Virus record (IMG/VR): IMGVR_UViG_3300010396_000042
Coordinates: 1-64,000 of that record
Length of the DNA: 64,000 bases
Source: a virus
Reading direction: 5' to 3' (one strand)
Both the position numbers and the translations under genes were made by a program. Positions 1 through 64,000 of the stretch are shown here, in pieces; positions within the stretch are counted from its first letter, which is position 1, and the number at the start of each line of letters is the position of its first letter. Under the pieces are notes generated by a model, which was not told where the DNA came from, did no database searches, and saw nothing but the letters and a program-made list of their open reading frames with translations.

Positions 1-56
1 AGGTCGCGCACACGGCCGCGAAATTCTGACCCGGGGGGTCTCGACCGACCGGGGCG

Positions 57-536
57 GTGAACGCCATGCCGGCCGGCCGCCCACCCACGCCGATCGAGCG
101 AAAGCGCAAGCTCGGCAATCCGGGCAAGCGCGCACTGCCGGACCAGTCCAACATCGTCGCGCTGCCGCCGGTCGTCGACGACACACCGGCACAGCTCGGC
201 CCGGCCGGCCACGCCGTCTGGGAACTGGTCACCGACCAGTGCAAGTGGCTCGCGGAAACCGACCGCCCCGTGCTCGTCCTGGTGTGCGAAAAGTTCGACC
301 GCCGCCAAGACTTCATCGCCCGGCTCGAGAGCTCCGACCCGGTGCTCTACACCGACAAGGGCTACGCATACGCCAACCCGCTGGTCGGGATGCTCTCGAC
401 GATCGAGACCGAGATCGCGAAGCTGCTCGGATCGCTCGGGCTGACGCCGGCCGACCGCACGCGCCTCGGCGTGGCCGAGGTCAAGGCGAAGAGCAAGCTC
501 GAGGAGCTGCTCGAGCGCCGGGCCAACCGTGCCTAG
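57..536 (+). CDS. terS: Terminase small subunit, P27 family
   Basis: A 159-residue protein that recognises phage DNA for packaging and recruits the large subunit. The N-terminal motif GRPPTPIERKRKLGNPGK is the hallmark opening of P27-family small terminases. The rest is helical and charged, as expected for the oligomerisation region. GTG at 57 is the longest start; ATG at 66, three codons in, is an equally plausible start. The end overlaps terL by 8 bases, implying translational coupling. Family assignment is firm; DNA-site specificity cannot be read from sequence. Confidence 0.9.
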   Translation: MNAMPAGRPPTPIERKRKLGNPGKRALPDQSNIVALPPVVDDTPAQLGPAGHAVWELVTDQCKWLAETDRPVLVLVCEKFDRRQDFIARLESSDPVLYTDKGYAYANPLVGMLSTIETEIAKLLGSLGLTPADRTRLGVAEVKAKSKLEELLERRANRA

Positions 537-2175
537 GCGACGCCAGCCGCCGCCGCGTTTCCCGAAGGTGCTACCGCGTGGACCCGCGCTCTGGGAGCCG
601 GCGAAGACCGCCTGGACCGAGGCGAACACCGACGGGATCTTCGCCTGCGAGCTGATCCAGTCCTACCTGCGGCTGACCAAGGGCGACCAGCGCGGCCAGC
701 TGGTGCAGCTACGCATGTGGCAGGGCGATCTGATCTGCGACATCTTGCGCACCGACGAGCGCGGCCGGCGGCTGTACTGGACATACCTGGTCCTGGTCCC
801 GCGCAAGAACTCCAAGTCGCTCATCGGCGCAGGCCTGGCAATCGACGGCTTGTTCGACGAGGCGGGCGCCGAGGTCTACTCGTGCGCCGCCGACGAGGAC
901 CAGGCCCGCCTGGTCTTCAAGGAAGTACGCGCCGCGGTCGAGATGTCCCCTGACCTCGACTCCAAGCAGGGCGGTCTGCTCAAGGTCTACCGCGACGCGA
1001 TCGAGTACCCGGCGACGGGCGCGGTCTACCGGGTCTTGTCCTCCGAGGCGTTCACCAAGGAAGGCCTCAACCCTTCCCGGGTGATCTTCGACGAGCTCCA
1101 CGCCCAGCCGAATTACGAGCTGTGGAACGTCATGAACCAGGGCTCGGACACCAGAGCCCAGCCGCTGATCCTGGCGATCTCGACCTTCGGGGTGCGCACC
1201 GACTCCACGGGCCGCGACTCGGTGTGCTACGCCCAATACCAGTACGCCAAGAAGCTGATCAGCGGCGAGATCGACGACCCGCGATACGGCGCCCGGATCT
1301 ATGAGACGAACGACCAGGTCAAGGGCTTCGACTACCTGGATCCCGCGGTTTGGCGAGAGGCCAACCCCGCCCTCGGCGACTTCCTGTCCGAAGAGAAGAT
1401 GGCGGCTGTCTCCCGCAAAATCGACGAGGCGGACTTCAAGACCAAACGCCTGAACATCTGGGTCAGCTCGCAGACCGTGTGGCTGCCCGACGTAGCGTGG
1501 GAGGCCCGCCACGACCCCGAGGCCGGGATCGAGGACGGCGAGACCGTCTGCCTCGGGTTCGACGGCTCCTACGACGGCGACTCCACAGCGCTTGTCGTCG
1601 TTCGCGTACCCGACGAGGTCCCGCTGCCAGCCGACCCCGACGCCAACGCGCCGACGGCTGAGGAGATCGCGCTGCGCGCGGCCGCCGAAGGCCTGCGGCT
1701 GCCCCACATCGACGTCGTCAACGCCTGGGAGGCACCGCCGGAGGCCAAAACCGGCTGGACGGTGCCCATCGCCGAGGTCGAAGAAGCCATCCGTGCCTCC
1801 TGCCGTCGCTGGCAGGTGCGCGAGATCGTCTGCGACCCGGCCCGCTGGGCCCGCACTTACCAGATCCTCGAGGCCGAGGGCCTGCCGGTAGTCGAATTCC
1901 CACAGAGTCCGGCGCGGATGGTCCCGGCGACCACCCGGTTCTTCCAAGCCGTGACCAACAGCGGTCTGACGCACTCCGGGGACCCGCGGCTGGCTCGCCA
2001 CGTCGGCAACTGCCGGGTCCGTCCGACCGTCCGCGGCTCCATGATCTCGAAAGACGCGAAGAAGAGCCCCCGGAAGATCGACTTGGCCGTCGCGGCGGTC
2101 ATGGCGCTCGAGCGGGCCTGCCAGCCGCCGCCGAAGAAGGCTGACGCGGGCTTCTACAGCTGGGACGAGCTGTGA
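529..2175 (+). CDS. terL: Terminase large subunit (packaging ATPase and nuclease)
   Basis: A 548-residue packaging motor. A Walker A-like loop (PRKNSKS, about residues 91-97) and a Walker B segment ending in acidic residues (VIFDEL, about 185-190) define the ATPase. A later GFDGSYDGDSTA segment near residue 345 fits the first acidic motif of the RNase H-like nuclease. Length is typical of HK97-type large terminases. The GTG start lies inside the last codons of terS. Together they form the packaging complex that docks on the portal encoded downstream. Confidence 0.93.
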   Translation: MPRRRQPPPRFPKVLPRGPALWEPAKTAWTEANTDGIFACELIQSYLRLTKGDQRGQLVQLRMWQGDLICDILRTDERGRRLYWTYLVLVPRKNSKSLIGAGLAIDGLFDEAGAEVYSCAADEDQARLVFKEVRAAVEMSPDLDSKQGGLLKVYRDAIEYPATGAVYRVLSSEAFTKEGLNPSRVIFDELHAQPNYELWNVMNQGSDTRAQPLILAISTFGVRTDSTGRDSVCYAQYQYAKKLISGEIDDPRYGARIYETNDQVKGFDYLDPAVWREANPALGDFLSEEKMAAVSRKIDEADFKTKRLNIWVSSQTVWLPDVAWEARHDPEAGIEDGETVCLGFDGSYDGDSTALVVVRVPDEVPLPADPDANAPTAEEIALRAAAEGLRLPHIDVVNAWEAPPEAKTGWTVPIAEVEEAIRASCRRWQVREIVCDPARWARTYQILEAEGLPVVEFPQSPARMVPATTRFFQAVTNSGLTHSGDPRLARHVGNCRVRPTVRGSMISKDAKKSPRKIDLAVAAVMALERACQPPPKKADAGFYSWDEL

Positions 2176-2219
2176 GAACCGCTTCATAACTCGCTACAAC
2201 CGCCGGAGGGAGGCCTCCG

Positions 2220-2468
2220 GTGCTCTCCGACGTCGTCGAACTGCTCGCGTATGCCGCGTTCGTCACCGCGGGCTGGTTGATCGCCCCGTGGCTCGGCCTG
2301 GCCGTGCTCGGCACAGCCCTGTGGCTGCTCGCGCAGGTCCTGGACGGCCAGAAGGTGACCATCCCGAAGGTCAAGCTCCCCGGGGTCCCCAGAATTCGCG
2401 TCAAGGCGCCCCGCGTCGTCGCACCGAAGGCCGGGGCCCGCACAAGCGCGCGGCAGCCCGCGCCGTGA
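2220..2468 (+). CDS. Small membrane protein between terminase and portal
   Basis: An 82-residue protein with one long hydrophobic stretch in the first 42 residues (LLAYAAFVTAGWLIAPWLG and following) and a basic, Pro/Ala-rich tail. A GGAGGGAGG ribosome-binding site precedes the GTG start. Its stop overlaps the portal start (GTGA), so the two are translationally coupled. No function is recognisable. Location suggests expression with head genes, but a membrane protein here is not a standard morphogenesis component. Confidence 0.65.
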   Translation: MLSDVVELLAYAAFVTAGWLIAPWLGLAVLGTALWLLAQVLDGQKVTIPKVKLPGVPRIRVKAPRVVAPKAGARTSARQPAP

Positions 2469-3760
2469 GCATCACCGGCAGGCTCCGCGGCCGCTCCCAG
2501 CAGCGGATGTACCTGCCCAGCGGCGCCGGCGACCCGTGGGCGATCCCCAGCAACGGCTCCCTGGCCGCCTGGACCCCGGCCGGGGTTCCGGTGACCGAGG
2601 ACACCGCGATGCAGCTGCTTGTGGTGGCCGCCTCCGTGCGGATCCTGGCCAACGCGGTGGCCGGGTTGCCGCTGGACGCGGTGCGCATGACCGGGACCAC
2701 CCGCAAGCAGCTCGACCCCGCCCCCGCGATCATCGCCGACCCCTTCGGCGGCCTGAACAACCTCAAATGGCCCACCCGGCGCACCGGCTTCACCCAGCTG
2801 ATGGTCAGCCTGCTGCTGCGCGGCAACGGATACGCCGCGGTGGTCGCACGCGACAACCTGATGCGCCCCACACGGCTGCGCGTCATCCACCCTGACCGCG
2901 TCGCTGTCGGCCTCAAGGACGACGGCTCCCGCTATTACGAGGTCAACCGGATCCCGGTCGACCCCGTGGACATGGTCCACCTGGTCGGCATGTCGATGCC
3001 GGAGTCGCCGATCGGCATGAGCGTCATCTCCTACGCCCGCACCGCCATCGGCCTCGGTCTGGCCGCCGAGGAGTTCGGCGCACGGTTCTTCGGCCACGGC
3101 GCGCACCTGTCCGGGGTGCTGGAGCTGCCCGGCGACCTGGACAAGGACCGCGCGCGGCAGGTCAAGGAGAGCTGGGAGGCCTCCCACACCGGCCTCAAGC
3201 ACGCCTTCGCCACCGGCGTGCTCACCGGCGGCGCCAAATGGGTGCCGATCAGCGTCACACCGGAGGACGCACAGTTCCTCGGCACCCGCGCGGCCCAGAA
3301 CCTTGACATCGCGATGCTGTTCGGGATCCCGCCGCACATGCTCGGCCAGGTCGACCGCACCACCTCCTGGGGCACCGGCATCGAGCAGCAGTCCCTCGGC
3401 TTCCTCAAATACACGCTGAGCAACTGGATCGGTCTATTCGAAGAGACCTGGTCCCCGATGCTGCCCAAGCCGCAGGTCGCCCGCTTCAACGTCGCCGGCT
3501 TGCTCAGGACCGACACCGCCGGCCGGTACGCCGCATACACCCAGGCCCGCAACGGCGGCTGGCTGACCCTCGACGAGATCCGCGCCCTCGAGGACTACGA
3601 GCCGTACCCCGACGGCAAGGGCACCGACCCGTTCGCGCCGCTGAACTCCGCGCACGCCGCCGGCAGCGACGGCCCGGCCGATGCGCCTGCGGCGAAGACC
3701 GAATCCGATCCCGGCGCGGCCTCGCCCGCCGGCGACGCCGTCACTGGACAGGAGCCGTAG
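2465..3760 (+). CDS. Portal protein, HK97 family
   Basis: About 431 residues. The portal ring is the DNA entry channel and the nucleation point for the procapsid. The region MQLLVVAASVRILANAVAG and the later FGIPPHMLGQVDR segment are typical of HK97-type (phage_portal) proteins. The frame is open far upstream, but the chosen GTG at 2465 overlaps the preceding stop and begins the recognisable sequence. The C-terminal 40 residues are low-complexity Ala/Pro/Asp. It lies between terminase and protease in the canonical order. Confidence 0.92.
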   Translation: MSITGRLRGRSQQRMYLPSGAGDPWAIPSNGSLAAWTPAGVPVTEDTAMQLLVVAASVRILANAVAGLPLDAVRMTGTTRKQLDPAPAIIADPFGGLNNLKWPTRRTGFTQLMVSLLLRGNGYAAVVARDNLMRPTRLRVIHPDRVAVGLKDDGSRYYEVNRIPVDPVDMVHLVGMSMPESPIGMSVISYARTAIGLGLAAEEFGARFFGHGAHLSGVLELPGDLDKDRARQVKESWEASHTGLKHAFATGVLTGGAKWVPISVTPEDAQFLGTRAAQNLDIAMLFGIPPHMLGQVDRTTSWGTGIEQQSLGFLKYTLSNWIGLFEETWSPMLPKPQVARFNVAGLLRTDTAGRYAAYTQARNGGWLTLDEIRALEDYEPYPDGKGTDPFAPLNSAHAAGSDGPADAPAAKTESDPGAASPAGDAVTGQEP

Positions 3761-3763
3761 ACC

Positions 3764-5143
3764 ATGCCCGCAGCCTCCGTCCGCGACACGGACACCACCG
3801 ACACCTCGACCGCGGCCATCGCGCCGCCACTGCTGATCACGGAGGCCGCCCGGATGACCGACACGCGCACCCACCGCGGCGCCATGGCCGTACATCAGCA
3901 GCGCTTTCTCGACGGCGACCCGCGCGCCGCCCGCGCGCTTTTCCTGGACGCGGTCAAGGTCCAGGCTCTGAGCACCCGCACGGCCCGGATGGACGTGCGC
4001 GCAGCCGCCAGCGGAGCAGCAAGCGCCTACCGGACCTTCACCGGCTACGCCTCGGTCACTGAAGAGCCGTACGAGATGTACGACTGGTACGGGCCCTACA
4101 CCGAGATCGTGAGGGCCGGGGCCTTCGCCAAGACCCTCGGCGAGGGCTGCGACACCGCGTTCCTGGTCAACCACGGCGGCGTGACCATGGCCCGCACGAC
4201 CAAGGGCACCCTGCGCCTGTCCGAGGACGACACCGGCCTGTACACCGAGGCCGACCTCAACACCGCCCGCTCCGACGTCGGCATCCTCATCTCCGCCGTC
4301 GAGGACGGCGCGATCGACGAGATGTCCTTCGCATTCTGGATCACGAGGGGCGCCTGGTCGCCGGACTACGAGCAGTTCGACATCCTCGAGGTCAGCCTGG
4401 ACAAGGGCGACGTCTCGCCGGTCAACTACGGAGCCAACCCCCACACCGGCGGCCTGATCGGCCTGCGCTCCCGGCAGCTGGCCAACCTCGCCCGCTCCAG
4501 CTTCCCAGGCCTGGTCAGAGAGGCCTACAAGCGGCGCACCGGCGAGTACCTCGCCCCGGCCGACCTCGGCGCGATGCTGCACATCGTCGGCCTGGCGACC
4601 GAGAGCGGCGATACCCCCGACGAGACCCGCGCGGTTCTCTCCGAAATCCTCGGAGCCAAGGAAGAGCGCACCGCGCCCGCCACGACGAGCGGCCGCGAAA
4701 ACATCGGCGAGCCCGACCCGGCTACGGATGGCTCGGAGAAGGCGGAGCGGGAGCAGATCGCCGTTCACGCGCCGCTCGAGCCGGCTGCCGACCTGCCCAC
4801 GATGCGCGCGTGGGTCAAGGCGCGAGCCGCCGAGGTCCGCGAGGGCAAGTCACTCTCGGCCGCGACTATGGACGTCCTCACTCGCGTCCTGGACCTGGTC
4901 GCCGCGGCCGATGAGGCCGTGGACGAGGCGCAGCCACTGCTGGCCGACCTGATGGGCGTTCCGAACCCGGACGAGGACGCGGCGCAGGACCCTGACGGCG
5001 ACGAGCCGGACGAGGGCGATGACGACGACGTCGACGACGTCCAGGGCACGCAGCAGGAGAACGCGCTGTCGCTGGACGTGGACCGCTTCAACCGCCAGCT
5101 CGAGGCGATTCAGCTCGCTTCGCCGGCGCGCACTCGCCTGTAA
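3764..5143 (+). CDS. Prohead protease, HK97 family, with long C-terminal extension
   Basis: A 459-residue protein whose middle part (about residues 90-240) is a HK97-type (U35/S78-like) maturation protease. The catalytic His sits in FLVNHGG (about H137) and the catalytic Ser in IDEMSFAF (about S188). The family usually has about 200 residues. Here there is a 70-residue N-terminal extension and a roughly 220-residue C-terminal extension ending in a run of Asp/Glu, so the C-terminus may supply scaffold function. Later in-frame starts (for example residue 31 or 76) are possible. Confidence 0.87.
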   Translation: MPAASVRDTDTTDTSTAAIAPPLLITEAARMTDTRTHRGAMAVHQQRFLDGDPRAARALFLDAVKVQALSTRTARMDVRAAASGAASAYRTFTGYASVTEEPYEMYDWYGPYTEIVRAGAFAKTLGEGCDTAFLVNHGGVTMARTTKGTLRLSEDDTGLYTEADLNTARSDVGILISAVEDGAIDEMSFAFWITRGAWSPDYEQFDILEVSLDKGDVSPVNYGANPHTGGLIGLRSRQLANLARSSFPGLVREAYKRRTGEYLAPADLGAMLHIVGLATESGDTPDETRAVLSEILGAKEERTAPATTSGRENIGEPDPATDGSEKAEREQIAVHAPLEPAADLPTMRAWVKARAAEVREGKSLSAATMDVLTRVLDLVAAADEAVDEAQPLLADLMGVPNPDEDAAQDPDGDEPDEGDDDDVDDVQGTQQENALSLDVDRFNRQLEAIQLASPARTRL

Positions 5144-5315
5144 CCAGGCACCCACCTAAGCCACCCGGCCGCATCGCGGTCCGGGGATTTCCGCCTGCCC
5201 GGCATCGCGCCGGAGCCCGCGCCGGACCCCGCAGCGTCATGGGGCACCACCCGGGCCACCACCCGTCACCACGGCAGGCACGCGACCACCACCCGATCCA
5301 GAAAGGGGATCAGGC

Positions 5316-6665
5316 ATGTCACGTGCCCTGATTGGCACTCTGCTGGAGCGCCGCGGCGAACTCGCCCTCGAGCTCGACAAGACGCTGCAGCCGGCCAACA
5401 CCGAGAAGCGGAACCTCACTGAGGACGAAGCCGCGAAGTTCGACGCGATCAAGGCCGACATCATCGCGACCGACGAGCGGATCGCAGAGCTCGCCGAGAT
5501 CGACAAGGCCGACGAGGCCGCCGAGGAGCTGCAGAAGCGCTACTCCGGCCCCTCGGTCCAGGTGACCTCCGAGCCGCAGGTCTACCAGCGCGGCAACAAC
5601 GAGACGCAGTTCTTCCGGGACCTGTGGCTCGCCAACCACCGGCGCGACCAGGACGCCCTCGACCGGCTGCGCCGCAACAACGCCATGGTCGCCGACGCGA
5701 AGAAGCAGCGCGCGATCTCCACCGGCACTGGTGCAGGCGGCGAGTTCGTGCCGCCGTTGTGGCTGGAAGAGGACTACATCAAGTTCGCCCGCGCAGGCCG
5801 GGTGACCGCGAACCTGTGCCGCCGCGGCGTCGTGCCGCCCGGCACGAACTCGATCAACATCCCGAAGATCAACACCGGTACCGCCACAGCGCCGGTGTCC
5901 TCGCAGAACAGCAACATCCAGAACACCGACCTGACCACCACGTCGGTCTCCAGCCCGGTCATCACGGTGGCCGGCGGCCAGACCGTCTCGCTGCAGCTGA
6001 TCGAGCAGTCCCCCCTGAACATCGACGAAATCGTGCTGCAGGACCTCGCGGCCGACTACGCCGTGAAGCTCAACGTCCAGGTCCTCTCCGGCACGGGCTC
6101 CTCCGGCCAGGCCACCGGCCTGCTCACCCTGTCGGGTACCAACTCGATCGCCTGGACCCAGGCCACCCCGGCCCTCGGCGGCCCGGGCGGCATGTACCCG
6201 AAGGTCGCCAACGGCATCCAGCAGATCCACACGAAGCGATTCCTCCCGCCGAACGCGATCATCATGCACCCGGTGCGGTGGGCCTGGGCCGAGTCCCAGG
6301 TCGACAACAACGGCCGCCCGCTCGTCGTTCCGGCGTCCGGCGGCGCGTTCCAGATGCTCGCCAACCTCGACGAGCAGGTCTCCGAGGGCCTGGTGGGCTC
6401 TATGCTCGGGCTCCCGTGCTACGTGGATGCGTTGGTCCCGGTGACCGGGGGCGCAGGTTCAAACCAGGACTCGATCATCGTCACCAAGGCCGATGACCTG
6501 TGGCTTTGGGAGGGCGAGATCCGGGCGGAGGCGTTCGCTCAGACCTACGCGAATCAGATGTCTGTGTTCGTGCGCCTATACAATTACGTGAGCTTCCAGC
6601 CCGGTCGTTACGCCCCGTCGACGAGCGTGATCACCGGGACCGGGGCCGTCAGCCCGGCCTTCTAG
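5316..6665 (+). CDS. Major capsid protein, HK97 fold
   Basis: A 449-residue capsid subunit. The first 100 residues are a charged coiled-coil (delta domain, LLERRGELALELDKTLQ and following) normally removed by the prohead protease. From ISTGTGAGGEFVPPLW onward the sequence follows the HK97 shell fold. An AAAGGGG ribosome-binding site precedes ATG 5316. A 172-base non-coding gap separates it from the protease and could hold a strong late promoter, though I see no convincing -10/-35 pair. An intact homing-type gene follows directly. Confidence 0.92.
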   Translation: MSRALIGTLLERRGELALELDKTLQPANTEKRNLTEDEAAKFDAIKADIIATDERIAELAEIDKADEAAEELQKRYSGPSVQVTSEPQVYQRGNNETQFFRDLWLANHRRDQDALDRLRRNNAMVADAKKQRAISTGTGAGGEFVPPLWLEEDYIKFARAGRVTANLCRRGVVPPGTNSINIPKINTGTATAPVSSQNSNIQNTDLTTTSVSSPVITVAGGQTVSLQLIEQSPLNIDEIVLQDLAADYAVKLNVQVLSGTGSSGQATGLLTLSGTNSIAWTQATPALGGPGGMYPKVANGIQQIHTKRFLPPNAIIMHPVRWAWAESQVDNNGRPLVVPASGGAFQMLANLDEQVSEGLVGSMLGLPCYVDALVPVTGGAGSNQDSIIVTKADDLWLWEGEIRAEAFAQTYANQMSVFVRLYNYVSFQPGRYAPSTSVITGTGAVSPAF

Positions 6666-6779
6666 GTCTGACCCTCCGCTGGCTGTCGGTACCACTCTGT
6701 AGTTTCGGATCCGACAAGTGACCCCCCGACGCGAGCACGCCGAGGGGCCTTGCCGGACACCGATAGGGACGGTTCCGAC

Positions 6780-7409
6780 ATGCCAGATCGTACGTGCCAA
6801 CGCTGTAGTTCGTCGTTCGAGGTGGACAAGTTCAGCTGCGCGAAGTGGTGCGACGCGTGCAAACCGATCGTGCGACGCGAGCAGTTCGCGAAGCACGACA
6901 AGAAGCGGCGCCCGACTCCGGTCCTCCACATCGATTGCGCGGCCTGCGGAACGCCATTCGAGCACAGCCGACCAGGACAGCGTCCGCAGTATTGCCCGGA
7001 CTGCCGCGTAAAGCGGAGCTATCGCGAGCGACCTGGGCGCGTGCAAGGCAAGGCCCGTGGTTATCACCTCAAGAGCAAATACGGGCTATCAGAGGCGGAT
7101 TGGGACGATCTGTTTGCCCGGCAGGGAAAACGGTGCGCGGTCTGCGGAACAGCTGACAGCGAAGCTCAATGGCGCACCGACCATGACCACGTATCGGGAC
7201 GAGTCCGAGGCATCCTCTGCCATCACTGCAACGTCGCGCTCGGACACTTCCGGGACATCCCAGCGCGGCTGCGCGCCGCAGCGCTTTATCTCGAAGGCGC
7301 GCAGGCCGAGTTGTGTCCGGGGGCCGCCATGCCAGCCCCCGTGCAGAAAACCGCAACACCCGATCGCTCAGCTCAGCCGGAAAACAACCAGGCCTCAACA
7401 CTCTTCTGA
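6780..7409 (+). CDS. Endonuclease VII-like HNH (homing) endonuclease
   Basis: About 209 residues. Two zinc-ribbon-like Cys pairs (CQRC...CDAC and CAAC...CPDC) precede the endonuclease VII core: CAVC, then DHDHVSGRVRGILCHHCN. This core binds zinc and cuts DNA. ATG 6780 with an upstream AGGGA is chosen; a TTG 30 bases earlier is possible. Codon use is less GC-biased than in the flanking capsid and decoration genes, consistent with a recently arrived selfish gene. The capsid frame is complete, so this is a free-standing gene, not an intron-borne one. Confidence 0.87.
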   Translation: MPDRTCQRCSSSFEVDKFSCAKWCDACKPIVRREQFAKHDKKRRPTPVLHIDCAACGTPFEHSRPGQRPQYCPDCRVKRSYRERPGRVQGKARGYHLKSKYGLSEADWDDLFARQGKRCAVCGTADSEAQWRTDHDHVSGRVRGILCHHCNVALGHFRDIPARLRAAALYLEGAQAELCPGAAMPAPVQKTATPDRSAQPENNQASTLF

Positions 7410-7490
7410 ACCTGCTCCGGCCTTCACCCCAGGGACCAGCCACCCGCTGGTCCCTTTTCGTTTGCCCGCACAATCCCGAAGGAGGCGGCG

Positions 7491-7835
7491 ATGGCCGCGA
7501 ACACCTTGGTGGCTTCGGCCGCCCGCACTGCTACGGGCAACTCCGGCGCGATCGCCGTCGGCTCCGGTGCCGCGAACCTCGAGCTCGAGGTCGAGGTCAC
7601 CGCAGTATCGGGGACCTCGCCGACCCTGGCACTGACGATCCAGTGGTCGGACGACGGCACGAACTTCGGCAACAACGACGGTTCAACTGACTCGTTCGCG
7701 TCGATCACCGCGACCGGAAACGTCACGAAGTCCATCCCGGTGCGTGCACCGTACATGCAGTTCACCTGGACCGTCGGCGGCACCACGCCGTCGTTCACCT
7801 TCTCGGTGATCGACGTCGCCAGCAACGTCATCTGA
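7491..7835 (+). CDS. Putative head decoration-like protein 1
   Basis: A 114-residue beta-rich protein full of Thr, Ser and Val. It ends in GGTTPSFTFSVIDVASN. Its near-twin is encoded immediately downstream (GTTPSFTFSV shared, also WSDDGTNFG versus WSNDGTNFG). Position after the capsid and its composition suggest a capsid decoration or fibre-like subunit; that role is inferred from location. A GGAGGCGG ribosome-binding site precedes ATG 7491. Confidence 0.75.
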   Translation: MAANTLVASAARTATGNSGAIAVGSGAANLELEVEVTAVSGTSPTLALTIQWSDDGTNFGNNDGSTDSFASITATGNVTKSIPVRAPYMQFTWTVGGTTPSFTFSVIDVASNVI

Positions 7836-7899
7836 CCCCTGACACACGCCGGAGGTCGTCCGGCGCCCCTACCGCGCCGCACTCTCGGAAGGAGCCCGG

Positions 7900-8232
7900 A
7901 TGGCCTCGGGTCCGTTCACCATCGTCAACTCCGCCGCGCGCACCAGCACCGGAAACAGCGGCGCGCTCGCGCTCGGCGACCAGTCGGTGCTCGACCTCGA
8001 AGTCAACGTGAGCGCTGCGTCCGGCACGACGCCATCGCTCACGCTGTCGGTGCTGTGGTCCAACGACGGGACGAACTTCGGGGCGCCGGACGGCGGCGGC
8101 GACAACTTCGCGGCGATCACTGCCACCGGCACGGTCGCCAAACAGCTGACCGTTAAGGGCCTGTACTGCCAGATCGTGTGGACGATCACTGGCACCACGC
8201 CGTCGTTCACGTTCAGCGTCATCGCTTCCTGA
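7900..8232 (+). CDS. Putative head decoration-like protein 2 (paralogue)
   Basis: A 110-residue paralogue of the preceding protein, sharing the AARTSTGNSGA opening, a WSNDGTNFG motif and the GTTPSFTFSV end. An AGGAGCC ribosome-binding site lies upstream of ATG 7900. The pair arose by tandem duplication and has since diverged. It is probably a second surface subunit with a related fold. Function is inferred from position next to the capsid gene. Confidence 0.75.
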   Translation: MASGPFTIVNSAARTSTGNSGALALGDQSVLDLEVNVSAASGTTPSLTLSVLWSNDGTNFGAPDGGGDNFAAITATGTVAKQLTVKGLYCQIVWTITGTTPSFTFSVIAS

Positions 8233-8245
8233 GAGGAACCGACCC

Positions 8246-8833
8246 ATGTCAAACCCCGCGAACCTCGTGGCCGGGCTACTCGACGAGCGCGAGTCCGCCG
8301 AACGCCGCGGCGACGAGGAACTGCTCAAGCAAGTCGACGAGCAGATCGACGCGCTGCGTGACGCCCTCGCCGAGTTCGATCCCGTCGGCGTCGACGAGGA
8401 GAACCAGCGCAAGTTCGTCGCCGGTGTGCGCCGACGCCTGGAGGCCTCCGACCGCGGCGAGCGCACCGCTCCGGCCGCGCCCGGCGAGCCCACGTTCCAC
8501 AACCCGGCGAACTACCTGACCGGGCTGCTCGACGAGCGCGACGGCGCCGTGCGCGCCGGACGACCGACCGATGACATCGATGCGGAGATCGAGAAGGTGC
8601 GTCCCCACTTCGACAGCTTCCAGCCGGAGGAGGACGAGGCCGGCGACGCCCGCGCCCACTATGCCGCCGCCAAGCGGCGACTGGCCGACCTCGGCCGCCG
8701 CTCGCGCACGCCCAAGGCCGAGCAGGTCGAGGATCAGGGCGACGGCGGCAACGAGACGGAGTCGAAGGACGCGAAGAAGACCGGCGCCCGCACCACGAAG
8801 GCCGCAGCGCCCCCGCGCACCACAGCCCCGTAA
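8246..8833 (+). CDS. Charged two-repeat protein of the head region
   Basis: A 195-residue, strongly charged, mostly helical protein made of two copies of a roughly 65-residue unit. Residues 3-70 begin NPANLVAGLLDERE and residues 86-150 begin NPANYLTGLLDERD. Each unit continues into a FDP/FDS segment and a basic helix. A low-complexity Lys/Thr/Ala tail follows. ATG 8246 has a GAGAGGAAC upstream. No known domain is recognised. An internal head or scaffold role is only a positional guess. Confidence 0.65.
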   Translation: MSNPANLVAGLLDERESAERRGDEELLKQVDEQIDALRDALAEFDPVGVDEENQRKFVAGVRRRLEASDRGERTAPAAPGEPTFHNPANYLTGLLDERDGAVRAGRPTDDIDAEIEKVRPHFDSFQPEEDEAGDARAHYAAAKRRLADLGRRSRTPKAEQVEDQGDGGNETESKDAKKTGARTTKAAAPPRTTAP

Positions 8834-8842
8834 GGCCGTGCC

Positions 8843-9400
8843 ATGGCGGACTACGGGCAGAGCGCGCTCTCCAAGCACCTGCGCAAGGTCCGCCACCAGC
8901 ACCGCGTCCTGCACGCGCATCGGCGCGGGCCGCACCACGCGCACACCGAGCGGCGCCGCCGGCTGCACTCGCACCACCACGCCAAAGGCCAGCGCCACCA
9001 TCCGAAGCACCCGCACGGACCGCGGCTGCACAAGGCCAAGCGCCTGCAGAAGGGCCACAAGGCACACCGGCTGCACAAGGCCCGCCGCATCCAGCGGCTG
9101 AAAACCGCGCAGCACCAGCGGCGCAAGCACGTCGCACACCGTACCCACGTCGCGCACCGGCGGGCCGTGCGCCGGCACCTGCAGCACGCCCGGCGCTCCT
9201 CACACCGCAAACGGCGCGCAGCGCACCACAAGCACGTGCTGCACCACCGCAAGCACCACATCGCAGGGCACCGGCACATCGCGCACCGCAAGCACGTCAA
9301 ACACCGCCGCGCCGCCGGCCACCACCGCAAGGCCTCGCACCACCGCAAGCACAAGTACGCGCACAAGGCCCACCACACCCACCGGCGCAGGCACCGCTGA
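8843..9400 (+). CDS. Extremely His/Arg/Lys-rich protein
   Basis: 185 residues, of which by my count 50 are His, 39 Arg and 20 Lys, with only two acidic residues. Short HHRKH/AHRKH-type words recur throughout, without a fixed period. The frame follows the previous gene by 9 bases and the connector gene by 24, in the same direction, which supports it being expressed. A nucleic-acid-condensing or metal-binding internal head protein is possible, but nothing in the sequence proves function. The opposite-strand Cys/Arg-rich frame is its mirror image. Confidence 0.62.
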   Translation: MADYGQSALSKHLRKVRHQHRVLHAHRRGPHHAHTERRRRLHSHHHAKGQRHHPKHPHGPRLHKAKRLQKGHKAHRLHKARRIQRLKTAQHQRRKHVAHRTHVAHRRAVRRHLQHARRSSHRKRRAAHHKHVLHHRKHHIAGHRHIAHRKHVKHRRAAGHHRKASHHRKHKYAHKAHHTHRRRHR

Positions 9401-9424
9401 GCTGCGGGAAGGCGGTGAGGGCCG

Positions 9425-10306
9425 GTGACGTACGTGTACAGCAACGGACAGGACGTCGCGCTCAACGTCACCGTCCTGAACGACGCGCAGCTGCCGGCCA
9501 ACGCCGCCAGCGTCACCGTCACCGTCACCCAGCCCGACGGCAGCACCCTGACCCCCACCCCGATCAACGCCGGCCCGGGCGTCTATCAGGCGGTCGTCGC
9601 CGCGCCGACGCAGACCGGCACCTACCTGGTGCACTGGTCAGCGTCAGGGTCCGGATTCAGCTTCAGCTACGACGATCAGTTCCAGGTACGCCCCACCGGT
9701 GTCGAGCAGATCGTGGACCTGGCCTCGACCAAGGCGCACCTGAACATGCGCGCCGACGACACGTCGCAGGACGCTGAGCTGATGGGGTTCATCCTCGCGG
9801 CCACCCCGGTGATCCGCGACATGATCGGGCCGATCGTCCCCGAGCAGCACGTCGAGTTCTTCGACGGCGGCGTGATGACGATCTCGGTGGCGTGGCAGCC
9901 GCTGATCTCGATCCAGTCGATCTACGAGTACTACGGCCTGAGCAAATTCCTGCTCACCGAGCAGCCGCTCGGCACCCAGATGAACGCCTTCGGGTTCACC
10001 GTCGACTACATCACCGGTCAGGTCACCCGCCGCACGTTCGGCGGCGAAGCGGCCCTCTTCGCTGACGGCGACAAAAACGTCGAAGTGCACTACACCGCCG
10101 GACGCGGCGACATCCCCTACAACGTGCGCCTCGGCGCGCTGGAGTTCATCCGGCACAACTGGTCGATGACCCAGCAGGCCGGCCGCCCCCGCGTGCGCCC
10201 TGGCATGGACGGCGGCGGCGAGATGGCCGTACCGATCGGCTTCGCCGTCCCAGACAGGGTCGTCGAATTACTCAGCCCGCACCGACGGCCGCCCGGGATC
10301 GCCTGA
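9425..10306 (+). CDS. Head-tail connector (gp6-like) with N-terminal beta-sandwich domain
   Basis: 293 residues. The first ~88 residues (VALNVTVLNDAQLP...TGTYLVHWSASG) look like an Ig-like or invasin-like beta-sandwich. From VDLASTKAHLNM the sequence matches gp6-like adaptor proteins: LAATPVIRDMIGP, then a beta region, then LEFIRHNW. The adaptor ring sits under the portal. Start GTG 9425 follows a GGAAGGCGG-type site. Overlap with the next gene is one base (TGATG). The N-terminal fusion is unusual for this family and might be surface exposed. Confidence 0.78.
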   Translation: MTYVYSNGQDVALNVTVLNDAQLPANAASVTVTVTQPDGSTLTPTPINAGPGVYQAVVAAPTQTGTYLVHWSASGSGFSFSYDDQFQVRPTGVEQIVDLASTKAHLNMRADDTSQDAELMGFILAATPVIRDMIGPIVPEQHVEFFDGGVMTISVAWQPLISIQSIYEYYGLSKFLLTEQPLGTQMNAFGFTVDYITGQVTRRTFGGEAALFADGDKNVEVHYTAGRGDIPYNVRLGALEFIRHNWSMTQQAGRPRVRPGMDGGGEMAVPIGFAVPDRVVELLSPHRRPPGIA

Positions 10307-10773
10307 TGCCCGTCGTCATCCCCGACTCCTCGATCCCCGCCGCGAAGCTCTACCTCTTCGACCAGCTCACCGCGACCTTCCAAGGCGTGCCCGGGGTGGG
10401 GGTGTACCTGGACGAACCGCCCACCGACCCGCCACCCGAGGACGACGTGGTCATGGTCGGGGACATCGAGCAGACCTGGGAACCCTGGGAACTGGTCGGT
10501 TCCGGCGGCGACGGCTGGCTCTTCGAGAAGTACTCGATCGACGTCACCGTCTCGGTCTACCGCGGCGGCGACGAACCACGCGACGTCCTGAATCAAGCCG
10601 CCGCCCTGGTCAAGCAGGTCGCCGCCGTCGTGCGCGTCGACCCGAGCCTCGGCGGCAACGTCCTGCAGGCCTACCCCGCCTCGGCGAACTACAAGTCCGG
10701 CTGGTCCGACGAGGGCGCTTCCGGCCGCGTGACCGAGGTGGAGATGAAGATCGCCATCGAGGCCCCGCAGTAG
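10306..10773 (+). CDS. Head-tail joining / tail terminator-like protein
   Basis: 155 residues. Position between the connector and tail tube genes, and the pattern of a helical start (LYLFDQLTATFQ), beta strands, DVLNQAAALVKQV helix and a final beta hairpin (VTEVEMKIAIEA), match tail terminator/completion proteins of siphoviruses. The family is too divergent to name from motifs alone. The start codon overlaps the previous stop. Confidence 0.65.
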   Translation: MPVVIPDSSIPAAKLYLFDQLTATFQGVPGVGVYLDEPPTDPPPEDDVVMVGDIEQTWEPWELVGSGGDGWLFEKYSIDVTVSVYRGGDEPRDVLNQAAALVKQVAAVVRVDPSLGGNVLQAYPASANYKSGWSDEGASGRVTEVEMKIAIEAPQ

Positions 10774-10875
10774 CCGCAGCGTCCCGCGCAGCCGCAACCC
10801 CCTGACATTCCGCCGCCCGGCGCCCCCGGGCCGCTTCGCCCTGCCCCATCCAGGCCCGCCACGGGAGGCCGACGC

Positions 10876-11103
10876 ATGCCGCAAGTCACCTACATCTACC
10901 GCGGCGAGCGGGAGCGGCGCTACCCGTACCCGCCGATCTGCCGGCTCCTGCGGCCCGGCGACGAGATCGACCTCGACCCCGACGAGGTGCCGAAAGACAT
11001 CCCCCTCGAGCCCAAGGCCCCCGCGCAGGGCGAGCAGGCCGAGCCGAAACCCGCCGCCGGCCGCCGCGGCCGGACCGCCCGCACCACGCAGCAGGAGGGC
11101 TGA
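10876..11103 (+). CDS. Small acidic/basic hypothetical protein
   Basis: 75 residues, beginning MPQVTYIYRGERERRYPYPP, with an acidic centre and a disordered Ala/Arg/Gln tail. An ACGGGAGG ribosome-binding site precedes ATG 10876. It lies 3 bases before the tail tube gene in the same direction. No known domain; probably a minor structural or assembly protein by position only. Confidence 0.6.
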   Translation: MPQVTYIYRGERERRYPYPPICRLLRPGDEIDLDPDEVPKDIPLEPKAPAQGEQAEPKPAAGRRGRTARTTQQEG

Positions 11104-11106
11104 TCC

Positions 11107-12090
11107 GTGACCGCGAACCCGCATCCGACATACGCCAGCTTCTTGGGAGTCTCCGCGCCGGAGGCTTCGTTCGCCGCGGGCGGCCTGCCGGCGGCATTCA
11201 TCCCCGTGAAGTCCATGACGCCGTCCGACAAGCTCGTCTGGCTCGAGGACGAGGGCTGGCGCGGCGCCCCGGTCAAGACCTACGGCGGCACACCCGGCCC
11301 GCTGTACGCGGAGTTCGAGTTCGCCGGCGACGTCTACGCCGACGCCATCGGCTACGTGTACGTCGGTCTGCTCGGCGACGTCACCGTCACCGGCTCGGTC
11401 GCGCCCTACACGACCGCCGCGGCGGTGCTGTGCTCGGGCAGCCAGCAGCCGCCCACCTACTGCTTCACCGACTGGAACAGCAACATCACCGGCTACCAGC
11501 TCGCCGGCGCGCGGCTGAGCGAGATGGGGCTGAAGTTCTCCGGCACCGGCAAGCTCGAGTACGACGCCAAGGCGACCGTGGAGTCCAACACGGTCAACGG
11601 CACCAAGCCCTCGTTCATCAATGAGCCCGACCAGATCATCGCCGGGTGGAAGGGCGCCGTGCAGCTCGGCGGCAGCTCGGTGGGGTTCGTCGTGGAGGGC
11701 GAGCAGAACATCAAGCGCGCCGTGGAGATCATCGACGCCGTCGACGGCACCCAGGCTCCCTACTACCTGTTCGCCGGGGAGCTGACGGTCGACGGGAAGC
11801 TGACAATCGTCATGGAGGACGACACCTGGCGCGCGAACTACGTCGCCGGCACCGTCACCTCGATCGACATCAGCTACACCCAGGGCACCGGCGCCACCAC
11901 GCAGCAGGTCAAGACCCACTGCTCGACGATCCGGATCGAGGACGCGAAGGTCAACCGCGGCAAGTCCTACGCCGAGCTGGAGCTCACCTACACCGCGGAC
12001 GCCAACACCTCCGACGTCGGCGCGTCCGGCGGCTTCTCCCCGATCAAGGTCACGCTGCAGAACGCCAACCCCAGCGGAACTTACAAGTAG
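11107..12090 (+). CDS. Major tail (tube) protein
   Basis: 327 residues. This subunit polymerises into the tail tube. The sequence opens with a short arm (TYASFLGVSAPEASFAAGG), followed by beta-rich sequence with FTDWNSNITGYQLAGARLSE, which fits phage tail tube proteins. The final part is another beta domain. It directly precedes the frameshifted chaperone pair and the tape measure gene, the conserved siphovirus order. Start is GTG 11107. Confidence 0.85.
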   Translation: MTANPHPTYASFLGVSAPEASFAAGGLPAAFIPVKSMTPSDKLVWLEDEGWRGAPVKTYGGTPGPLYAEFEFAGDVYADAIGYVYVGLLGDVTVTGSVAPYTTAAAVLCSGSQQPPTYCFTDWNSNITGYQLAGARLSEMGLKFSGTGKLEYDAKATVESNTVNGTKPSFINEPDQIIAGWKGAVQLGGSSVGFVVEGEQNIKRAVEIIDAVDGTQAPYYLFAGELTVDGKLTIVMEDDTWRANYVAGTVTSIDISYTQGTGATTQQVKTHCSTIRIEDAKVNRGKSYAELELTYTADANTSDVGASGGFSPIKVTLQNANPSGTYK

Positions 12091-12104
12091 CAAGGGCCTG
12101 ATTC

Positions 12105-12581
12105 ATGAACAACGCAACGGTGAACGCCGCGCCCGCGATCGTCACCTTCCCCCTGCGCGTCGAGCTGCCCAAAGGCCAGCACGCGATGCTGCGCGACCCC
12201 GAAGAGGTCTCCGAACGGCTGCGCCGCCCCTACGTGGACAGGCGGCAGTCCGCGATCGCCAGCGCCCTGTCCGACGGCGTGAGCGCCGAGGACATCGACG
12301 CCGCGATGAAGGGCACGGACGAGCAGAAGGCGCAGCTCGGCGTGAAGATGCTCGCCTCCGGGATGACCAGCGGCATGCGCGACGCGAGCGACCTGCTGAT
12401 CATCGCGCTGGTCGAGTCGTGGAGCTTCGAGATGCCGATCGCGGTCGATTCGCTGCTCGACCTGCCCTCCAAGACCTACAGTGCGCTGCTCGAGGCCTGC
12501 CAGGGCCTGGCCCCGGGCCTGGACCCCGACTTCGCCCCGAACCCGGACGAGGACTCCCCTACAACGCCCTCAAACGCCTAG
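12105..12581 (+). CDS. Tail assembly chaperone (gpG-like)
   Basis: A 158-residue acidic protein that by analogy with lambda gpG binds the tape measure protein during tail assembly. It is immediately upstream of an overlapping -1 frame, and its C-terminus (ASDLLIIALVESWSF, then LDLPSKTYSALLEAC) has the small helical character of this family. Termination at TAG 12579 gives the short product; a -1 shift gives the long product listed separately. Confidence 0.8.
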   Translation: MNNATVNAAPAIVTFPLRVELPKGQHAMLRDPEEVSERLRRPYVDRRQSAIASALSDGVSAEDIDAAMKGTDEQKAQLGVKMLASGMTSGMRDASDLLIIALVESWSFEMPIAVDSLLDLPSKTYSALLEACQGLAPGLDPDFAPNPDEDSPTTPSNA

Positions 12582-12838
12582 GCGCGGCGCTTGAGGGACG
12601 GCTGCACTATTCGGCCGAGGAACTGCCGATGCGCCGGTACCGCATTTTCCGGCTGTGCAAGCTACTGGGCTGCAAACCCAGCGATCTGCTGGAGGAGTCC
12701 GCGGTCGACCTGGACTGGATGCTGGCCATCGAGGACACCGAGAACGCCGCCGCGCACGCACGCAGCAAACGCTCCGCGGGCAGGACCCAATCCGCTCGCC
12801 GCCCGGCCTACCAGGGAGGCGGATTCAATGTCGGATAG
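12105..12838 (+). CDS. Tail assembly chaperone, -1 frameshift product (gpGT-like)
   Basis: The -1 frame relative to 12105 stays open through TAG 12836. Past the first stop it encodes sensible sequence (LPYNALKRLGAALEGRLHYS, then MRRYRIFRLCKLLGCKPSDL) with no good ribosome-binding site of its own. In lambda-like tails the extended chaperone is made at a few percent by such a shift. The conserved part begins about 12554. The end overlaps the next start by 11 bases. The frameshift itself is inferred. Confidence 0.7.
12512..12518 (+). promoter_or_regulatory. Candidate -1 slippery heptamer CCCGGGC
   Basis: In the frame of the upstream gene this heptamer reads C-CCG-GGC, the X-XXY-YYZ pattern that allows P- and A-site tRNAs to re-pair one base back. 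It lies inside the region where the -1 frame is open (from before 12419 to 12838). Other weaker candidates (around 12555-12560) cannot be excluded. Confidence 0.5.
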
Positions 12839-13316
12839 CCCCCTCGGCGTCACCATCAAGGGCCTGCGCGAGGCCCAGGCCGAACTCAAGCAGATCGCGC
12901 ACGAGGGCGATGATGCCACCAAGGCCGCGGTCAACGCCGCGGGCGCCCTGGTGGCGCGCAGCATCAAGTCCCGGATGCGCGGCAAGCCCCGGTGGAACCA
13001 CCGCGGCGCCTCCAAGCGCACCGGCCCGGAAGTGAACACCGGCGGCCCCGCGCACTCCCCGCGCGGCGGCGGCCCGGGCAAGTTCACCGGCACCCTCGCC
13101 TCCGGCGTGCGCAAATCCCGCCGCCCGCGGCCCGCGCCGGGCGGCTTCTCCGGTGCGGTGATCATGGGATCGAAGGACACGAAGATCCGCAACCTGTACA
13201 AGGGCCGCACCGAGGAGAACTTCCCGTTCTGGGCCCCCGGTGTCGCCGCCGCGACACCCAAGGTCGAGGCCGTCTGGGAGAAGGCCTGGACCCGCGTCAT
13301 CGACAAGCACCGCTGA
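12828..13316 (+). CDS. HK97 gp10-like head-tail/tail completion protein
   Basis: 162 residues with the characteristic opening VTIKGLREAQAELKQIAHEG and a helix AAGALVARSIKSRMRGK, which together match the HK97 gp10 family. A strong GGGAGG ribosome-binding site precedes ATG 12828. In most siphoviruses this gene lies between connector and tube genes. Here it sits between the chaperones and the tape measure gene, a displaced position. Frame upstream of 12828 is open but not convincing. Confidence 0.72.
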   Translation: MSDSPLGVTIKGLREAQAELKQIAHEGDDATKAAVNAAGALVARSIKSRMRGKPRWNHRGASKRTGPEVNTGGPAHSPRGGGPGKFTGTLASGVRKSRRPRPAPGGFSGAVIMGSKDTKIRNLYKGRTEENFPFWAPGVAAATPKVEAVWEKAWTRVIDKHR

Positions 13317-13408
13317 CCGGTTCCTGAACCCGGGCCGCCTGGGTTCACGCATCGCAGCATCGACCCGGACCGGCCCACCCACCGCCGAGCGCGACGGGGG
13401 TGGGCGCG

Positions 13409-16240
13409 GTGTCGATGAAATTGTTCCTGGAGATCCTCGGCGTCAACAAGGGCGCCAAGGCGATCATCGGCGACACCGTCAAAGACCTCGACGGCCTGGG
13501 CAAGAAGAGCTCGTCGAACTTCGACAAGCTCGCCAAGGCCGGCGGGGCCGCGTTCAAGGCGGTGGCCGCCGGCGGCGCCGCGGTCGCGATCGCGACCGTG
13601 CACATGGCCGCGGACTTCCAGCAGTCCACCTCTCGCCTGGTGACCGACGGCGGCGAGTCCGCCGGGGCGCTGAAGAAGGTCCAGGACGGGATCCTCGGCC
13701 TGATGGGGCAGGTCGGCGACAGCGCCCCGCAGCTGGTCGACGCGATGAACACCATCGAGTCCGCCGGGTTCCACGCCGCCCAGGGCGGCCTGGACGTCCT
13801 CAAGGTCGCCGCACAGGGCGCGAAAGTCGGCAACGCCGACCTGGCCACCACTGCCAACGCCCTGACATCCGCGCTCAACGCCTATGGCCTCAAGGCCAAG
13901 GACGCGACCGGCGTGATGAACCAGATGATCGCGACGGTCGCCGCGGGCAAGATGCACATGCAGGACCTCGCCAGCTCATTGTCGAACGTGCTGCCGGTCG
14001 CCGCAGCCGCGCACATCTCGTTCGCCCAGGTCGGCGGCGCGATCGCCACCATGACCGCGCAGGGCATGTCCGCGCAGCAGGCGACTCAGGACCTTGCGAA
14101 CACGATCCGGTCGCTGCAGAACCCCAACGGCACCGCGATCAAGGAGATGACGGCCCTCGGCCTGAACTCCAACAAGGTCGCCGACGACCTCGGCAAGAAG
14201 GGCCTGACCGGGACCCTCGACGATCTGACCTCCGCGATCGCCAAGCACGTCAAGGGCGGCGACGTCTTCATCAGCTCCCTGAAGAGCTCGAAGATCGCCG
14301 CGGCGGACCTGCAGACCATGATGAAGCAGCTGCCGCCCAGCCTGCAGAAAACCGCCCAGGCGTTCCTCGCCGGGCATCTGACCCAGAAGCAGTGGACCGC
14401 CGACCTCAAAGGGCTGCCTCCGCTGCAGGCGAACCTCGCCAGCCAGTTCGCGACCACCGCCAAGCAGGCCAACGGCTTCAACGACCTGCTCAAGTCCGGC
14501 ACCCCGCAGGCGCAGACCTTCAACGCCGCCCTCTCCGACATGCTCGGCGGCGCCACCGGCCTGAGCACCGCCTTGATGCTCACCGGCACGCACACCGCGA
14601 CGTTCAACGACAACGTCAAGTCCATCGCCGGCGCCGCATCCGAAGGAAAAGGCCAGGTCAAGGACTGGGCTACCGTCCAGAAGAACTTCAACCAGCAGCT
14701 CGATGTCGCCAAGGCGCAGGTCGAAGCCCTCGGCATCAAGATCGGCACCGCGCTGATGCCGTACGCCGAGAAGATGCTGCACGCCACCATGGACCTGGTC
14801 CACTGGTTCGGCCAGCACAAGGCCGCGGCGCAGGCCCTGGGCGCCGTGATCGCCGGAGTGCTGTCCATCGCGATCGGCGCCTACTTCCTCAAACTCGCCA
14901 AGGGGGTCGTCGACTCCGCGAAGTCGCTGGGCGATTTCGCCTCCGGGACCGTGAAGGCCTTCAAGACCGCGGGCGGCGCGATCTCCAGTGGAGCCGGGAA
15001 GATCGGCGACCTGGCCTCGGCCGCGAAAAGCGGCTTCGACACCGTCGCGCTCAAGGGCATGTACGCCAAGGACAAGCTCGTCGAGCTGGCGTCATCCGGC
15101 GCTAGCAAGCTCGCCACCCTCGGCACGAACATCGCCGAATGGGCGTCCTCGGCAGGTTCGGCGATGGCCAGCGCGGGCAAGGCCGTATGGGGATACGCGG
15201 TCAAGCTCGGCGAAATGGCCGCCGAGGCCGCAGCCAGCTTCGTCGCGATGGCCGCCGACGCCCTGGTGTGGGCCGGGGAGATGCTGGTGGCCGGCGCTAC
15301 GGCGCTGCTGCCGTTCCTGCCGATCATCGCTGCCGTCGCCGCGGTCGGCGTGGCCGCGTACCTGCTCTACAAGTACTGGGACAAGATCTGGGCGTTCATC
15401 AAGGACGTCGTCCTGGACGCCTACCACTGGATCCGCTCGCACCTGCTGCTGGTGGCCGCGATCGTCGCCGCGCCGCTCGTGCCGCTGATCCTTCTGTGGA
15501 AGAACTGGTCGCGTATCTGGGCCGACATCAAGGCGATCGGCCTGGCCGCGTGGCACTTCCTCGACGACGACGTGATCCAGCCGATCATCCGCTTCGGCAT
15601 CTGGTATATCAGGACCGAGATTCAGGTCCTGGAGAAGATCTGGACGACGTCCTGGAACGCGCTGAAGACGGCGGCGCTGGCCGTGTGGCACTTCCTGGAC
15701 GGCGACATCTTCCAGCCGATCGTGCGCTACGGCATCGACCCGGTCCGCGACGGTATCAACGACCTGAAAAACGTGTGGGACTCGGCGTGGGGCGAGATCA
15801 AGCGGATCGCGCAGGAAGTCTGGGGCGAGATCGAGCCCGTATTCCACGACATCGAGAACGCAGGCTCGACGATCATGGGCATCTGGAGCGCGATCTCCGG
15901 CGCCAGCGCGGGCGCCGCCGGCGGCAGCGTCTCCAGCGGCATCAACAACGTACTGAAGAACCTGCCGCACAAGAAGGACGGCGGCTGGGTGGGCGGCCCG
16001 AAGGGATCGCCGCAGCTGATCGTCGCGCACGGCGGCGAATACGTGCTGTCCAACGACATGCTCGAGGGCCGCGTCCCGGCCGGAGCAGGCGGCGGCGGGG
16101 GAGCCGGCGGCATGACGATCATCGTGCAGGCCGCCGGTTCCATCCTGACCATGCAGGGCATCTACCAGGATCTGCGCACCCTGTTCCTGCAGGACGGGCG
16201 GCGCCTGCCCTCGACCTGGCCGTCCACCAGCGTGGCCTGA
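13409..16240 (+). CDS. Tape measure protein
   Basis: About 943 residues; sets tail length and may act at the membrane during DNA ejection. The N-terminal half is Ala/Lys-rich and matches the TP901/PhageMin_Tail type (ADFQQSTSRLVTDGGESAGAL, NALTSALNAYGLKAKDATGVM). Three or four hydrophobic segments lie around residues 475-500 and 615-700. A Trp-rich tandem repeat (AAWHFLDDDVIQPIIR versus AVWHFLDGDIFQPIVR) follows. Start GTG 13409 has GGGGG 8 bases upstream; GTG 13400 and ATG 13415 are alternatives. Confidence 0.9.
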   Translation: MSMKLFLEILGVNKGAKAIIGDTVKDLDGLGKKSSSNFDKLAKAGGAAFKAVAAGGAAVAIATVHMAADFQQSTSRLVTDGGESAGALKKVQDGILGLMGQVGDSAPQLVDAMNTIESAGFHAAQGGLDVLKVAAQGAKVGNADLATTANALTSALNAYGLKAKDATGVMNQMIATVAAGKMHMQDLASSLSNVLPVAAAAHISFAQVGGAIATMTAQGMSAQQATQDLANTIRSLQNPNGTAIKEMTALGLNSNKVADDLGKKGLTGTLDDLTSAIAKHVKGGDVFISSLKSSKIAAADLQTMMKQLPPSLQKTAQAFLAGHLTQKQWTADLKGLPPLQANLASQFATTAKQANGFNDLLKSGTPQAQTFNAALSDMLGGATGLSTALMLTGTHTATFNDNVKSIAGAASEGKGQVKDWATVQKNFNQQLDVAKAQVEALGIKIGTALMPYAEKMLHATMDLVHWFGQHKAAAQALGAVIAGVLSIAIGAYFLKLAKGVVDSAKSLGDFASGTVKAFKTAGGAISSGAGKIGDLASAAKSGFDTVALKGMYAKDKLVELASSGASKLATLGTNIAEWASSAGSAMASAGKAVWGYAVKLGEMAAEAAASFVAMAADALVWAGEMLVAGATALLPFLPIIAAVAAVGVAAYLLYKYWDKIWAFIKDVVLDAYHWIRSHLLLVAAIVAAPLVPLILLWKNWSRIWADIKAIGLAAWHFLDDDVIQPIIRFGIWYIRTEIQVLEKIWTTSWNALKTAALAVWHFLDGDIFQPIVRYGIDPVRDGINDLKNVWDSAWGEIKRIAQEVWGEIEPVFHDIENAGSTIMGIWSAISGASAGAAGGSVSSGINNVLKNLPHKKDGGWVGGPKGSPQLIVAHGGEYVLSNDMLEGRVPAGAGGGGGAGGMTIIVQAAGSILTMQGIYQDLRTLFLQDGRRLPSTWPSTSVA

Positions 16241-16295
16241 CCCGCCCACACGACCTGGCCGGCGCGGCCGCACGGCGCATCCCCGGGGGTGAGCG

Positions 16296-19196
16296 GTGCC
16301 CGCCAACCCGGCGATCAACCCGAACTGGCCTGTGCTGCTCGCCGAGTTCCAGGGCACCGCCTCCCCGTACTACGGCAGCGGCGGCCTGACCGGGTACACC
16401 GACTTCACCAAGCGGCTGATCCGCGAATGGTCGATCAACCGCGGCCGCCAGTACGAACTGGACCAGATCGAACCCGGCAAGACGAACCTGGTCTGGAACA
16501 ACATCGACGGGCAGCTCGACCCCGCGAGCAGCTCGTCGGTGTTCGCCGGCGCGCTGCTGCCCTACCGGGCCTGGCGCATGCGCATGCAGTGGCCGCCCAC
16601 GCCCAACCGCCTCACTGCGGACCAGTCCACCGCCGGGGAATCGACCCCGATCGCGCCGGGCGCGATCCCGGCGTCGATGAACATCGGCGGCAACGTGGCC
16701 ACCCCGGTCATCGCCGCCTCCGCCAGCGCCTATCAGGGCAGCCAGGTCTACCAGGTCACCGTCCCCGGCTCCGCCGCGTCCGGGGCGCTGCTGCTCTCGA
16801 TCCAGTCGCTCTCGGTGCGCGCCACCGTCCCCGATGGGGACAGCCCGGTGGCGTTCACCGCCTCGTTCTTCGTGCGCTCCAACACCGTGGGCGCCAACCC
16901 GCAGCTCGCCGCCGCGATCACCTGGCGCTCCTTCGCCGGCACGCAGGTCGCCATCACCCAGGGCGCCACCGTCACCGCCACCGGGTCGACCAGCTCCGGC
17001 TGGACGCGCCTGGTGGTCTCCGCCTATCCCCCGGCCGGGGCGATGAGCGCGGATATGGAGGTCGTGCTCGCCGCCGCCGGACCCGCCGGCACGTGGACGT
17101 TCCAAGCCGACGCCCCGCAGTTCGAAGTCGGCTCCGCCGCCTCCGGCTGGACGCAATCCGGGCTGTGGTACCCCGTCTACGCCGGCATGGTCGAGCGCTA
17201 CCCCCCGGCATGGGACCACGCCGGGAACTTCGGCACCATCACCCCGATCGTCGTGGACACCCTCGCGCTGCTGTCCAACGTGCAGCTGCCCGACCCCCTG
17301 ACCAACGCGGTCTTCACCCCGTCCGGCGGCTCCAAGCCCACCTTCGCGTACCTGCTGGGCGATCCCTCCGGCTCGAGCCAGTTCGCCGACACCACCGGCA
17401 ACCGCGGCTTCGCGCAGATGGTGCCCAGCAAGTACGGCGCCGGCACCATCACCCCCGGCACGCAGCTGACCTCAGCCACCCCGTCGCTGCTGCCCCTGGG
17501 CGTGCCCGGCCAGAGCGTCACGAACATCACCACCACCGCCGGCTGCGGCCTGCAGTTCCCGACCAACGCCATGTCCTGGATCTCCCTGCCGCCCAACTCC
17601 GCGAGCGTCGCAGGCCCCGGCAACGGCACCGGCCTGGGTTTCACCCGCATGGTGGCGTTCCGCCTCACCGCCACCCCGACCTACCGCGCCGTCCTGATGG
17701 CCGCGCAGAACCCGACCGCCGTCAACGCCATCGGCCTGAACATCGAACCCAGCCTGCACATGAGCCAGGTCTGGAACGACGCCAACCACACCTTCGGCAT
17801 CCAGACCAGCGCCTCCCAGGTCGCGGACATCGGCAACTGGCACCTGGGCTGGATCGGGGTCTCCGCCGACGGGCTGACCGACCTCTACGGCCTCGACGGC
17901 GCCATGCTCACCGACACCTACACCACCCCTCTCGCGTTCACCGGCGGGTTCACCAACGACCTGGTCGGCGCCACCGCGGTGTCCTGGGACCCCTACAGCG
18001 CCGCCTGGAACTTCGTCGGCGACATCGCCTACGTGATCGAATGGCCGTTCTTCCTCACCCCGGCGCAGATCTCCACCATCTACACCACGTGGCGCACCGC
18101 GTTCGCCGGAGACTCCTCCGGGCAGCGCTACGCGCGCATCGCCGGCTGGGCCGGTTACACCGGGGCGAGCGCCATCGACTTCGGCAACTCCACCAGCCTC
18201 GGGCCGGCCACCGACGTCGCCGGCATCGACGCGTTCTCCGCCCTGGAGGCGGTGGCCGAGACCGAGAACGGGCAGCACTTCGTCGCCAAGGACGGCACGC
18301 TGACCTTCTACGCCCGCCAGCGCCGCTACGTCGGCACCTCCCCGACCGCGATCGCCGCCACCTTCGGGGAGAAGGTCGCCGCCGGCGAGTTCCCGTACGA
18401 GGACTGCAAGTTCGACTTCGACACCGCGCACCTGGCCAACAACATCACCATCACCCAGGTATCCACCGGCCAGCAGGTCACCGCGATCGACCAGACCAGC
18501 CAGGACGCGTACGGCTCGCAGACCCTCACCCAGTCCAACCAGTCCACGGACCTGCAGGAATGCCAGGACCAGGCCGACTACCTGGTCTCCCGGTACAAGG
18601 ACCCCCACCTGCGGATCAACAAGCTGACCGTGCACCCCTCGGCGATGGCCAAGGCGCTGCCCGGGATCTGGCCCGCGATGCTCGGCCTGGACCTGGGTTC
18701 GCGGTTCCTGGTCAATCGCCGGCCACCGTCCCCGGCGGTCACCGAGTCTCTGCCCGTGTTCGTGGAGCAGCAGAACTGGACCGCGAAGGACAACAACGAC
18801 GTCACCATCGACTTGCAGGGCGCGCCCGCGGACCTGACCCCCTACGCCCTGTTCACCACCCTGCACGCGAGCCTGAAGAACGCGGTGAGCGGCCCGACGA
18901 ACAGCATCGTGCTCAAACCGCTGAGCGACGCGGCGACCAACCCCGCGAACGCGACCCTCTACGCAGGGCAGCAGCTGACGATCGACTACGGCCTGAGCAC
19001 GCAGGAGACGGTCACCATCCAGAGCGTGGGCGCCACCAGCCCCGGATACACCTCCGTGACACTCACCCTGACCGGCAACACCACCCAGCTGCACTCCGCG
19101 GGCGCGAACGTGAGCGAAGTGATGCCCGCCGGCTCGGCGTCCACCACGATCTACGACCAGCTCGCGATCTTCGGCACCGCCCTGTTCGCCTACTGA
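16296..19196 (+). CDS. Large minor tail / tail-tip protein
   Basis: 966 residues. The N-terminus (WPVLLAEFQGT... REWSINRGRQYELDQIEPG) resembles distal-tail/tip proteins of actinophages. Residues ~110-290 form a beta-sandwich resembling carbohydrate-binding modules. Residues ~390-590 resemble a concanavalin/LamG-like domain (NWHLGWIGVSADGLTDLYGLDG). The C-terminal third is beta-rich with PYEDCKFDFDTAHLANNITI. It probably combines baseplate hub and host-surface binding. Start GTG 16296 follows GGGGGTGAG. A long overlapping frame in this region is a shadow. Confidence 0.78.
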   Translation: MPANPAINPNWPVLLAEFQGTASPYYGSGGLTGYTDFTKRLIREWSINRGRQYELDQIEPGKTNLVWNNIDGQLDPASSSSVFAGALLPYRAWRMRMQWPPTPNRLTADQSTAGESTPIAPGAIPASMNIGGNVATPVIAASASAYQGSQVYQVTVPGSAASGALLLSIQSLSVRATVPDGDSPVAFTASFFVRSNTVGANPQLAAAITWRSFAGTQVAITQGATVTATGSTSSGWTRLVVSAYPPAGAMSADMEVVLAAAGPAGTWTFQADAPQFEVGSAASGWTQSGLWYPVYAGMVERYPPAWDHAGNFGTITPIVVDTLALLSNVQLPDPLTNAVFTPSGGSKPTFAYLLGDPSGSSQFADTTGNRGFAQMVPSKYGAGTITPGTQLTSATPSLLPLGVPGQSVTNITTTAGCGLQFPTNAMSWISLPPNSASVAGPGNGTGLGFTRMVAFRLTATPTYRAVLMAAQNPTAVNAIGLNIEPSLHMSQVWNDANHTFGIQTSASQVADIGNWHLGWIGVSADGLTDLYGLDGAMLTDTYTTPLAFTGGFTNDLVGATAVSWDPYSAAWNFVGDIAYVIEWPFFLTPAQISTIYTTWRTAFAGDSSGQRYARIAGWAGYTGASAIDFGNSTSLGPATDVAGIDAFSALEAVAETENGQHFVAKDGTLTFYARQRRYVGTSPTAIAATFGEKVAAGEFPYEDCKFDFDTAHLANNITITQVSTGQQVTAIDQTSQDAYGSQTLTQSNQSTDLQECQDQADYLVSRYKDPHLRINKLTVHPSAMAKALPGIWPAMLGLDLGSRFLVNRRPPSPAVTESLPVFVEQQNWTAKDNNDVTIDLQGAPADLTPYALFTTLHASLKNAVSGPTNSIVLKPLSDAATNPANATLYAGQQLTIDYGLSTQETVTIQSVGATSPGYTSVTLTLTGNTTQLHSAGANVSEVMPAGSASTTIYDQLAIFGTALFAY

Positions 19197-19282
19197 CCAC
19201 CACCAGCCGGCGCCCCGCCGAGCAGCCGCGCACCGCAGCGACCGCAACGGGCCCCGGGCCTCTCTGTTCTGAAGGAGGCCCG

Positions 19283-19819
19283 GTGTCGCTCGCTTTCCCG
19301 TCCCTCGCGGTCGTCTCCCCCGGCACGCCGATCACCAGCGCGCTGTGGATGAGCAACGTCTACAACGGCCTGACATACCTGAGCAATCCCCCGGCCGCCA
19401 CGCTCGTGCAGACCAGCGCCGCCACCAGCCTGGCGAACAGCACCTGGACGCCGATCTCGTTCGACAGCTCGACGTTCGACAACTACGGCGGCCACTCGAA
19501 CGTCACCAACACCTCCCGCTACACCATCGCGCAGGCCGGCAAATACCTGATCACCGGGAACGTGGCGTTCGCGTTCAACGCCGGCGGCGACCGCGCAGCG
19601 AAGATCATGAAGAACGGGGCGGTACTGCAAGGCCCTTACTCGCTCGTCGGCGCGTCCGGGGGCCACCCGACCTCCGTGCCCACCGCGGGGTTCATCCTGC
19701 CCTGCGCCATCGGCGACTACCTGGAACTGGCCGGCTACCAGAACAGCGGCGGCTCGCTCAACACCCTGATCTCAGTCGACCAGAGCAGCTACCTCACAGC
19801 CATCTGGCTCTCCGAATAA
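19283..19819 (+). CDS. Short tail fibre / receptor-binding-like protein
   Basis: 178 residues. A perfect GAAGGAGG site precedes GTG 19283, so the long open frame upstream is not coding here. The C-terminal part (ISFDSSTFDNYGG...YTIAQAGKYLITGNVAFAFN...MKNGAVLQGPY) has the beta jelly-roll pattern of C1q-like phage fibre heads. It ends the tail gene block, the usual place for a receptor-binding protein. Role is inferred from fold pattern and location. Confidence 0.72.
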   Translation: MSLAFPSLAVVSPGTPITSALWMSNVYNGLTYLSNPPAATLVQTSAATSLANSTWTPISFDSSTFDNYGGHSNVTNTSRYTIAQAGKYLITGNVAFAFNAGGDRAAKIMKNGAVLQGPYSLVGASGGHPTSVPTAGFILPCAIGDYLELAGYQNSGGSLNTLISVDQSSYLTAIWLSE

Positions 19820-19853
19820 TGCACGAGCCATCACGCGGAAGGCGGCGGACCCC

Positions 19854-20327
19854 ATGAATGCGACCTCGGCCAGTGCGCCGCACGAGGCGGGCGAGGAGGA
19901 GATCGCCGCGCACCGGCAGGCTGAGAGTCACCGGTACACCATGCATTTCCCCGAGCACGGCCACCGCGAGAACGACCCGCACTACAAGGCGTTCATGCAG
20001 TTCAAACGCCGCACGCAGGGCACGCAGGCGTGGGTGTGCTACGTCGGGGCCCGCGTCGGGGCCGACTCCTGCTCCAAAGGCCCGCTGGAGATCCACCACG
20101 CGCATCTGGAGTGGTCGCTGCAGAACGCCGCCTCGGCGGCCGCGCTGCACGTGGACTTCCCCGCGATCCGGCCCGACGCGACCCAGGAGGAGATCGACGC
20201 CTGGGCCGAGTCGGACGAGAACTTCCGGATCCTGTGCGCCTTCCACCACCGCGGCCACGGCGGAGCGCACACCGCGTCGCACTCCGACTGGGAAGCCCAG
20301 CTCTACGTGCCCGGGCTGATCACCTGA
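19854..20327 (+). CDS. HNH-like protein
   Basis: 157 residues. The motif LEIHHAHLEWSL followed about 55 residues later by FRILCAFHHRGHGGAHT is an HNH-type arrangement (two His, then a later His-rich turn), but the usual flanking CxxC pairs are absent. It could be a nuclease without the structural zinc site, or an HNH-derived protein of another role. Starts at ATG 19854 after GGCGGCGG. It precedes an oppositely oriented homing endonuclease. Confidence 0.6.
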   Translation: MNATSASAPHEAGEEEIAAHRQAESHRYTMHFPEHGHRENDPHYKAFMQFKRRTQGTQAWVCYVGARVGADSCSKGPLEIHHAHLEWSLQNAASAAALHVDFPAIRPDATQEEIDAWAESDENFRILCAFHHRGHGGAHTASHSDWEAQLYVPGLIT

Positions 20328-20365
20328 TGCACTTGCTCGGGCATCGCCAGCTGCATAACGGGGCA

Positions 20366-20893
20366 CTACCGGTGCTTCTTGAGGTACTCGATAGCCGCTT
20401 CCAGCCGGGCGACATCGTCGCCGAAGCTGCCCAACCCCAGATTGCAGGCATTGCATAGAAGAGCGCCGGTCTTCCCGGTCGCGTGACAATGGTCGACCCG
20501 GGGCTTCACTTCATCAGTCCAGGCCCCTCCGCAGATGGCACATCCCGGATACTCGGCTAGCAGCCGGTCGTAATCCTCTGGTTCCAAGCCATAGCGGTAC
20601 CGGTTGTTCACGCGCTTCTGACCGGCCTGCCCGACCGCCGTCTTGGCGAACTCACGCTTCTTCCGCTGAGTGCAGGGGCGGCAGTACTGCCAGCGACCAC
20701 CTGGCTTGCTCGGCGCGGTGGTGAAGGATTCGACATCCAAGACCTGCTCACACGCGGGGCACCACTTCAAATTCGGGTCCGCCGCAAGCAGCTCGTATGC
20801 ATCTGGCGGCACCCTCTTCTTGAGCGCGGCGAGTCGAATCTTGCGTTTCGATTCCTCAGTGTGTCGCCGCCCCGCAAATGAACTTGAAGCCAC
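20366..20893 (-). CDS. Endonuclease VII-like homing endonuclease with NUMOD3-like motif
   Basis: 175 residues on the strand opposite to all neighbouring late genes. The N-terminus FAGRRHTEESKRKIRLAALK matches the NUMOD3 DNA-binding motif of homing endonucleases. CPAC...CRPC is a zinc site. The nuclease core is CAIC, then DHCHATGKTGALLCNACN. The insertion splits the tail and lysis blocks without breaking either. Base composition is lower in GC than the neighbours. Almost certainly a selfish mobile gene. Confidence 0.88.
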   Translation of the reverse strand: MASSSFAGRRHTEESKRKIRLAALKKRVPPDAYELLAADPNLKWCPACEQVLDVESFTTAPSKPGGRWQYCRPCTQRKKREFAKTAVGQAGQKRVNNRYRYGLEPEDYDRLLAEYPGCAICGGAWTDEVKPRVDHCHATGKTGALLCNACNLGLGSFGDDVARLEAAIEYLKKHR

Positions 20894-20942
20894 CTCTGAA
20901 TCATAACCCTGATGCAGGGGTCAGTGCTGGAGGATGAGGCGG

Positions 20943-21251
20943 ATGCTAAATCAGATCCTGAACATCCTAGGCGTCACGAATCTGAGTGGACGCTGGTACG
21001 GGTTCTGGTCCGGTTTCGGCTCGGATCTCGGCGAGTTCGCGATCTTCGGTGGCCTGATCGCGGCCTATCGCAGGCACACCTGCCACGTCGATCACCCGCG
21101 GTTCTGCTGGCGACCCGGCACACATCCCGTGGCCGGAACGCCGTACCGGGCGTGCAAGAAGCACCACCCGGACATCCCGGACAAGGTCTCCGCGCACCAC
21201 ATCGCGCAGGCGCACCGCGAGCAATTCGAGCGGCTGCGCCGCCACCCCTGA
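20943..21251 (+). CDS. Small protein of the lysis region
   Basis: About 102 residues. A hydrophobic region (FGSDLGEFAIFGGLIAAYRR) is followed by a His/Cys-rich tail (HTCHVDHPRFCWRPGTHPVAG). GGAGG lies 9 bases before ATG 20943; ATG 20934 is less well placed. Similar small proteins accompany lysin genes in actinophages, as far as I recall, but no role is established. Could be an accessory membrane protein for lysis. Confidence 0.6.
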   Translation: MLNQILNILGVTNLSGRWYGFWSGFGSDLGEFAIFGGLIAAYRRHTCHVDHPRFCWRPGTHPVAGTPYRACKKHHPDIPDKVSAHHIAQAHREQFERLRRHP

Positions 21252-21297
21252 CCGTCGACGGCGCACGACCCCGTCACCGCGGCGGTGGGGAGGGTGC

Positions 21298-21693
21298 GTG
21301 GGCAGCGAAGAGCCGCTGAGCAACCGCGAGATCCTCGCGAAGTTCACGGAGGTCGACAAGCGATTCGACGCGGCCCGTGACGACAAGAAGGCCGTCGACG
21401 ACCGCATCACGCGCCTCGCGCAGAACACGGTGACCAATGAGGCGTGGGCGCGGGAGAACGGCCACGTCCAGAAGGACATCGCCGAGGTCGACGCGCACTG
21501 CGAAGAACGCCACAAGATCGTCATGGAGGCGATCGGTGAGCTGAAGAAGGCGACCGACAAGTCGTTCGGCGAGCTGAAGAAGTCCATCGAGAAGCGGTCG
21601 GACCTGACCTGGCAACGGGTCATCGGCATCCTCAGCATCCTCGCGGTCCTGGCAGCCGCCTGGTACACCGCGTTGCGCCAGGGAGGACATTGA
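21298..21693 (+). CDS. Coiled-coil membrane protein, holin-like candidate
   Basis: 131 residues: a long charged coiled coil (residues 8-105) and one C-terminal membrane helix ([19 protein letters not shown]) with a basic end. Tail-anchored proteins of this layout are often found in phage lysis cassettes. Start GTG 21298 follows GGGGAGGG. Its stop overlaps the next start (TGATG). A holin or spanin-like role is inferred from location only. Confidence 0.6.
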
Positions 21694-22607
21694 TGACGCC
21701 CCGGCGTCCCGGCTTGTTCGGATCCCTCCTGCTGCTCTGCGGCGTGATCACCGTCGCGCTGCTCGCGTTCCTGCTGTGGGGACGGCACGGCGACACCCAG
21801 CGGCTACAGCAGGTCCAGGCCCAGCAGTCCGCCGACGCGGATCGGGTCGCGCTGCTCGCCTCAGCCGTGGCATCGGCCCGCGCGCAGTTGTTCGCCCACG
21901 GCATCTCCCCATCGGTCGCTCCCCCGCAGGAGATCATCCGCCAGGTCTCCGGGCCGCCCGGAAGCCCCGGCGTCCCTGGCGCCCAGGGACCAAGCGGCCA
22001 ACCCGGTTCCCCGGGCCCGACCGGTCCGAGCGGAGCCCCAGGAAGTCCTGGGCCGGCGGGCGCAAGCGGAGCTCCCGGTGCCCAGGGCGATCCCGGACCG
22101 GCCGGCGCATCCGGGCAGCCCGGCGTCGACGGCGCACCGGGACCGGCCGGGGCGCCTGGAGCGCCAGGTTCACCGCCCGCGGGCTGGGCCTGGACCGATC
22201 CGAGCGGCAACACCTACAGCTGCACCCCGGACAACCAACAGCCAGCCCCGCACTACACCTGCGCCCTCTCCGCCTCACCCAGCCCCACCACCACGCCACC
22301 GCCGAGCTCGCCGCCACCCACGCCCTCGAACAGTCCGGCAACCGGCACCGGCGCCAACACACCCACACACGGCACACCTACACACGGCACATCAACAAAC
22401 GGCGCCACCTCGTCAACAACCGGAGCCACGTCGCCAACTCCCGGCACGCTCGCGCCGGTGACGCCCACACCGCCGACCAGCGCGACCAGAGCGACGCCGA
22501 CGACCACGCTCGCCGCCCTCTACCGGCCGCTCGGCCCATCGCCCACCCACGGCGGAGCGCTGCTGCCCCTCCTGCTCGCCGGACCGCTCTACCGCCGACC
22601 CCAGTAA
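21693..22607 (+). CDS. Membrane-anchored collagen-like protein
   Basis: 304 residues. One N-terminal membrane helix ([19 protein letters not shown]) is followed by a short helical stretch and then 25 uninterrupted Gly-X-Y triplets (about residues 86-160), which should form a collagen triple helix. A small Cys-containing domain ([21 protein letters not shown]) and a Thr/Pro/Ser tail complete it. Start ATG 21693 has GGGAGG upstream. It lies between the holin-like gene and endolysin, an unusual place for a collagen-like protein, which in phages is more often a fibre. Confidence 0.8.
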
Positions 22608-22618
22608 GGAGAACCGCC

Positions 22619-23683
22619 GTGGGCACCGTCACCTACGTCGCCGACATCGCCAGCCCCTACCAGCACGGCCTGCGCCTGGACTCACTGCGCCCCGACTGCG
22701 CCGCCGTCGAGCTCAAATGCACCCAGGGTGCCGGCTACCACAACCCGGACTACCCGGGCTGGCTCGCCACCGCCAGGGCGAACGCGCTGATCCCGATCGC
22801 GTACCACTACGTCGACGGCGCCGCCCCGGCCGCGCAGGCCGCCAACCTCACCGCCCGCATCCTGGATACCAGCGTCCCGGTGATGCTCGACGCCGAAGCC
22901 GGATCCGTCGGCCTGCCGCACGTCCTGGACGTCGCCGACGCCATGGCCCAAGCGCAGCTGCACCCGCGGCTGCTCTACCTCTCCCGCTCCTTCTGGCAGT
23001 CCATCGGCTCCCCCAACCTTTCCGGGCCGCTGGCGTCGCGCGGCGTGCTGCTGATCAACGCCGCGTACGCGACCTCGCGCACCGGGTCGCCCTCGCAGCT
23101 CTACCCCGGCGACACCGCCGCGGCATGGACCCCCTACGGCGGCAAGACCCCGGACCTGCTGCAGTTCACCGACCGCGCCGCCGAAGGCGGCTACCAGGTC
23201 GACATGAACGCCTACCGCGGCACCGCCGGCGCGCTCGAGCAACTGCTCGGTACCACCGCGATCGCCGGGACCGGGACCGTCATCCCCGAGCCCCCGCAGA
23301 CGGCGCCGCCGCTGCTCGTCGGCACCTGGGGCCCGCGCGTGCTAGCCATGCAGCAGGCCCTCACCTTCGTCGACTGCCCCTGCGGCCCGGACGACGGGAA
23401 GTTCGGCGCCACCACCGAAGCAGGCGTCAAACTGTTCCAGGGCCGCTACGGCCTGCAGCGCGACGGCGAATACGGACCCAAGTCCTCCGGGCGGATGGTC
23501 CAGCGCGTCGACCAGATCCAGGCCGCCCTCGCCCACGGCGGCTACGACCCCGGACCCGTCGACGGCATCCCCGGGACGCGCACCCAGGGCGCGACACGCC
23601 GAGCCCAGGCCGCCCACCACCTACTTCAGGACGCAATCGTCGGCGTGAACACCAGCCACGCCCTCGGCATCAGCTACCCGTAA
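22619..23683 (+). CDS. Endolysin: GH25 muramidase with peptidoglycan-binding repeats
   Basis: 354 residues. The N-terminal ~200 residues are a glycoside hydrolase 25 lysozyme: YVADIASPYQ with the first catalytic Asp and VMLDAEAG (D91, E93) with the acid pair. Two peptidoglycan-binding-like units follow, at ~232-292 (WGPRVLAMQQALTF) and ~294-342. It cleaves the glycan strands of the cell wall at lysis. GTG 22619 has AAGGAG upstream; the open frame further upstream is a shadow of the collagen-like gene. A strong terminator follows. Confidence 0.92.
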   Translation: MGTVTYVADIASPYQHGLRLDSLRPDCAAVELKCTQGAGYHNPDYPGWLATARANALIPIAYHYVDGAAPAAQAANLTARILDTSVPVMLDAEAGSVGLPHVLDVADAMAQAQLHPRLLYLSRSFWQSIGSPNLSGPLASRGVLLINAAYATSRTGSPSQLYPGDTAAAWTPYGGKTPDLLQFTDRAAEGGYQVDMNAYRGTAGALEQLLGTTAIAGTGTVIPEPPQTAPPLLVGTWGPRVLAMQQALTFVDCPCGPDDGKFGATTEAGVKLFQGRYGLQRDGEYGPKSSGRMVQRVDQIQAALAHGGYDPGPVDGIPGTRTQGATRRAQAAHHLLQDAIVGVNTSHALGISYP

Positions 23684-23743
23684 TACACTGATCACGCACA
23701 GGTTCGGTAGGTCGGCAGGCTGTACAACGCGCGCAGGTCACCA

Positions 23744-23784
23744 CGCCTCCGCCCCCGGGTAATCCCGGGGGCGGAGGCGTTTTT
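23744..23784 (+). terminator. Strong Rho-independent terminator after the lysis cassette
   Basis: A perfect 16-base-pair stem (23744-23759 with 23764-23779), a TAAT loop and a run of five T. It ends the late rightward operon. The stem is symmetric enough to act on the converging leftward gene at 23787, though the T-run serves the + strand. Confidence 0.95.
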
Positions 23785-23786
23785 CG

Positions 23787-24290
23787 TCATTCCGCGGCGT
23801 GTGCGGTAAGCAGAGCTTCACGCAAAGGCAGCCACTCGAACGCTGCGGGCCCGGACCCGTCGCCGACGAAACGCACACCCGCCGACCGCAGCACCCCGAC
23901 GCTCGCCTGGAACGCGGGATGACGGCGCAGCGGTTCCTTGGCCCAGACACTCGCCACAATCGGCAGGCCAGAACACAGCAACTCATTGAGAATGCCGAGA
24001 GCCAGCGTGTCCGAAATACCAGCAGCCCACTTATTCAACGTATTGAACGTGCACGGTGCGACCGCGACCGCGTCCGCCGGAGGAAACGGGTCTGTTTCAC
24101 CAGATTGACGATATTCCGAACGAATCAGATATCCAGTGACATTCTCCACGCGCGGACGATCGATGAACCGCAACCCCATCGGAGTCGCCACGACACAGAC
24201 CTGCCAACCATCCGACTGAAACGACTCGATCGCCGCTGGAAGCTCGGCAGCGGGTGGCGCGCCCGTGGCGATCAGATAAAGCACCGGCAT
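23787..24290 (-). CDS. Flavoprotein of the phosphopantothenoylcysteine-decarboxylase-like family
   Basis: 167 residues. The start LYLIATGAPPA, the middle PPADAVAVAPCTFNTLNKWAAG and LPIVASVWAKEPLRRHPAF match DFP-type flavoproteins that bind FMN. The APCTFNTLNKWAAGISD segment corresponds to the conserved APATANTIAKIA-type motif. ATG at 24290 is chosen because the recognisable fold begins there. It is divergent from the XRE regulator across a 106-base region with a palindrome. Host-like cargo; substrate unknown. Confidence 0.82.
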   Translation of the reverse strand: MPVLYLIATGAPPAAELPAAIESFQSDGWQVCVVATPMGLRFIDRPRVENVTGYLIRSEYRQSGETDPFPPADAVAVAPCTFNTLNKWAAGISDTLALGILNELLCSGLPIVASVWAKEPLRRHPAFQASVGVLRSAGVRFVGDGSGPAAFEWLPLREALLTAHAAE

Positions 24291-24302
24291 GAATACCCTT
24301 TC

Positions 24303-24318
24303 CAACTCTCCAGAGTTG
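24303..24318. promoter_or_regulatory. Palindrome between divergent flavoprotein and XRE genes
   Basis: CAACTCT-CC-AGAGTTG, a perfect 7+7 inverted repeat, 13 bases upstream of the flavoprotein start. It lies in the divergent promoter region and is a natural operator for the neighbouring XRE protein. Binding is inferred. Confidence 0.6.
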
Positions 24319-24396
24319 CAGTCTGCCCAATCCGTAGCGATCTGGCGCGCCCGTGTGCTTTCGTACAGGTAGGGATGGGGGACGGAAGGCAGCAAG

Positions 24397-25590
24397 ATGA
24401 CAGAGCAAGAGACCGACGGCCAGCGGCTGCGCCGCCTGCGCAAGCGCGCCGGGCTGACCCAGACCGAACTCGCTCAGCACCTGGACCGCTCACAGGCATG
24501 GGTCTCGTCGGTTGAGTGCGGCGACCTGGAACTCGACTCGGTGACCCTCATCAGCCGTGTCGCACGCGTGCTGAACGTCCATCCCAACGAAGTGACAGGG
24601 CGCCCGTACAACCCGGGCTCGCCCACCGAGGACCGTGGCCACGCCGCCATCGTCGCGATCCGCCGCGTCGTGCAGCGCTATGATCTGCCTCCGGACTGGC
24701 CGATCGAACCCCGGCCCATCGAGCAGTTGCGCGAAGCCGTGCGTCAGCTGACCAAGCTGCGCCGCGCCGCACGCTACGCGCACCTCGGCGAGGCCTCGCC
24801 AGACGTGCTGCGCGAGCTGCACGCGGCAGTGTGGAACGCGAGCGAGACCCAGGCCGAGGCCCTGTATGGACTGCTCGCCACCGCCTACAAGGAGGCGGAC
24901 ACCGTCGCGCACGCGCTCGGATACGACGACCTTTCCACGCTGACCACCGAGCGGTACCGGTGGGCTGCCGCGCGCAGCGGCGATGGCCGCATGGTCGCTA
25001 TCGGCGATTACCTGCGCGTGCGCGAGCTGTGGGCACTCGATCTGTGGTCCGACGCGCTCCAGGTGATCGACACCGCACTGACCCGGTTGGAGACCCCGGC
25101 CAGTCCCGCGGACCTTTCCGTGTGGGGCAGCCTGCAGCTGCGCGCCGCTATCACGGCCGCTCGCGCATGCAACGCGATGGAGGCATGGGACCGGATCCTC
25201 TACGCGGAGGACGCCGCCAGCCGTATCTCAGCCGGATTCGACCCGTACGAGCTGACTTTCAGCGAGGCCAACGTGCAGATCCACGGCGTCGCGGTCGCAG
25301 TGGAGATGCGCGACGGCGCCCGCGCCATGGAACTGGCGGCGTCCACGCGCCTGCCCTCGAGCCTGCCGCCCTCCCGGCGCGGGCACTACCACCTCGACGT
25401 TGCCCGCGGCTGCATCTACTACGGCAATTACGACCAGGCCCTTGCCGAAATCGAAACCGCCGAGCGCACCGCCCCGCTGCTCGTGCGCAACCACCCGATG
25501 GCCCACAGCGCTGTGCGAGCGCTGCAGACGAGGGAGCGTCGTTCCGGCGAACGGTTGCGGCGTATAGCCGATCGCATGCACCTGAGCTGA
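24397..25590 (+). CDS. XRE-family regulator with TPR-like C-terminus
   Basis: 397 residues. Helix-turn-helix of the Cro/CI type at residues ~9-65 (LRRLRKRAGLTQTELAQHL, QAWVSSVECG). The rest is helical with TPR-like pairing (for example DVARGCIYYGNYDQALAEIETAERTAP). The architecture is common among actinobacterial XRE regulators beside small effector genes. It probably controls the divergent flavoprotein via the palindrome at 24303. An AAGGCAGCAAG site precedes ATG 24397. Confidence 0.85.
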   Translation: MTEQETDGQRLRRLRKRAGLTQTELAQHLDRSQAWVSSVECGDLELDSVTLISRVARVLNVHPNEVTGRPYNPGSPTEDRGHAAIVAIRRVVQRYDLPPDWPIEPRPIEQLREAVRQLTKLRRAARYAHLGEASPDVLRELHAAVWNASETQAEALYGLLATAYKEADTVAHALGYDDLSTLTTERYRWAAARSGDGRMVAIGDYLRVRELWALDLWSDALQVIDTALTRLETPASPADLSVWGSLQLRAAITAARACNAMEAWDRILYAEDAASRISAGFDPYELTFSEANVQIHGVAVAVEMRDGARAMELAASTRLPSSLPPSRRGHYHLDVARGCIYYGNYDQALAEIETAERTAPLLVRNHPMAHSAVRALQTRERRSGERLRRIADRMHLS

Positions 25591-25687
25591 TGCCCCCTCG
25601 GGATATCAGCCTGGCTGATAAACCCGGCGTGCGCTCGTCCTACCTTGCCAGACAGGAGCCCCGCAGCCGTGGGGCGCTTCGCGACGG

Positions 25688-26131
25688 ATGGCGAGCATGC
25701 GCGACGACGCAGCATTCCTTTCCTGGCACGGCCAGGCGGTAGTCCTCTACGACCGGTGCAGCGACCCTGACGACACGATCCTGGCCGACCGGCTGGCCGC
25801 CTGCCGCACATTCGCGCGCAAAGATTGCGGCAACGTGCTGGGTCAGTACGTCGACTACGGTCAGGCGGCGTTGTTCGACGGCCGGGATGCCGCCTTGAAC
25901 TGGGTCGACGTCGCATCGGGGCGTCCCGCGCTGCGCGATGCCATCGAGCGAGCCATTACGAGCCGCGCATGGTTGCTCGTGTGGCACCCCGACCGCATCT
26001 CCGCGTTCACCCGGTGCCGGGTACCCGTCATCGAGCGACTCGAGGGCAGGGTGCTGCGCATAGGGGGCGCGATCGTTTCGCCGTCCACGTTCCACAGCCG
26101 CTGTGCACCCACGGCCGGCGCGGCCTCATGA
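25688..26131 (+). CDS. Hypothetical protein preceding ATPase-like and STAS genes
   Basis: 147 residues. The sequence begins FLSWHGQAVVLYDRCSDPDD, continues with mixed alpha/beta character, and has SRAWLLVWHPDRISAFTRCRV near the end. No known domain is recognised. Its stop overlaps the next gene's start (ATGA), so it belongs to the same regulatory operon. ATG 25697 is an alternative start; neither has a strong ribosome-binding site. Confidence 0.6.
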   Translation: MASMRDDAAFLSWHGQAVVLYDRCSDPDDTILADRLAACRTFARKDCGNVLGQYVDYGQAALFDGRDAALNWVDVASGRPALRDAIERAITSRAWLLVWHPDRISAFTRCRVPVIERLEGRVLRIGGAIVSPSTFHSRCAPTAGAAS

Positions 26132-26547
26132 CGGAACGCTGCTGGCAGCCGCCGGCGGACACCGACGCGGACCGTATGGCCCGGTGGATGTGCGGCGCGG
26201 CCTGGGACCTCATCCCCGATCTGAGCACCGACGGGCACACGGTCGTGCACGCCGTCGCGAACGCTCTGGCCGATGACCTGAGCGTGAACGGCCAGCCCCC
26301 GCTCGACCTGACGGTAGAGACGACCGCCGGCGGGCTCGCGATATCCGTGACCGATGGCCGCGACTGCGACGTGCGCCGGACTCGCCCTTTGCCGCACATG
26401 GTCGAGGACATTCGGTCGCTGACCACGAGTATCACCATGCACCGCGCGTCGGGCCGCGCCGGATGCACCCTCACCGCGGCGATTCCCCTGCGCCGCGTCC
26501 GTACGCTGCGGTCGCGGTTGATGCCGCGGCGCCGAGGAAGGCCCTGA
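26128..26547 (+). CDS. Divergent ATPase-like (anti-sigma-type) protein
   Basis: 139 residues. VHAVANALADDL followed by LTVETTAGGLAISVTDGRD resembles the N-box and G1-box layout of RsbW/HATPase_c anti-sigma kinases, but the key Asn and Gly residues are only partly preserved, so activity is doubtful. Overlaps the upstream stop and is followed 2 bases later by a STAS-domain gene, the usual partner of such kinases. The pairing strengthens the assignment; the family call remains tentative. Confidence 0.5.
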   Translation: MTERCWQPPADTDADRMARWMCGAAWDLIPDLSTDGHTVVHAVANALADDLSVNGQPPLDLTVETTAGGLAISVTDGRDCDVRRTRPLPHMVEDIRSLTTSITMHRASGRAGCTLTAAIPLRRVRTLRSRLMPRRRGRP

Positions 26548-26549
26548 AG

Positions 26550-26927
26550 ATGGGACTGAACACCAACCCCCAAGTACTCGACGTCGGCACCCAGGAGATG
26601 GGCAAGCACGTCGTGGTCACCGTCGAGGGCGAGCTGGACGCCTACAGCGGTCCGAAGCTGCGGCAGCTGCTTATCGAGCAGAGCCAGACCGGGCATCATA
26701 CGCTGATCCTCGATCTCAGCGCCCTGAGCTTCACCGATTCCTCCGGGATCGGCATCTTCGTCGGCGCGTTCAAGCGGGCTCAGGCACGCGGTGGCGCGGT
26801 CTGCCTGCTCAGCCCGAGCGACCACCTGACGAAGCTGCTGCGGATGACCGGGCTGAGCCGCGTTTTCCCGATCTTCAGTTACCTGCAGGACGCCATCGAC
26901 CTACTCGACACCCTGCAGCCGAGGTAA
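26550..26927 (+). CDS. STAS-domain anti-sigma factor antagonist
   Basis: 125 residues. VVVTVEGELDAYSGPKLRQLL and LILDLSALSFTDSSGIGIFV form a clear STAS domain, with the phosphorylatable Ser in DSSGIG. Such proteins bind RsbW-type kinases in their unphosphorylated form and free the sigma factor. An AGGAAGG site precedes ATG 26550. On a phage it might interfere with the host stress or development response; that is inference. Confidence 0.85.
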   Translation: MGLNTNPQVLDVGTQEMGKHVVVTVEGELDAYSGPKLRQLLIEQSQTGHHTLILDLSALSFTDSSGIGIFVGAFKRAQARGGAVCLLSPSDHLTKLLRMTGLSRVFPIFSYLQDAIDLLDTLQPR

Positions 26928-26930
26928 CCG

Positions 26931-27191
26931 ATGGATACGGAGTTGACGACCGTCTACTACCGCAGCTGCAGCGGCATCACCGGCTGGTGGCTGCTGCCGG
27001 ACGAGGCCACGGAGCTCTTCGCCCAGAAGGCGTGCGAGGGAACCCTCGAGGAGGGCTTCGCCTACTACGGCGCCACCAGCGACGGCGCCGACCTAGTGGG
27101 CACCGTCGTCACTCCACATCCGATCGACTCGGTGCCGGCCGAGGAACGGGCGAAGCTTCAGGCTCGGCTGGCTCAGGTGGCCGCGGCGTGA
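26931..27191 (+). CDS. Hypothetical protein after STAS gene
   Basis: 86 residues; YYRSCSGITGWWLLPDEATELFAQKACEG in the first half suggests a small alpha/beta fold, followed by an acidic helix at the end. Begins 3 bases after the STAS gene. Its 3' end overlaps the converging minus-strand gene by 83 bases. No family recognised. Confidence 0.55.
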   Translation: MDTELTTVYYRSCSGITGWWLLPDEATELFAQKACEGTLEEGFAYYGATSDGADLVGTVVTPHPIDSVPAEERAKLQARLAQVAAA

Positions 27192-27645
27192 CCGCCGCCT
27201 CCCGCAGCCGCTCAGGCAGGGTCGCCGCAGCATCGCGCACCGCGATCGAGAACTCGCTCGCCGGGTCGTGGCCGTGCCACTCGTCGTCGTCCATCACATA
27301 AGGCCTCACGGCTCTGATACGGCAGCGCTCGAGGTCGTCCGTCGCGAGCAGCAGCCAAGCATGTCTGCCACCACCGGTCGTACGGGCACCCGTCTGACGG
27401 TGCCCCAGCCACGCTGTTAGCGCCGCCCAGATCCAGTCCTCGCCGCCGTGCACGGGTGCCCAGGCGAGGAACATCGCCTCCCTGAAGCCGCGCCTCCTGC
27501 GCGCGTCCGGATCGTCGATGTTGACGACCCGCACCAGTTGCGCGCCATGCACCTTGATCAGATGGTCCGGCGGTGGCGGAGGCGGGTCGACCAGCTCGGG
27601 CAGCGGCGGCTCGTCCACCCATCTCGATATCGGTGATTCGCTCAC
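27109..27645 (-). CDS. Hypothetical protein, convergent with STAS operon
   Basis: 178 residues from a GTG start. Core residues 30-150 (VRVVNIDDPDARRRRGFREAMFLAW, WIWAALTAWLGHRQTG, HAWLLLATDDLERCRIR) look folded; the Pro-rich ends look disordered. The overlap with the opposing gene covers only the disordered C-terminus. No known family. Orientation matches the integrase-side minus-strand genes. Confidence 0.5.
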   Translation of the reverse strand: MSESPISRWVDEPPLPELVDPPPPPPDHLIKVHGAQLVRVVNIDDPDARRRRGFREAMFLAWAPVHGGEDWIWAALTAWLGHRQTGARTTGGGRHAWLLLATDDLERCRIRAVRPYVMDDDEWHGHDPASEFSIAVRDAAATLPERLREAAVTPRPPEPAEPEASPVPRPAPSRSDVE

Positions 27646-27733
27646 GCGTTCGAATCTACGCCCGGTTGCAATTGGCCGTCAAAGAGGCGACCTGCGCAAA
27701 CACCCGGATCAAGGCTGTTTTGCAGGTTGCTCA

Positions 27734-27997
27734 TCAAGGAAACCAGGGCAGCCGAAAGCCGACGTTGTGTCTGGACAGGCCGGGGTCGAACAGCGCGAGG
27801 ATCTCATCGCTGTCCGGCATCTCGATCTTGAGTCGCACCTTCGCACCGTTCTCGATCACCTCGGCTGAGCGAATCACGCCCTGCTCATACCTATCAGGCG
27901 CAACCTCGACCGGGATCCCCTTGCCGATCTGAGAGGCAAACGCATCCTGCGCGAGGCGGGCCCCCGGCCCGGCAGATTGCTCGATCACGAAGCGCAT
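27734..27997 (-). CDS. Small hypothetical protein
   Basis: 87 residues beginning MRFVIEQSAGPGARLAQDAF. Contains VEVAPDRYEQGVIRSAEVIENGAKVRLKIEMP, a beta-rich segment. Starts 2 bases after the stop of the next upstream minus-strand gene, so both are in one operon. Function unknown. The longer frame back to 28042 would overlap the upstream gene and is not preferred. Confidence 0.55.
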   Translation of the reverse strand: MRFVIEQSAGPGARLAQDAFASQIGKGIPVEVAPDRYEQGVIRSAEVIENGAKVRLKIEMPDSDEILALFDPGLSRHNVGFRLPWFP

Positions 27998-27999
27998 GA

Positions 28000-28308
28000 T
28001 CAGCTTCTCGGCCGGTTCATCGGGATCCCCGCGTCGATCCACGCAGCCAGGCGCTCGCGGTCGATGTCAATCACGCCTAGCTCCAGCAGCAGCGCCAGGC
28101 CCTCCGCGATGTAGCCGCGCGTCACGTCGGCGCGAGTCATGGCAGCAGTGCGGGTCATCGAGCCGGCACCGAGCTCCCACATATCGGCGGCGAAGGTCGC
28201 CACCCGCACGAGCTGCTGGTAGTCGGCGTCGTTCTCGTCCAGGGCGATGCGCGGCCATTCGAGCCCACTCATGGCGGGCACTGGCGGCTTCCCGGTCGCT
28301 TCAGTCAT
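28000..28308 (-). CDS. Small hypothetical protein beside the integrase
   Basis: About 102 residues, helical and charged (MSGLEWPRIALDENDADYQQLV, then AMTRADVTRGYIAEGLALLLEL). Start at 28308 is chosen. The family is not recognised. It is transcribed in the same direction as the integrase but separated from it by 250 bases that probably hold attP. Confidence 0.55.
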   Translation of the reverse strand: MTEATGKPPVPAMSGLEWPRIALDENDADYQQLVRVATFAADMWELGAGSMTRTAAMTRADVTRGYIAEGLALLLELGVIDIDRERLAAWIDAGIPMNRPRS

Positions 28309-28326
28309 GGGCCCAGCGTGGCACAC

Positions 28327-28559
28327 GCGAGAACATCAGCCCGCTGCCAAGTGGGAGAAATCTGGGAAGAAAATCTTGGCCATCGTTGGCCGCCGATGGC
28401 CGCTGCTGTCCACCCTTGTCCACCCATGGTGCCGTCTGATGTGCGTACTTATCGATTCCTCCCTGATCACGCGATCGCCGAAAGCCTCGTCAGAATTCCG
28501 CGCGAGGAAGTTGACGAGGCTTCCGAGGAACAACACCCGGATGGCTCTGGCCTGCTCGT
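28327..28559. other. Non-coding region next to integrase, candidate attP
   Basis: A 233-base stretch without a convincing gene, immediately 3' of the integrase, where attP usually lies in temperate phages. It contains an inverted repeat GGCCATCG (28378-28385) with CGATGGCC (28394-28401) and two direct copies of TGTCCACCC within 28408-28429, which could be arm-type integrase sites. The crossover core cannot be identified without the host attB. Confidence 0.5.
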
Positions 28560-29951
28560 TTAAACGGCACGGAGCTTGCGCCGGGGCTTCGCAGTGATCG
28601 TTTGGGAGGATTCTGGGAAGCGATCTTCCTCGGGGAGGGGTTTTCCGTGGGCGGCGAGGGCCGCCTCGTGGTGATCGTCGAGCGCGTCGAGCATCGCTTT
28701 GCGCATGGCCGGTGTCGGGTGCGAGTAGATCCCCTGGATGCCCTTGGGCGAGTGGCCCATCCTGTCGCAGCGCATGATCTCCGAGATGCCCAGTTCGATC
28801 AGGCGCGTGTTCTGGCCGTGCCGCAGTCCGTGTGCGGACAGCCCCGGTCGGATCGGATCCCAGGCGGGCAGCTGGCCCCAGCCGTAGCGCGCCCTGCGGG
28901 CGGCCTGCCCGTCGGTGACGGAGGCGAGGATGTGGTCGAAGGCGTTACGGGTGTACATCTGGATGTGTGGCTGGCCGTCCGGGCCCACGGCTGTATCGGG
29001 CCGGCAGAAGAGGTAGGGGTGGGGCCAGCTGGCCATGTGGGTTTCGAGGATCGCCCACAGGTAGTCGGGAATGTCGATCTCTCGGTCACCGTGCGGGGGT
29101 TTGGGTGGCCCGAAGTGGTTGGCGGTCACGCGGTTCTTGCGGTCGAAGAACTCGTGCCACTGCCCGACGTCGGGGTCGATGCGGATGACGCGCCGCCGCC
29201 ACGGTGCGCCGTGGATCACCTCGCGGCGCCACAGGCCACAGTTGTCGCGGTGCAGGGCGAGGGCCTCACCGATGCGCATCCCGGTGCCGTCGAGTGTGTA
29301 GGTCAGCACGCGCAGCATGGCGGCGAGCCGTTCGTCGACGAAGGCGTTGGCGCGCAGCCTGCCGGTGGGCAGGCGGTAGCGGTCCGGCAGTTGCAGGAAG
29401 CGCTCGGCGATCGCGATGGCGTCGGCCGCGGTGGACCAGACCGTCTCGTTGCGGCGGGTCGGAGTTCCGCCGAGCTGGCGGCCGGCGATCGGGTTGGCGT
29501 CGATCAGTCCGGCGTCGACGGCCGCGGTGAGGATCTGTGAGAGCAGGCTGACGCGGCCGGTGACCGAGGAGCGGGCGTAGGGCTGATCCAGCGCCCAGTT
29601 GGAGACGAGCCACCAGTTGAGCTCGCCGAGCGCCTTGTGCCCGAACGCCGGCAGCAGGTGCTTGTCGAGGTCGTTATCTCGGTTCTTGATGGTGCGCTGG
29701 GAGACACGCTGCTTGACGCGCCACTGCTCGGCCCACTCGCGCAGCAGCGTGTCGCCGCTGCGCGGGCCGTGGTAGCGGCCGCGCCGCAGGTCGGATTCCA
29801 TGTCCAGGCCGTGCTGGTAGGCGACGTCGCGATCGGCGAACCCGGACTCTGAGTCGTAGGCCTGGTTGCCGGCTTTGGTCAGTTTCCCTGGGACGGGCCA
29901 TTTGACCCGCCAGGGATAGGGGCCGTCGCCGCGTTTCTCAACAGTGGGCAT
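28560..29951 (-). CDS. int: Tyrosine integrase
   Basis: 463 residues. N-terminal arm-binding and core-binding regions are followed by the catalytic domain with Arg in TGMRIGEAL (R226), the His-x-x-Arg motif in SAHGLRHG (H374, R377), His in MGHS (H400) and the nucleophile Tyr in GIYSH (Y409). ATG at 29951 has GGAG 7 bases upstream. It catalyses integration at attB and, with an excisionase, excision. Central placement in the genome indicates the sequence is in virion rather than integrated order. Confidence 0.93.
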   Translation of the reverse strand: MPTVEKRGDGPYPWRVKWPVPGKLTKAGNQAYDSESGFADRDVAYQHGLDMESDLRRGRYHGPRSGDTLLREWAEQWRVKQRVSQRTIKNRDNDLDKHLLPAFGHKALGELNWWLVSNWALDQPYARSSVTGRVSLLSQILTAAVDAGLIDANPIAGRQLGGTPTRRNETVWSTAADAIAIAERFLQLPDRYRLPTGRLRANAFVDERLAAMLRVLTYTLDGTGMRIGEALALHRDNCGLWRREVIHGAPWRRRVIRIDPDVGQWHEFFDRKNRVTANHFGPPKPPHGDREIDIPDYLWAILETHMASWPHPYLFCRPDTAVGPDGQPHIQMYTRNAFDHILASVTDGQAARRARYGWGQLPAWDPIRPGLSAHGLRHGQNTRLIELGISEIMRCDRMGHSPKGIQGIYSHPTPAMRKAMLDALDDHHEAALAAHGKPLPEEDRFPESSQTITAKPRRKLRAV

Positions 29952-30115
29952 CGCAGTTCTCCGTGGTGTTCTGGGGCCACCCCACTCCTCAGCATGCCCG
30001 CGATCGGTGACAGCGCGGGGCGATTCGCGACTTTGCGCCGCTCGTGACCCGGGCAAGCTGACGGCGTGTCACAGCTTGGCCACTTCGCGGATAAGCCGCC
30101 CGCGCTCGTCATAGC

Positions 30116-30133
30116 GTCTTCGACGTCGAAGAC
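30116..30133. promoter_or_regulatory. 18-base palindrome upstream of lipoprotein gene
   Basis: GTCTTCGAC followed by GTCGAAGAC, a perfect 9+9 inverted repeat with no spacer, 26 bases before the lipoprotein start. Could be an operator or an mRNA hairpin. The remaining bases between integrase and lipoprotein (29952-30159) show nothing else I can name. Confidence 0.45.
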
Positions 30134-30159
30134 ACCGATCTCGAGGGGGGCATCTCTCC

Positions 30160-30801
30160 ATGCGCAGAGCATTCCTGACGGCCGGCGCCGCCGCGCTCGT
30201 TCTCGCCGCGGCCGCGTGCGGCGGCTCCACGCCCACCACCACGTCGGCCGGCGCAGCCTCACCCGGTGCCTCATCCACGCCGGCTACTGCCCCGAGTCAG
30301 GCCGCGTCGAGCGCCCCGGCGGCGGGCGGGCTGACGGGATTCGGAGCGACCCAGGCCGCGTGGAGCGCGAAGCACACCCTGGACCAGGACAAGGGTGATG
30401 AGTTCTGGAACCCCGATCCGGCTCTGCCCAAAACGACCGACGGCAAAGTCAACGACGAATATGTCGGCGTGACGTTCACCGGGGGCCGCGCCCTGGACTA
30501 CGACGTCTCCTTCACGGCCCGCAGTCTGCAGGCTGCCGAAGCCCTCATCGGCAAAGAGCTGCCGGGTGACGCCAAGATCACCGGTAGTCCTCAGATGCAG
30601 CTGAAGGGGCTCGCCGGCGCGCAGTGCGTGCAGGTGACCTACGACTCTGCGCAGCTCGCCTCTGTGGTGGGCGGCGCGCACGGTGGCGTGGTCTTCGCCG
30701 TCTTCTCCTCGTGGGACGCGTTTCATCTGCATGAGTCGTCGATTGCCTCGGCGAGTCTGGTCAGCGCAAACGAGTCCGACGCGAGCAAGAGCCCCTGCTG
30801 A
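30160..30801 (+). CDS. Secreted lipoprotein
   Basis: 213 residues. A signal peptide ends in a lipobox (LAAAAC, Cys about residue 20), followed by a Thr/Ser/Ala/Pro linker and a ~150-residue beta-rich domain. A start-proximal GAGGGGGG site precedes ATG 30160. Located near the immunity region and apparently under its own control, it is a candidate prophage-expressed surface protein, perhaps for superinfection exclusion. Role is inferred from position only. Confidence 0.78.
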   Translation: MRRAFLTAGAAALVLAAAACGGSTPTTTSAGAASPGASSTPATAPSQAASSAPAAGGLTGFGATQAAWSAKHTLDQDKGDEFWNPDPALPKTTDGKVNDEYVGVTFTGGRALDYDVSFTARSLQAAEALIGKELPGDAKITGSPQMQLKGLAGAQCVQVTYDSAQLASVVGGAHGGVVFAVFSSWDAFHLHESSIASASLVSANESDASKSPC

Positions 30802-30875
30802 GGCTGGACTGTGTGGCCCCGCTCGGCGCCCGAACGGCGAGCGGGGTGTGCGTAGGTCGGGTGATCGATCGCTGC

Positions 30876-31721
30876 TCAGTTGAAGTGGCGGCGCCGCGGT
30901 TCCTGTCTGTCTCTGACGATGCTCAAGCGCCGGCCCTTCGTACCGGCGCATAGGTCGCGTAGTGGTGCTTCGAGATGGAGGGTCACTGTTTCCCGCAGGT
31001 CCTCTTCCGCGGCGGTCGGGCGCGCCGCCGCGTCGGTTCCAGTCGGCTGCGTCGTCTGCTCGCACAGGCGGCGGCGTGCTTCGCGGGCTGCGTCACGCAG
31101 CCCGACCATGCGGGTGAGTCCTGGGCCGATCACCGCGGCCGCGGTGCACTGCACGGCCGGGATCATCAGGATCGCGAGCAGCACGCCGCGTTGCGGCGCA
31201 TCGACGCGCCACCAGCGGGCGAGCAGTGCGACGCTCGCCACGGCACAGATCACCCAGAACGAGATGCCGATCCGAGCGAGTACCCTCCAGATGCCGGCGG
31301 GCCAGAACTCTCGCGGACGGTCGGCCGCCAGGCCTCGGGCCAGTATCCGGTCGAGGTTGCGGTCTCGGACCGGACTGAGGATCGCGGCCGTGTCCAGTTC
31401 GTAGGCGATGTGCCAGTCGGCGTCGACGAGCCTCTCTCCCACGCGCATGAAGGCGACCCAGAAGCCGGTGCATCCGAGCGCGAGCAGCCAGTAGACGATG
31501 ATCTGCATCGCGGCGTCGCCGAGGGCGATGTCGCGCTGCTCCTGGCCGGCGAAGATCAGCAAGGCGATCCCCCACAGCCCGGCGGTAGTGACGGCGGCCG
31601 TGCGCACGGACGCCGGAAGCCGAATTCTTTGCGTGTGTACGTATGCATTCAGCAAGGCCCCAAGCTCTCCCCTGTTTCCTGGAATCTCCACCCGAGACGC
31701 CGCGAGGCGCAGCGAGATCAA
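30876..31721 (-). CDS. Four-helix integral membrane protein
   Basis: 281 residues with hydrophobic segments near residues 40-60, 70-92, 147-172 and 178-203, and an Arg/Glu-rich cytoplasmic C-terminus. It lies next to the repressor-like gene in the same direction, so may be made in lysogens. No family recognised. The opposite-strand and alternative minus-strand frames here are shadows. Confidence 0.65.
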   Translation of the reverse strand: MISLRLAASRVEIPGNRGELGALLNAYVHTQRIRLPASVRTAAVTTAGLWGIALLIFAGQEQRDIALGDAAMQIIVYWLLALGCTGFWVAFMRVGERLVDADWHIAYELDTAAILSPVRDRNLDRILARGLAADRPREFWPAGIWRVLARIGISFWVICAVASVALLARWWRVDAPQRGVLLAILMIPAVQCTAAAVIGPGLTRMVGLRDAAREARRRLCEQTTQPTGTDAAARPTAAEEDLRETVTLHLEAPLRDLCAGTKGRRLSIVRDRQEPRRRHFN

Positions 31722-31797
31722 GAAACACGTTAGTAGAGACGGGACGCTTGCGTATGGGAATCATGAACGGTTTTGCGTCGCGCTGCTAACGATCAGG

Positions 31798-32307
31798 TCA
31801 CGCAGATTTATTCACACTGGTATTCACAGCGCCGTCGTCATTGCTGGCCTGGTCACGCTGCCGCTGCCGCTCCTCGAATTCGAAGCGCGCCATGCGCCGC
31901 GCACGCTCCAGGTCCTGCTCGAACTGATCGGCCAACTTGTGCATTTCAGGGTCTGGACTAGAACGCAGTTTCGCTAGGAATTCCAGGTCGCCATCTCGCG
32001 GCTGCAAGGGCGCTCCCGAGCGTTGCGCCTCCGCAAAAGCGGCCCAGTCGTCGTGCCCGGCCGCCCGCAAGAACTCGACCGGGTCCGCGTCCAAAAGTTC
32101 CGCCATGAGGCGAGCAGACTCCGGCGACGGCGGATTACGCCGCTTCTCCCAGTTCGTGATCTGACCCGTACTCAGCTTCATGCCGCGAGCTTTCGCCATC
32201 TCCACGAGGTCGATCGGCCGTTTCCCGCGGGCACGCCGGGTCCGGATGAGACAGGCAGCAAAGTCCTCGCGCGCCTGCGCGTCCCCGGTCCCATCGTTCG
32301 GCCACAT
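31798..32307 (-). CDS. XRE-type HTH protein, candidate immunity repressor
   Basis: About 169 residues. The HTH (LIRTRRARGKRPIDLVEMA, STGQITNWEKRRNPPSPESA) occupies residues ~18-75. The C-terminal part is a charged helix (FEQDLERARRMARFEFEERQ). The start at 32307 has GGGGA 5 bases upstream; longer starts (32319, 32340, 32361) run into the operator palindromes. It faces the rightward early operon across a region with repeated CATTG-centred palindromes, the classic layout of a phage repressor. Confidence 0.72.
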   Translation of the reverse strand: MWPNDGTGDAQAREDFAACLIRTRRARGKRPIDLVEMAKARGMKLSTGQITNWEKRRNPPSPESARLMAELLDADPVEFLRAAGHDDWAAFAEAQRSGAPLQPRDGDLEFLAKLRSSPDPEMHKLADQFEQDLERARRMARFEFEERQRQRDQASNDDGAVNTSVNKSA

Positions 32308-32332
32308 GCGGTTCCCCATCTCAGAGGCAGCT

Positions 32333-32371
32333 CGGTTCATTGAACTTAACCGAGAACTCATTGCAATGAGT
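32333..32371. promoter_or_regulatory. Operator cluster upstream of the repressor-like gene
   Basis: Two adjoining inverted repeats: CGGTT-(10)-AACCG at 32333-32352, and a perfect 16-base palindrome ACTCATTG/CAATGAGT at 32356-32371. Both contain CATTG. Position just upstream of the repressor-like start fits autoregulatory operators. Confidence 0.6.
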
Positions 32372-32533
32372 CAGTGTAGTTGTCTTCGCCGCGCAGCCGC
32401 ATCCCACGGCGGTACTCGGAGCGTTGCAGAGGCCCTGGTCGACGGCTAGAGGGATGGCCGAATCTCGACAGCCGGCCCGAGCCGCCCGGCCACCCACCCA
32501 GCAAGTCGTTACGGAATCGTGACTGCCAGTTCG

Positions 32534-32553
32534 CACAACTCATTGCGTTGTGT
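32534..32553. promoter_or_regulatory. Operator upstream of the early operon
   Basis: CACAAC-(7)-GTTGTG at 32534-32552 encloses ACTCATTGC, repeating the half-site of the palindrome at 32356. The site lies 75 bases before the first early gene. Between the two operator sites (32372-32533) I see no gene; it should hold the divergent promoters, but no clear -10/-35 pair stands out. Confidence 0.55.
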
Positions 32554-32626
32554 CCACTAACGTTCTGTGTTGAGCGGGGATGCGGTTCAACTGGCCGCGC
32601 CTCAGTCGCACGAAAGGGACTGTCCG

Positions 32627-32962
32627 ATGCCGGGATCAGCACGCCGACCGCGGTACTTCCAGTACCGGTTGCGGGCGAAGGCGTTCGATGTCCTGGTCGA
32701 TCTCAATCCGCGCCTTGGGCGGATCGATCAGGGCAAATGGGTGCCGAACTATGCGGAGATCGCCCGACAGGGCGGTGTGCTGCCGAACTCGGTGCAACCG
32801 CTCGCGAAAGGCGACGCGCCGCTGACCGAATCGTTGATGTCGGCGCTCGCCGGCGTGGCCGTGCTCAGCGGGATGAGCCCGGAAGAGGCCCACGCCAGGA
32901 TGTTCGAGCTCGTCGATGTACGGCCTGCGCGCGTGCGCCGTGGCTTGCGAGCCGTGGCATGA
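32627..32962 (+). CDS. Cro-like first gene of the early operon
   Basis: 111 residues. The centre (VPNYAEIARQGGVLPNSVQPLAKGDAPLTESLMSAL cut into helices) has the spacing of a Cro/CI-type HTH, and GMSPEEAHARMFELV resembles the closing helix. GAAAGGGA lies 8 bases before ATG 32627. First gene after the operator, the position of cro in lambda-like switches. HTH identity is moderately sure; antagonism to the repressor is inference. Confidence 0.62.
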   Translation: MPGSARRPRYFQYRLRAKAFDVLVDLNPRLGRIDQGKWVPNYAEIARQGGVLPNSVQPLAKGDAPLTESLMSALAGVAVLSGMSPEEAHARMFELVDVRPARVRRGLRAVA

Positions 32963-33207
32963 GCACCGTATCGGGCACGGACGCCGCGCTTGCACAGCCG
33001 CTGAATTACGCGGAGGCCGCCGCAGTGATGCGGTGCAGCGTGCGCACAGTTCGCCGCCGCGTGGCGGCCGGGAAGCTCACGCACATCCGCGACGGCGCCG
33101 GACGAGTGCTGATCCTCCCCGAGTTCATCAGCGACTACTTCGCACGCAACACCAAGGCCGCCGCGCCTCGCACAAGCAAGCCCGTCAGGAACCCCAGGTA
33201 CAGCTGA
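32959..33207 (+). CDS. MerR/excisionase-type HTH protein
   Basis: 82 residues. LNYAEAAAVMRCSVRTVRRRV followed by a wing (GKLTHIRDGAGRVLI) and PEFISDYF is the excisionase-family DNA-binding domain. Start ATG 32959 overlaps the previous stop. A role in directing the integrase to excision is plausible, but such domains also serve as regulators. Confidence 0.75.
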   Translation: MSTVSGTDAALAQPLNYAEAAAVMRCSVRTVRRRVAAGKLTHIRDGAGRVLILPEFISDYFARNTKAAAPRTSKPVRNPRYS

Positions 33208-33218
33208 AAAGCAATTAG

Positions 33219-33253
33219 GCCGCTCAGCCCGGACGCGACCCGGGCCAAGCGGC
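33219..33253 (+). other. GC-rich hairpin after excisionase-like gene
   Basis: GCCGCT (33219-33224) pairs with AGCGGC (33248-33253), with a further CCCGG/CCGGG inside. No T-run follows, so it is more likely an attenuator, antitermination or mRNA-stability element than a terminator. Confidence 0.35.
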
Positions 33254-33295
33254 AGAGCACCCACCGCAGCAACACCGATTAGGAAGGAGACCGCG

Positions 33296-34531
33296 GTGAG
33301 TAACACCAAGCGTAGGGTCCGAGCGCTCAAGAGCGCATCCACCCGAGCCGCCAGGGAACGCCGCGCAGCCGGCGCCCGTCTCGCGAAGGCCGCGTCCGCG
33401 CAGGCCACGCCCGCGTCAGCGGCGACGGAGGCATCGGCGCGCGCCGGGGCTCGTTTCATCGTCATCGAACGCACCGGCAGCGACCGGCGCGAGGCCGAGC
33501 CCGGATGCCCGTTCATGGTGGTGGAGGCCGCGACCACGCAGGTCCCGGAGAACTTCTTCGGCCGCGACTGGATCGGCTACCACTCCACACGGGAGCTCGC
33601 CGACATCGAGGCCAACGAACTCAACGCCCTGGCCGGGCACTTCCTCGTCACGACGCAGCCGGTCATCGGCCCGAGCGCGGCACCGGTCATGGCGGACCTT
33701 AAGTCCGTGCTCGGCTCGAAGGCGACGGCGTGGGCAGCCGAACTGCTCGCGCCGACACAGGAGATGCCCGCCATCCCGGCCGAGGACGACGAGCCGTCGA
33801 GGCTTCCCGGCGCCGAGAACCTGCGCGCGGTGGTCGACGAGATCGCCCACCGTCCCCAGGCGCCTGCTGGGCAGTCGACCGGCGAGCGGTACGCGCACAT
33901 CCTGCGCGCCGCCGGCTGGGAACCGCCGGCGTCCGGGGCCAAGCTCGACGGCCCCTCGGCGCGGGTCCTCGAGGAAAGCTTCCGGAAGGACATCGAGAGC
34001 GCCGACGGGCCGGCCGATGCTCCACGCGGGCCCGTCGACGGCGGAGGGCGCCAGGAGCATCGCGACATCGCGCAGCGCACCCTGCAGCTGCCGCGGATCA
34101 CCGACACCGTGCACACGAGCCGCCCCGGTCGCGACAGCCACGCGTCCCCGATCATCCCCGGGCTGCGCCGCGCGCTGATCTACGAGATCCTCGCCGGTCA
34201 GCAGGTGCTGTGTACCGACGGCTCGTGGCGCACCACCGCGGGCGGCTCGCTGCGCGACGGCGCCGGGATCCTGGTCATGGCAGATCTGACGGAGCACGCG
34301 GTCGACGCGGACGTCCGGTTCTGGGTGCGCGCGCAGCCGACCGCGTCGGCCGCCGCCGGATTGCATCACCGCCCCGCGTGCCCGAACGGCTGCTTCCGCA
34401 CCCAGGCCGACTACCGGCTGTGCACCTGCAACTGGGGCTGCGGCTGCTCCCCCCACCCGGCGCCCCGCGCCACCACGGCGCACACCGCCACGGACACGCG
34501 TGAGCTGCACCTGACCGGGGCGGTGGCGTGA
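33296..34531 (+). CDS. Hypothetical early protein with Cys-rich C-terminus
   Basis: 411 residues. A basic N-terminal tail (SNTKRRVRALKSASTRAARER) is followed by regions of unclear fold and ends with a Cys cluster (CPNGCFRTQADYRLCTCNWG and CGC). AAGGAGA precedes GTG 33296. Function unknown; the Cys cluster suggests metal binding. Overlaps the next start by one base. Confidence 0.6.
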   Translation: MSNTKRRVRALKSASTRAARERRAAGARLAKAASAQATPASAATEASARAGARFIVIERTGSDRREAEPGCPFMVVEAATTQVPENFFGRDWIGYHSTRELADIEANELNALAGHFLVTTQPVIGPSAAPVMADLKSVLGSKATAWAAELLAPTQEMPAIPAEDDEPSRLPGAENLRAVVDEIAHRPQAPAGQSTGERYAHILRAAGWEPPASGAKLDGPSARVLEESFRKDIESADGPADAPRGPVDGGGRQEHRDIAQRTLQLPRITDTVHTSRPGRDSHASPIIPGLRRALIYEILAGQQVLCTDGSWRTTAGGSLRDGAGILVMADLTEHAVDADVRFWVRAQPTASAAAGLHHRPACPNGCFRTQADYRLCTCNWGCGCSPHPAPRATTAHTATDTRELHLTGAVA

Positions 34532-34749
34532 TGGCCGGCGACACCGCGACCTTCGAGGCCGTGGCTGACGCGCTCGTCGCGGTCGGCGCCGGCGACCGCG
34601 CCAAGATCCACATCCTTGCGGCGGCGATGAACGTCGTCGGCGTGCCCGCCCTCTCGCTCCAGCGCTACCAGCAGGACGAGGCGATCGTCGAACTGTTCGC
34701 GTCCCGGGGCGTGTGCTTCGCCGAGCCCCGCGAAGGCGGTGCCCAGTGA
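34531..34749 (+). CDS. Small helical early protein
   Basis: 72 residues, beginning MAGDTATFEAVADALVAVGAGD. Start-stop overlaps on both sides (TGATG and GTGA) place it firmly in the operon. No domain recognised. Confidence 0.55.
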   Translation: MAGDTATFEAVADALVAVGAGDRAKIHILAAAMNVVGVPALSLQRYQQDEAIVELFASRGVCFAEPREGGAQ

Positions 34750-35135
34750 TCGACGACACCCGCAACAGCGTGCACGGACCGTACGAGACCAGCGCGCAGG
34801 CCGACGCCGACGCCGCGCACGTCTACCAGTCCGTCCGCCGGCACCGGTACGCGCCCGCCGACACGATCCCGCTCTCCGGCCTGCACTCGATCCCGGCGAT
34901 CCCGGTCGCGGACCGCATCAACGAGGGTCTTCTGCTCGCCGCCCTGACCGCGGCCGGTGTCGAGCTGGGCGAGCACGACCGGCGCACGATCGGCTGGCTC
35001 GCAGCCTGGGAGCCCTCCATCGTCCAGGTCGTCATCGGATGGGTCGAACGCGCCCACCACGGCGGCCAGGACGACGAGATCGACGCGACGGGCGCCACCG
35101 AGGGCAGCAACGACGCCGAAAGGACGGTGGCGTGA
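34746..35135 (+). CDS. Hypothetical early protein
   Basis: 129 residues, beginning MIDDTRNSVHGPYETSAQAD. The segment NEGLLLAALTAAGVELGEHDRRTIGWLAAWEP is helical and recurs as a theme in actinophage early proteins. The GTG start overlaps the preceding stop, as does the end with the next gene. Unknown function. Confidence 0.55.
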   Translation: MIDDTRNSVHGPYETSAQADADAAHVYQSVRRHRYAPADTIPLSGLHSIPAIPVADRINEGLLLAALTAAGVELGEHDRRTIGWLAAWEPSIVQVVIGWVERAHHGGQDDEIDATGATEGSNDAERTVA

Positions 35136-35527
35136 TGCCCGCCCCGCGCAAAAGCGCCGGGATCGACGTGGACGCGTGGATCCGGCAGTCCCAAGTCCTC
35201 GACGACCTTGCGGCGTTCGTGCGCGAACACGGGCCGCGCAGCAAGAACCCGTTGCCGGTGCTGCCGTGGAAGATCGCTACTTACCGCGAGATCTTCGCCG
35301 AGCTGCCCAGCTTCGAGCCGGATGCGCAGCGCATGGCGACGCTCGACGCCTACGCCGCTGCCCTCGGCACTGTGGTGACCTCCCGCGTCGCATCGGATCG
35401 CACGGTGTACACGGTGCGCGGCCGCATCGGCCGACTCGAGGGCACCGACAAGCAGCCGCGCATCGGCGTGATCATCCAGGCGACCGTGTGGCGTGAGCTG
35501 GACGACGAGCCGGACGGGGGCGCGTGA
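35135..35527 (+). CDS. Hypothetical early protein
   Basis: 130 residues. Helical N-terminus (VDAWIRQSQVLDDLAAFVREHG) and a beta-rich C-terminus (VYTVRGRIGRLEG, RIGVIIQATVWREL). One-base overlaps on both sides. No family recognised. Confidence 0.55.
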   Translation: MPAPRKSAGIDVDAWIRQSQVLDDLAAFVREHGPRSKNPLPVLPWKIATYREIFAELPSFEPDAQRMATLDAYAAALGTVVTSRVASDRTVYTVRGRIGRLEGTDKQPRIGVIIQATVWRELDDEPDGGA

Positions 35528-35865
35528 TGCAACTCCAGTTCGGCCCAATCAAGATCGACACAAAGGGCCTGCCGGCGATCTACTGGCTGCACGTTTTTGA
35601 GCAGGTCGACCAGGACGCGCCGCTGCACGTGGACATCATGCTTGCCGGCAACAAGCGCGCGGCCGTCGAGAAGTGGGCCAAGCGGCTCGGCGGACAGGTC
35701 ACCGAGAGGGATGTGCCGGATTCCACCGGCTTCGATGTCCACACACGCGAGATCGAAGCGGTGGTCGAACGCGATGGCTACCGCATCGCCGTGTGGACAC
35801 GGTTCACCCCCGCCCCGGCGCCGAAGACCGACGCTACGCCCGAGGCACCCGGTGGTGCGTCATGA
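35527..35865 (+). CDS. Hypothetical early protein, tandem paralogue A
   Basis: 112 residues. Opens QFGPIKIDTKGLPAIYWLHV and contains AVEKWAKRLGGQV. The next gene repeats this plan (GPITVDAKGLPRID, DIERWAKRLGVQI), so the two are paralogues. Alpha/beta character, function unknown. ATG 35527 overlaps the previous stop. Confidence 0.6.
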   Translation: MQLQFGPIKIDTKGLPAIYWLHVFEQVDQDAPLHVDIMLAGNKRAAVEKWAKRLGGQVTERDVPDSTGFDVHTREIEAVVERDGYRIAVWTRFTPAPAPKTDATPEAPGGAS

Positions 35866-36149
35866 AGATCACAATCGGCCCGATCACGGTCGACGCCAAG
35901 GGCCTGCCGCGCATCGACCAGATCGCCGTCTACCCGACAAGCCAAGAGGTGATCGCGTACCTGGCCAGCACCAAGCTTCGCGACATCGAGCGATGGGCTA
36001 AGCGCCTCGGTGTGCAGATCAAGGACAGCGACCCGGTCAGCGAACACTGGCGGCACGTCACCGCGACCGTCAACAAGGGCGGGTACCTGCTGCAGGTCGA
36101 TGCCCTCGTGTACACGGATAACCCGCAGCCCTTCGGGGGCGCGTCATGA
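35862..36149 (+). CDS. Hypothetical early protein, tandem paralogue B
   Basis: 95 residues, related to the preceding protein over its whole length. It lacks the Pro/Ala tail of paralogue A. ATGA overlap with the upstream stop and one with the next gene. Function unknown. Confidence 0.6.
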   Translation: MKITIGPITVDAKGLPRIDQIAVYPTSQEVIAYLASTKLRDIERWAKRLGVQIKDSDPVSEHWRHVTATVNKGGYLLQVDALVYTDNPQPFGGAS

Positions 36150-36661
36150 CGGTTTCGATTCCGGACGCGCTGCGCGCGATCGCGTGGCTGCTGGTCCCCA
36201 GCCACTTGTACGCGATCTACAGCGAGCAAGTCCTCGTGCACGGACTCGCCCTGTTCGCTCTGGCGGTGCTGGCGCGACGGGTGCTGCGACGTTACCGGCG
36301 CGCTCTGGCCGCACTGCTGCTGAGCACGGCGCTGCTGTCCGCCGCGCCGCCTGTCTGGCGCGCCGCGGCCACCCGCTCCCGGTACACCCATCCCCGGCTC
36401 GTGCACGCAGCGCACGCTCCGCGCCGCCCAGTGCGCAAGAGCGCCGCCACAACCGCCTCCGCCGCAGCGAAGAACACCGAGACGGCCGTCGCCGCGATTG
36501 CGGAGCGGGCGAGCGCCGCGAGCGAGCGGATGCCGGCCCGCCCGGTACCACGGCAGGCCGCACGCCGCCTAAACGAGGCGCAGCTGCTCGCGATCGCCAA
36601 CGACACCGTCATCGGACCGCTGATCGAGGCCTGCCGGCAGGCCGCGGGAGGCGCACGGTGA
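36146..36661 (+). CDS. Membrane protein with basic tail
   Basis: 171 residues. Two to three hydrophobic segments lie in the first 70 residues (LRAIAWLLVPSHLYAIY, GLALFALAVLARRVL, LAALLLSTALLSAAP), followed by an Ala/Arg-rich helical region. Operon member by overlap. Role unknown. Confidence 0.55.
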   Translation: MTVSIPDALRAIAWLLVPSHLYAIYSEQVLVHGLALFALAVLARRVLRRYRRALAALLLSTALLSAAPPVWRAAATRSRYTHPRLVHAAHAPRRPVRKSAATTASAAAKNTETAVAAIAERASAASERMPARPVPRQAARRLNEAQLLAIANDTVIGPLIEACRQAAGGAR

Positions 36662-36900
36662 CCAGCTTCTTCTCCCCCGATGTGGTCCTCGCCGTCATCG
36701 CGATCGCCAGCTTCGCGATCGCCCTGTGCGCGACCGCCGTGATGCTCGCCATCCGCGCGTCGCGCCGTCGCGCCGCCCGACACGCGCTGGCCGCGATCCG
36801 CGTCCCGGCCGCCGAGACAGTACTGAACGGCGAACCGTACCGCGCACTCAAGGACGGTCTCACCACTGCGGCGACGACAGCGAAGGCGGCCCGCCGATGA
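36658..36900 (+). CDS. Small single-span membrane protein
   Basis: 80 residues. One membrane helix at residues ~8-32 (VVLAVIAIASFAIALCATAV), then a basic helix. GTG 36658 overlaps the preceding stop. Unknown function. Confidence 0.55.
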   Translation: MTSFFSPDVVLAVIAIASFAIALCATAVMLAIRASRRRAARHALAAIRVPAAETVLNGEPYRALKDGLTTAATTAKAARR

Positions 36901-37511
36901 CTGTGCGCACCGCCGGCGCCGAAGAGCTCTGCGCGCACTGCGCCCTGGTGCCCGCGGACTTCGCCGACGACCTCGGACATGACCACCTCGGCCACTATGC
37001 CGTCGGCGTGCTGCGAAGGGGCGGCATCGACACCCGGGCGCGCCTCGCGCAGGCCACGGACGCCGAGCTGATGCTCGTGCGCAACCTCGGCCCGCAGGCA
37101 CGTGCCCGCGTCCGCCAGGCCTTCCCCGCACCGCAGCCGACCCAGCGCCCCGCCGGCTACAGTCCCCGGGCGTTGCTCGACCGGCTGCCCGCGAGCGTCG
37201 ACGTCCCGCACTGGATGCTCACCGACAGCGCAGCCGCGGCGTCCCTGTGGATCCTGACCGCGATCTCCCGCACCGACAAGCGGATCTGGCAGCACCTCAC
37301 CCACCGCATGATCAAATACGCGGACATCGTCCGAGAAGGCGGCTGGTCGCCGTCGGAGCTCGCCCTGCTGCACGCGGCCCGCTGCCTCGCCGGCCAGGCT
37401 CAGATCGGTCCGAACCTCGACGAGCTGGCCGCGTCGCTGGACGAGACACGGTGGGACGCGCTACTCGAGGCGCTGCGCATCCGCCGCACCGGACTGCGAG
37501 GCAGCAGCTGA
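36897..37511 (+). CDS. Early protein with helix-hairpin-helix-like segment
   Basis: 204 residues. CAHC near the start and HYAVGVLRRGGIDTRARLAQATDAELMLVRNLG read in parts as a helix-hairpin-helix fold like that in RNA polymerase alpha C-terminal domains. The second half is helical (LASLWILTAISRTDKRIW-type). Possible nucleic-acid or polymerase contact; inferred only from the fold pattern. Confidence 0.55.
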   Translation: MTVRTAGAEELCAHCALVPADFADDLGHDHLGHYAVGVLRRGGIDTRARLAQATDAELMLVRNLGPQARARVRQAFPAPQPTQRPAGYSPRALLDRLPASVDVPHWMLTDSAAAASLWILTAISRTDKRIWQHLTHRMIKYADIVREGGWSPSELALLHAARCLAGQAQIGPNLDELAASLDETRWDALLEALRIRRTGLRGSS

Positions 37512-37915
37512 TGCATCCCGCCGCGCACATCGTCCTGTCCGGCATCGAGGCCTGCCGCCGCTGCCTGCGCCAGCACCCCGGTCAGCCGGTCAAAGCCGTC
37601 GCCCGGCGCTTCGACTACGCCGAGAGCGCGGCTGCCGCCCGCCCGGCCGGCCCGGCGGATCCGGGCGCGCGCCGCTGGGTCGAACTGCGCCCGCACAGCG
37701 CCGGCGTCGCCATCCAGATCGTCACCGAGACCCGACGCACCCTCGCCGAATCCGTGCTCTACCCGGCCACGCCCGACGCGTCCGGCACCGACCGGCTGTG
37801 GCTCGGCATCGACCCCGCCGCGATCACCGCGCCGCCATTCCTGACCACGCTCGCCGCCGCGGCCGACCGCGCGCTCGAGCGACTCGATTCGTTCCCGGAG
37901 CTCCTCCATGGCTGA
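37511..37915 (+). CDS. Hypothetical early protein
   Basis: 134 residues. Contains CRRCLRQH near the start and RRWVELRPHSAGVAIQIVTE in a beta-rich centre. One-base overlap upstream, 8-base overlap downstream. No family recognised. Confidence 0.5.
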   Translation: MHPAAHIVLSGIEACRRCLRQHPGQPVKAVARRFDYAESAAAARPAGPADPGARRWVELRPHSAGVAIQIVTETRRTLAESVLYPATPDASGTDRLWLGIDPAAITAPPFLTTLAAAADRALERLDSFPELLHG

Positions 37916-38297
37916 CACCACAACCGTACCCGCGGCCGCCGTGACGACGACCGCTGTGCCGATGGCCGCGCCGTCCGCGTCGATCCCGGGCCAGCGCCGC
38001 ACCATTGCGCTCGACGTCCACACGCCCGCGGGGCTCGAGGTGTGGCAGTTCCCGCTCGCCCGCCACGTCCAAGCCGTGGTCGACACCGGCGTGCACCCCG
38101 CCACCCGGCAGGCGATACACCCCGACGCGGCCGCCACCTGCTTCAGCTGCCAGCACGCCGTCCAGCGGGCCGTCGCCGGAGGCGGAGCGCGCACCCGTTG
38201 CGCGGTGTCGGTCTCCCGCCGCAAGGGACCCGACCTGCTCCCGATCTTCCCCGCCTGCACCCAATACACCCAGCGCCTCGAAGGGCCGACACCGTGA
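37908..38297 (+). CDS. Hypothetical Cys-containing early protein
   Basis: 129 residues. After a Thr/Ala-rich start it has VHTPAGLEVWQFPLARHVQ and then CFSCQHAVQRAV with a later Cys in TRC and PAC, a possible metal site. Overlaps both neighbours. Function unknown. Confidence 0.5.
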   Translation: MADTTTVPAAAVTTTAVPMAAPSASIPGQRRTIALDVHTPAGLEVWQFPLARHVQAVVDTGVHPATRQAIHPDAAATCFSCQHAVQRAVAGGGARTRCAVSVSRRKGPDLLPIFPACTQYTQRLEGPTP

Positions 38298-38908
38298 TCC
38301 CTGCTTCCATTCAAGCCCTGCGGCGCGCACGAGGCCTGCACGGCGTCCTCGTCGAGATCCTTGGCCAGCAGATCGTCGACGGCACCGTCGACCCCGGCAA
38401 GCCCCTCGTGCCCGAGGCGGTGGGCGAGAAGTACGAGGTCTCGCGCACGGTCGTTCGCGAAACCCTGCGGGTTCTGGAAACCAAGGGCCTGATCGCCGCG
38501 CGGCCGAACACCGGCACGAGGGTCCGGCCGATCGAGGAGTGGAACCTGCTCGACGCCGACGTGCTGCGCTGGCGCGCCAGCAGCGAAGCGAACGGCGATG
38601 ACGTGCTCGGCGAGCAGGTGCGGGTGTTCACCGGGATGATGCTCGCGCTGCGCCCTGCCCTCGAGGACAACCTGCTTTACCGGCAGCTGCTCGCGGTACT
38701 CGGCGTCACGCCCGAACCCGCGGCCGACGGCGCGATCGAAGACGCCGCCACGGCCGCGGCGGACGCGGGCGCCGAAGCGGCCGAGGAGCTCGACGGGGAG
38801 GGCATCGAGGAACTAGGTGCGGGCGCGGGCGCCGCCTTCGTCGCAACCGTCCTCGAGGCCGCCTCCCCCACGCCTGCGCTTTCGCAGCACGCTGAGGCCG
38901 CGGCATGA
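38294..38908 (+). CDS. GntR-type winged-helix protein without ligand domain
   Basis: 204 residues. Residues ~15-80 are a clear GntR/FadR DNA-binding domain (LGQQIVDGTVDPGKPLVPE, VSRTVVRETLRVLETKGLI), followed by the linker WNLLDADVLRWR typical of host FCD-type regulators. The rest, where the ligand-binding domain should be, is about 110 residues of Ala/Glu/Gly-rich low complexity. It looks like a captured host regulator trimmed to its DNA-binding half. GTG 38294 overlaps the upstream stop. Confidence 0.8.
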   Translation: MIPASIQALRRARGLHGVLVEILGQQIVDGTVDPGKPLVPEAVGEKYEVSRTVVRETLRVLETKGLIAARPNTGTRVRPIEEWNLLDADVLRWRASSEANGDDVLGEQVRVFTGMMLALRPALEDNLLYRQLLAVLGVTPEPAADGAIEDAATAAADAGAEAAEELDGEGIEELGAGAGAAFVATVLEAASPTPALSQHAEAAA

Positions 38909-39321
38909 GACCGGACCTGCCCCCGATCGACAACGAGACCTGGCGGCTCGTCGTCGAGGACACCCAGACCGAGTTCGCCCGCGCCGCCGTGCTGCTGGGC
39001 GAGCACGACCGGCGCGACGGAACCGGCAGGCACGACTACGGCACCCAGGCCGAGCAAGCAGCGTTCTCCGCGCGGCGCGCCCGAGGCAAGAACAAGCTCA
39101 CCTGGCGCCATCTGGCCGCCGAGCTGTACTGGGCCACGATCGCGGAAAGCGATGAGCGGGTTCTGCGCGAGCGGCTCCTGCGCCTGGCCGCGCTCGCCCT
39201 GCTCTGGGCTAGCGCCATCGACCGCCGCTCACAGCAAAAGGCCTCCGCGCCATCCAAGACCTCCGGCGCGCCTTCCCCCGCGCCGGAGAACCCTGACACC
39301 AGTAGACGGGCTGAATCATGA
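38905..39321 (+). CDS. Hypothetical helical early protein
   Basis: 138 residues. Contains YGTQAEQAAFSARRARGKNKLTWRHLAAELYWAT in a helical core and a Pro/Ser-rich tail. Precedes and overlaps the helicase gene by 4 bases. Function unknown. Confidence 0.55.
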   Translation: MRPDLPPIDNETWRLVVEDTQTEFARAAVLLGEHDRRDGTGRHDYGTQAEQAAFSARRARGKNKLTWRHLAAELYWATIAESDERVLRERLLRLAALALLWASAIDRRSQQKASAPSKTSGAPSPAPENPDTSRRAES

Positions 39322-40640
39322 GCCTGACAACGACGGCATATCGTGAGTTCCTCGCCCGCAAAGCCGCCGGCTTGCCACAGCATGGAGATCCGGTCGATCC
39401 CGCTGAAGTGCATCCGATGCTGCACCCCTGGCAGCGGCAAATCGTAGCCTGGGCTGTCCGCACCGGCCGTGCAGCGCTGTGGGCTGACACCGGCCTCGGT
39501 AAGTCATTCATGCAGCTGGAGTGGGCACGTCTCTCCACCCCGGCCGCAGGCCGGGCTCTGATCGTCGCACCTCTGGCCGTGTGCCAGCAGACCGCACGCG
39601 AAGCCAGCCGCATCGGTATCGACGCGCGCTATGTTCGCGGCGACGGCCAGGCCGACGGCCCCGGCGTGTGGATCACCAATTACGAGATGATCGAGCACTT
39701 CGACGCCGCTCGGCTCGACGCGGTAACGCTCGACGAGTCTTCGATCCTCAAGGACGTCACGAGCAAGACCCGCGACTTGCTGATCGCGCACTTCGCGCCG
39801 GTGCGTCGCCGACTGGCGTGCTCCGCGACGCCGGCGCCGAACGACGTGGCGGAGCTGGCCAACCACGCCGAATTCCTCGGCGTCGCCAGCCGCCGGGAAA
39901 TGCTCTCCACCTACTTCGTGCACGACCAGGACGGCTGGCGGCCCAAAGGCCACGCCCGCGGGCCGATGTTCCGCTGGATGTCGGGATGGGCGGTCGCGCT
40001 GCGGCGCCCCTCGGACATCGGCTACAGCGACGACGGCTACGTGCTACCCGAGCTGCGAATCGTCCCGCACCTGCTGCCGGTGGACCTCGAGGTTGACGGC
40101 CAGCTGTTCGCCACGAGCCTCGGCGGTGTCGGCGGCCGCGCCAAGGTGCGCCGCGACACTCTCCAAGCGCGCTGCCGCCGCGCGGCCGACCTGGTCGCCG
40201 CAGAGTCGGACCAGCCATGGCTGCTGTGGTGCGGACTGAACGACGAAGCCGATGCCCTCGCCCGGATGATCCCCGGCGCGGTCAACGTGCACGGATCCAT
40301 GACGCCGGAGCAGAAGGCCGAACTGCTGCTCGGCTTCGCCGACGGCGACATCCGCTACCTGATCACGAAGCCGGGGATCGCCGCGTTCGGCCTGAACTGG
40401 CAGCACTGCGCCCGCATGGCTTTCGTTGGCCTCTCCGACTCGTACGAGCAGTACTACCAGGCGATCCGCCGCTGCTACCGCTACGGCCAGGCCCGGCCCG
40501 TGCACGTGCACATCATCCTGTCCGACCTGGAAGGACAGATCGCCGCCAACGTCTCGCGCAAGGAACGCGACGCCGCCCGATTCACCGGCGAACTCGTCGC
40601 CCAGATGCGCGCCACCACCACCTGGAGCCGTGCCGCATGA
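39318..40640 (+). CDS. SNF2/DEAD-type helicase
   Basis: 440 residues. Walker A is ADTGLGKS (56-63), Walker B DESS (139-142), motif III SAT (169-171), and motif VI lies in YYQAIRRCYRYGQ. The last resembles SNF2/RapA-type motor proteins. ATP-driven DNA translocation or unwinding is expected. Its stop overlaps the methyltransferase start, so the pair is co-translated. Roles could include replication fork or modification support; no nuclease subunit accompanies them. Confidence 0.87.
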   Translation: MSLTTTAYREFLARKAAGLPQHGDPVDPAEVHPMLHPWQRQIVAWAVRTGRAALWADTGLGKSFMQLEWARLSTPAAGRALIVAPLAVCQQTAREASRIGIDARYVRGDGQADGPGVWITNYEMIEHFDAARLDAVTLDESSILKDVTSKTRDLLIAHFAPVRRRLACSATPAPNDVAELANHAEFLGVASRREMLSTYFVHDQDGWRPKGHARGPMFRWMSGWAVALRRPSDIGYSDDGYVLPELRIVPHLLPVDLEVDGQLFATSLGGVGGRAKVRRDTLQARCRRAADLVAAESDQPWLLWCGLNDEADALARMIPGAVNVHGSMTPEQKAELLLGFADGDIRYLITKPGIAAFGLNWQHCARMAFVGLSDSYEQYYQAIRRCYRYGQARPVHVHIILSDLEGQIAANVSRKERDAARFTGELVAQMRATTTWSRAA

Positions 40641-41635
40641 CCACCGACACCGTGAACGACCCCTACCTGACCGACGACGCCCGCGGCGAGAACTGGCATC
40701 TGATGCTCGGCGACTCCTGTGAACGGCTCGCTGAAGTCGCCGACAACTCCGTCGACATGTCGATCTGCTCCCCGCCGTTCGCGCAGCTCTACAACTACTC
40801 GCCTTCGCCGCGCGACCTGTCCAACTCCCGCGACCGCGCCGAGTTCTTCGAGCACTACCGGTTCATCATCCGCGAGCAGCTGCGCGTCACCAAGCCCGGC
40901 CGGCTCGCGTGCGTGCACGTCCAGCAGATCACCCTGCAGAAGGTGCTGCACGGCTACGTCGGGCTGACCGACTTCCGCGGCCAGGTGATCCGCGCGTTCG
41001 AAGACGAGGGATGGATCTTCCACGGCGAAGTCACCATCGACAAGGACCCGCAGGCGCAGGCGATCCGCACTAAGGCGCAGTCGCTGCTGTTCGTCACCAA
41101 GGACCGCGACTCCTCCATGCTGCGCCCCGCGCTCGCGGACTACGTGCTGTTCTTCCGTGTCCCCGGTGAAAACGCCGTCCCCGTCAAGACCGACGTCACG
41201 CACGAGGAGTGGATCGAGTGGGCCAGGCCGATCTGGCCCGGCGTGTCCGACCTCGACGCGATGGACGCCATGGAGAACCTGGGGCTCGCACTGCCCCGGT
41301 CCGCCTGGTACGGCATCCGCGAAACCAACACCCTCAACACACGCGTGGCAAGGGAAGACGCCGACGAGCGGCACATCTGCCCATTGCAGCTAGACCTGGT
41401 TGAGCGCCTGGTGCGGCTGTGGTCCAACCCGGGCGAGACGGTCCTGACACCGTTCGCCGGCATCGGCACCGAGGTGTACGTCGCGGTCAAATGCGGGCGC
41501 CGCGGCGTCGGTGTCGAACTTAAGGCCTCTTACTGGCGCAGCGCCGTGGACAACCTGCGGGCTCTCACCGCCGAAATGGCAGTGCCCACGCTAATGGATG
41601 CACTGTCGGACACTGAAGAGGCCTGCCTCTCATGA
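40637..41635 (+). CDS. Beta-class DNA methyltransferase (probably N4-cytosine)
   Basis: 332 residues. Catalytic motif SPPF (45-48) lies before the AdoMet motif TPFAGIG (271-277), the order of the beta class. The serine-type SPP motif is commoner in N4-cytosine than N6-adenine enzymes. A long target-recognition region lies between. Modification of phage DNA against host restriction is the likely use; no restriction gene is adjacent. Coupled to the helicase upstream. Confidence 0.88.
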   Translation: MTTDTVNDPYLTDDARGENWHLMLGDSCERLAEVADNSVDMSICSPPFAQLYNYSPSPRDLSNSRDRAEFFEHYRFIIREQLRVTKPGRLACVHVQQITLQKVLHGYVGLTDFRGQVIRAFEDEGWIFHGEVTIDKDPQAQAIRTKAQSLLFVTKDRDSSMLRPALADYVLFFRVPGENAVPVKTDVTHEEWIEWARPIWPGVSDLDAMDAMENLGLALPRSAWYGIRETNTLNTRVAREDADERHICPLQLDLVERLVRLWSNPGETVLTPFAGIGTEVYVAVKCGRRGVGVELKASYWRSAVDNLRALTAEMAVPTLMDALSDTEEACLS

Positions 41636-42318
41636 CCGGCCAGCAGACCCCCTTCGAGAGCGTCACCGCCTTCGTCGACGCATGGCGTACCGGCAACGTT
41701 TTCACAATCGAATCAGTACACGACGAACCTGACGCCGTCGCCCTCGTCACCTTCACGTCCGACGGCAAGCTGCTCCTGCGCCGGAGCCACGTGCGCCGAG
41801 TCCTCGACCAGATCGCCTTCCTCGACGGCCGTATTGACTCGCTTACCCGCGAACGCGACGAGGTGGCCGAGAAGCTGGCCGTGGCCATGCGCACCGTGGC
41901 CGCGATCGCCGGCGGCCCAGGCGACCAGAACTCTTCCGCGCCGCACCAGGTCACCGTCACGCAACTGGGCGGCGACTTCGACCTGAGCGACAAGCGGGAG
42001 CACGAGAAGCTCGTCGCAGACGGTGCCACGGGCGGCTGGGTCTCCCACCTCGTCCAGCACCCGCCGGCCTGCCACCAGCTGCGCTACGGCCAGCTGTGCC
42101 CGTTCGACGACGAGTGGGAGAACGGCCAATACACCTACGACGACCTCTCCCCAGGCCTCTACGACGTACTCCCCGGCCACCACGACGTCGGTGACCACAA
42201 CGGCGAGTACTCCCATACCGAGGACTACCTCGTCTACACGCCCATCGGCGACGCACCGCAGCGCCCAGCCCCCGCGGCCGCCATCTGGCCCGGCTACAGC
42301 GAGGAGCCCCCGTTTTGA
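41632..42318 (+). CDS. Hypothetical protein after methyltransferase
   Basis: 228 residues. N-terminal beta segment (ALVTFTSDGKLLLRRSH), a short coiled coil (VLDQIAFLDGRIDSLTRERD) and an acidic Tyr/His-rich C-terminus. Overlaps both neighbours by 4 bases. No known domain. Confidence 0.55.
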   Translation: MTGQQTPFESVTAFVDAWRTGNVFTIESVHDEPDAVALVTFTSDGKLLLRRSHVRRVLDQIAFLDGRIDSLTRERDEVAEKLAVAMRTVAAIAGGPGDQNSSAPHQVTVTQLGGDFDLSDKREHEKLVADGATGGWVSHLVQHPPACHQLRYGQLCPFDDEWENGQYTYDDLSPGLYDVLPGHHDVGDHNGEYSHTEDYLVYTPIGDAPQRPAPAAAIWPGYSEEPPF

Positions 42319-43277
42319 GCCGCGTCGCCCCCAATCCGTACAGCCCCTTCGCGGACGCCGACCCGCAGCTGCGGCACCTGTTCCCCGTCCCGGCGTTCAT
42401 CTCCGTGCCGCCCGTGCCCGGGAGTCTCGCGCTGACCGGTTGCAGTCGGCTTGCCATGGTCCCGTGGGACGTCACTGAGGCGCCCGCGCGCGAGGAGCTG
42501 CCCGAGGGCACGTGCCCGTTGTGCGCGCGGCCGATGCGGGAGGGCAACCCGCAGCCGGATCAGCGGCCGGTCGCCGCGTGCCACCGCTGCCTGGCCCCAA
42601 CCCGGCACGACGGGCTGTGCGCGCTGTGCCGCGTGACCATGCACGAGCACTGGCAGGTCGAGCAAGCCGCAGACGCGGCGAACCAAGGCACGCTCGACTA
42701 CCGCGCGATCCGCCGCGAGCAGCACCCCGGATCCGTGCTGATCGAGAACGCGGCCGCGCTCCTCGACGATCACGGCGAGGGCAGCCGCAGTGCTCTCGCC
42801 GCCGCGGACATGGCCATGCCTCCCGCGCAATGGTGCCGCGCCTACGGTGTCACCATTCTCGACCCCGACGGGTGGCGTCACGGCAACTTCCATCCCTGGG
42901 ACGCCCCGGTCACGCTCGCCGAGTTCTCCCGCCGCGCAGCGATGAGCACCACCGACTGCGCTAACCCCGCATGGGAGGGCATCAGCCGGGACCTGAAGGC
43001 GCAGAGCGCGGCCACTCAGCCCCTGCCCGGCCACTCCGGCAAGCTCGCCCAACGCCCCGACTGGTTGGACAAGCCCGAGCGCGCGCTGACCGCCGAGGAG
43101 ATCGGCACCTACCGCCTTGACCACTGCGGGACCTGCCGCGACGCCGAGTTCTACGGCTGGAGCGGAACCACCGCCAGCCAGGCACACGCGGAACACCAGG
43201 AGACCAACGACGTCGGGCCGCTAAGAGGCACGCCCTGCCGCTGCCCGAAGTGCACGGACGGTGGCGGCCGCCGATGA
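42315..43277 (+). CDS. Zinc-ribbon-rich hypothetical protein
   Basis: 320 residues. CPLCARPM, CHRCLAP and CALC near residues 67-105 and HCGTCRDA with CRCPKC at the end form at least two probable zinc sites. TTG 42315 is the start, overlapping the previous stop. The DNA- or RNA-binding role that zinc ribbons often have cannot be confirmed. Confidence 0.55.
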   Translation: MSRVAPNPYSPFADADPQLRHLFPVPAFISVPPVPGSLALTGCSRLAMVPWDVTEAPAREELPEGTCPLCARPMREGNPQPDQRPVAACHRCLAPTRHDGLCALCRVTMHEHWQVEQAADAANQGTLDYRAIRREQHPGSVLIENAAALLDDHGEGSRSALAAADMAMPPAQWCRAYGVTILDPDGWRHGNFHPWDAPVTLAEFSRRAAMSTTDCANPAWEGISRDLKAQSAATQPLPGHSGKLAQRPDWLDKPERALTAEEIGTYRLDHCGTCRDAEFYGWSGTTASQAHAEHQETNDVGPLRGTPCRCPKCTDGGGRR

Positions 43278-43657
43278 GCCCTTCGCGCACCACCGCTCTC
43301 GATCTGATCACCGGCCCTGGTCACGTGCCGTTCACGCGGCAGATGGCGCTGGACATGTCCGAGGCCGTACTGCAGAGCCACATCCTCGGCGAGGCGCGCG
43401 ATCTCGGCTGGGGTCTGCGTTATCACACCTACGACTCCCGCAAGTCCGAGAAGGGCTTCCCGGATCTCGTGCTCGTTCACGAACGCCAGCGACGCCTGCT
43501 TATCAGCGAGCTGAAGAAGGAGACCGGCCGCCAGAGCCCCGAGCAGAAGGATTGGGAGCGCGCACTGCTGGCTATCGGCCAGGAGTTCTACCTGTGGCGC
43601 CCCACGGACTGGCTCAACCGCTCCGTCACCCGGATCCTGCTGCGGCGGCCCGCGTGA
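43274..43657 (+). CDS. VRR-NUC-type nuclease
   Basis: 127 residues. EAVLQSHILGEARDLGW, then GFPDLVLV and LISELKKE follow the PD-(D/E)XK order of stand-alone VRR-NUC domains, which cut branched DNA. A common member of actinophage replication/recombination modules. ATG 43274 overlaps the preceding stop. Confidence 0.83.
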   Translation: MSPSRTTALDLITGPGHVPFTRQMALDMSEAVLQSHILGEARDLGWGLRYHTYDSRKSEKGFPDLVLVHERQRRLLISELKKETGRQSPEQKDWERALLAIGQEFYLWRPTDWLNRSVTRILLRRPA

Positions 43658-44295
43658 CCCACACGCCCCTGAAGGTTCCCTCGCGGATGGCCGGCCTGCC
43701 GCGGGACAAGCACGGCCGCGTCGTGCCCTGGTTCGTCGCCTTCATCGACGGCCAGCCCGATTTCCGGGTCATCCGCGACGACGGCATCAACCTCGCGCTG
43801 CACGCGAGCATCTGCTGGCTGTGCGGCAGGCCGATGGGACGCTTCACGGCATTCGTGATCGGCCCGATGTGCGCGGTCAACCGCGTCACCGCCGAGCCCG
43901 GCTCCCACACGGATTGCGCGCTGTACGCCGTGAAGGCCTGTCCGTTCCTTTCCAACCCCCGCATGCAGCGCCGCGAGATCGAAGGCTGGACTCCTCCGGC
44001 AGGCGTCGGGATCAAGCGCAACCCCGGGGTCGCGCTCGTGTGGGTCACCCGCTCCTTCTCGCTGTTCCCTGACGGTCTGGGCTCCCATCTGATCCGCCTG
44101 GGCGACCCGGCGTCCGTGTTCTGGTTCGCCGAAGGCCGCACCGCGACCCGCGCCGAGGTCCTGGCCTCGATCGACTCGGGGATGCCGATCCTGCGTGATG
44201 CCTGCGACCAGGACGAGGACCCCGAGCAGTCACGGCGCGATGTCGAAGCCGAATACCGTCGAGCGCTCGCGCTGGTTCCCGGTGATGCGCTATGA
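43654..44295 (+). CDS. Conserved phage protein with Cys motifs
   Basis: 213 residues. CWLCGRPMGRFTAFVIGPMC and SHTDCALYAVKACPFLSNP look like a conserved, structured core with a likely metal site; I have seen similar sequences in actinobacterial phages and plasmids without an assigned function. GTG 43654 overlaps the nuclease stop. Confidence 0.65.
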   Translation: MTHTPLKVPSRMAGLPRDKHGRVVPWFVAFIDGQPDFRVIRDDGINLALHASICWLCGRPMGRFTAFVIGPMCAVNRVTAEPGSHTDCALYAVKACPFLSNPRMQRREIEGWTPPAGVGIKRNPGVALVWVTRSFSLFPDGLGSHLIRLGDPASVFWFAEGRTATRAEVLASIDSGMPILRDACDQDEDPEQSRRDVEAEYRRALALVPGDAL

Positions 44296-44687
44296 CCGAC
44301 GATCCGACCCGAGAACAGCACCGCGCGGCGCCCGATCGAGCCAGCGCCACACAACCGCGCCCGCGGATCCTCGCCAAGACCGTCTTGAGCGCGTTCACAG
44401 GTGCTGGTGTGCTGATCGCGACCGGCGACGTGATGGTCGGCGCGCCCTGGTATGACGCGGCTGGTGCGGCCGCCGTCGCCGTCATCGCCGCGGTGTACCT
44501 GGGCCGCGTGATCCACATCGGGCAACGGCACTGGGCCATGTGCGGCGACGAGATGTGGCTCGGCGGCGAGCCCGCGTTTATCTGCCGGCGCCGCCGCCAT
44601 CACCGGGGCGATCACCGCGAGGACAACGTCTCCTGGAACCGCGATGGCGGCCCGTACTACACCTGGCGCGGACGGCCGACGCGATGA
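44292..44687 (+). CDS. Two-span membrane protein
   Basis: 131 residues. Hydrophobic segments at ~28-48 and 55-75 followed by a His/Arg-rich cytoplasmic tail (CRRRRHHRGDHREDN). Overlaps both neighbours. Unknown function. Confidence 0.55.
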   Translation: MTDDPTREQHRAAPDRASATQPRPRILAKTVLSAFTGAGVLIATGDVMVGAPWYDAAGAAAVAVIAAVYLGRVIHIGQRHWAMCGDEMWLGGEPAFICRRRRHHRGDHREDNVSWNRDGGPYYTWRGRPTR

Positions 44688-45043
44688 GGAACCGTCTGCT
44701 CGACCTTGCGTTCTTCCTGCTCGGCGGCTTCGTCGGCATGATCCCGCTGCCCGTGGCGCAAGAGGCCGCGTCGTTCCTGCTCGTGCTCGCCCTCCTGGCA
44801 GTGCTCAGCCACCTGTGCGGCCGCGCCCTCGCGCTGTTCACCCGCGCCCTGGCCCGGCCTGCGCGCCGCCTGCTCGCGCTCACCCCGGACCGGCCGAGTC
44901 CGCTGCTGACGACACCGGCACGTCGGCGCCTGATCGCGTGGTTGGCGTGGCGCCGCCCGCACTTACATACCGGGTCGCCGAGCCCCGGCCGGCGACGCCA
45001 CGAGCACGACGTACCGCTGCCGCTCGCCACGCCACCCCCATGA
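44684..45043 (+). CDS. Two-span membrane protein
   Basis: 119 residues. LAFFLLGGFVGMIPLPVA and SFLLVLALLAVLSHLCG are membrane helices; the C-terminal half is basic and Pro-rich. ATGA overlap upstream. Precedes the replication initiator gene by 34 bases. Unknown function. Confidence 0.55.
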   Translation: MRNRLLDLAFFLLGGFVGMIPLPVAQEAASFLLVLALLAVLSHLCGRALALFTRALARPARRLLALTPDRPSPLLTTPARRRLIAWLAWRRPHLHTGSPSPGRRRHEHDVPLPLATPPP

Positions 45044-45077
45044 ACATCAGAGCTTTGAGACTAACGGGAGCCCGCAG

Positions 45078-46034
45078 GTGCACGACGACGACGAGCAGGA
45101 CGACCCACCCATGGTGGAGCGCAACGACTGGCTGCGCACCATCGAACGGCTCAAAATGCCCTCCACCCGCGTAGGGATCGCCCTCTACATCGCGTGGAAG
45201 GGCAACCAGGACGGCAGCAGCATCACCGTGGGCGAGAAGCGCATCGCCCGCGTCTTCGGGATCGACGTGAGCACCGCGCGACGGCACATGGACGCCCTGC
45301 GCAAGCTGCGCCTTATCTACCGTAAGAGCCGCGGCAGCGGCCGCGGCGGCACGGGCACGATCGCCAGCAGCCACTACCTGTGCTACCCGGATGACATCAC
45401 GAAGCTGCCGTGGCACCACGACGTCGACATGCAGCCCTCCGAGCAGCCGCTCACCGCGCTGCCGGACACCGAGTACACCGTGCACCTGGGTGCGGTGAAG
45501 GCTGTGGACAATCCCGAACACCGCGCACCTGTGCCCGGTGAAGATCCTGTGGATAACCAGGAACACCGCGCACCAGTGCGTGCTGAAGCCGCCGAAACGC
45601 CTGTGGACAACTTCGAACACCGCGCATCCACGCACGCTGTTTCAGAAGGAACACCGCGCACTGACGACGAGAACACCGCGCACCAGAGCCAGGAACACCG
45701 CGCACTGACGACGAGAACACCGCGCACCAGTGCGCGGCTACCTAACTACTACCAACCCTCTACCAACCCGAAGACCAACTGTTCTCTCGTAAGCCGGGTA
45801 CCTCACGTGCCGAAAACGATCAAGAACGAGGCACCGAGGAATCTCGCTCCGAACCCCGACTACCCCGCCGCCCGCGACACGCTCCTGCTGTTGCCCGACC
45901 TCGGCGCCATGGTCATGGCGCTCGCAGCCAAGGAGCTGGCCGCCGAAGGCCACGAAGATCCTCCCCTCGAGGCACATGTCATCCGCGCCGCCGAGATCGC
46001 CACCCGGCCCGGGCCCGAGCGGATGTCGGCATGA
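45078..46034 (+). CDS. Replication initiator with embedded origin
   Basis: 318 residues, GTG start. Residues ~15-85 form a winged helix (WLRTIERLKMPSTRVGIALY, VGEKRIARVFGIDVSTARRH, MDALRKLRLIYRKSRG), like the N-terminal DNA-binding part of lambda O-type initiators. Residues ~140-225 have no stable fold; their DNA instead carries iterons and DnaA boxes. The C-terminal ~60 residues may contact the helicase loader or helicase. The lambda O gene has the same plan, with the origin inside the initiator gene. Function is inferred from domain plus origin. Confidence 0.8.
   Translation: MHDDDEQDDPPMVERNDWLRTIERLKMPSTRVGIALYIAWKGNQDGSSITVGEKRIARVFGIDVSTARRHMDALRKLRLIYRKSRGSGRGGTGTIASSHYLCYPDDITKLPWHHDVDMQPSEQPLTALPDTEYTVHLGAVKAVDNPEHRAPVPGEDPVDNQEHRAPVRAEAAETPVDNFEHRASTHAVSEGTPRTDDENTAHQSQEHRALTTRTPRTSARLPNYYQPSTNPKTNCSLVSRVPHVPKTIKNEAPRNLAPNPDYPAARDTLLLLPDLGAMVMALAAKELAAEGHEDPPLEAHVIRAAEIATRPGPERMSA
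45503..45727. other. Replication origin: DnaA boxes and iterons
   Basis: Seven copies of GAACACCGCGCA(C/T) start at 45516, 45561, 45615, 45649, 45671, 45693 and 45715. The last four are exactly 22 bases apart. Each of the first three is preceded, with a constant 13-base start-to-start distance, by a DnaA box in reverse orientation: TGTGGACAA (45503), TGTGGATAA (45548), TGTGGACAA (45602). A comparatively AT-rich stretch (45732-45835) follows and could be the unwinding region. Confidence 0.85.
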
Positions 46035-46351
46035 GCGCCCGTCGCACGGTGCTGCGCGGCACCTCGGGCCTACCGCTTGGCCCCAAGGCCCGCGTCACGC
46101 GCCAGAACCTGCTCGACGCGCTCGCCGAGGTCCTCGCCTGCACCCCGTGGCACCTGGTCACGGTCACCGACGTCGCCTACACGGCGAACACGAGCCCTGC
46201 GACGTTCTACCAGTATTTCGAGTCGCTCGCCGAAGCGGTCCTGGAGCTGGCCGCGGCCGCCGAACGCTCGCGCCGCACCATGCCCGAGCACCTGGAGATG
46301 ATCACCGGGCTGCTGCGGTTCGAGCGACGCGCTCTGGCGGTGCGCCGATGA
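46031..46351 (+). CDS. TetR-type HTH protein without ligand domain
   Basis: 106 residues. TRQNLLDALAEVLACTPWHL, VTVTDVAYTANTSPATFYQY and FESLAEAVLEL reproduce the TetR N-terminal DNA-binding domain. Only about 25 residues follow, so the ligand-binding/dimerisation half is missing. Overlaps initiator and next gene by 4 bases each. Probably a regulator reduced to its DNA-binding part. Confidence 0.78.
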   Translation: MSARRTVLRGTSGLPLGPKARVTRQNLLDALAEVLACTPWHLVTVTDVAYTANTSPATFYQYFESLAEAVLELAAAAERSRRTMPEHLEMITGLLRFERRALAVRR

Positions 46352-46638
46352 GCACCCGCAACGTCAAAGACCTCCTCGTCGAGATCTGGGAGGGCAAGCT
46401 GCGCGCCGCGGGCGCCCGCAACCCGCACGCCCTGGCCCTGGAGCTCGCAGCGATCGCCGAGGCGCACGGCATCCGCCTGGCCCGCCCCGCGCTCCTGCAC
46501 GACCCGGCAGCCGACTGGAAACCAACCCCGCAGCTGACGGCCGCCGCGCAATCTGCCGACCACGCCTCGAACAACCAGGCCGTCAAAGCGCTGATCGCGC
46601 AGCGCCCGGCCTGCCCCGATCGGCAGGACGGCTCATGA
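46348..46638 (+). CDS. Small helical protein
   Basis: 96 residues, beginning MSTRNVKDLLVEIWEGKLRA. Helical first half, less ordered end. Overlaps both neighbours by 4 bases. No family recognised. Confidence 0.55.
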   Translation: MSTRNVKDLLVEIWEGKLRAAGARNPHALALELAAIAEAHGIRLARPALLHDPAADWKPTPQLTAAAQSADHASNNQAVKALIAQRPACPDRQDGS

Positions 46639-47711
46639 CCGCCACCCTCGATACACCGCCGGCCACCTCCAGCCGGCGTGTCGGTGCCCCTGGCGCCCGG
46701 CTCAAGCGGGAGCTCGCCGCGACCTTCGCGCGGCTGCGCCCGGCCGGATCCTGGCACGAGCACGCGGCGTGCCGAACCAGCGACCCGGAAGCGTTCTTCG
46801 AGACCACGTCCGCCGACGCGGCCAAGGCCGTGTGCCGCGGCTGCCCGGTCATCGACAAGTGCCTGCGCTGGGCCCTGGAGTCCCAGGAGGCGCACGGCGT
46901 GTGGGGCGGCCTGACCGAACTCGAACGCGGCGAGCTGACCGGTGCGCAACCCGGCTCCCCCGAGCGACGCGCCAAGGCGCTGCGCTACGCCACGCGCCTC
47001 GCAGCGCTCGCACACAGCAAGGAGCAGCGCATGGCCGCACTCAAGGCCGCCCAAACCCCCGCGGCGCATTCCGCGCCGCAGCCTAAGAAGCGCACCGTGC
47101 CCGGCGCGCTACCGCGCTCGGCGCAGGTCAAGCGTCGCAAAGGCTGCCCCGTCGCGCCCACCACGGCGCCGATCGCCATCTATCAGGGCGACCCCTGGAT
47201 CAACCACCGCATCAAACTCGCCGTCGCCCCCGCGCCGCTGCAACCGGGCCACAGCGACGAACGCAAACCCCTGAGCGAGCGCGAAGCCGAAGTCCTCGAC
47301 CTGATGGCCGAAGGGCTGAGCAACAAGCAGATCGGAGCCAAACTCGTCCTCAGTCCGCTGAGCATCAAGACCCACAAGGTCCGCATCGCCGAGCACCTCG
47401 GCGGCTGCGGCGAAACGAGCCACTCGGTGGCGCTCGGCTACGCGCACGGCTACCTGCGCCCGCATCCGCTGTCCCCGAACCACCTGATCAACCCCACCGA
47501 GCGCCCGCTCGAGGTACTGCGCCTGCTGCCGGAAGGGCTGCGCAACAGCGAGATCGGCGCCCGGCTGCACGTGAGCGAGGAAACCGTCAAGAGCCATGTC
47601 GCGCGCCTGCTCAAGATCTACGGCGCGCGCAACCGCGCGCACCTGGTGTCCATCGCGTTCGACACCGGGTTGTTCGTCGCGATCCTCGAGGAAACCGAGG
47701 GGCGCCCATGA
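46635..47711 (+). CDS. WhiB domain fused to two LuxR-type HTH domains
   Basis: 358 residues. A WhiB-like iron-sulfur domain with C46, C67, C70 and C76 (CRGCPVIDKC) and the GVWGG turn (88-92) is followed by a basic linker and two GerE/LuxR helix-turn-helix domains (about 211-272: LSEREAEVLDLMAEGLSNKQ; 289-345: LRNSEIGARLHVSEETVKSH). WhiB proteins act with the primary sigma factor. Here the fusion supplies its own DNA-binding arms. Likely a transcription factor sensing redox or iron-sulfur state; targets unknown. Confidence 0.87.
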   Translation: MTATLDTPPATSSRRVGAPGARLKRELAATFARLRPAGSWHEHAACRTSDPEAFFETTSADAAKAVCRGCPVIDKCLRWALESQEAHGVWGGLTELERGELTGAQPGSPERRAKALRYATRLAALAHSKEQRMAALKAAQTPAAHSAPQPKKRTVPGALPRSAQVKRRKGCPVAPTTAPIAIYQGDPWINHRIKLAVAPAPLQPGHSDERKPLSEREAEVLDLMAEGLSNKQIGAKLVLSPLSIKTHKVRIAEHLGGCGETSHSVALGYAHGYLRPHPLSPNHLINPTERPLEVLRLLPEGLRNSEIGARLHVSEETVKSHVARLLKIYGARNRAHLVSIAFDTGLFVAILEETEGRP

Positions 47712-48151
47712 GCGTCCCCACCACGACCGGCGTCGTCGTGCGCGTACCGGGGCGCACCGACGCCCGCATCACCCGGCTGATCACCGTCGGAGACGAGAGC
47801 TGGGCGGCTCTGGCGCCGCTGATCCCCCCGCGCACGCGGGGGGCCGGCCACCACAGCGGCCGGCTCCCCCTGGACGACCGCACGGTCCTGGCCGGGATCC
47901 TCACCGTCCTGGCCAACGGCATCGGCTTCGAGGCACTGCCGGTCGAGCTGGGCTACGGCTCCGGCATGACCTGCTGGCGGCGCCTGCGCCACTGGCACCA
48001 AGCCGGAGCATGGCCCGCGATCGCCGCGCGGCTGCGCGAAGTCCTGCCGCCCGGCGCGAGCGTGAACCTCTCCCGCGTCGACGGCCTTTTCGCCGGCCCG
48101 CCTCGCGCACGCCGCGCCGCGGCCGCGCACCCGCAGGGCGGCGCCGCGTGA
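47708..48151 (+). CDS. Stand-alone transposase-type N-terminal domain (DUF4096-like)
   Basis: 147 residues. WAALAPLIPP, DDRTVLAGILTVLANGIGFE, LPVELGYGSGMTCWRRLRHW and AIAARLREVL match the N-terminal domain of IS5-type transposases. No DDE catalytic part follows and no terminal inverted repeats are visible; the gene is a tidy operon member with 4-base overlaps. It seems to have been recruited as a DNA-binding protein rather than being an insertion-sequence remnant. Confidence 0.75.
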   Translation: MSVPTTTGVVVRVPGRTDARITRLITVGDESWAALAPLIPPRTRGAGHHSGRLPLDDRTVLAGILTVLANGIGFEALPVELGYGSGMTCWRRLRHWHQAGAWPAIAARLREVLPPGASVNLSRVDGLFAGPPRARRAAAAHPQGGAA

Positions 48152-48738
48152 GCATCCCGACCGCCGCCCGGGTGCGCTGCCCGATCACGCACTGCCACTT
48201 CGAGCACATCCCCCGCACCCGGCACGCGGCCGCAGCGGGTCACGCCCTGCCCGACGGCACCCTGCTCGCCGTGCCGGCCATCACCGAGTCGGCGACCGAG
48301 CGGCGCCCCCAGGCACACCTGGTCGCCGGGCACAGCCTCTCCGAGTGGATCACTGAGGTGGTGCGGCTGCGCGAGATCCTCGCCGACCCCGACAGCCAGG
48401 TCGCCGCCGCCCGCGAGGCGCAGCTGCTCACTCTCGAACGCGCCCGCCGCGTCGAGGCCGAACGCGACGCCGCGCTGCGCCAAGTCGAGCAGCTGCGCGC
48501 CAAGCTCGCCGGCCGCGTGGCCAAGCCCGGACCGATCCCGGGCGCCACGCCGAAAGCCATCTGCCCCGTATGCCAGCGCCCGTTCCTGCTGCGCCTCGAC
48601 GGACGCATCCGCATGCACAACCAGCCCGGGAAAACCCAGCAGACCTGCGCCGGATCCGGGGCTCAGATCACCGAACCAACGCCCGCGGCCGCGCACACAG
48701 GCGCCGCCGCGACTTCGAACCTTGAGAGGACAGCATGA
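48148..48738 (+). CDS. Zinc-finger/coiled-coil hypothetical protein
   Basis: 196 residues. CPITHCHFEHIP at the N-terminus, a coiled coil (AAREAQLLTLERARRVEAER, QVEQLRAKL) and CPVCQRPFLLRLDGRIRMHN with a later Cys form two likely metal sites. GTG 48148 overlaps the preceding stop. Unknown function. Confidence 0.55.
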   Translation: MSIPTAARVRCPITHCHFEHIPRTRHAAAAGHALPDGTLLAVPAITESATERRPQAHLVAGHSLSEWITEVVRLREILADPDSQVAAAREAQLLTLERARRVEAERDAALRQVEQLRAKLAGRVAKPGPIPGATPKAICPVCQRPFLLRLDGRIRMHNQPGKTQQTCAGSGAQITEPTPAAAHTGAAATSNLERTA

Positions 48739-49401
48739 ACGAGATCCAGAACACCAGCCGGTTCGTGAAGGAACAGGGGGGGGGCTCAGCTGATCCTCGC
48801 CGAAGCGATGGCCGGCAAGAGCAGCACCGAGATCATCACCGGCATGGAGGCCGCCGGACAGCGGCAGCTCGTCACCTCCCAGCTCCTGCCCGCCAACACC
48901 TACGGAACGGACGCCGAGTTCGAGGCGGTCGGCTTCGTGTTCGGTGACCCGCTGCCCGACGACCCGATGTTCCGCCCGGCTGCCCTGCCGCAGGGCTGGT
49001 CCAAGCGCGACAGCGACCACGACATGTGGTCGTACGTCGTCGACGAGCACGGCCGTGACCGTGTCTCAGTGTTCTACAAGGCGGCGTTCTACGACCGTTC
49101 CGCGCACATGTGCCTGGAGAGCCTCGGAAGCTACATCAGCGCGTGCCGGTATCACGGCCGCGACATCGTCGCAGATCCGACGTGGGCAACCCCAGCGGCG
49201 ATCATGAAGGCTGCCATCGCATCGGCTGAGCACGCCGCCAAGGAAGTCGTGGACTGGCAGCGGCATCTGGATATGGGGTCGAACCCTGAGATGTCCAGGA
49301 AGTACGTGGAGCAGTACACCGCCGAGCGCGAGCAGTACCTCGCGATCGCTGCCCGGTTCAGGGGCGAGACGGCACCGCACAGCGAGGCGATCGCGTCGTG
49401 A
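48735..49401 (+). CDS. Hypothetical protein interrupted at a nine-G tract
   Basis: ATG 48735 begins MNEIQNTSRFVKEQGG in one frame; after the G9 run (48776-48784) sensible sequence resumes in another frame (AQLILAEAMAGKSSTEI, then a full ORF to 49401). Removing one G would join them into one protein of ~220 residues. The downstream part has an ordered fold (LLPANTYGTDAEFEAVGFVF, DRVSVFYKAAFYDRSAHMC). The break may be a sequence error, slippage or phase variation. ATG 48808 could start a short version. Function unknown. Confidence 0.6.
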
Positions 49402-49406
49402 GCGGG

Positions 49407-49649
49407 TCAGCCTTCTGCTTCGTCGCTCGGCATGCGCGCCTCCGGGTGGGCGCGCCGGAACGCGCTGATACGCGCCTGCACGTGGGCGCGGATGTCCTTC
49501 GCCCGGTCGGTGCCCTCGGCAGAGCAGACGACCTCGTAGTCGACCCATTCGCCTTCGGGGATTCTGATCGGCCTGTTCTTGGTCACGTTCCAATTCCGCC
49601 AGTTCCGGTTCCGGGAGTGTTTCGGCTGGTCGCTGGCGGGATCGGTCAC
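49407..49649 (-). CDS. Small basic/acidic protein facing palindromic operators
   Basis: 80 residues from a GTG start. Basic first third (HSRNRNWRNWNVTKNRPIRI), then EWVDYEVVCSAEG and a helix KDIRAHVQARISAFRRAH. Ribbon-helix-helix-like by pattern, but not certain. It is the only minus-strand gene between 32 and 59 kb and points away from three identical palindromes. May be an autoregulated repressor; inference. Confidence 0.55.
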   Translation of the reverse strand: MTDPASDQPKHSRNRNWRNWNVTKNRPIRIPEGEWVDYEVVCSAEGTDRAKDIRAHVQARISAFRRAHPEARMPSDEAEG

Positions 49650-49699
49650 GCCCGTACGGTAACGGCGCCTCGAGCGGCGCGTCTAGGGCGGCACACCGG

Positions 49700-49790
49700 A
49701 CCGCATATGCAGTCGATGCCGTTTCGTGACCAACCCGCCTTGTACTGCATATGCAGCGAGTACTAACCTGAGCTTACTGCATATGCAGTA
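49700..49790. promoter_or_regulatory. Three palindromic operators
   Basis: ACCGCATATGCAGT (49700-49713), ACTGCATATGCAGC (49744-49757) and the perfect 16-base TACTGCATATGCAGTA (49775-49790). Centres are 44 and 32 bases apart. They lie between a leftward gene (start 49649) and a rightward tRNA/operon (49803 on), so could control both. Confidence 0.7.
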
Positions 49791-49802
49791 GCTCTGGGTT
49801 CT

Positions 49803-49876
49803 GGCTCCGTAGCTCAGCGGTTAGAGCAGCGCGCCTTATAAGCCGCAGGTCGCGGGTTCGAACCCCGCCGGAGCTA
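49803..49876 (+). tRNA. tRNA-Ile (anticodon TAT)
   Basis: Acceptor GGCTCCG pairs with CGGAGCT (one G-T). D-arm is GCTC/GAGC. Anticodon loop CTTATAA gives TAT. T-arm is GCGGG/CCCGC with loop TTCGAAC. The 3' CCA is not encoded. The anticodon stem closes only if one C is bulged (GCG-C-GC against GCCGC), making the arm 18 rather than 17 bases. AUA codons should be rare in this GC-rich genome, so the need for this tRNA is odd. Confidence 0.85.
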
Positions 49877-49909
49877 CCCATCCCGATCCCCCAGCGAACC
49901 AAGGAAGTC

Positions 49910-50611
49910 ATGACGAACAACCAGCACGACGAAGGCGAGTGGCCGACAGTGCCGCGCGTGCCCGCGTGGATCAAGCCGATCCTGCAGGGCGAAGCCGAGA
50001 AGCGCGGCGAGGCAAAGCAGCAGTACGAGGACACCGGACGGCACGCCGCGGAGGCCATCAACCGGTACCTCGCGTCGCTCGGCATCGAGCCGCTGCGCCC
50101 CGCCGAGTGGACGCGGGACGGCCTCAGATATGCGGTGCTTTTGGAGCCCGACCACTGTGGCGTCGACGACTGGGGCGTGCAGGCGGGTTGGAACGGCGAG
50201 GTCTGCCTCTACGCCGTCGCGTCGGACGGGGTGGAGCGGTATTTCGGCCCGCTGAACAGCGTGGAGGACGCCGCCGACGCCCGCCGTGGGCCGCGTGCGG
50301 CCAGGCCCGAGCCGGTCGACCACGAGTGGACCGCAGAGGACGAACTGGCGCGCGCAGTGCACTTCAAGGTGGACGACGCCGACCCGTTCGAGGTCGCGTT
50401 CCTCGCCGGCATCCGTGGCCTGGGCCACGCGGTGCTCGCGCTCAACGAGACCGTCAGCCGCATCGGCGCGCGCCAGGCACTGCGGCAGGCTGCGGCGCTC
50501 GGCGAGATCCCCCTCGACCGGGTCCGGCTCACGCCGCAGGAGAAGACGCTGCTGCGCGATCTGTTCCCGCCGACCGACGTGGACGACGCGCCCGCGGCCG
50601 ACGGCAGCTGA
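49910..50611 (+). CDS. Hypothetical protein downstream of tRNA
   Basis: 233 residues. N-terminal helical part (ILQGEAEKRGEAKQQYEDTG) followed by a beta sheet (LRYAVLLEPDHCGVDDWGVQ, CLYAVASDGVERYFG) and helices. AAGGAA precedes ATG 49910. No family recognised. First protein gene of the second accessory operon. Confidence 0.6.
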   Translation: MTNNQHDEGEWPTVPRVPAWIKPILQGEAEKRGEAKQQYEDTGRHAAEAINRYLASLGIEPLRPAEWTRDGLRYAVLLEPDHCGVDDWGVQAGWNGEVCLYAVASDGVERYFGPLNSVEDAADARRGPRAARPEPVDHEWTAEDELARAVHFKVDDADPFEVAFLAGIRGLGHAVLALNETVSRIGARQALRQAAALGEIPLDRVRLTPQEKTLLRDLFPPTDVDDAPAADGS

Positions 50612-50697
50612 TATTCGACGGGCGAACCCGGCCGGACCGGCCACCGCCCAATCCGCATCCCAGCCACACAAGAAACGATCTTGAGGGGGAACCCCAG

Positions 50698-50958
50698 ATG
50701 ACGACTCTCACCGATGCCCACCCCGAGCTTCCCATCGTCACGGGACCGCTGCCGCTGGACGAGGGCACCTCGCACGCGCTCCTGTTCCGCGCGGCCTGCG
50801 CCGCCGAGGACGACGTCCTGACCGAACTGGCGGCCGCCCAGCGGGCCGGCGACGAGAAGGCCGTGGCGCGGCTGACCGCCGAGCGAGGCCTGTTCGACCG
50901 CCTGGCCGTCGACCTGCGCACCAACCACCGCGCCCAGTGCTCCCGGGACGCCGGCTGA
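50698..50958 (+). CDS. Small hypothetical protein
   Basis: 86 residues, helical (ALLFRAACAAEDDVLTELAA, then EKAVARLTAERGLFDRLAVD). GAGGGGGA 7 bases before ATG 50698 is a strong site. Unknown function. Confidence 0.55.
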   Translation: MTTLTDAHPELPIVTGPLPLDEGTSHALLFRAACAAEDDVLTELAAAQRAGDEKAVARLTAERGLFDRLAVDLRTNHRAQCSRDAG

Positions 50959-51356
50959 TGAACCTGCTGCTGCTGGCCGCGCTCGGCGTGCTCCCCGCAT
51001 CCGAGTCACTGGCCCGCGCCGAATATGCCGTACACCTGCAGGCCTGGTCGCTGCCCGCCCTCGCCGCGATCATCGCGGCCGGGGCGGCTGCGACCGCATG
51101 GTCGGCTCTCGCGCTCACCCGCACTCCCCCAGCGGTCGGGCAGCTCTGGGAGCAAACCAGCCGCGCCATAAGGGGCATGACGATCCGGATCACCGCGGTG
51201 ACGCCCGGCAAGCCCGGCCACGTGGTGGCCGTCATCGCGACGCCGCCGCGCGCCGCGCTGCATGACACCACCGGCCGCGAGATGGACCTGGCCGCCGGCC
51301 GGACCGGACTGCGCGGCTTCCGTCTCCTCGGCACCGAGCGGAGCGCAGCGCGATGA
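50958..51356 (+). CDS. Membrane protein with C-terminal beta segment
   Basis: 132 residues. Two hydrophobic segments (NLLLLAALGVLPASESL and LPALAAIIAAGAAATAWSAL) and a soluble end (GMTIRITAVTPGKPGHVVAV). One-base overlap upstream, 4-base overlap downstream. Unknown function. Confidence 0.5.
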   Translation: MNLLLLAALGVLPASESLARAEYAVHLQAWSLPALAAIIAAGAAATAWSALALTRTPPAVGQLWEQTSRAIRGMTIRITAVTPGKPGHVVAVIATPPRAALHDTTGREMDLAAGRTGLRGFRLLGTERSAAR

Positions 51357-52309
51357 CCGGCGAGCAGAAGCGCTCAGGAGCGCACAGCGTCGCGCTGCAG
51401 GACTCGCTCTACGGTCCCCGTTCGGACCTGGTGCTGCGGTTCCTCGAGGACATCCGCCGCCCACGCCTGTGGACTGAGCGGCGCATCGAGCTGTGCCGCC
51501 CGTCGGGCCGCGACTGGCTGCGGCACGCGGCCGCGCGCCGTGCGACCCGCCGCGCCACGCGTTTCCTCGAGGACCGCGACGCGCAGCGCGCCGCCGCCCT
51601 GAACCGTGCGTGGGACGAAGCCGCCACGCACGAGGACACCACCGAGCGGTGCGGCTGGGCCGCCGGATGGGCCGCGGCCGCGCTCAGCGTCATCGACCTG
51701 ATCGACACCAAGCACCTTTACATCCTCACCAAGCCGTTCCCCGACCTGATGGTCCGCTACGGCCACACCCGGTACCGCGGGCCGCTGCCGACCAGCGCAC
51801 TGCCCGCCCCGACCGCGACACCACAGCACGGAGACCACATGACCACCACCAAGACCGACACCACGACCACGGCGGCAGCGACGACGACGGCGCACTCCTC
51901 CGACCTTCGCGCCTACCGCAAACTCACCCAGGCCGAGCTGGCCACCGAAGCCACGGAACGCTTCGGCCCCGACACGGCCACCTGGGCGTTCCAGTGCCCG
52001 CGCTGCGGCGACATCGCCGTCGCCGGCCACTTCCCGCAAGGCGAGGAAGGCCGCATCGGCCAGGAATGCGTCGGCCGCTGGCGCGGCGCCCTGACCGGCC
52101 CGGCGAACAGCGACGGCGGCCGGGCCGTGGCCGAACGCGGCTGCGACTGGACCGCCTACGGCCTCATCCGCGGCCCCTGGGAGATCGTCATGCCCGACGG
52201 CCACTCCGCGTGGGGCTTCCCGCTCGCCCCGGCAACCGCCAGGGCCACGGCCCCGGCTGAAACCGACGGCGCTGTCGGCGACACCAAGCCTGATGGAGCC
52301 GCCGCGTGA
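51353..52309 (+). CDS. Hypothetical protein, possible fusion of two genes
   Basis: 318 residues. The first ~160 residues are helical and Arg-rich. The second half begins at ATG 51839 after an ACGGAG site, carries CPRCGDIAVAGHF and GCDWTAYGLIRGPWEIVMPD, and looks like an independent zinc-containing protein. Either one fused protein or two products from one frame. Function unknown. Confidence 0.55.
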   Translation: MTGEQKRSGAHSVALQDSLYGPRSDLVLRFLEDIRRPRLWTERRIELCRPSGRDWLRHAAARRATRRATRFLEDRDAQRAAALNRAWDEAATHEDTTERCGWAAGWAAAALSVIDLIDTKHLYILTKPFPDLMVRYGHTRYRGPLPTSALPAPTATPQHGDHMTTTKTDTTTTAAATTTAHSSDLRAYRKLTQAELATEATERFGPDTATWAFQCPRCGDIAVAGHFPQGEEGRIGQECVGRWRGALTGPANSDGGRAVAERGCDWTAYGLIRGPWEIVMPDGHSAWGFPLAPATARATAPAETDGAVGDTKPDGAAA

Positions 52310-53208
52310 GCGAGAGCACCGGAGTCAAGCCGAAGCTGCCGCACTACGCGCGCTGGGGCGCGGTGCCCTCGAATCTCGCCACCGCGACCCGGCTGCGCGA
52401 ACTCGACCTGCCGCGCCAGCCCGGGCTGCGGGCCGCCACCGTCGAGGGCGGCGACTACCGCGGCAAGAGCGACGTGTTCGACCTCTACGACATCACCACG
52501 AGCCCACCCACCACCGCGTCGGCCAAGCAGCTCGAGGCCGCGGCCACACGGCGGAAATTCAGCGAGTGCAGCGAGTGCGGCGCGCACCCCGACACCGGGC
52601 TGAGCCAGGTCACCGGCCGGTGCGAGGCCTGCCTGCACATCGAGCAGATCCGCAAGGCCCAGCTCGAGGCGCAGCGCCACCGCGCAACGTCCGCACAGTG
52701 GGCGGCCAAGCACCTCGACGACCCCAAAACCGTGGTGGCGTGGATCGACGAGCACACCCCGCCGGCGACCGCGTCCAAACCGAAGCGCAAACCGGTCGCC
52801 CACACCCTCACCCTCGTCACCCCGCACGGCAAGCAGCTGCTGCGCATCTGCTACCGCCTCCCCGGCATCGGCCCGCGCGTGCGCGCACTGCCCGAGCAGG
52901 CTCTCGCCTACGAGGACGCGGCCGCGGTCCTCGCCGCGCTCGGCGAGCGGTACTTCATCACCTGGTCCTACAACAACCTGTGGCGCCTGGTGTACATGTC
53001 CACCGGCGAGAACACCAGCTACCTCGCACGGCACGGCAGCGAGATGGATGACCACATCCTGTGGTGGCGCGGAGACATCGACCCGCGCCGCCCGCAATAC
53101 CCGCGTGCCGCCGTCCCGCCCGGCAACGCTGACCGCCTCGCACTGCTGCTGCGCCGCATGGCCGCCGGGACGCAGCAGACCGTGCAGCCGAGGATGACCG
53201 ATGGCTGA
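52306..53208 (+). CDS. Hypothetical protein with zinc ribbon
   Basis: 300 residues. YARWGAVPSNLATATRLREL at the start, then a zinc site CSECGAHPD...GRCEAC near residues 87-107, and a C-terminal alpha/beta part (HTLTLVTPHGKQLLRICYRL). Resembles small actinobacterial zinc-binding proteins, but I cannot assign a role. Overlaps both neighbours. Confidence 0.55.
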   Translation: MSESTGVKPKLPHYARWGAVPSNLATATRLRELDLPRQPGLRAATVEGGDYRGKSDVFDLYDITTSPPTTASAKQLEAAATRRKFSECSECGAHPDTGLSQVTGRCEACLHIEQIRKAQLEAQRHRATSAQWAAKHLDDPKTVVAWIDEHTPPATASKPKRKPVAHTLTLVTPHGKQLLRICYRLPGIGPRVRALPEQALAYEDAAAVLAALGERYFITWSYNNLWRLVYMSTGENTSYLARHGSEMDDHILWWRGDIDPRRPQYPRAAVPPGNADRLALLLRRMAAGTQQTVQPRMTDG

Positions 53209-53692
53209 TGACACGCGCCACTGGGTCGAAACCGTTGTCGAGGACTGTCTCAGCAAGATCCGCGCACACGGCTTCACCGTGGTCGGCGTCGGAACCGGGC
53301 CACATGGTGCCACGCCACAGTTCGCTTACACGGTCGGCGTGTCGGTCACACGCGGATTCGAGCTGGCGATCAGCGGCCTGCCGATCGAGACCATGCACGA
53401 CGCGCTCAACACCCTCGCGCGCCGCGCCCTGGACGACGCCGACAGCTTCGTCCCAAGCGATGGACTGCTGGTAGACGGCGTATTCGCGCCGCCATTCCAG
53501 CCGCGCCTGAAGCAGGCGCACGAGACATGGCCGTTCGGCATGATCCGCCGCGCGCTCGGCCCCTCCCTGCGGCTCGCTGTCTGGCAGGCGCAGTTCCCGG
53601 ATATCGGGTGCCGGTATCCCGGCGACGCCGAATACGCCTACGGCCCAGAACGCCAGACGGACTTCACACAACCGAAGGCGGGCGGCCGGTGA
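53201..53692 (+). CDS. DUF4262-family protein
   Basis: 163 residues. HGFTVVGVGTGPHGATPQFAY followed by TVGVSVTRGFELAISGLP matches DUF4262, found in actinobacteria and proteobacteria. Function of the family is unknown to me. Overlaps the previous gene by 8 bases and the next by 4. Confidence 0.75.
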   Translation: MADDTRHWVETVVEDCLSKIRAHGFTVVGVGTGPHGATPQFAYTVGVSVTRGFELAISGLPIETMHDALNTLARRALDDADSFVPSDGLLVDGVFAPPFQPRLKQAHETWPFGMIRRALGPSLRLAVWQAQFPDIGCRYPGDAEYAYGPERQTDFTQPKAGGR

Positions 53693-54174
53693 CCAGATAC
53701 GCCGCAGGCACCAGCGTCCCGGTCGACCGGACCCAGGCGGAGATCGGGCGCACCCTCGAGCGCTACGGCGTCGAGGAGTACGCCTTCGGCCGCGCGCGCC
53801 GCCACGCGGAGGTCAGATTCGTCGGCCATGGCCGCCAGATTCGCTTCGTCATCCCGCTGCCGGACCCGACCGGTCGGGAGTTCACCAAGACGCCCACCCA
53901 GCGTGACCGCACGCCCGCCGCCGCCCGCGAGGCATACGAGCAGGCCGTTAAGCAGCGCTGGCGCGCACTGAACCTGCTGATCAAGGCCAAGCTCGAGGCC
54001 GTCGCCGCGAACGTGCAGACCTTCGAGGACGAGTTCCTCGCCTACACGCTGCTGCCCAACGGCATGACGGTCGCCGAGTCAGTGCGCGAACCTCTCGCCC
54101 AGGCCCTCGCCTCCGGCGCGGTGCCCGAGCTGCTTCCCGCGGGCCGCCGCGCGCTCACCCCAGGAGAGTCCTGA
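53689..54174 (+). CDS. Conserved actinophage-type hypothetical protein
   Basis: 161 residues. VPVDRTQAEIGRTLERYGVEE opens a beta segment (AEVRFVGHGRQIRFVIPLPD) and helices (AVKQRWRALNLLIKAKLEAV). I recognise this pattern from many phages of Gram-positive bacteria, but no function is known to me. GTG 53689 overlaps the preceding stop. Confidence 0.68.
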   Translation: MTRYAAGTSVPVDRTQAEIGRTLERYGVEEYAFGRARRHAEVRFVGHGRQIRFVIPLPDPTGREFTKTPTQRDRTPAAAREAYEQAVKQRWRALNLLIKAKLEAVAANVQTFEDEFLAYTLLPNGMTVAESVREPLAQALASGAVPELLPAGRRALTPGES

Positions 54175-54461
54175 TGCTCGAAGGCGCACTGATTCTGCTC
54201 GCAGGTCTCGTGGTCGGCCGATTTCTGCCCGCGCGCCGCAAGCAGCGCAAAGCCAAGCAGATCAAGCCCGTGTGCGGTTGCGAACACGGCCTGCATGACC
54301 ACGACAAGGCCACCGGCGCGTGCAATGCCCGCAGCCGCACCTACCGCTATGACCAGGCGACCGAGTTCGAGGTGCTCGACGGCTACGTGCCATGCACCTG
54401 CCGCCAGTACACCGGTCCCGAACCGCTCCCCGAGTACTACGCCCCCGAGATCACCGGCTGA
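54174..54461 (+). CDS. Single-span membrane protein with Cys/His cluster
   Basis: 95 residues. One membrane helix (EGALILLAGLVVGRFLPA), a basic stretch, then CGCEHGLHDHDKATGAC and CTCRQY, a likely zinc-binding domain. One-base overlap upstream. Unknown function. Confidence 0.58.
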   Translation: MLEGALILLAGLVVGRFLPARRKQRKAKQIKPVCGCEHGLHDHDKATGACNARSRTYRYDQATEFEVLDGYVPCTCRQYTGPEPLPEYYAPEITG

Positions 54462-54501
54462 AGTCGAGCCGCCGCCCAGCCTGACACGAGAAAGGAAACC
54501 C

Positions 54502-54969
54502 ATGCCCTTCCTGCGTAAACGCACTCGAAGAGCGATCCGCGACGAATACGAGGACGTCGCTCACGCAGCGGCCCTTAGCCCCATCGCGATTCTCGCGGTG
54601 GTGTTCGTCATCGTGCTGATCGCAGGCGCCGTGGCCCTGGTGATCTGGCTTCGGACCGCCAGCTCCGCCGCTCGGGGTAACGCAGGCGTCACCCGCCAGC
54701 ACAACTCCACCCAGAACCAAATCGCCCAGAACACCAAGTTGCTCGGCGACAGCGCAACCATCGTGTCCGACCAGCAGAAGATCAGGATCCTGAAAGCGAG
54801 TCAGGTCACCGAGCAGGACCGGATCGACCTGGCCGGCCTCGAACAGAACTGCCAGTCCGACGTCGCCACCTACAACGCCGACGCGCAGAACGTCCTCGCC
54901 ACCGGGCTCCTGCCCACCGGCCTTCCCTCCTCTTACCCGACCACCGTCTGTGAGGTCACCGCGCCATGA
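54502..54969 (+). CDS. Membrane-anchored hypothetical protein
   Basis: 155 residues. A single helix (SPIAILAVVFVIVLIAGAVA) near residue 27-52 and an exported or cytoplasmic coiled-coil part (STQNQIAQNTKLLGDSATIV) with a C-terminal Cys pair. GAAAGGAAA precedes ATG 54502. Four-base overlap with the next gene. Unknown function. Confidence 0.55.
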   Translation: MPFLRKRTRRAIRDEYEDVAHAAALSPIAILAVVFVIVLIAGAVALVIWLRTASSAARGNAGVTRQHNSTQNQIAQNTKLLGDSATIVSDQQKIRILKASQVTEQDRIDLAGLEQNCQSDVATYNADAQNVLATGLLPTGLPSSYPTTVCEVTAP

Positions 54970-55556
54970 ACCCTTCCACCCGCCTTACTTCGCACCGGCG
55001 CCGCGTGCGCGGCGCCGCACTTGCCCTCGTCGCCCTTCTGACCGGCATCGCCGTCCTCGCCGGCTGCACCTCCTCCGCCTCGTCCGTATCCGGCGGGAAC
55101 CAGGTCGCGCAGACCGAGTACTCCGAGTTCAACGCCGCCGTCCCGTACCCCTTCGGGCACACCGCGCCATCGGACCCGCTAGAGCGCAAGAACCTCGCCG
55201 CCCGGCTCGTCCAGTACAACTCCGCAGGTGACACGAACTACGTCTACATGTTCGCGTGGGGCTCACCGACGCCGATCGGCTACTACGTGATCCGCGGCAA
55301 GGTCTCCTCCACCGGCTCCCAGATGACCTCCGACCAGATCACCACCAACTGCGACGGATCCAACCACGACAGCTGCGCCGTCGTGAACGCGATCGGTGAC
55401 GACGGTTCCTACGGACCCGAAGAAGGCGGCAGCAACGGCGTGTTCTTCTTCACCACCACAGGAACCCTGATCGAGACCGACCAGCCGTTCGTCGTCTCCT
55501 CCGCTCCCATCAAGCTCTACGCGTCCGTACCCCAGCTCGACGCCCCGGCAAAGTAG
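54966..55556 (+). CDS. Secreted lipoprotein
   Basis: 196 residues with a signal peptide ending in the lipobox LAGC (Cys about residue 37), then a beta-rich domain (NYVYMFAWGSPTPIGYYVIR, NGVFFFTTTGTLIETDQPF) with a Cys pair. Second lipoprotein of the window. An extracytoplasmic role in the infected or lysogenic cell is implied; specific function unknown. Confidence 0.75.
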   Translation: MNPSTRLTSHRRRVRGAALALVALLTGIAVLAGCTSSASSVSGGNQVAQTEYSEFNAAVPYPFGHTAPSDPLERKNLAARLVQYNSAGDTNYVYMFAWGSPTPIGYYVIRGKVSSTGSQMTSDQITTNCDGSNHDSCAVVNAIGDDGSYGPEEGGSNGVFFFTTTGTLIETDQPFVVSSAPIKLYASVPQLDAPAK

Positions 55557-55569
55557 GCAGACGTCACCG

Positions 55570-55866
55570 ATGGATCCGCTCACGAGTGCAGGCTTGGCGC
55601 TGTTCGTATGCGGGTGGGCCGGGCTGCTCGCGAGGCGCCTGCGGAGACACCACGCCAACGGACTCTTCGCGATCGCCGAGGGCCTGTTCTGCATCGACGA
55701 CATCCGTTTGAACGATCCGGCCGGGACGGTTTTCTGCGCCGCGTTCTGCGCGCTCTACGCGTACTGGTGGTGGCACGGCGGGGGGGGCAACGGTACCAAG
55801 CGCCGTCTGCGTGCCCTGCGACGCAAGTTCCAGGCCAGGCGTCGTACCGCACCGCAACTCACCTGA
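55570..55866 (+). CDS. Small membrane protein
   Basis: 98 residues. Hydrophobic segments around residues 5-22 and 54-68 (GTVFCAAFCALYAYWWW), then GGGGNG encoded by a G8 run and a basic tail (KRRLRALRRKFQARRR). The frame is coherent on both sides of the G run. Unknown function. Confidence 0.55.
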   Translation: MDPLTSAGLALFVCGWAGLLARRLRRHHANGLFAIAEGLFCIDDIRLNDPAGTVFCAAFCALYAYWWWHGGGGNGTKRRLRALRRKFQARRRTAPQLT

Positions 55867-55916
55867 ACCTTGTTCCAACGTTCTGATTCCCTCGTTCTGA
55901 AAGCAGTCGAACACCT

Positions 55917-56445
55917 ATGAACACCGGCTCGCTGCGTGACCCGTTCTCCGCCCGGCCCGTACGGCAGGGTACGACGAAGCAAAGCCCCCCCCACTGCTGT
56001 CGCTGCGCCTTCCGTTGAGCAGCTCCTCGTCGAGGCCGAGCAGTGCCCGGTTGAGCCGGTCCGGATGCTGGCCACGCAGATCCGGGCCGCGATCGAGCAG
56101 CTGCGCGGCAAGCTCGATGAGGTCGCCGCGTTCACCGCCACTCAGCGGGAACTGCTCGACGCCGAGGCCCGCGTCGCCGAGCTGCGCGCGAAGCTCAAGG
56201 TCCTCGCCCACGCCGACGGGCCTCGACCAGCCGGCGGCGGCGAGCCGAAGCAGCGCAGCGCGGCCAGGCCGCCCGCGCCGGCCGTGCCCGCGGCGCCGGT
56301 CACCGCCGCGACGGCTGCGGTCAACGGCAAGGACATCCGTTACTCGAACGCGGTACGCGACTGGGCCCGCGCCCGCGGCATGAAGGTCGCCCCCAGCGGC
56401 CGCATCTCCGACACGATCATCGCCGCCTACCGCGCCGTCCACTGA
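55917..56445 (+). CDS. Lsr2-like DNA-binding protein, start region possibly frame-broken
   Basis: A C-terminal Lsr2-type domain (IRYSNAVRDWARARGMKVAP, SGRISDTIIAAYRAVH) follows a coiled coil (QIRAAIEQLRGKLDEVAAFT). Lsr2 proteins bridge AT-rich DNA and silence genes in actinobacteria. The core frame opens at GTG 55936, but ATG 55917 in another frame would join it if the C8 run (55985-55992) had one base fewer. Without the Lsr2 dimerisation domain it may compete with host Lsr2. The domain call is firm; the start is uncertain. Confidence 0.75.
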
Positions 56446-56474
56446 CCGCCCCTCAACCACCACCAGGAGCCCCA

Positions 56475-56787
56475 ATGCCCGACACCCGAATACACCCCGC
56501 TGGCCGCCGCGTCCCTCGTCCGCACCAGCACCGGAGCAACCGTGATCATCCCCGTTCGTGCCCGCACGGATTCCCCCATCACCACCGTCGGAGGCGTGCG
56601 CGCCCCGATTGAACCGGGCCACCCGCTCGCCGACCGCGACTGCCCGGTCTGCGACAAGCCACTGACCGACGCCCCGATCACGCTCGTGCTCGTCGGCATC
56701 GAGCCACACCGGCGCAAGCCGGACGGCGGCTGGACCACCGCGGCCGCAGTCCCGGTCCATGCCGCCTGCGCCGGCGTCGAGCAATAA
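56475..56787 (+). pseudogene. Small zinc-binding protein with an apparent one-base frame break
   Basis: ATG 56475 is preceded by an AGGAG site, but its frame ends early. If one C of the CCC at 56485-56487 is removed, MPDT continues as EYTPLAAASLVRTSTGATV and joins the frame running to 56787, which contains CPVCDKPL and HAACAGVEQ (a probable metal site). The whole would be 103 residues. GTG 56542 could give an 81-residue protein. Sequence error or mutation cannot be told apart here. Confidence 0.5.
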
Positions 56788-56903
56788 CCAGGCAAGCCGC
56801 GCCCCCTTGGCCGCCCTGCCTGACCGCATGGCCCGCTCGGCAGCCGCCGCACCGATCTCCTGACCGCTGCAACAACACCGAACCCGGAAGTAGACGAAGA
56901 CCC

Positions 56904-57083
56904 GTGTATTCCAAGCCCTCGCTCGGCGCCGCCGCCGGTACCGCCGTCGCCGCCCCCGCCGTCCTCGGCGGCGACGCCACCTGGTACATCCTTTCCGGCA
57001 TTCTCGTCCTGGTCGTCGCCGGCCTGGTGACCGTCCGGATCGTCGGGCGCCGGGGCGGCCGCGGCCGCGGCGGGCGGCACTGA
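56904..57083 (+). CDS. 59-residue single-span membrane peptide
   Basis: GTG 56904; a short Ala/Gly-rich start, one membrane helix (WYILSGILVLVVAGLVTVRI) and a Gly/Arg-rich tail. It overlaps the glycosyltransferase start by one base (TGATG), so the two are coupled. It may be a partner or regulator of that membrane enzyme. Function inferred from linkage only. Confidence 0.55.
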   Translation: MYSKPSLGAAAGTAVAAPAVLGGDATWYILSGILVLVVAGLVTVRIVGRRGGRGRGGRH

Positions 57084-58414
57084 TGCGCCGCTGCCTGCAG
57101 CGCCACCTACGGCCGCACGTCCCGATCGGCGTTTTCGCCGTGATCGGCGCCGTGCTGTGGTGGGACTGGCGTTTCACCCACGGCCCGAGCTGGTACGGCA
57201 TCGCCGTACTCGGGCTGCTGACCGCGAAGCTCGCCCTCTCCCTCGGCTCCCGCCCGTATCAGGCATCCGGGGCCGGCGCTGCCCGCGTCGCGCACCTCAA
57301 GGCCGTGGCGGTGATCACCTGCTACAACGAGAAACCCGACCTGCTGCGCGCCTGCCTGCGTTCCCTGCTGGAGCAGTCCCGCCGCCCGCGGGCCCTGGTC
57401 GTGGTCGACGACGCCTCCACCGACCCGGCCTGCCGCCGCGTCGCCGAGAGCTTCGCGCCGCGCTTCGCCCGCGCCGGCATCGACTTCCGGGTGATCGCCT
57501 TCAAGGAGAACAAGGGCAAGCGCCACGCCCTGGCGGCCGCGTTCGACGCGCACCCGAAGGCCGACGTGTACGTGTGCGTCGACTCCGACACCCACCTGGA
57601 CCCGGACGCCGTGCGCAACGTGCTGCAACCCTTCGCGTCCCGCCGCACCAACGCCGTCACCGGCCTCGTCCTGGCCAGCAACGCCCGGCAGAACCTGCTC
57701 ACCCGGCTGATCGACCTGCGCTACGCCAACGCGTTCCTCTACGAGCGCGCCGCCTACAGCCTGCTCGGCTCCGTGCTGTGCTGCTGCGGCTCCCTCGCGG
57801 CCTACCGCGGCAGCGTGGTGCGCGAGCACCTCGGGGACTTCCTCGGCCAGCAGTTCCTCGGCCGCGCCTGCACCTACGGCGACGACCGGCGCCTGACCCA
57901 GTACGCGCTGCTGCGCGGCCGCGTCGTCCTGCAACCCAACGCCGTGGCGTGGACCGAGGTACCCAGCAACCTGCCCTGGTACATCCGCCAGCAGAACCGC
58001 TGGAACAAAAGCTTCTTCCGAGAATCCCTGTGGACCGTGACCAGGGCGCGCATGCACCGGCCCGCGTTCTGGCTCGCCGCGGTCGAACTCGGCTCCTGGG
58101 CCACGTTCACCATCGCGCTGCTCACCGCCCTGGTCGCCCTGCCACTGCGCGCAGGGCACGTGCACGGCTCCTGGTCTCTCGCAGGCGCCTACGCGATGTA
58201 CGCGATGCTGCTGTCCTACGCCCGCTCCGCCCGGTACGTCGAAGTGCGGCACGTGGCCATGCCCTGGCCCGAGCGGATCGGCAGCTACCTGCTCGCCCCG
58301 CTCTACGGCCTGCTCAACCTCGGGCTGCTGCTGTGGGTGCGCCTCTACTCCCTGGCCACCCTGCGCGACAATGGCTGGGGCACGAGAGCGACTGTCGAGG
58401 CGGTGAGTTCGTGA
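57083..58414 (+). CDS. Family 2 processive glycosyltransferase, hyaluronan/chitin-synthase-like
   Basis: 443 residues. Two membrane helices at the N-terminus, a cytoplasmic GT2 domain and three to four C-terminal helices. Motifs of the HAS/NodC/chitin synthase group are present: VVDD (107-110), DSD (167-169), GDDRRLTQ (266-273) and QQNRW (303-307) followed by NKSFFRE. Such enzymes polymerise a sugar at the membrane and extrude it. A phage could use it to alter the host surface. The exact sugar cannot be told from sequence. Confidence 0.85.
   Translation: MRRCLQRHLRPHVPIGVFAVIGAVLWWDWRFTHGPSWYGIAVLGLLTAKLALSLGSRPYQASGAGAARVAHLKAVAVITCYNEKPDLLRACLRSLLEQSRRPRALVVVDDASTDPACRRVAESFAPRFARAGIDFRVIAFKENKGKRHALAAAFDAHPKADVYVCVDSDTHLDPDAVRNVLQPFASRRTNAVTGLVLASNARQNLLTRLIDLRYANAFLYERAAYSLLGSVLCCCGSLAAYRGSVVREHLGDFLGQQFLGRACTYGDDRRLTQYALLRGRVVLQPNAVAWTEVPSNLPWYIRQQNRWNKSFFRESLWTVTRARMHRPAFWLAAVELGSWATFTIALLTALVALPLRAGHVHGSWSLAGAYAMYAMLLSYARSARYVEVRHVAMPWPERIGSYLLAPLYGLLNLGLLLWVRLYSLATLRDNGWGTRATVEAVSS

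Positions 58415-64000: not shown

Follow-up and report, generated by a model that had tools for sequence, protein, structure and literature searches.

The DNA that tailed phages package is usually regarded as essentially naked and neutralised by small cations. In phage T4, the internal proteins IPI, IPII and IPIII are small head proteins, each of them dispensable, poorly conserved and in some cases basic, and about 360 copies of each are present (PMC9026906). In adenovirus, the core proteins VII, V and mu are polycations on the virion DNA, and V is thought to link the shell and the genome (PMC10081844). The ascovirus P64 is a very basic virion protein that condenses the genome (PMC6163548). 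A recent structure of a tailed archaeal virus left it open whether its inner DNA layers are ordered by histone-like proteins (PMC12494034).

Judging from sequence, a soil actinomycete phage encodes, between its capsid and head-tail connector genes, a strongly basic protein, here called B, which probably contacts the packaged DNA in the head. The stretch of DNA analysed, called the window, comprises 64,000 nucleotides of the 97,298-bp IMG/VR virus record IMGVR_UViG_3300010396_000042. The B gene (8843–9400, + strand) runs unbroken from ATG to TGA, as the original prediction had stated, and encodes a His/Arg/Lys-rich polycation of 185 aa. The predicted composition, 59 percent His, Arg and Lys with only two acidic residues, was reproduced exactly (50 His, 39 Arg, 20 Lys, 22 Ala, one Asp, one Glu, no Cys, no Trp) and corresponds to a net charge of +57 at neutral pH (Arg/Lys minus Asp/Glu). 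Of the 630 six-frame ORFs in the whole record that reach 60 aa, B ranks first both in His+Arg+Lys fraction (0.59; the runner-up, an ORF of 61 aa, has 0.48; mean 0.20, sd 0.08) and in His fraction (0.27, followed by 0.12).

The two sequence checks proposed with the prediction both favour a genuine gene. GC at codon positions 1, 2 and 3 is 0.80, 0.45 and 0.925, the pattern of the flanking head genes. Comparison with the copy at locus L005 (85% identity) gave 13, 18 and 40 differences at the three codon positions and a dN/dS of 0.30. The frame, whose loss in relatives had been named beforehand as grounds for rejection, is kept in all 26 aligned copies. The odd composition, the absence of B from database families and the weak ribosome-binding site of the window copy might suggest a spurious, untranslated low-complexity GC-rich ORF, but this is hardly credible with coding-like codon-position statistics, an excess of differences at the third position, a low dN/dS, conserved terminal motifs, and a frame kept in copies that are only 24–85% identical to the window copy. 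The neighbour-like codon-position GC, and the frame kept with a dN/dS of 0.30, indicate that B is a real gene.

The location in the head gene block was confirmed as well. The large terminase, portal, protease and HK97-type major capsid protein (MCP; PF05065, HK97 fold; 5316–6665, + strand) genes lie upstream, and the head-tail adaptor gene (phrog_442, 1.6e-18; 9425–10306, + strand) begins 24 bp past the B stop codon and is followed by the tail genes. Between MCP and B, the order is an endonuclease VII-like ORF, two D proteins of 110–114 aa and the acidic protein A. The endonuclease VII-like ORF (6750–7409), between the MCP and cement-like genes, has a lower GC3 of 0.70 and is perhaps a homing-type insertion; loci L006 and L007 have an additional ORF at this place. 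The adaptor carries an N-terminal Ig/MG2-like domain before the adaptor part (PF09134 and PF01835, both under the curated cut-off). An Rfam scan of the 5–12 kb region of the window gave no match. Farther along the record and beyond the window, two neighbouring tRNA-Glu genes (CTC, TTC) are located at 83056–83204 (L138, 56–204).

The D genes form a tandem of beta-sandwich paralogues behind the capsid gene, D1 (7491–7835, + strand) being 59% identical to D2 (7900–8232, + strand). The model of the D protein is good (pLDDT 88.6), and its fold resembles 3j4u_H, the jellyroll cement of phage BPP-1, at rank 3 (E 2.3e-3, 23% identity); stronger matches lie with uncharacterised phage proteins, and no PDB match fell under E 0.001. 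D proteins are thus possibly capsid cement, and this modelled resemblance supports a capsid-accessory slot between MCP and adaptor. Protein A (8246–8833, + strand; 195 aa), which often but not always accompanies B, contains two NPANLVAGLLDER-like units (NPANLVAGLLDERESAERRGDEEL and NPANYLTGLLDERDGAVRAG), and relatives have in the same slot one MNPINYARGLL unit of about 80 aa and a short basic tail. In one capsid subclade (L056, L059, L063, L064 and L087), a 107-aa protein (MPPAKPAVRSDIAVEVDGVLDENG...) replaces A or B in the slot after MCP.

A search for relatives through MCP gave about 200 loci, many of them overlapping, among which the family profile recognised 32 distinct B genes. The copies come from soil viral contigs and from prophages of Streptomyces, Kitasatospora and Kutzneria; Kitasatospora sp. 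GP82 and Kutzneria buriramensis DSM 45791 are examples of hosts with a B-bearing prophage. The 26 aligned copies are 75–202 aa long, with His+Arg+Lys of 43–71% and up to 81 His in 202 residues (L022). Recurring segments in the alignment are the N-terminal LxRHLRRVRSQH, the middle HRHTLRAHRKHR and the C-terminal HRRYR; R182 is the sole invariant column, and the common N-terminal motif is missing in L008, L023, L036 and L060. A more divergent member was spotted by composition in Catenulispora (L095), and the family profile did not recover B from that genome at E 0.001.

The B gene lies downstream of MCP, on the same strand and within the late head gene block. It is directly 5' of the adaptor gene in 30 of the 32 distinct genes (gap 5–43 bp, median 11), that is, in every complete case, the other two being cut by contig ends. 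The same position emerged from searches that were not seeded on MCP. In 396 genomes of the family of Kitasatospora and Streptomyces, the profile gave seven matches in six genomes, all between MCP and adaptor, and in a wider class sample of 395 genomes its one match was the Kutzneria copy already known. When 2.9 million viral contigs were searched with a DNA pattern of the N-terminal motif, six matched, all of them true members with B just upstream of the adaptor; a second, looser pattern returned true members and four chance matches in unrelated frames. B had no match in Pfam, PHROGs, NCBIfam, PADLOC or PDB sequences. The direct search for related loci with the B protein gave nothing, nor did tblastn against phages and plasmids, which carries little weight with the BLAST low-complexity filter on; such searches reveal little because the filtering removes a query of this kind.

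For B, dN/dS is 0.12–0.46 in 13 of the 15 pairs with a value and 0.69 and 0.83 in the remaining two, which are more distant. These values, mostly higher than those of the flanking MCP and adaptor (the MCP values of L051 pairs, which look like alignment or frame artefacts, being excluded), indicate purifying selection on B. One pair of loci stands apart: between L049 (3640–4017) and L052 (6354–6734), B is 77% identical, whereas MCP and adaptor are 98–99% identical. Because dS is 0.61 in B and only 0.11 and 0.13 in the flanking MCP and adaptor, a roughly five-fold difference, it suggests that B alleles have been exchanged by recombination.

The structure of B was predicted with AlphaFold2 from 22 homologues, and at a pLDDT of 74 and a pTM of 0.36 no global fold is claimed. 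A predicted N-terminal helix (residues 8–25; 8864–8917, + strand) resembles the family motif, reaches a pLDDT of about 90 over residues 11–20 and has a hydrophobic moment of 0.38–0.42, against about 0.2 in shuffled sequences. A long basic helix is predicted for residues 64–158 (9032–9316, + strand) with a pLDDT of 89–98 over residues 71–140, although prediction tends to exaggerate lone long helices in sequences of this type. The basic C-terminal end (9380–9397, + strand) is the aligned counterpart of HRRYR. Periodicity peaks near 3.2 residues, with z-scores inflated by homology, and the only tandem DNA repeat is one weak array of 1.9 copies of 27 bp. A hexad repeat, [RK]H[VLIA]xH[RKH], was rejected as a family feature, since it is enriched only in the window copy, L011 and L044.

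The MCP-adaptor slot holds varying combinations of D, A, E and B, in which B is last every time. Protein A was ruled out as an obligate partner of B, being absent from about half of the B-bearing loci. B-bearing loci occur on each of the two deep branches of the MCP tree, and at least six changes are needed on this quick tree; B is, by its distribution, an accessory gene. Relatives without B have capsids 51–59% identical and contigs of 39.6–43.4 kb, and B-bearing contigs of about full length are 40.4–41.3 kb (sizes as assembled). Because relatives of about 40 kb match in genome size with and without the gene, B appears not to be required to pack a genome near 40 kb. Electrostatic recruitment of B by an acidic MCP delta domain found no support, the charge of this domain being -2.3 in B-bearing phages and -3.0 in those without B.

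What is conserved in B is its charge. Over 24 members, which are related, so that the spread is descriptive, net charge per residue averages 0.30 (CV 0.15), the Arg+Lys fraction 0.31 (CV 0.16) and Asp+Glu 0.01, whereas the His fraction averages 0.26 with a CV of 0.31 and a range of 0.09–0.40. As GC rises, the Lys/(Lys+Arg) ratio falls (rho -0.68) but net charge does not change, the pattern expected under selection for charge. We take these figures to mean that selection acts on charge and that His is a varying component or a modulator. The original prediction had also offered metal (Ni, Zn, Cu) binding and a His-driven pH switch. A His polymer of either kind would draw on the high His content (up to 40%, as in L022), the recurrence of His at spacings 3 and 6, and the pH response of nucleic acid carriers with His (PMC7465012). 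As the main function of B, however, both proposals lose ground to the polycation because His varies and because low-His forms (9% in L008 and L009; 13% in L049, L052 and L097) lie in separate subclades of the MCP tree, still under purifying selection. The conserved His content or clusters of a metal-binding His-rich protein are not seen, and Cys is absent from every member, so that a His polymer seems very improbable.

The fixed slot before the adaptor, together with the charge, leads us to lean, though only slightly, towards B as an accessory (non-essential) polycation inside the head, where it would bind packaged DNA or link it to the shell. In favour of such a protein are the net charge of +0.30 per residue with Asp+Glu averaging 1%, the place before the adaptor recovered also without the capsid gene as seed, the beta-sandwich proteins resembling solved phage capsid cement encoded in the same slot, purifying selection, and the precedent of T4 IPI–III. 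Against it stand the phages with related capsids and like genome size that lack B, and the four members without the N-terminal helix region (L008, L023, L036 and L060). The shared slot is also what an outer capsid or assembly factor would predict, one that acts via acidic surfaces and needs no contact with packaged DNA: the possible cement proteins D lie there too, as do E and A, and the order D-A-B after the capsid gene is nearly fixed. We consider this unlikely, as a polycation exposed on the particle should adhere to the nucleic acid and debris released by lysis, the MCP delta-domain charge shows no difference with or without B, and A is not obligate. Less probable again is an internal protein injected to act in the new host, for example by shielding DNA from nucleases or restriction like T4 IPI. 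The accessory presence with its six or more changes on the capsid tree, the divergence of B faster than its flanking genes, and the allele exchange to which the L049/L052 pair points would agree with such a role, and the T4 internal proteins are poorly conserved too (PMC9026906); PADLOC, however, gave no defence homology, and the composition of B suggests non-specific binding.

For the internal polycation, we infer presence in the virion, a location inside, contact with DNA and an effect on stability or ejection. B would be made late together with the capsid proteins and, as a mostly extended or helical polycation, would enter the prohead, where charge would hold it against the packaged DNA. 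It would probably bridge DNA to the inner shell or the neck region, may offset part of the charge of the packed genome and stabilise it, and could exit with the genome at infection. By arithmetic, the 97.3-kb genome has about 194,600 phosphates, so that at +57 per B about 3,400 copies would be needed for full neutralisation. Because a few hundred copies, the number that T4 has of each internal protein, would offset only some 10% of the phosphate charge, tuning or anchoring of DNA fits better than wholesale condensation. The predicted DNA-condensing internal head protein, which is compatible with all the evidence, therefore survives as the leading mechanism in a weakened form, and the part that falls is the need for B in condensation, given the same-size relatives with related capsids that lack it. 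A bolder version, in which B is protamine-like on motor-packaged DNA, anchors the genome to the shell or neck and has a charge tunable by His protonation, is possible but doubtful; if true, tailed bacteriophages would have a layer akin to chromatin.

In the papers searched, no phage protein of this kind was described. The B family appears new as a family and in its setting, while cationic virion proteins as a kind have precedents. As a defined family encoded beside the capsid gene, B conserves charge density, and natural B-plus and B-minus relatives of equal genome size make its role testable in prophages of Streptomyces, Kitasatospora and Kutzneria. Standard pipelines probably miss this family because low-complexity filters mask it.

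Among isolated phages, the closest by MCP (42–44% identity) are the cluster J mycobacteriophages (Omegavirus: Porcelain, Baka), in which no B gene was seen after the capsid gene. Porcelain gp22, encoded just before the adaptor, is small with a basic tail, KRRRGRPPK (an AT-hook-like end), and by eye it looks like the acidic A proteins and not like B. Hpn-type His-rich metal proteins have their high His in common with B, but in B the His content is not conserved. These metal proteins are not known to be dominated by Arg and Lys. The T4 internal proteins carry a cleaved capsid-targeting sequence, whereas none was identified in B. The gene of B adjoins that of the capsid, its product is extremely basic, and no sequence relation to the T4 proteins emerged, B having no match in PHROGs or Pfam. 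Adenovirus is a eukaryotic virus, while tailed phages pump DNA by a motor into a preformed head, and ascovirus P64 is a 64-kDa protein of distinct architecture, whereas B is 75–202 aa long and His-rich; no match to the core proteins of either virus was found in Pfam, NCBIfam or PDB sequences. With viral protamines and core proteins, B shares a strong net positive charge and very few acidic residues, and with phage structural modules a fixed place on the same strand in the late head gene block. By this comparison, the T4 internal proteins, adenovirus core protein V and ascovirus P64 are best taken as working analogies of B and not as its relatives.
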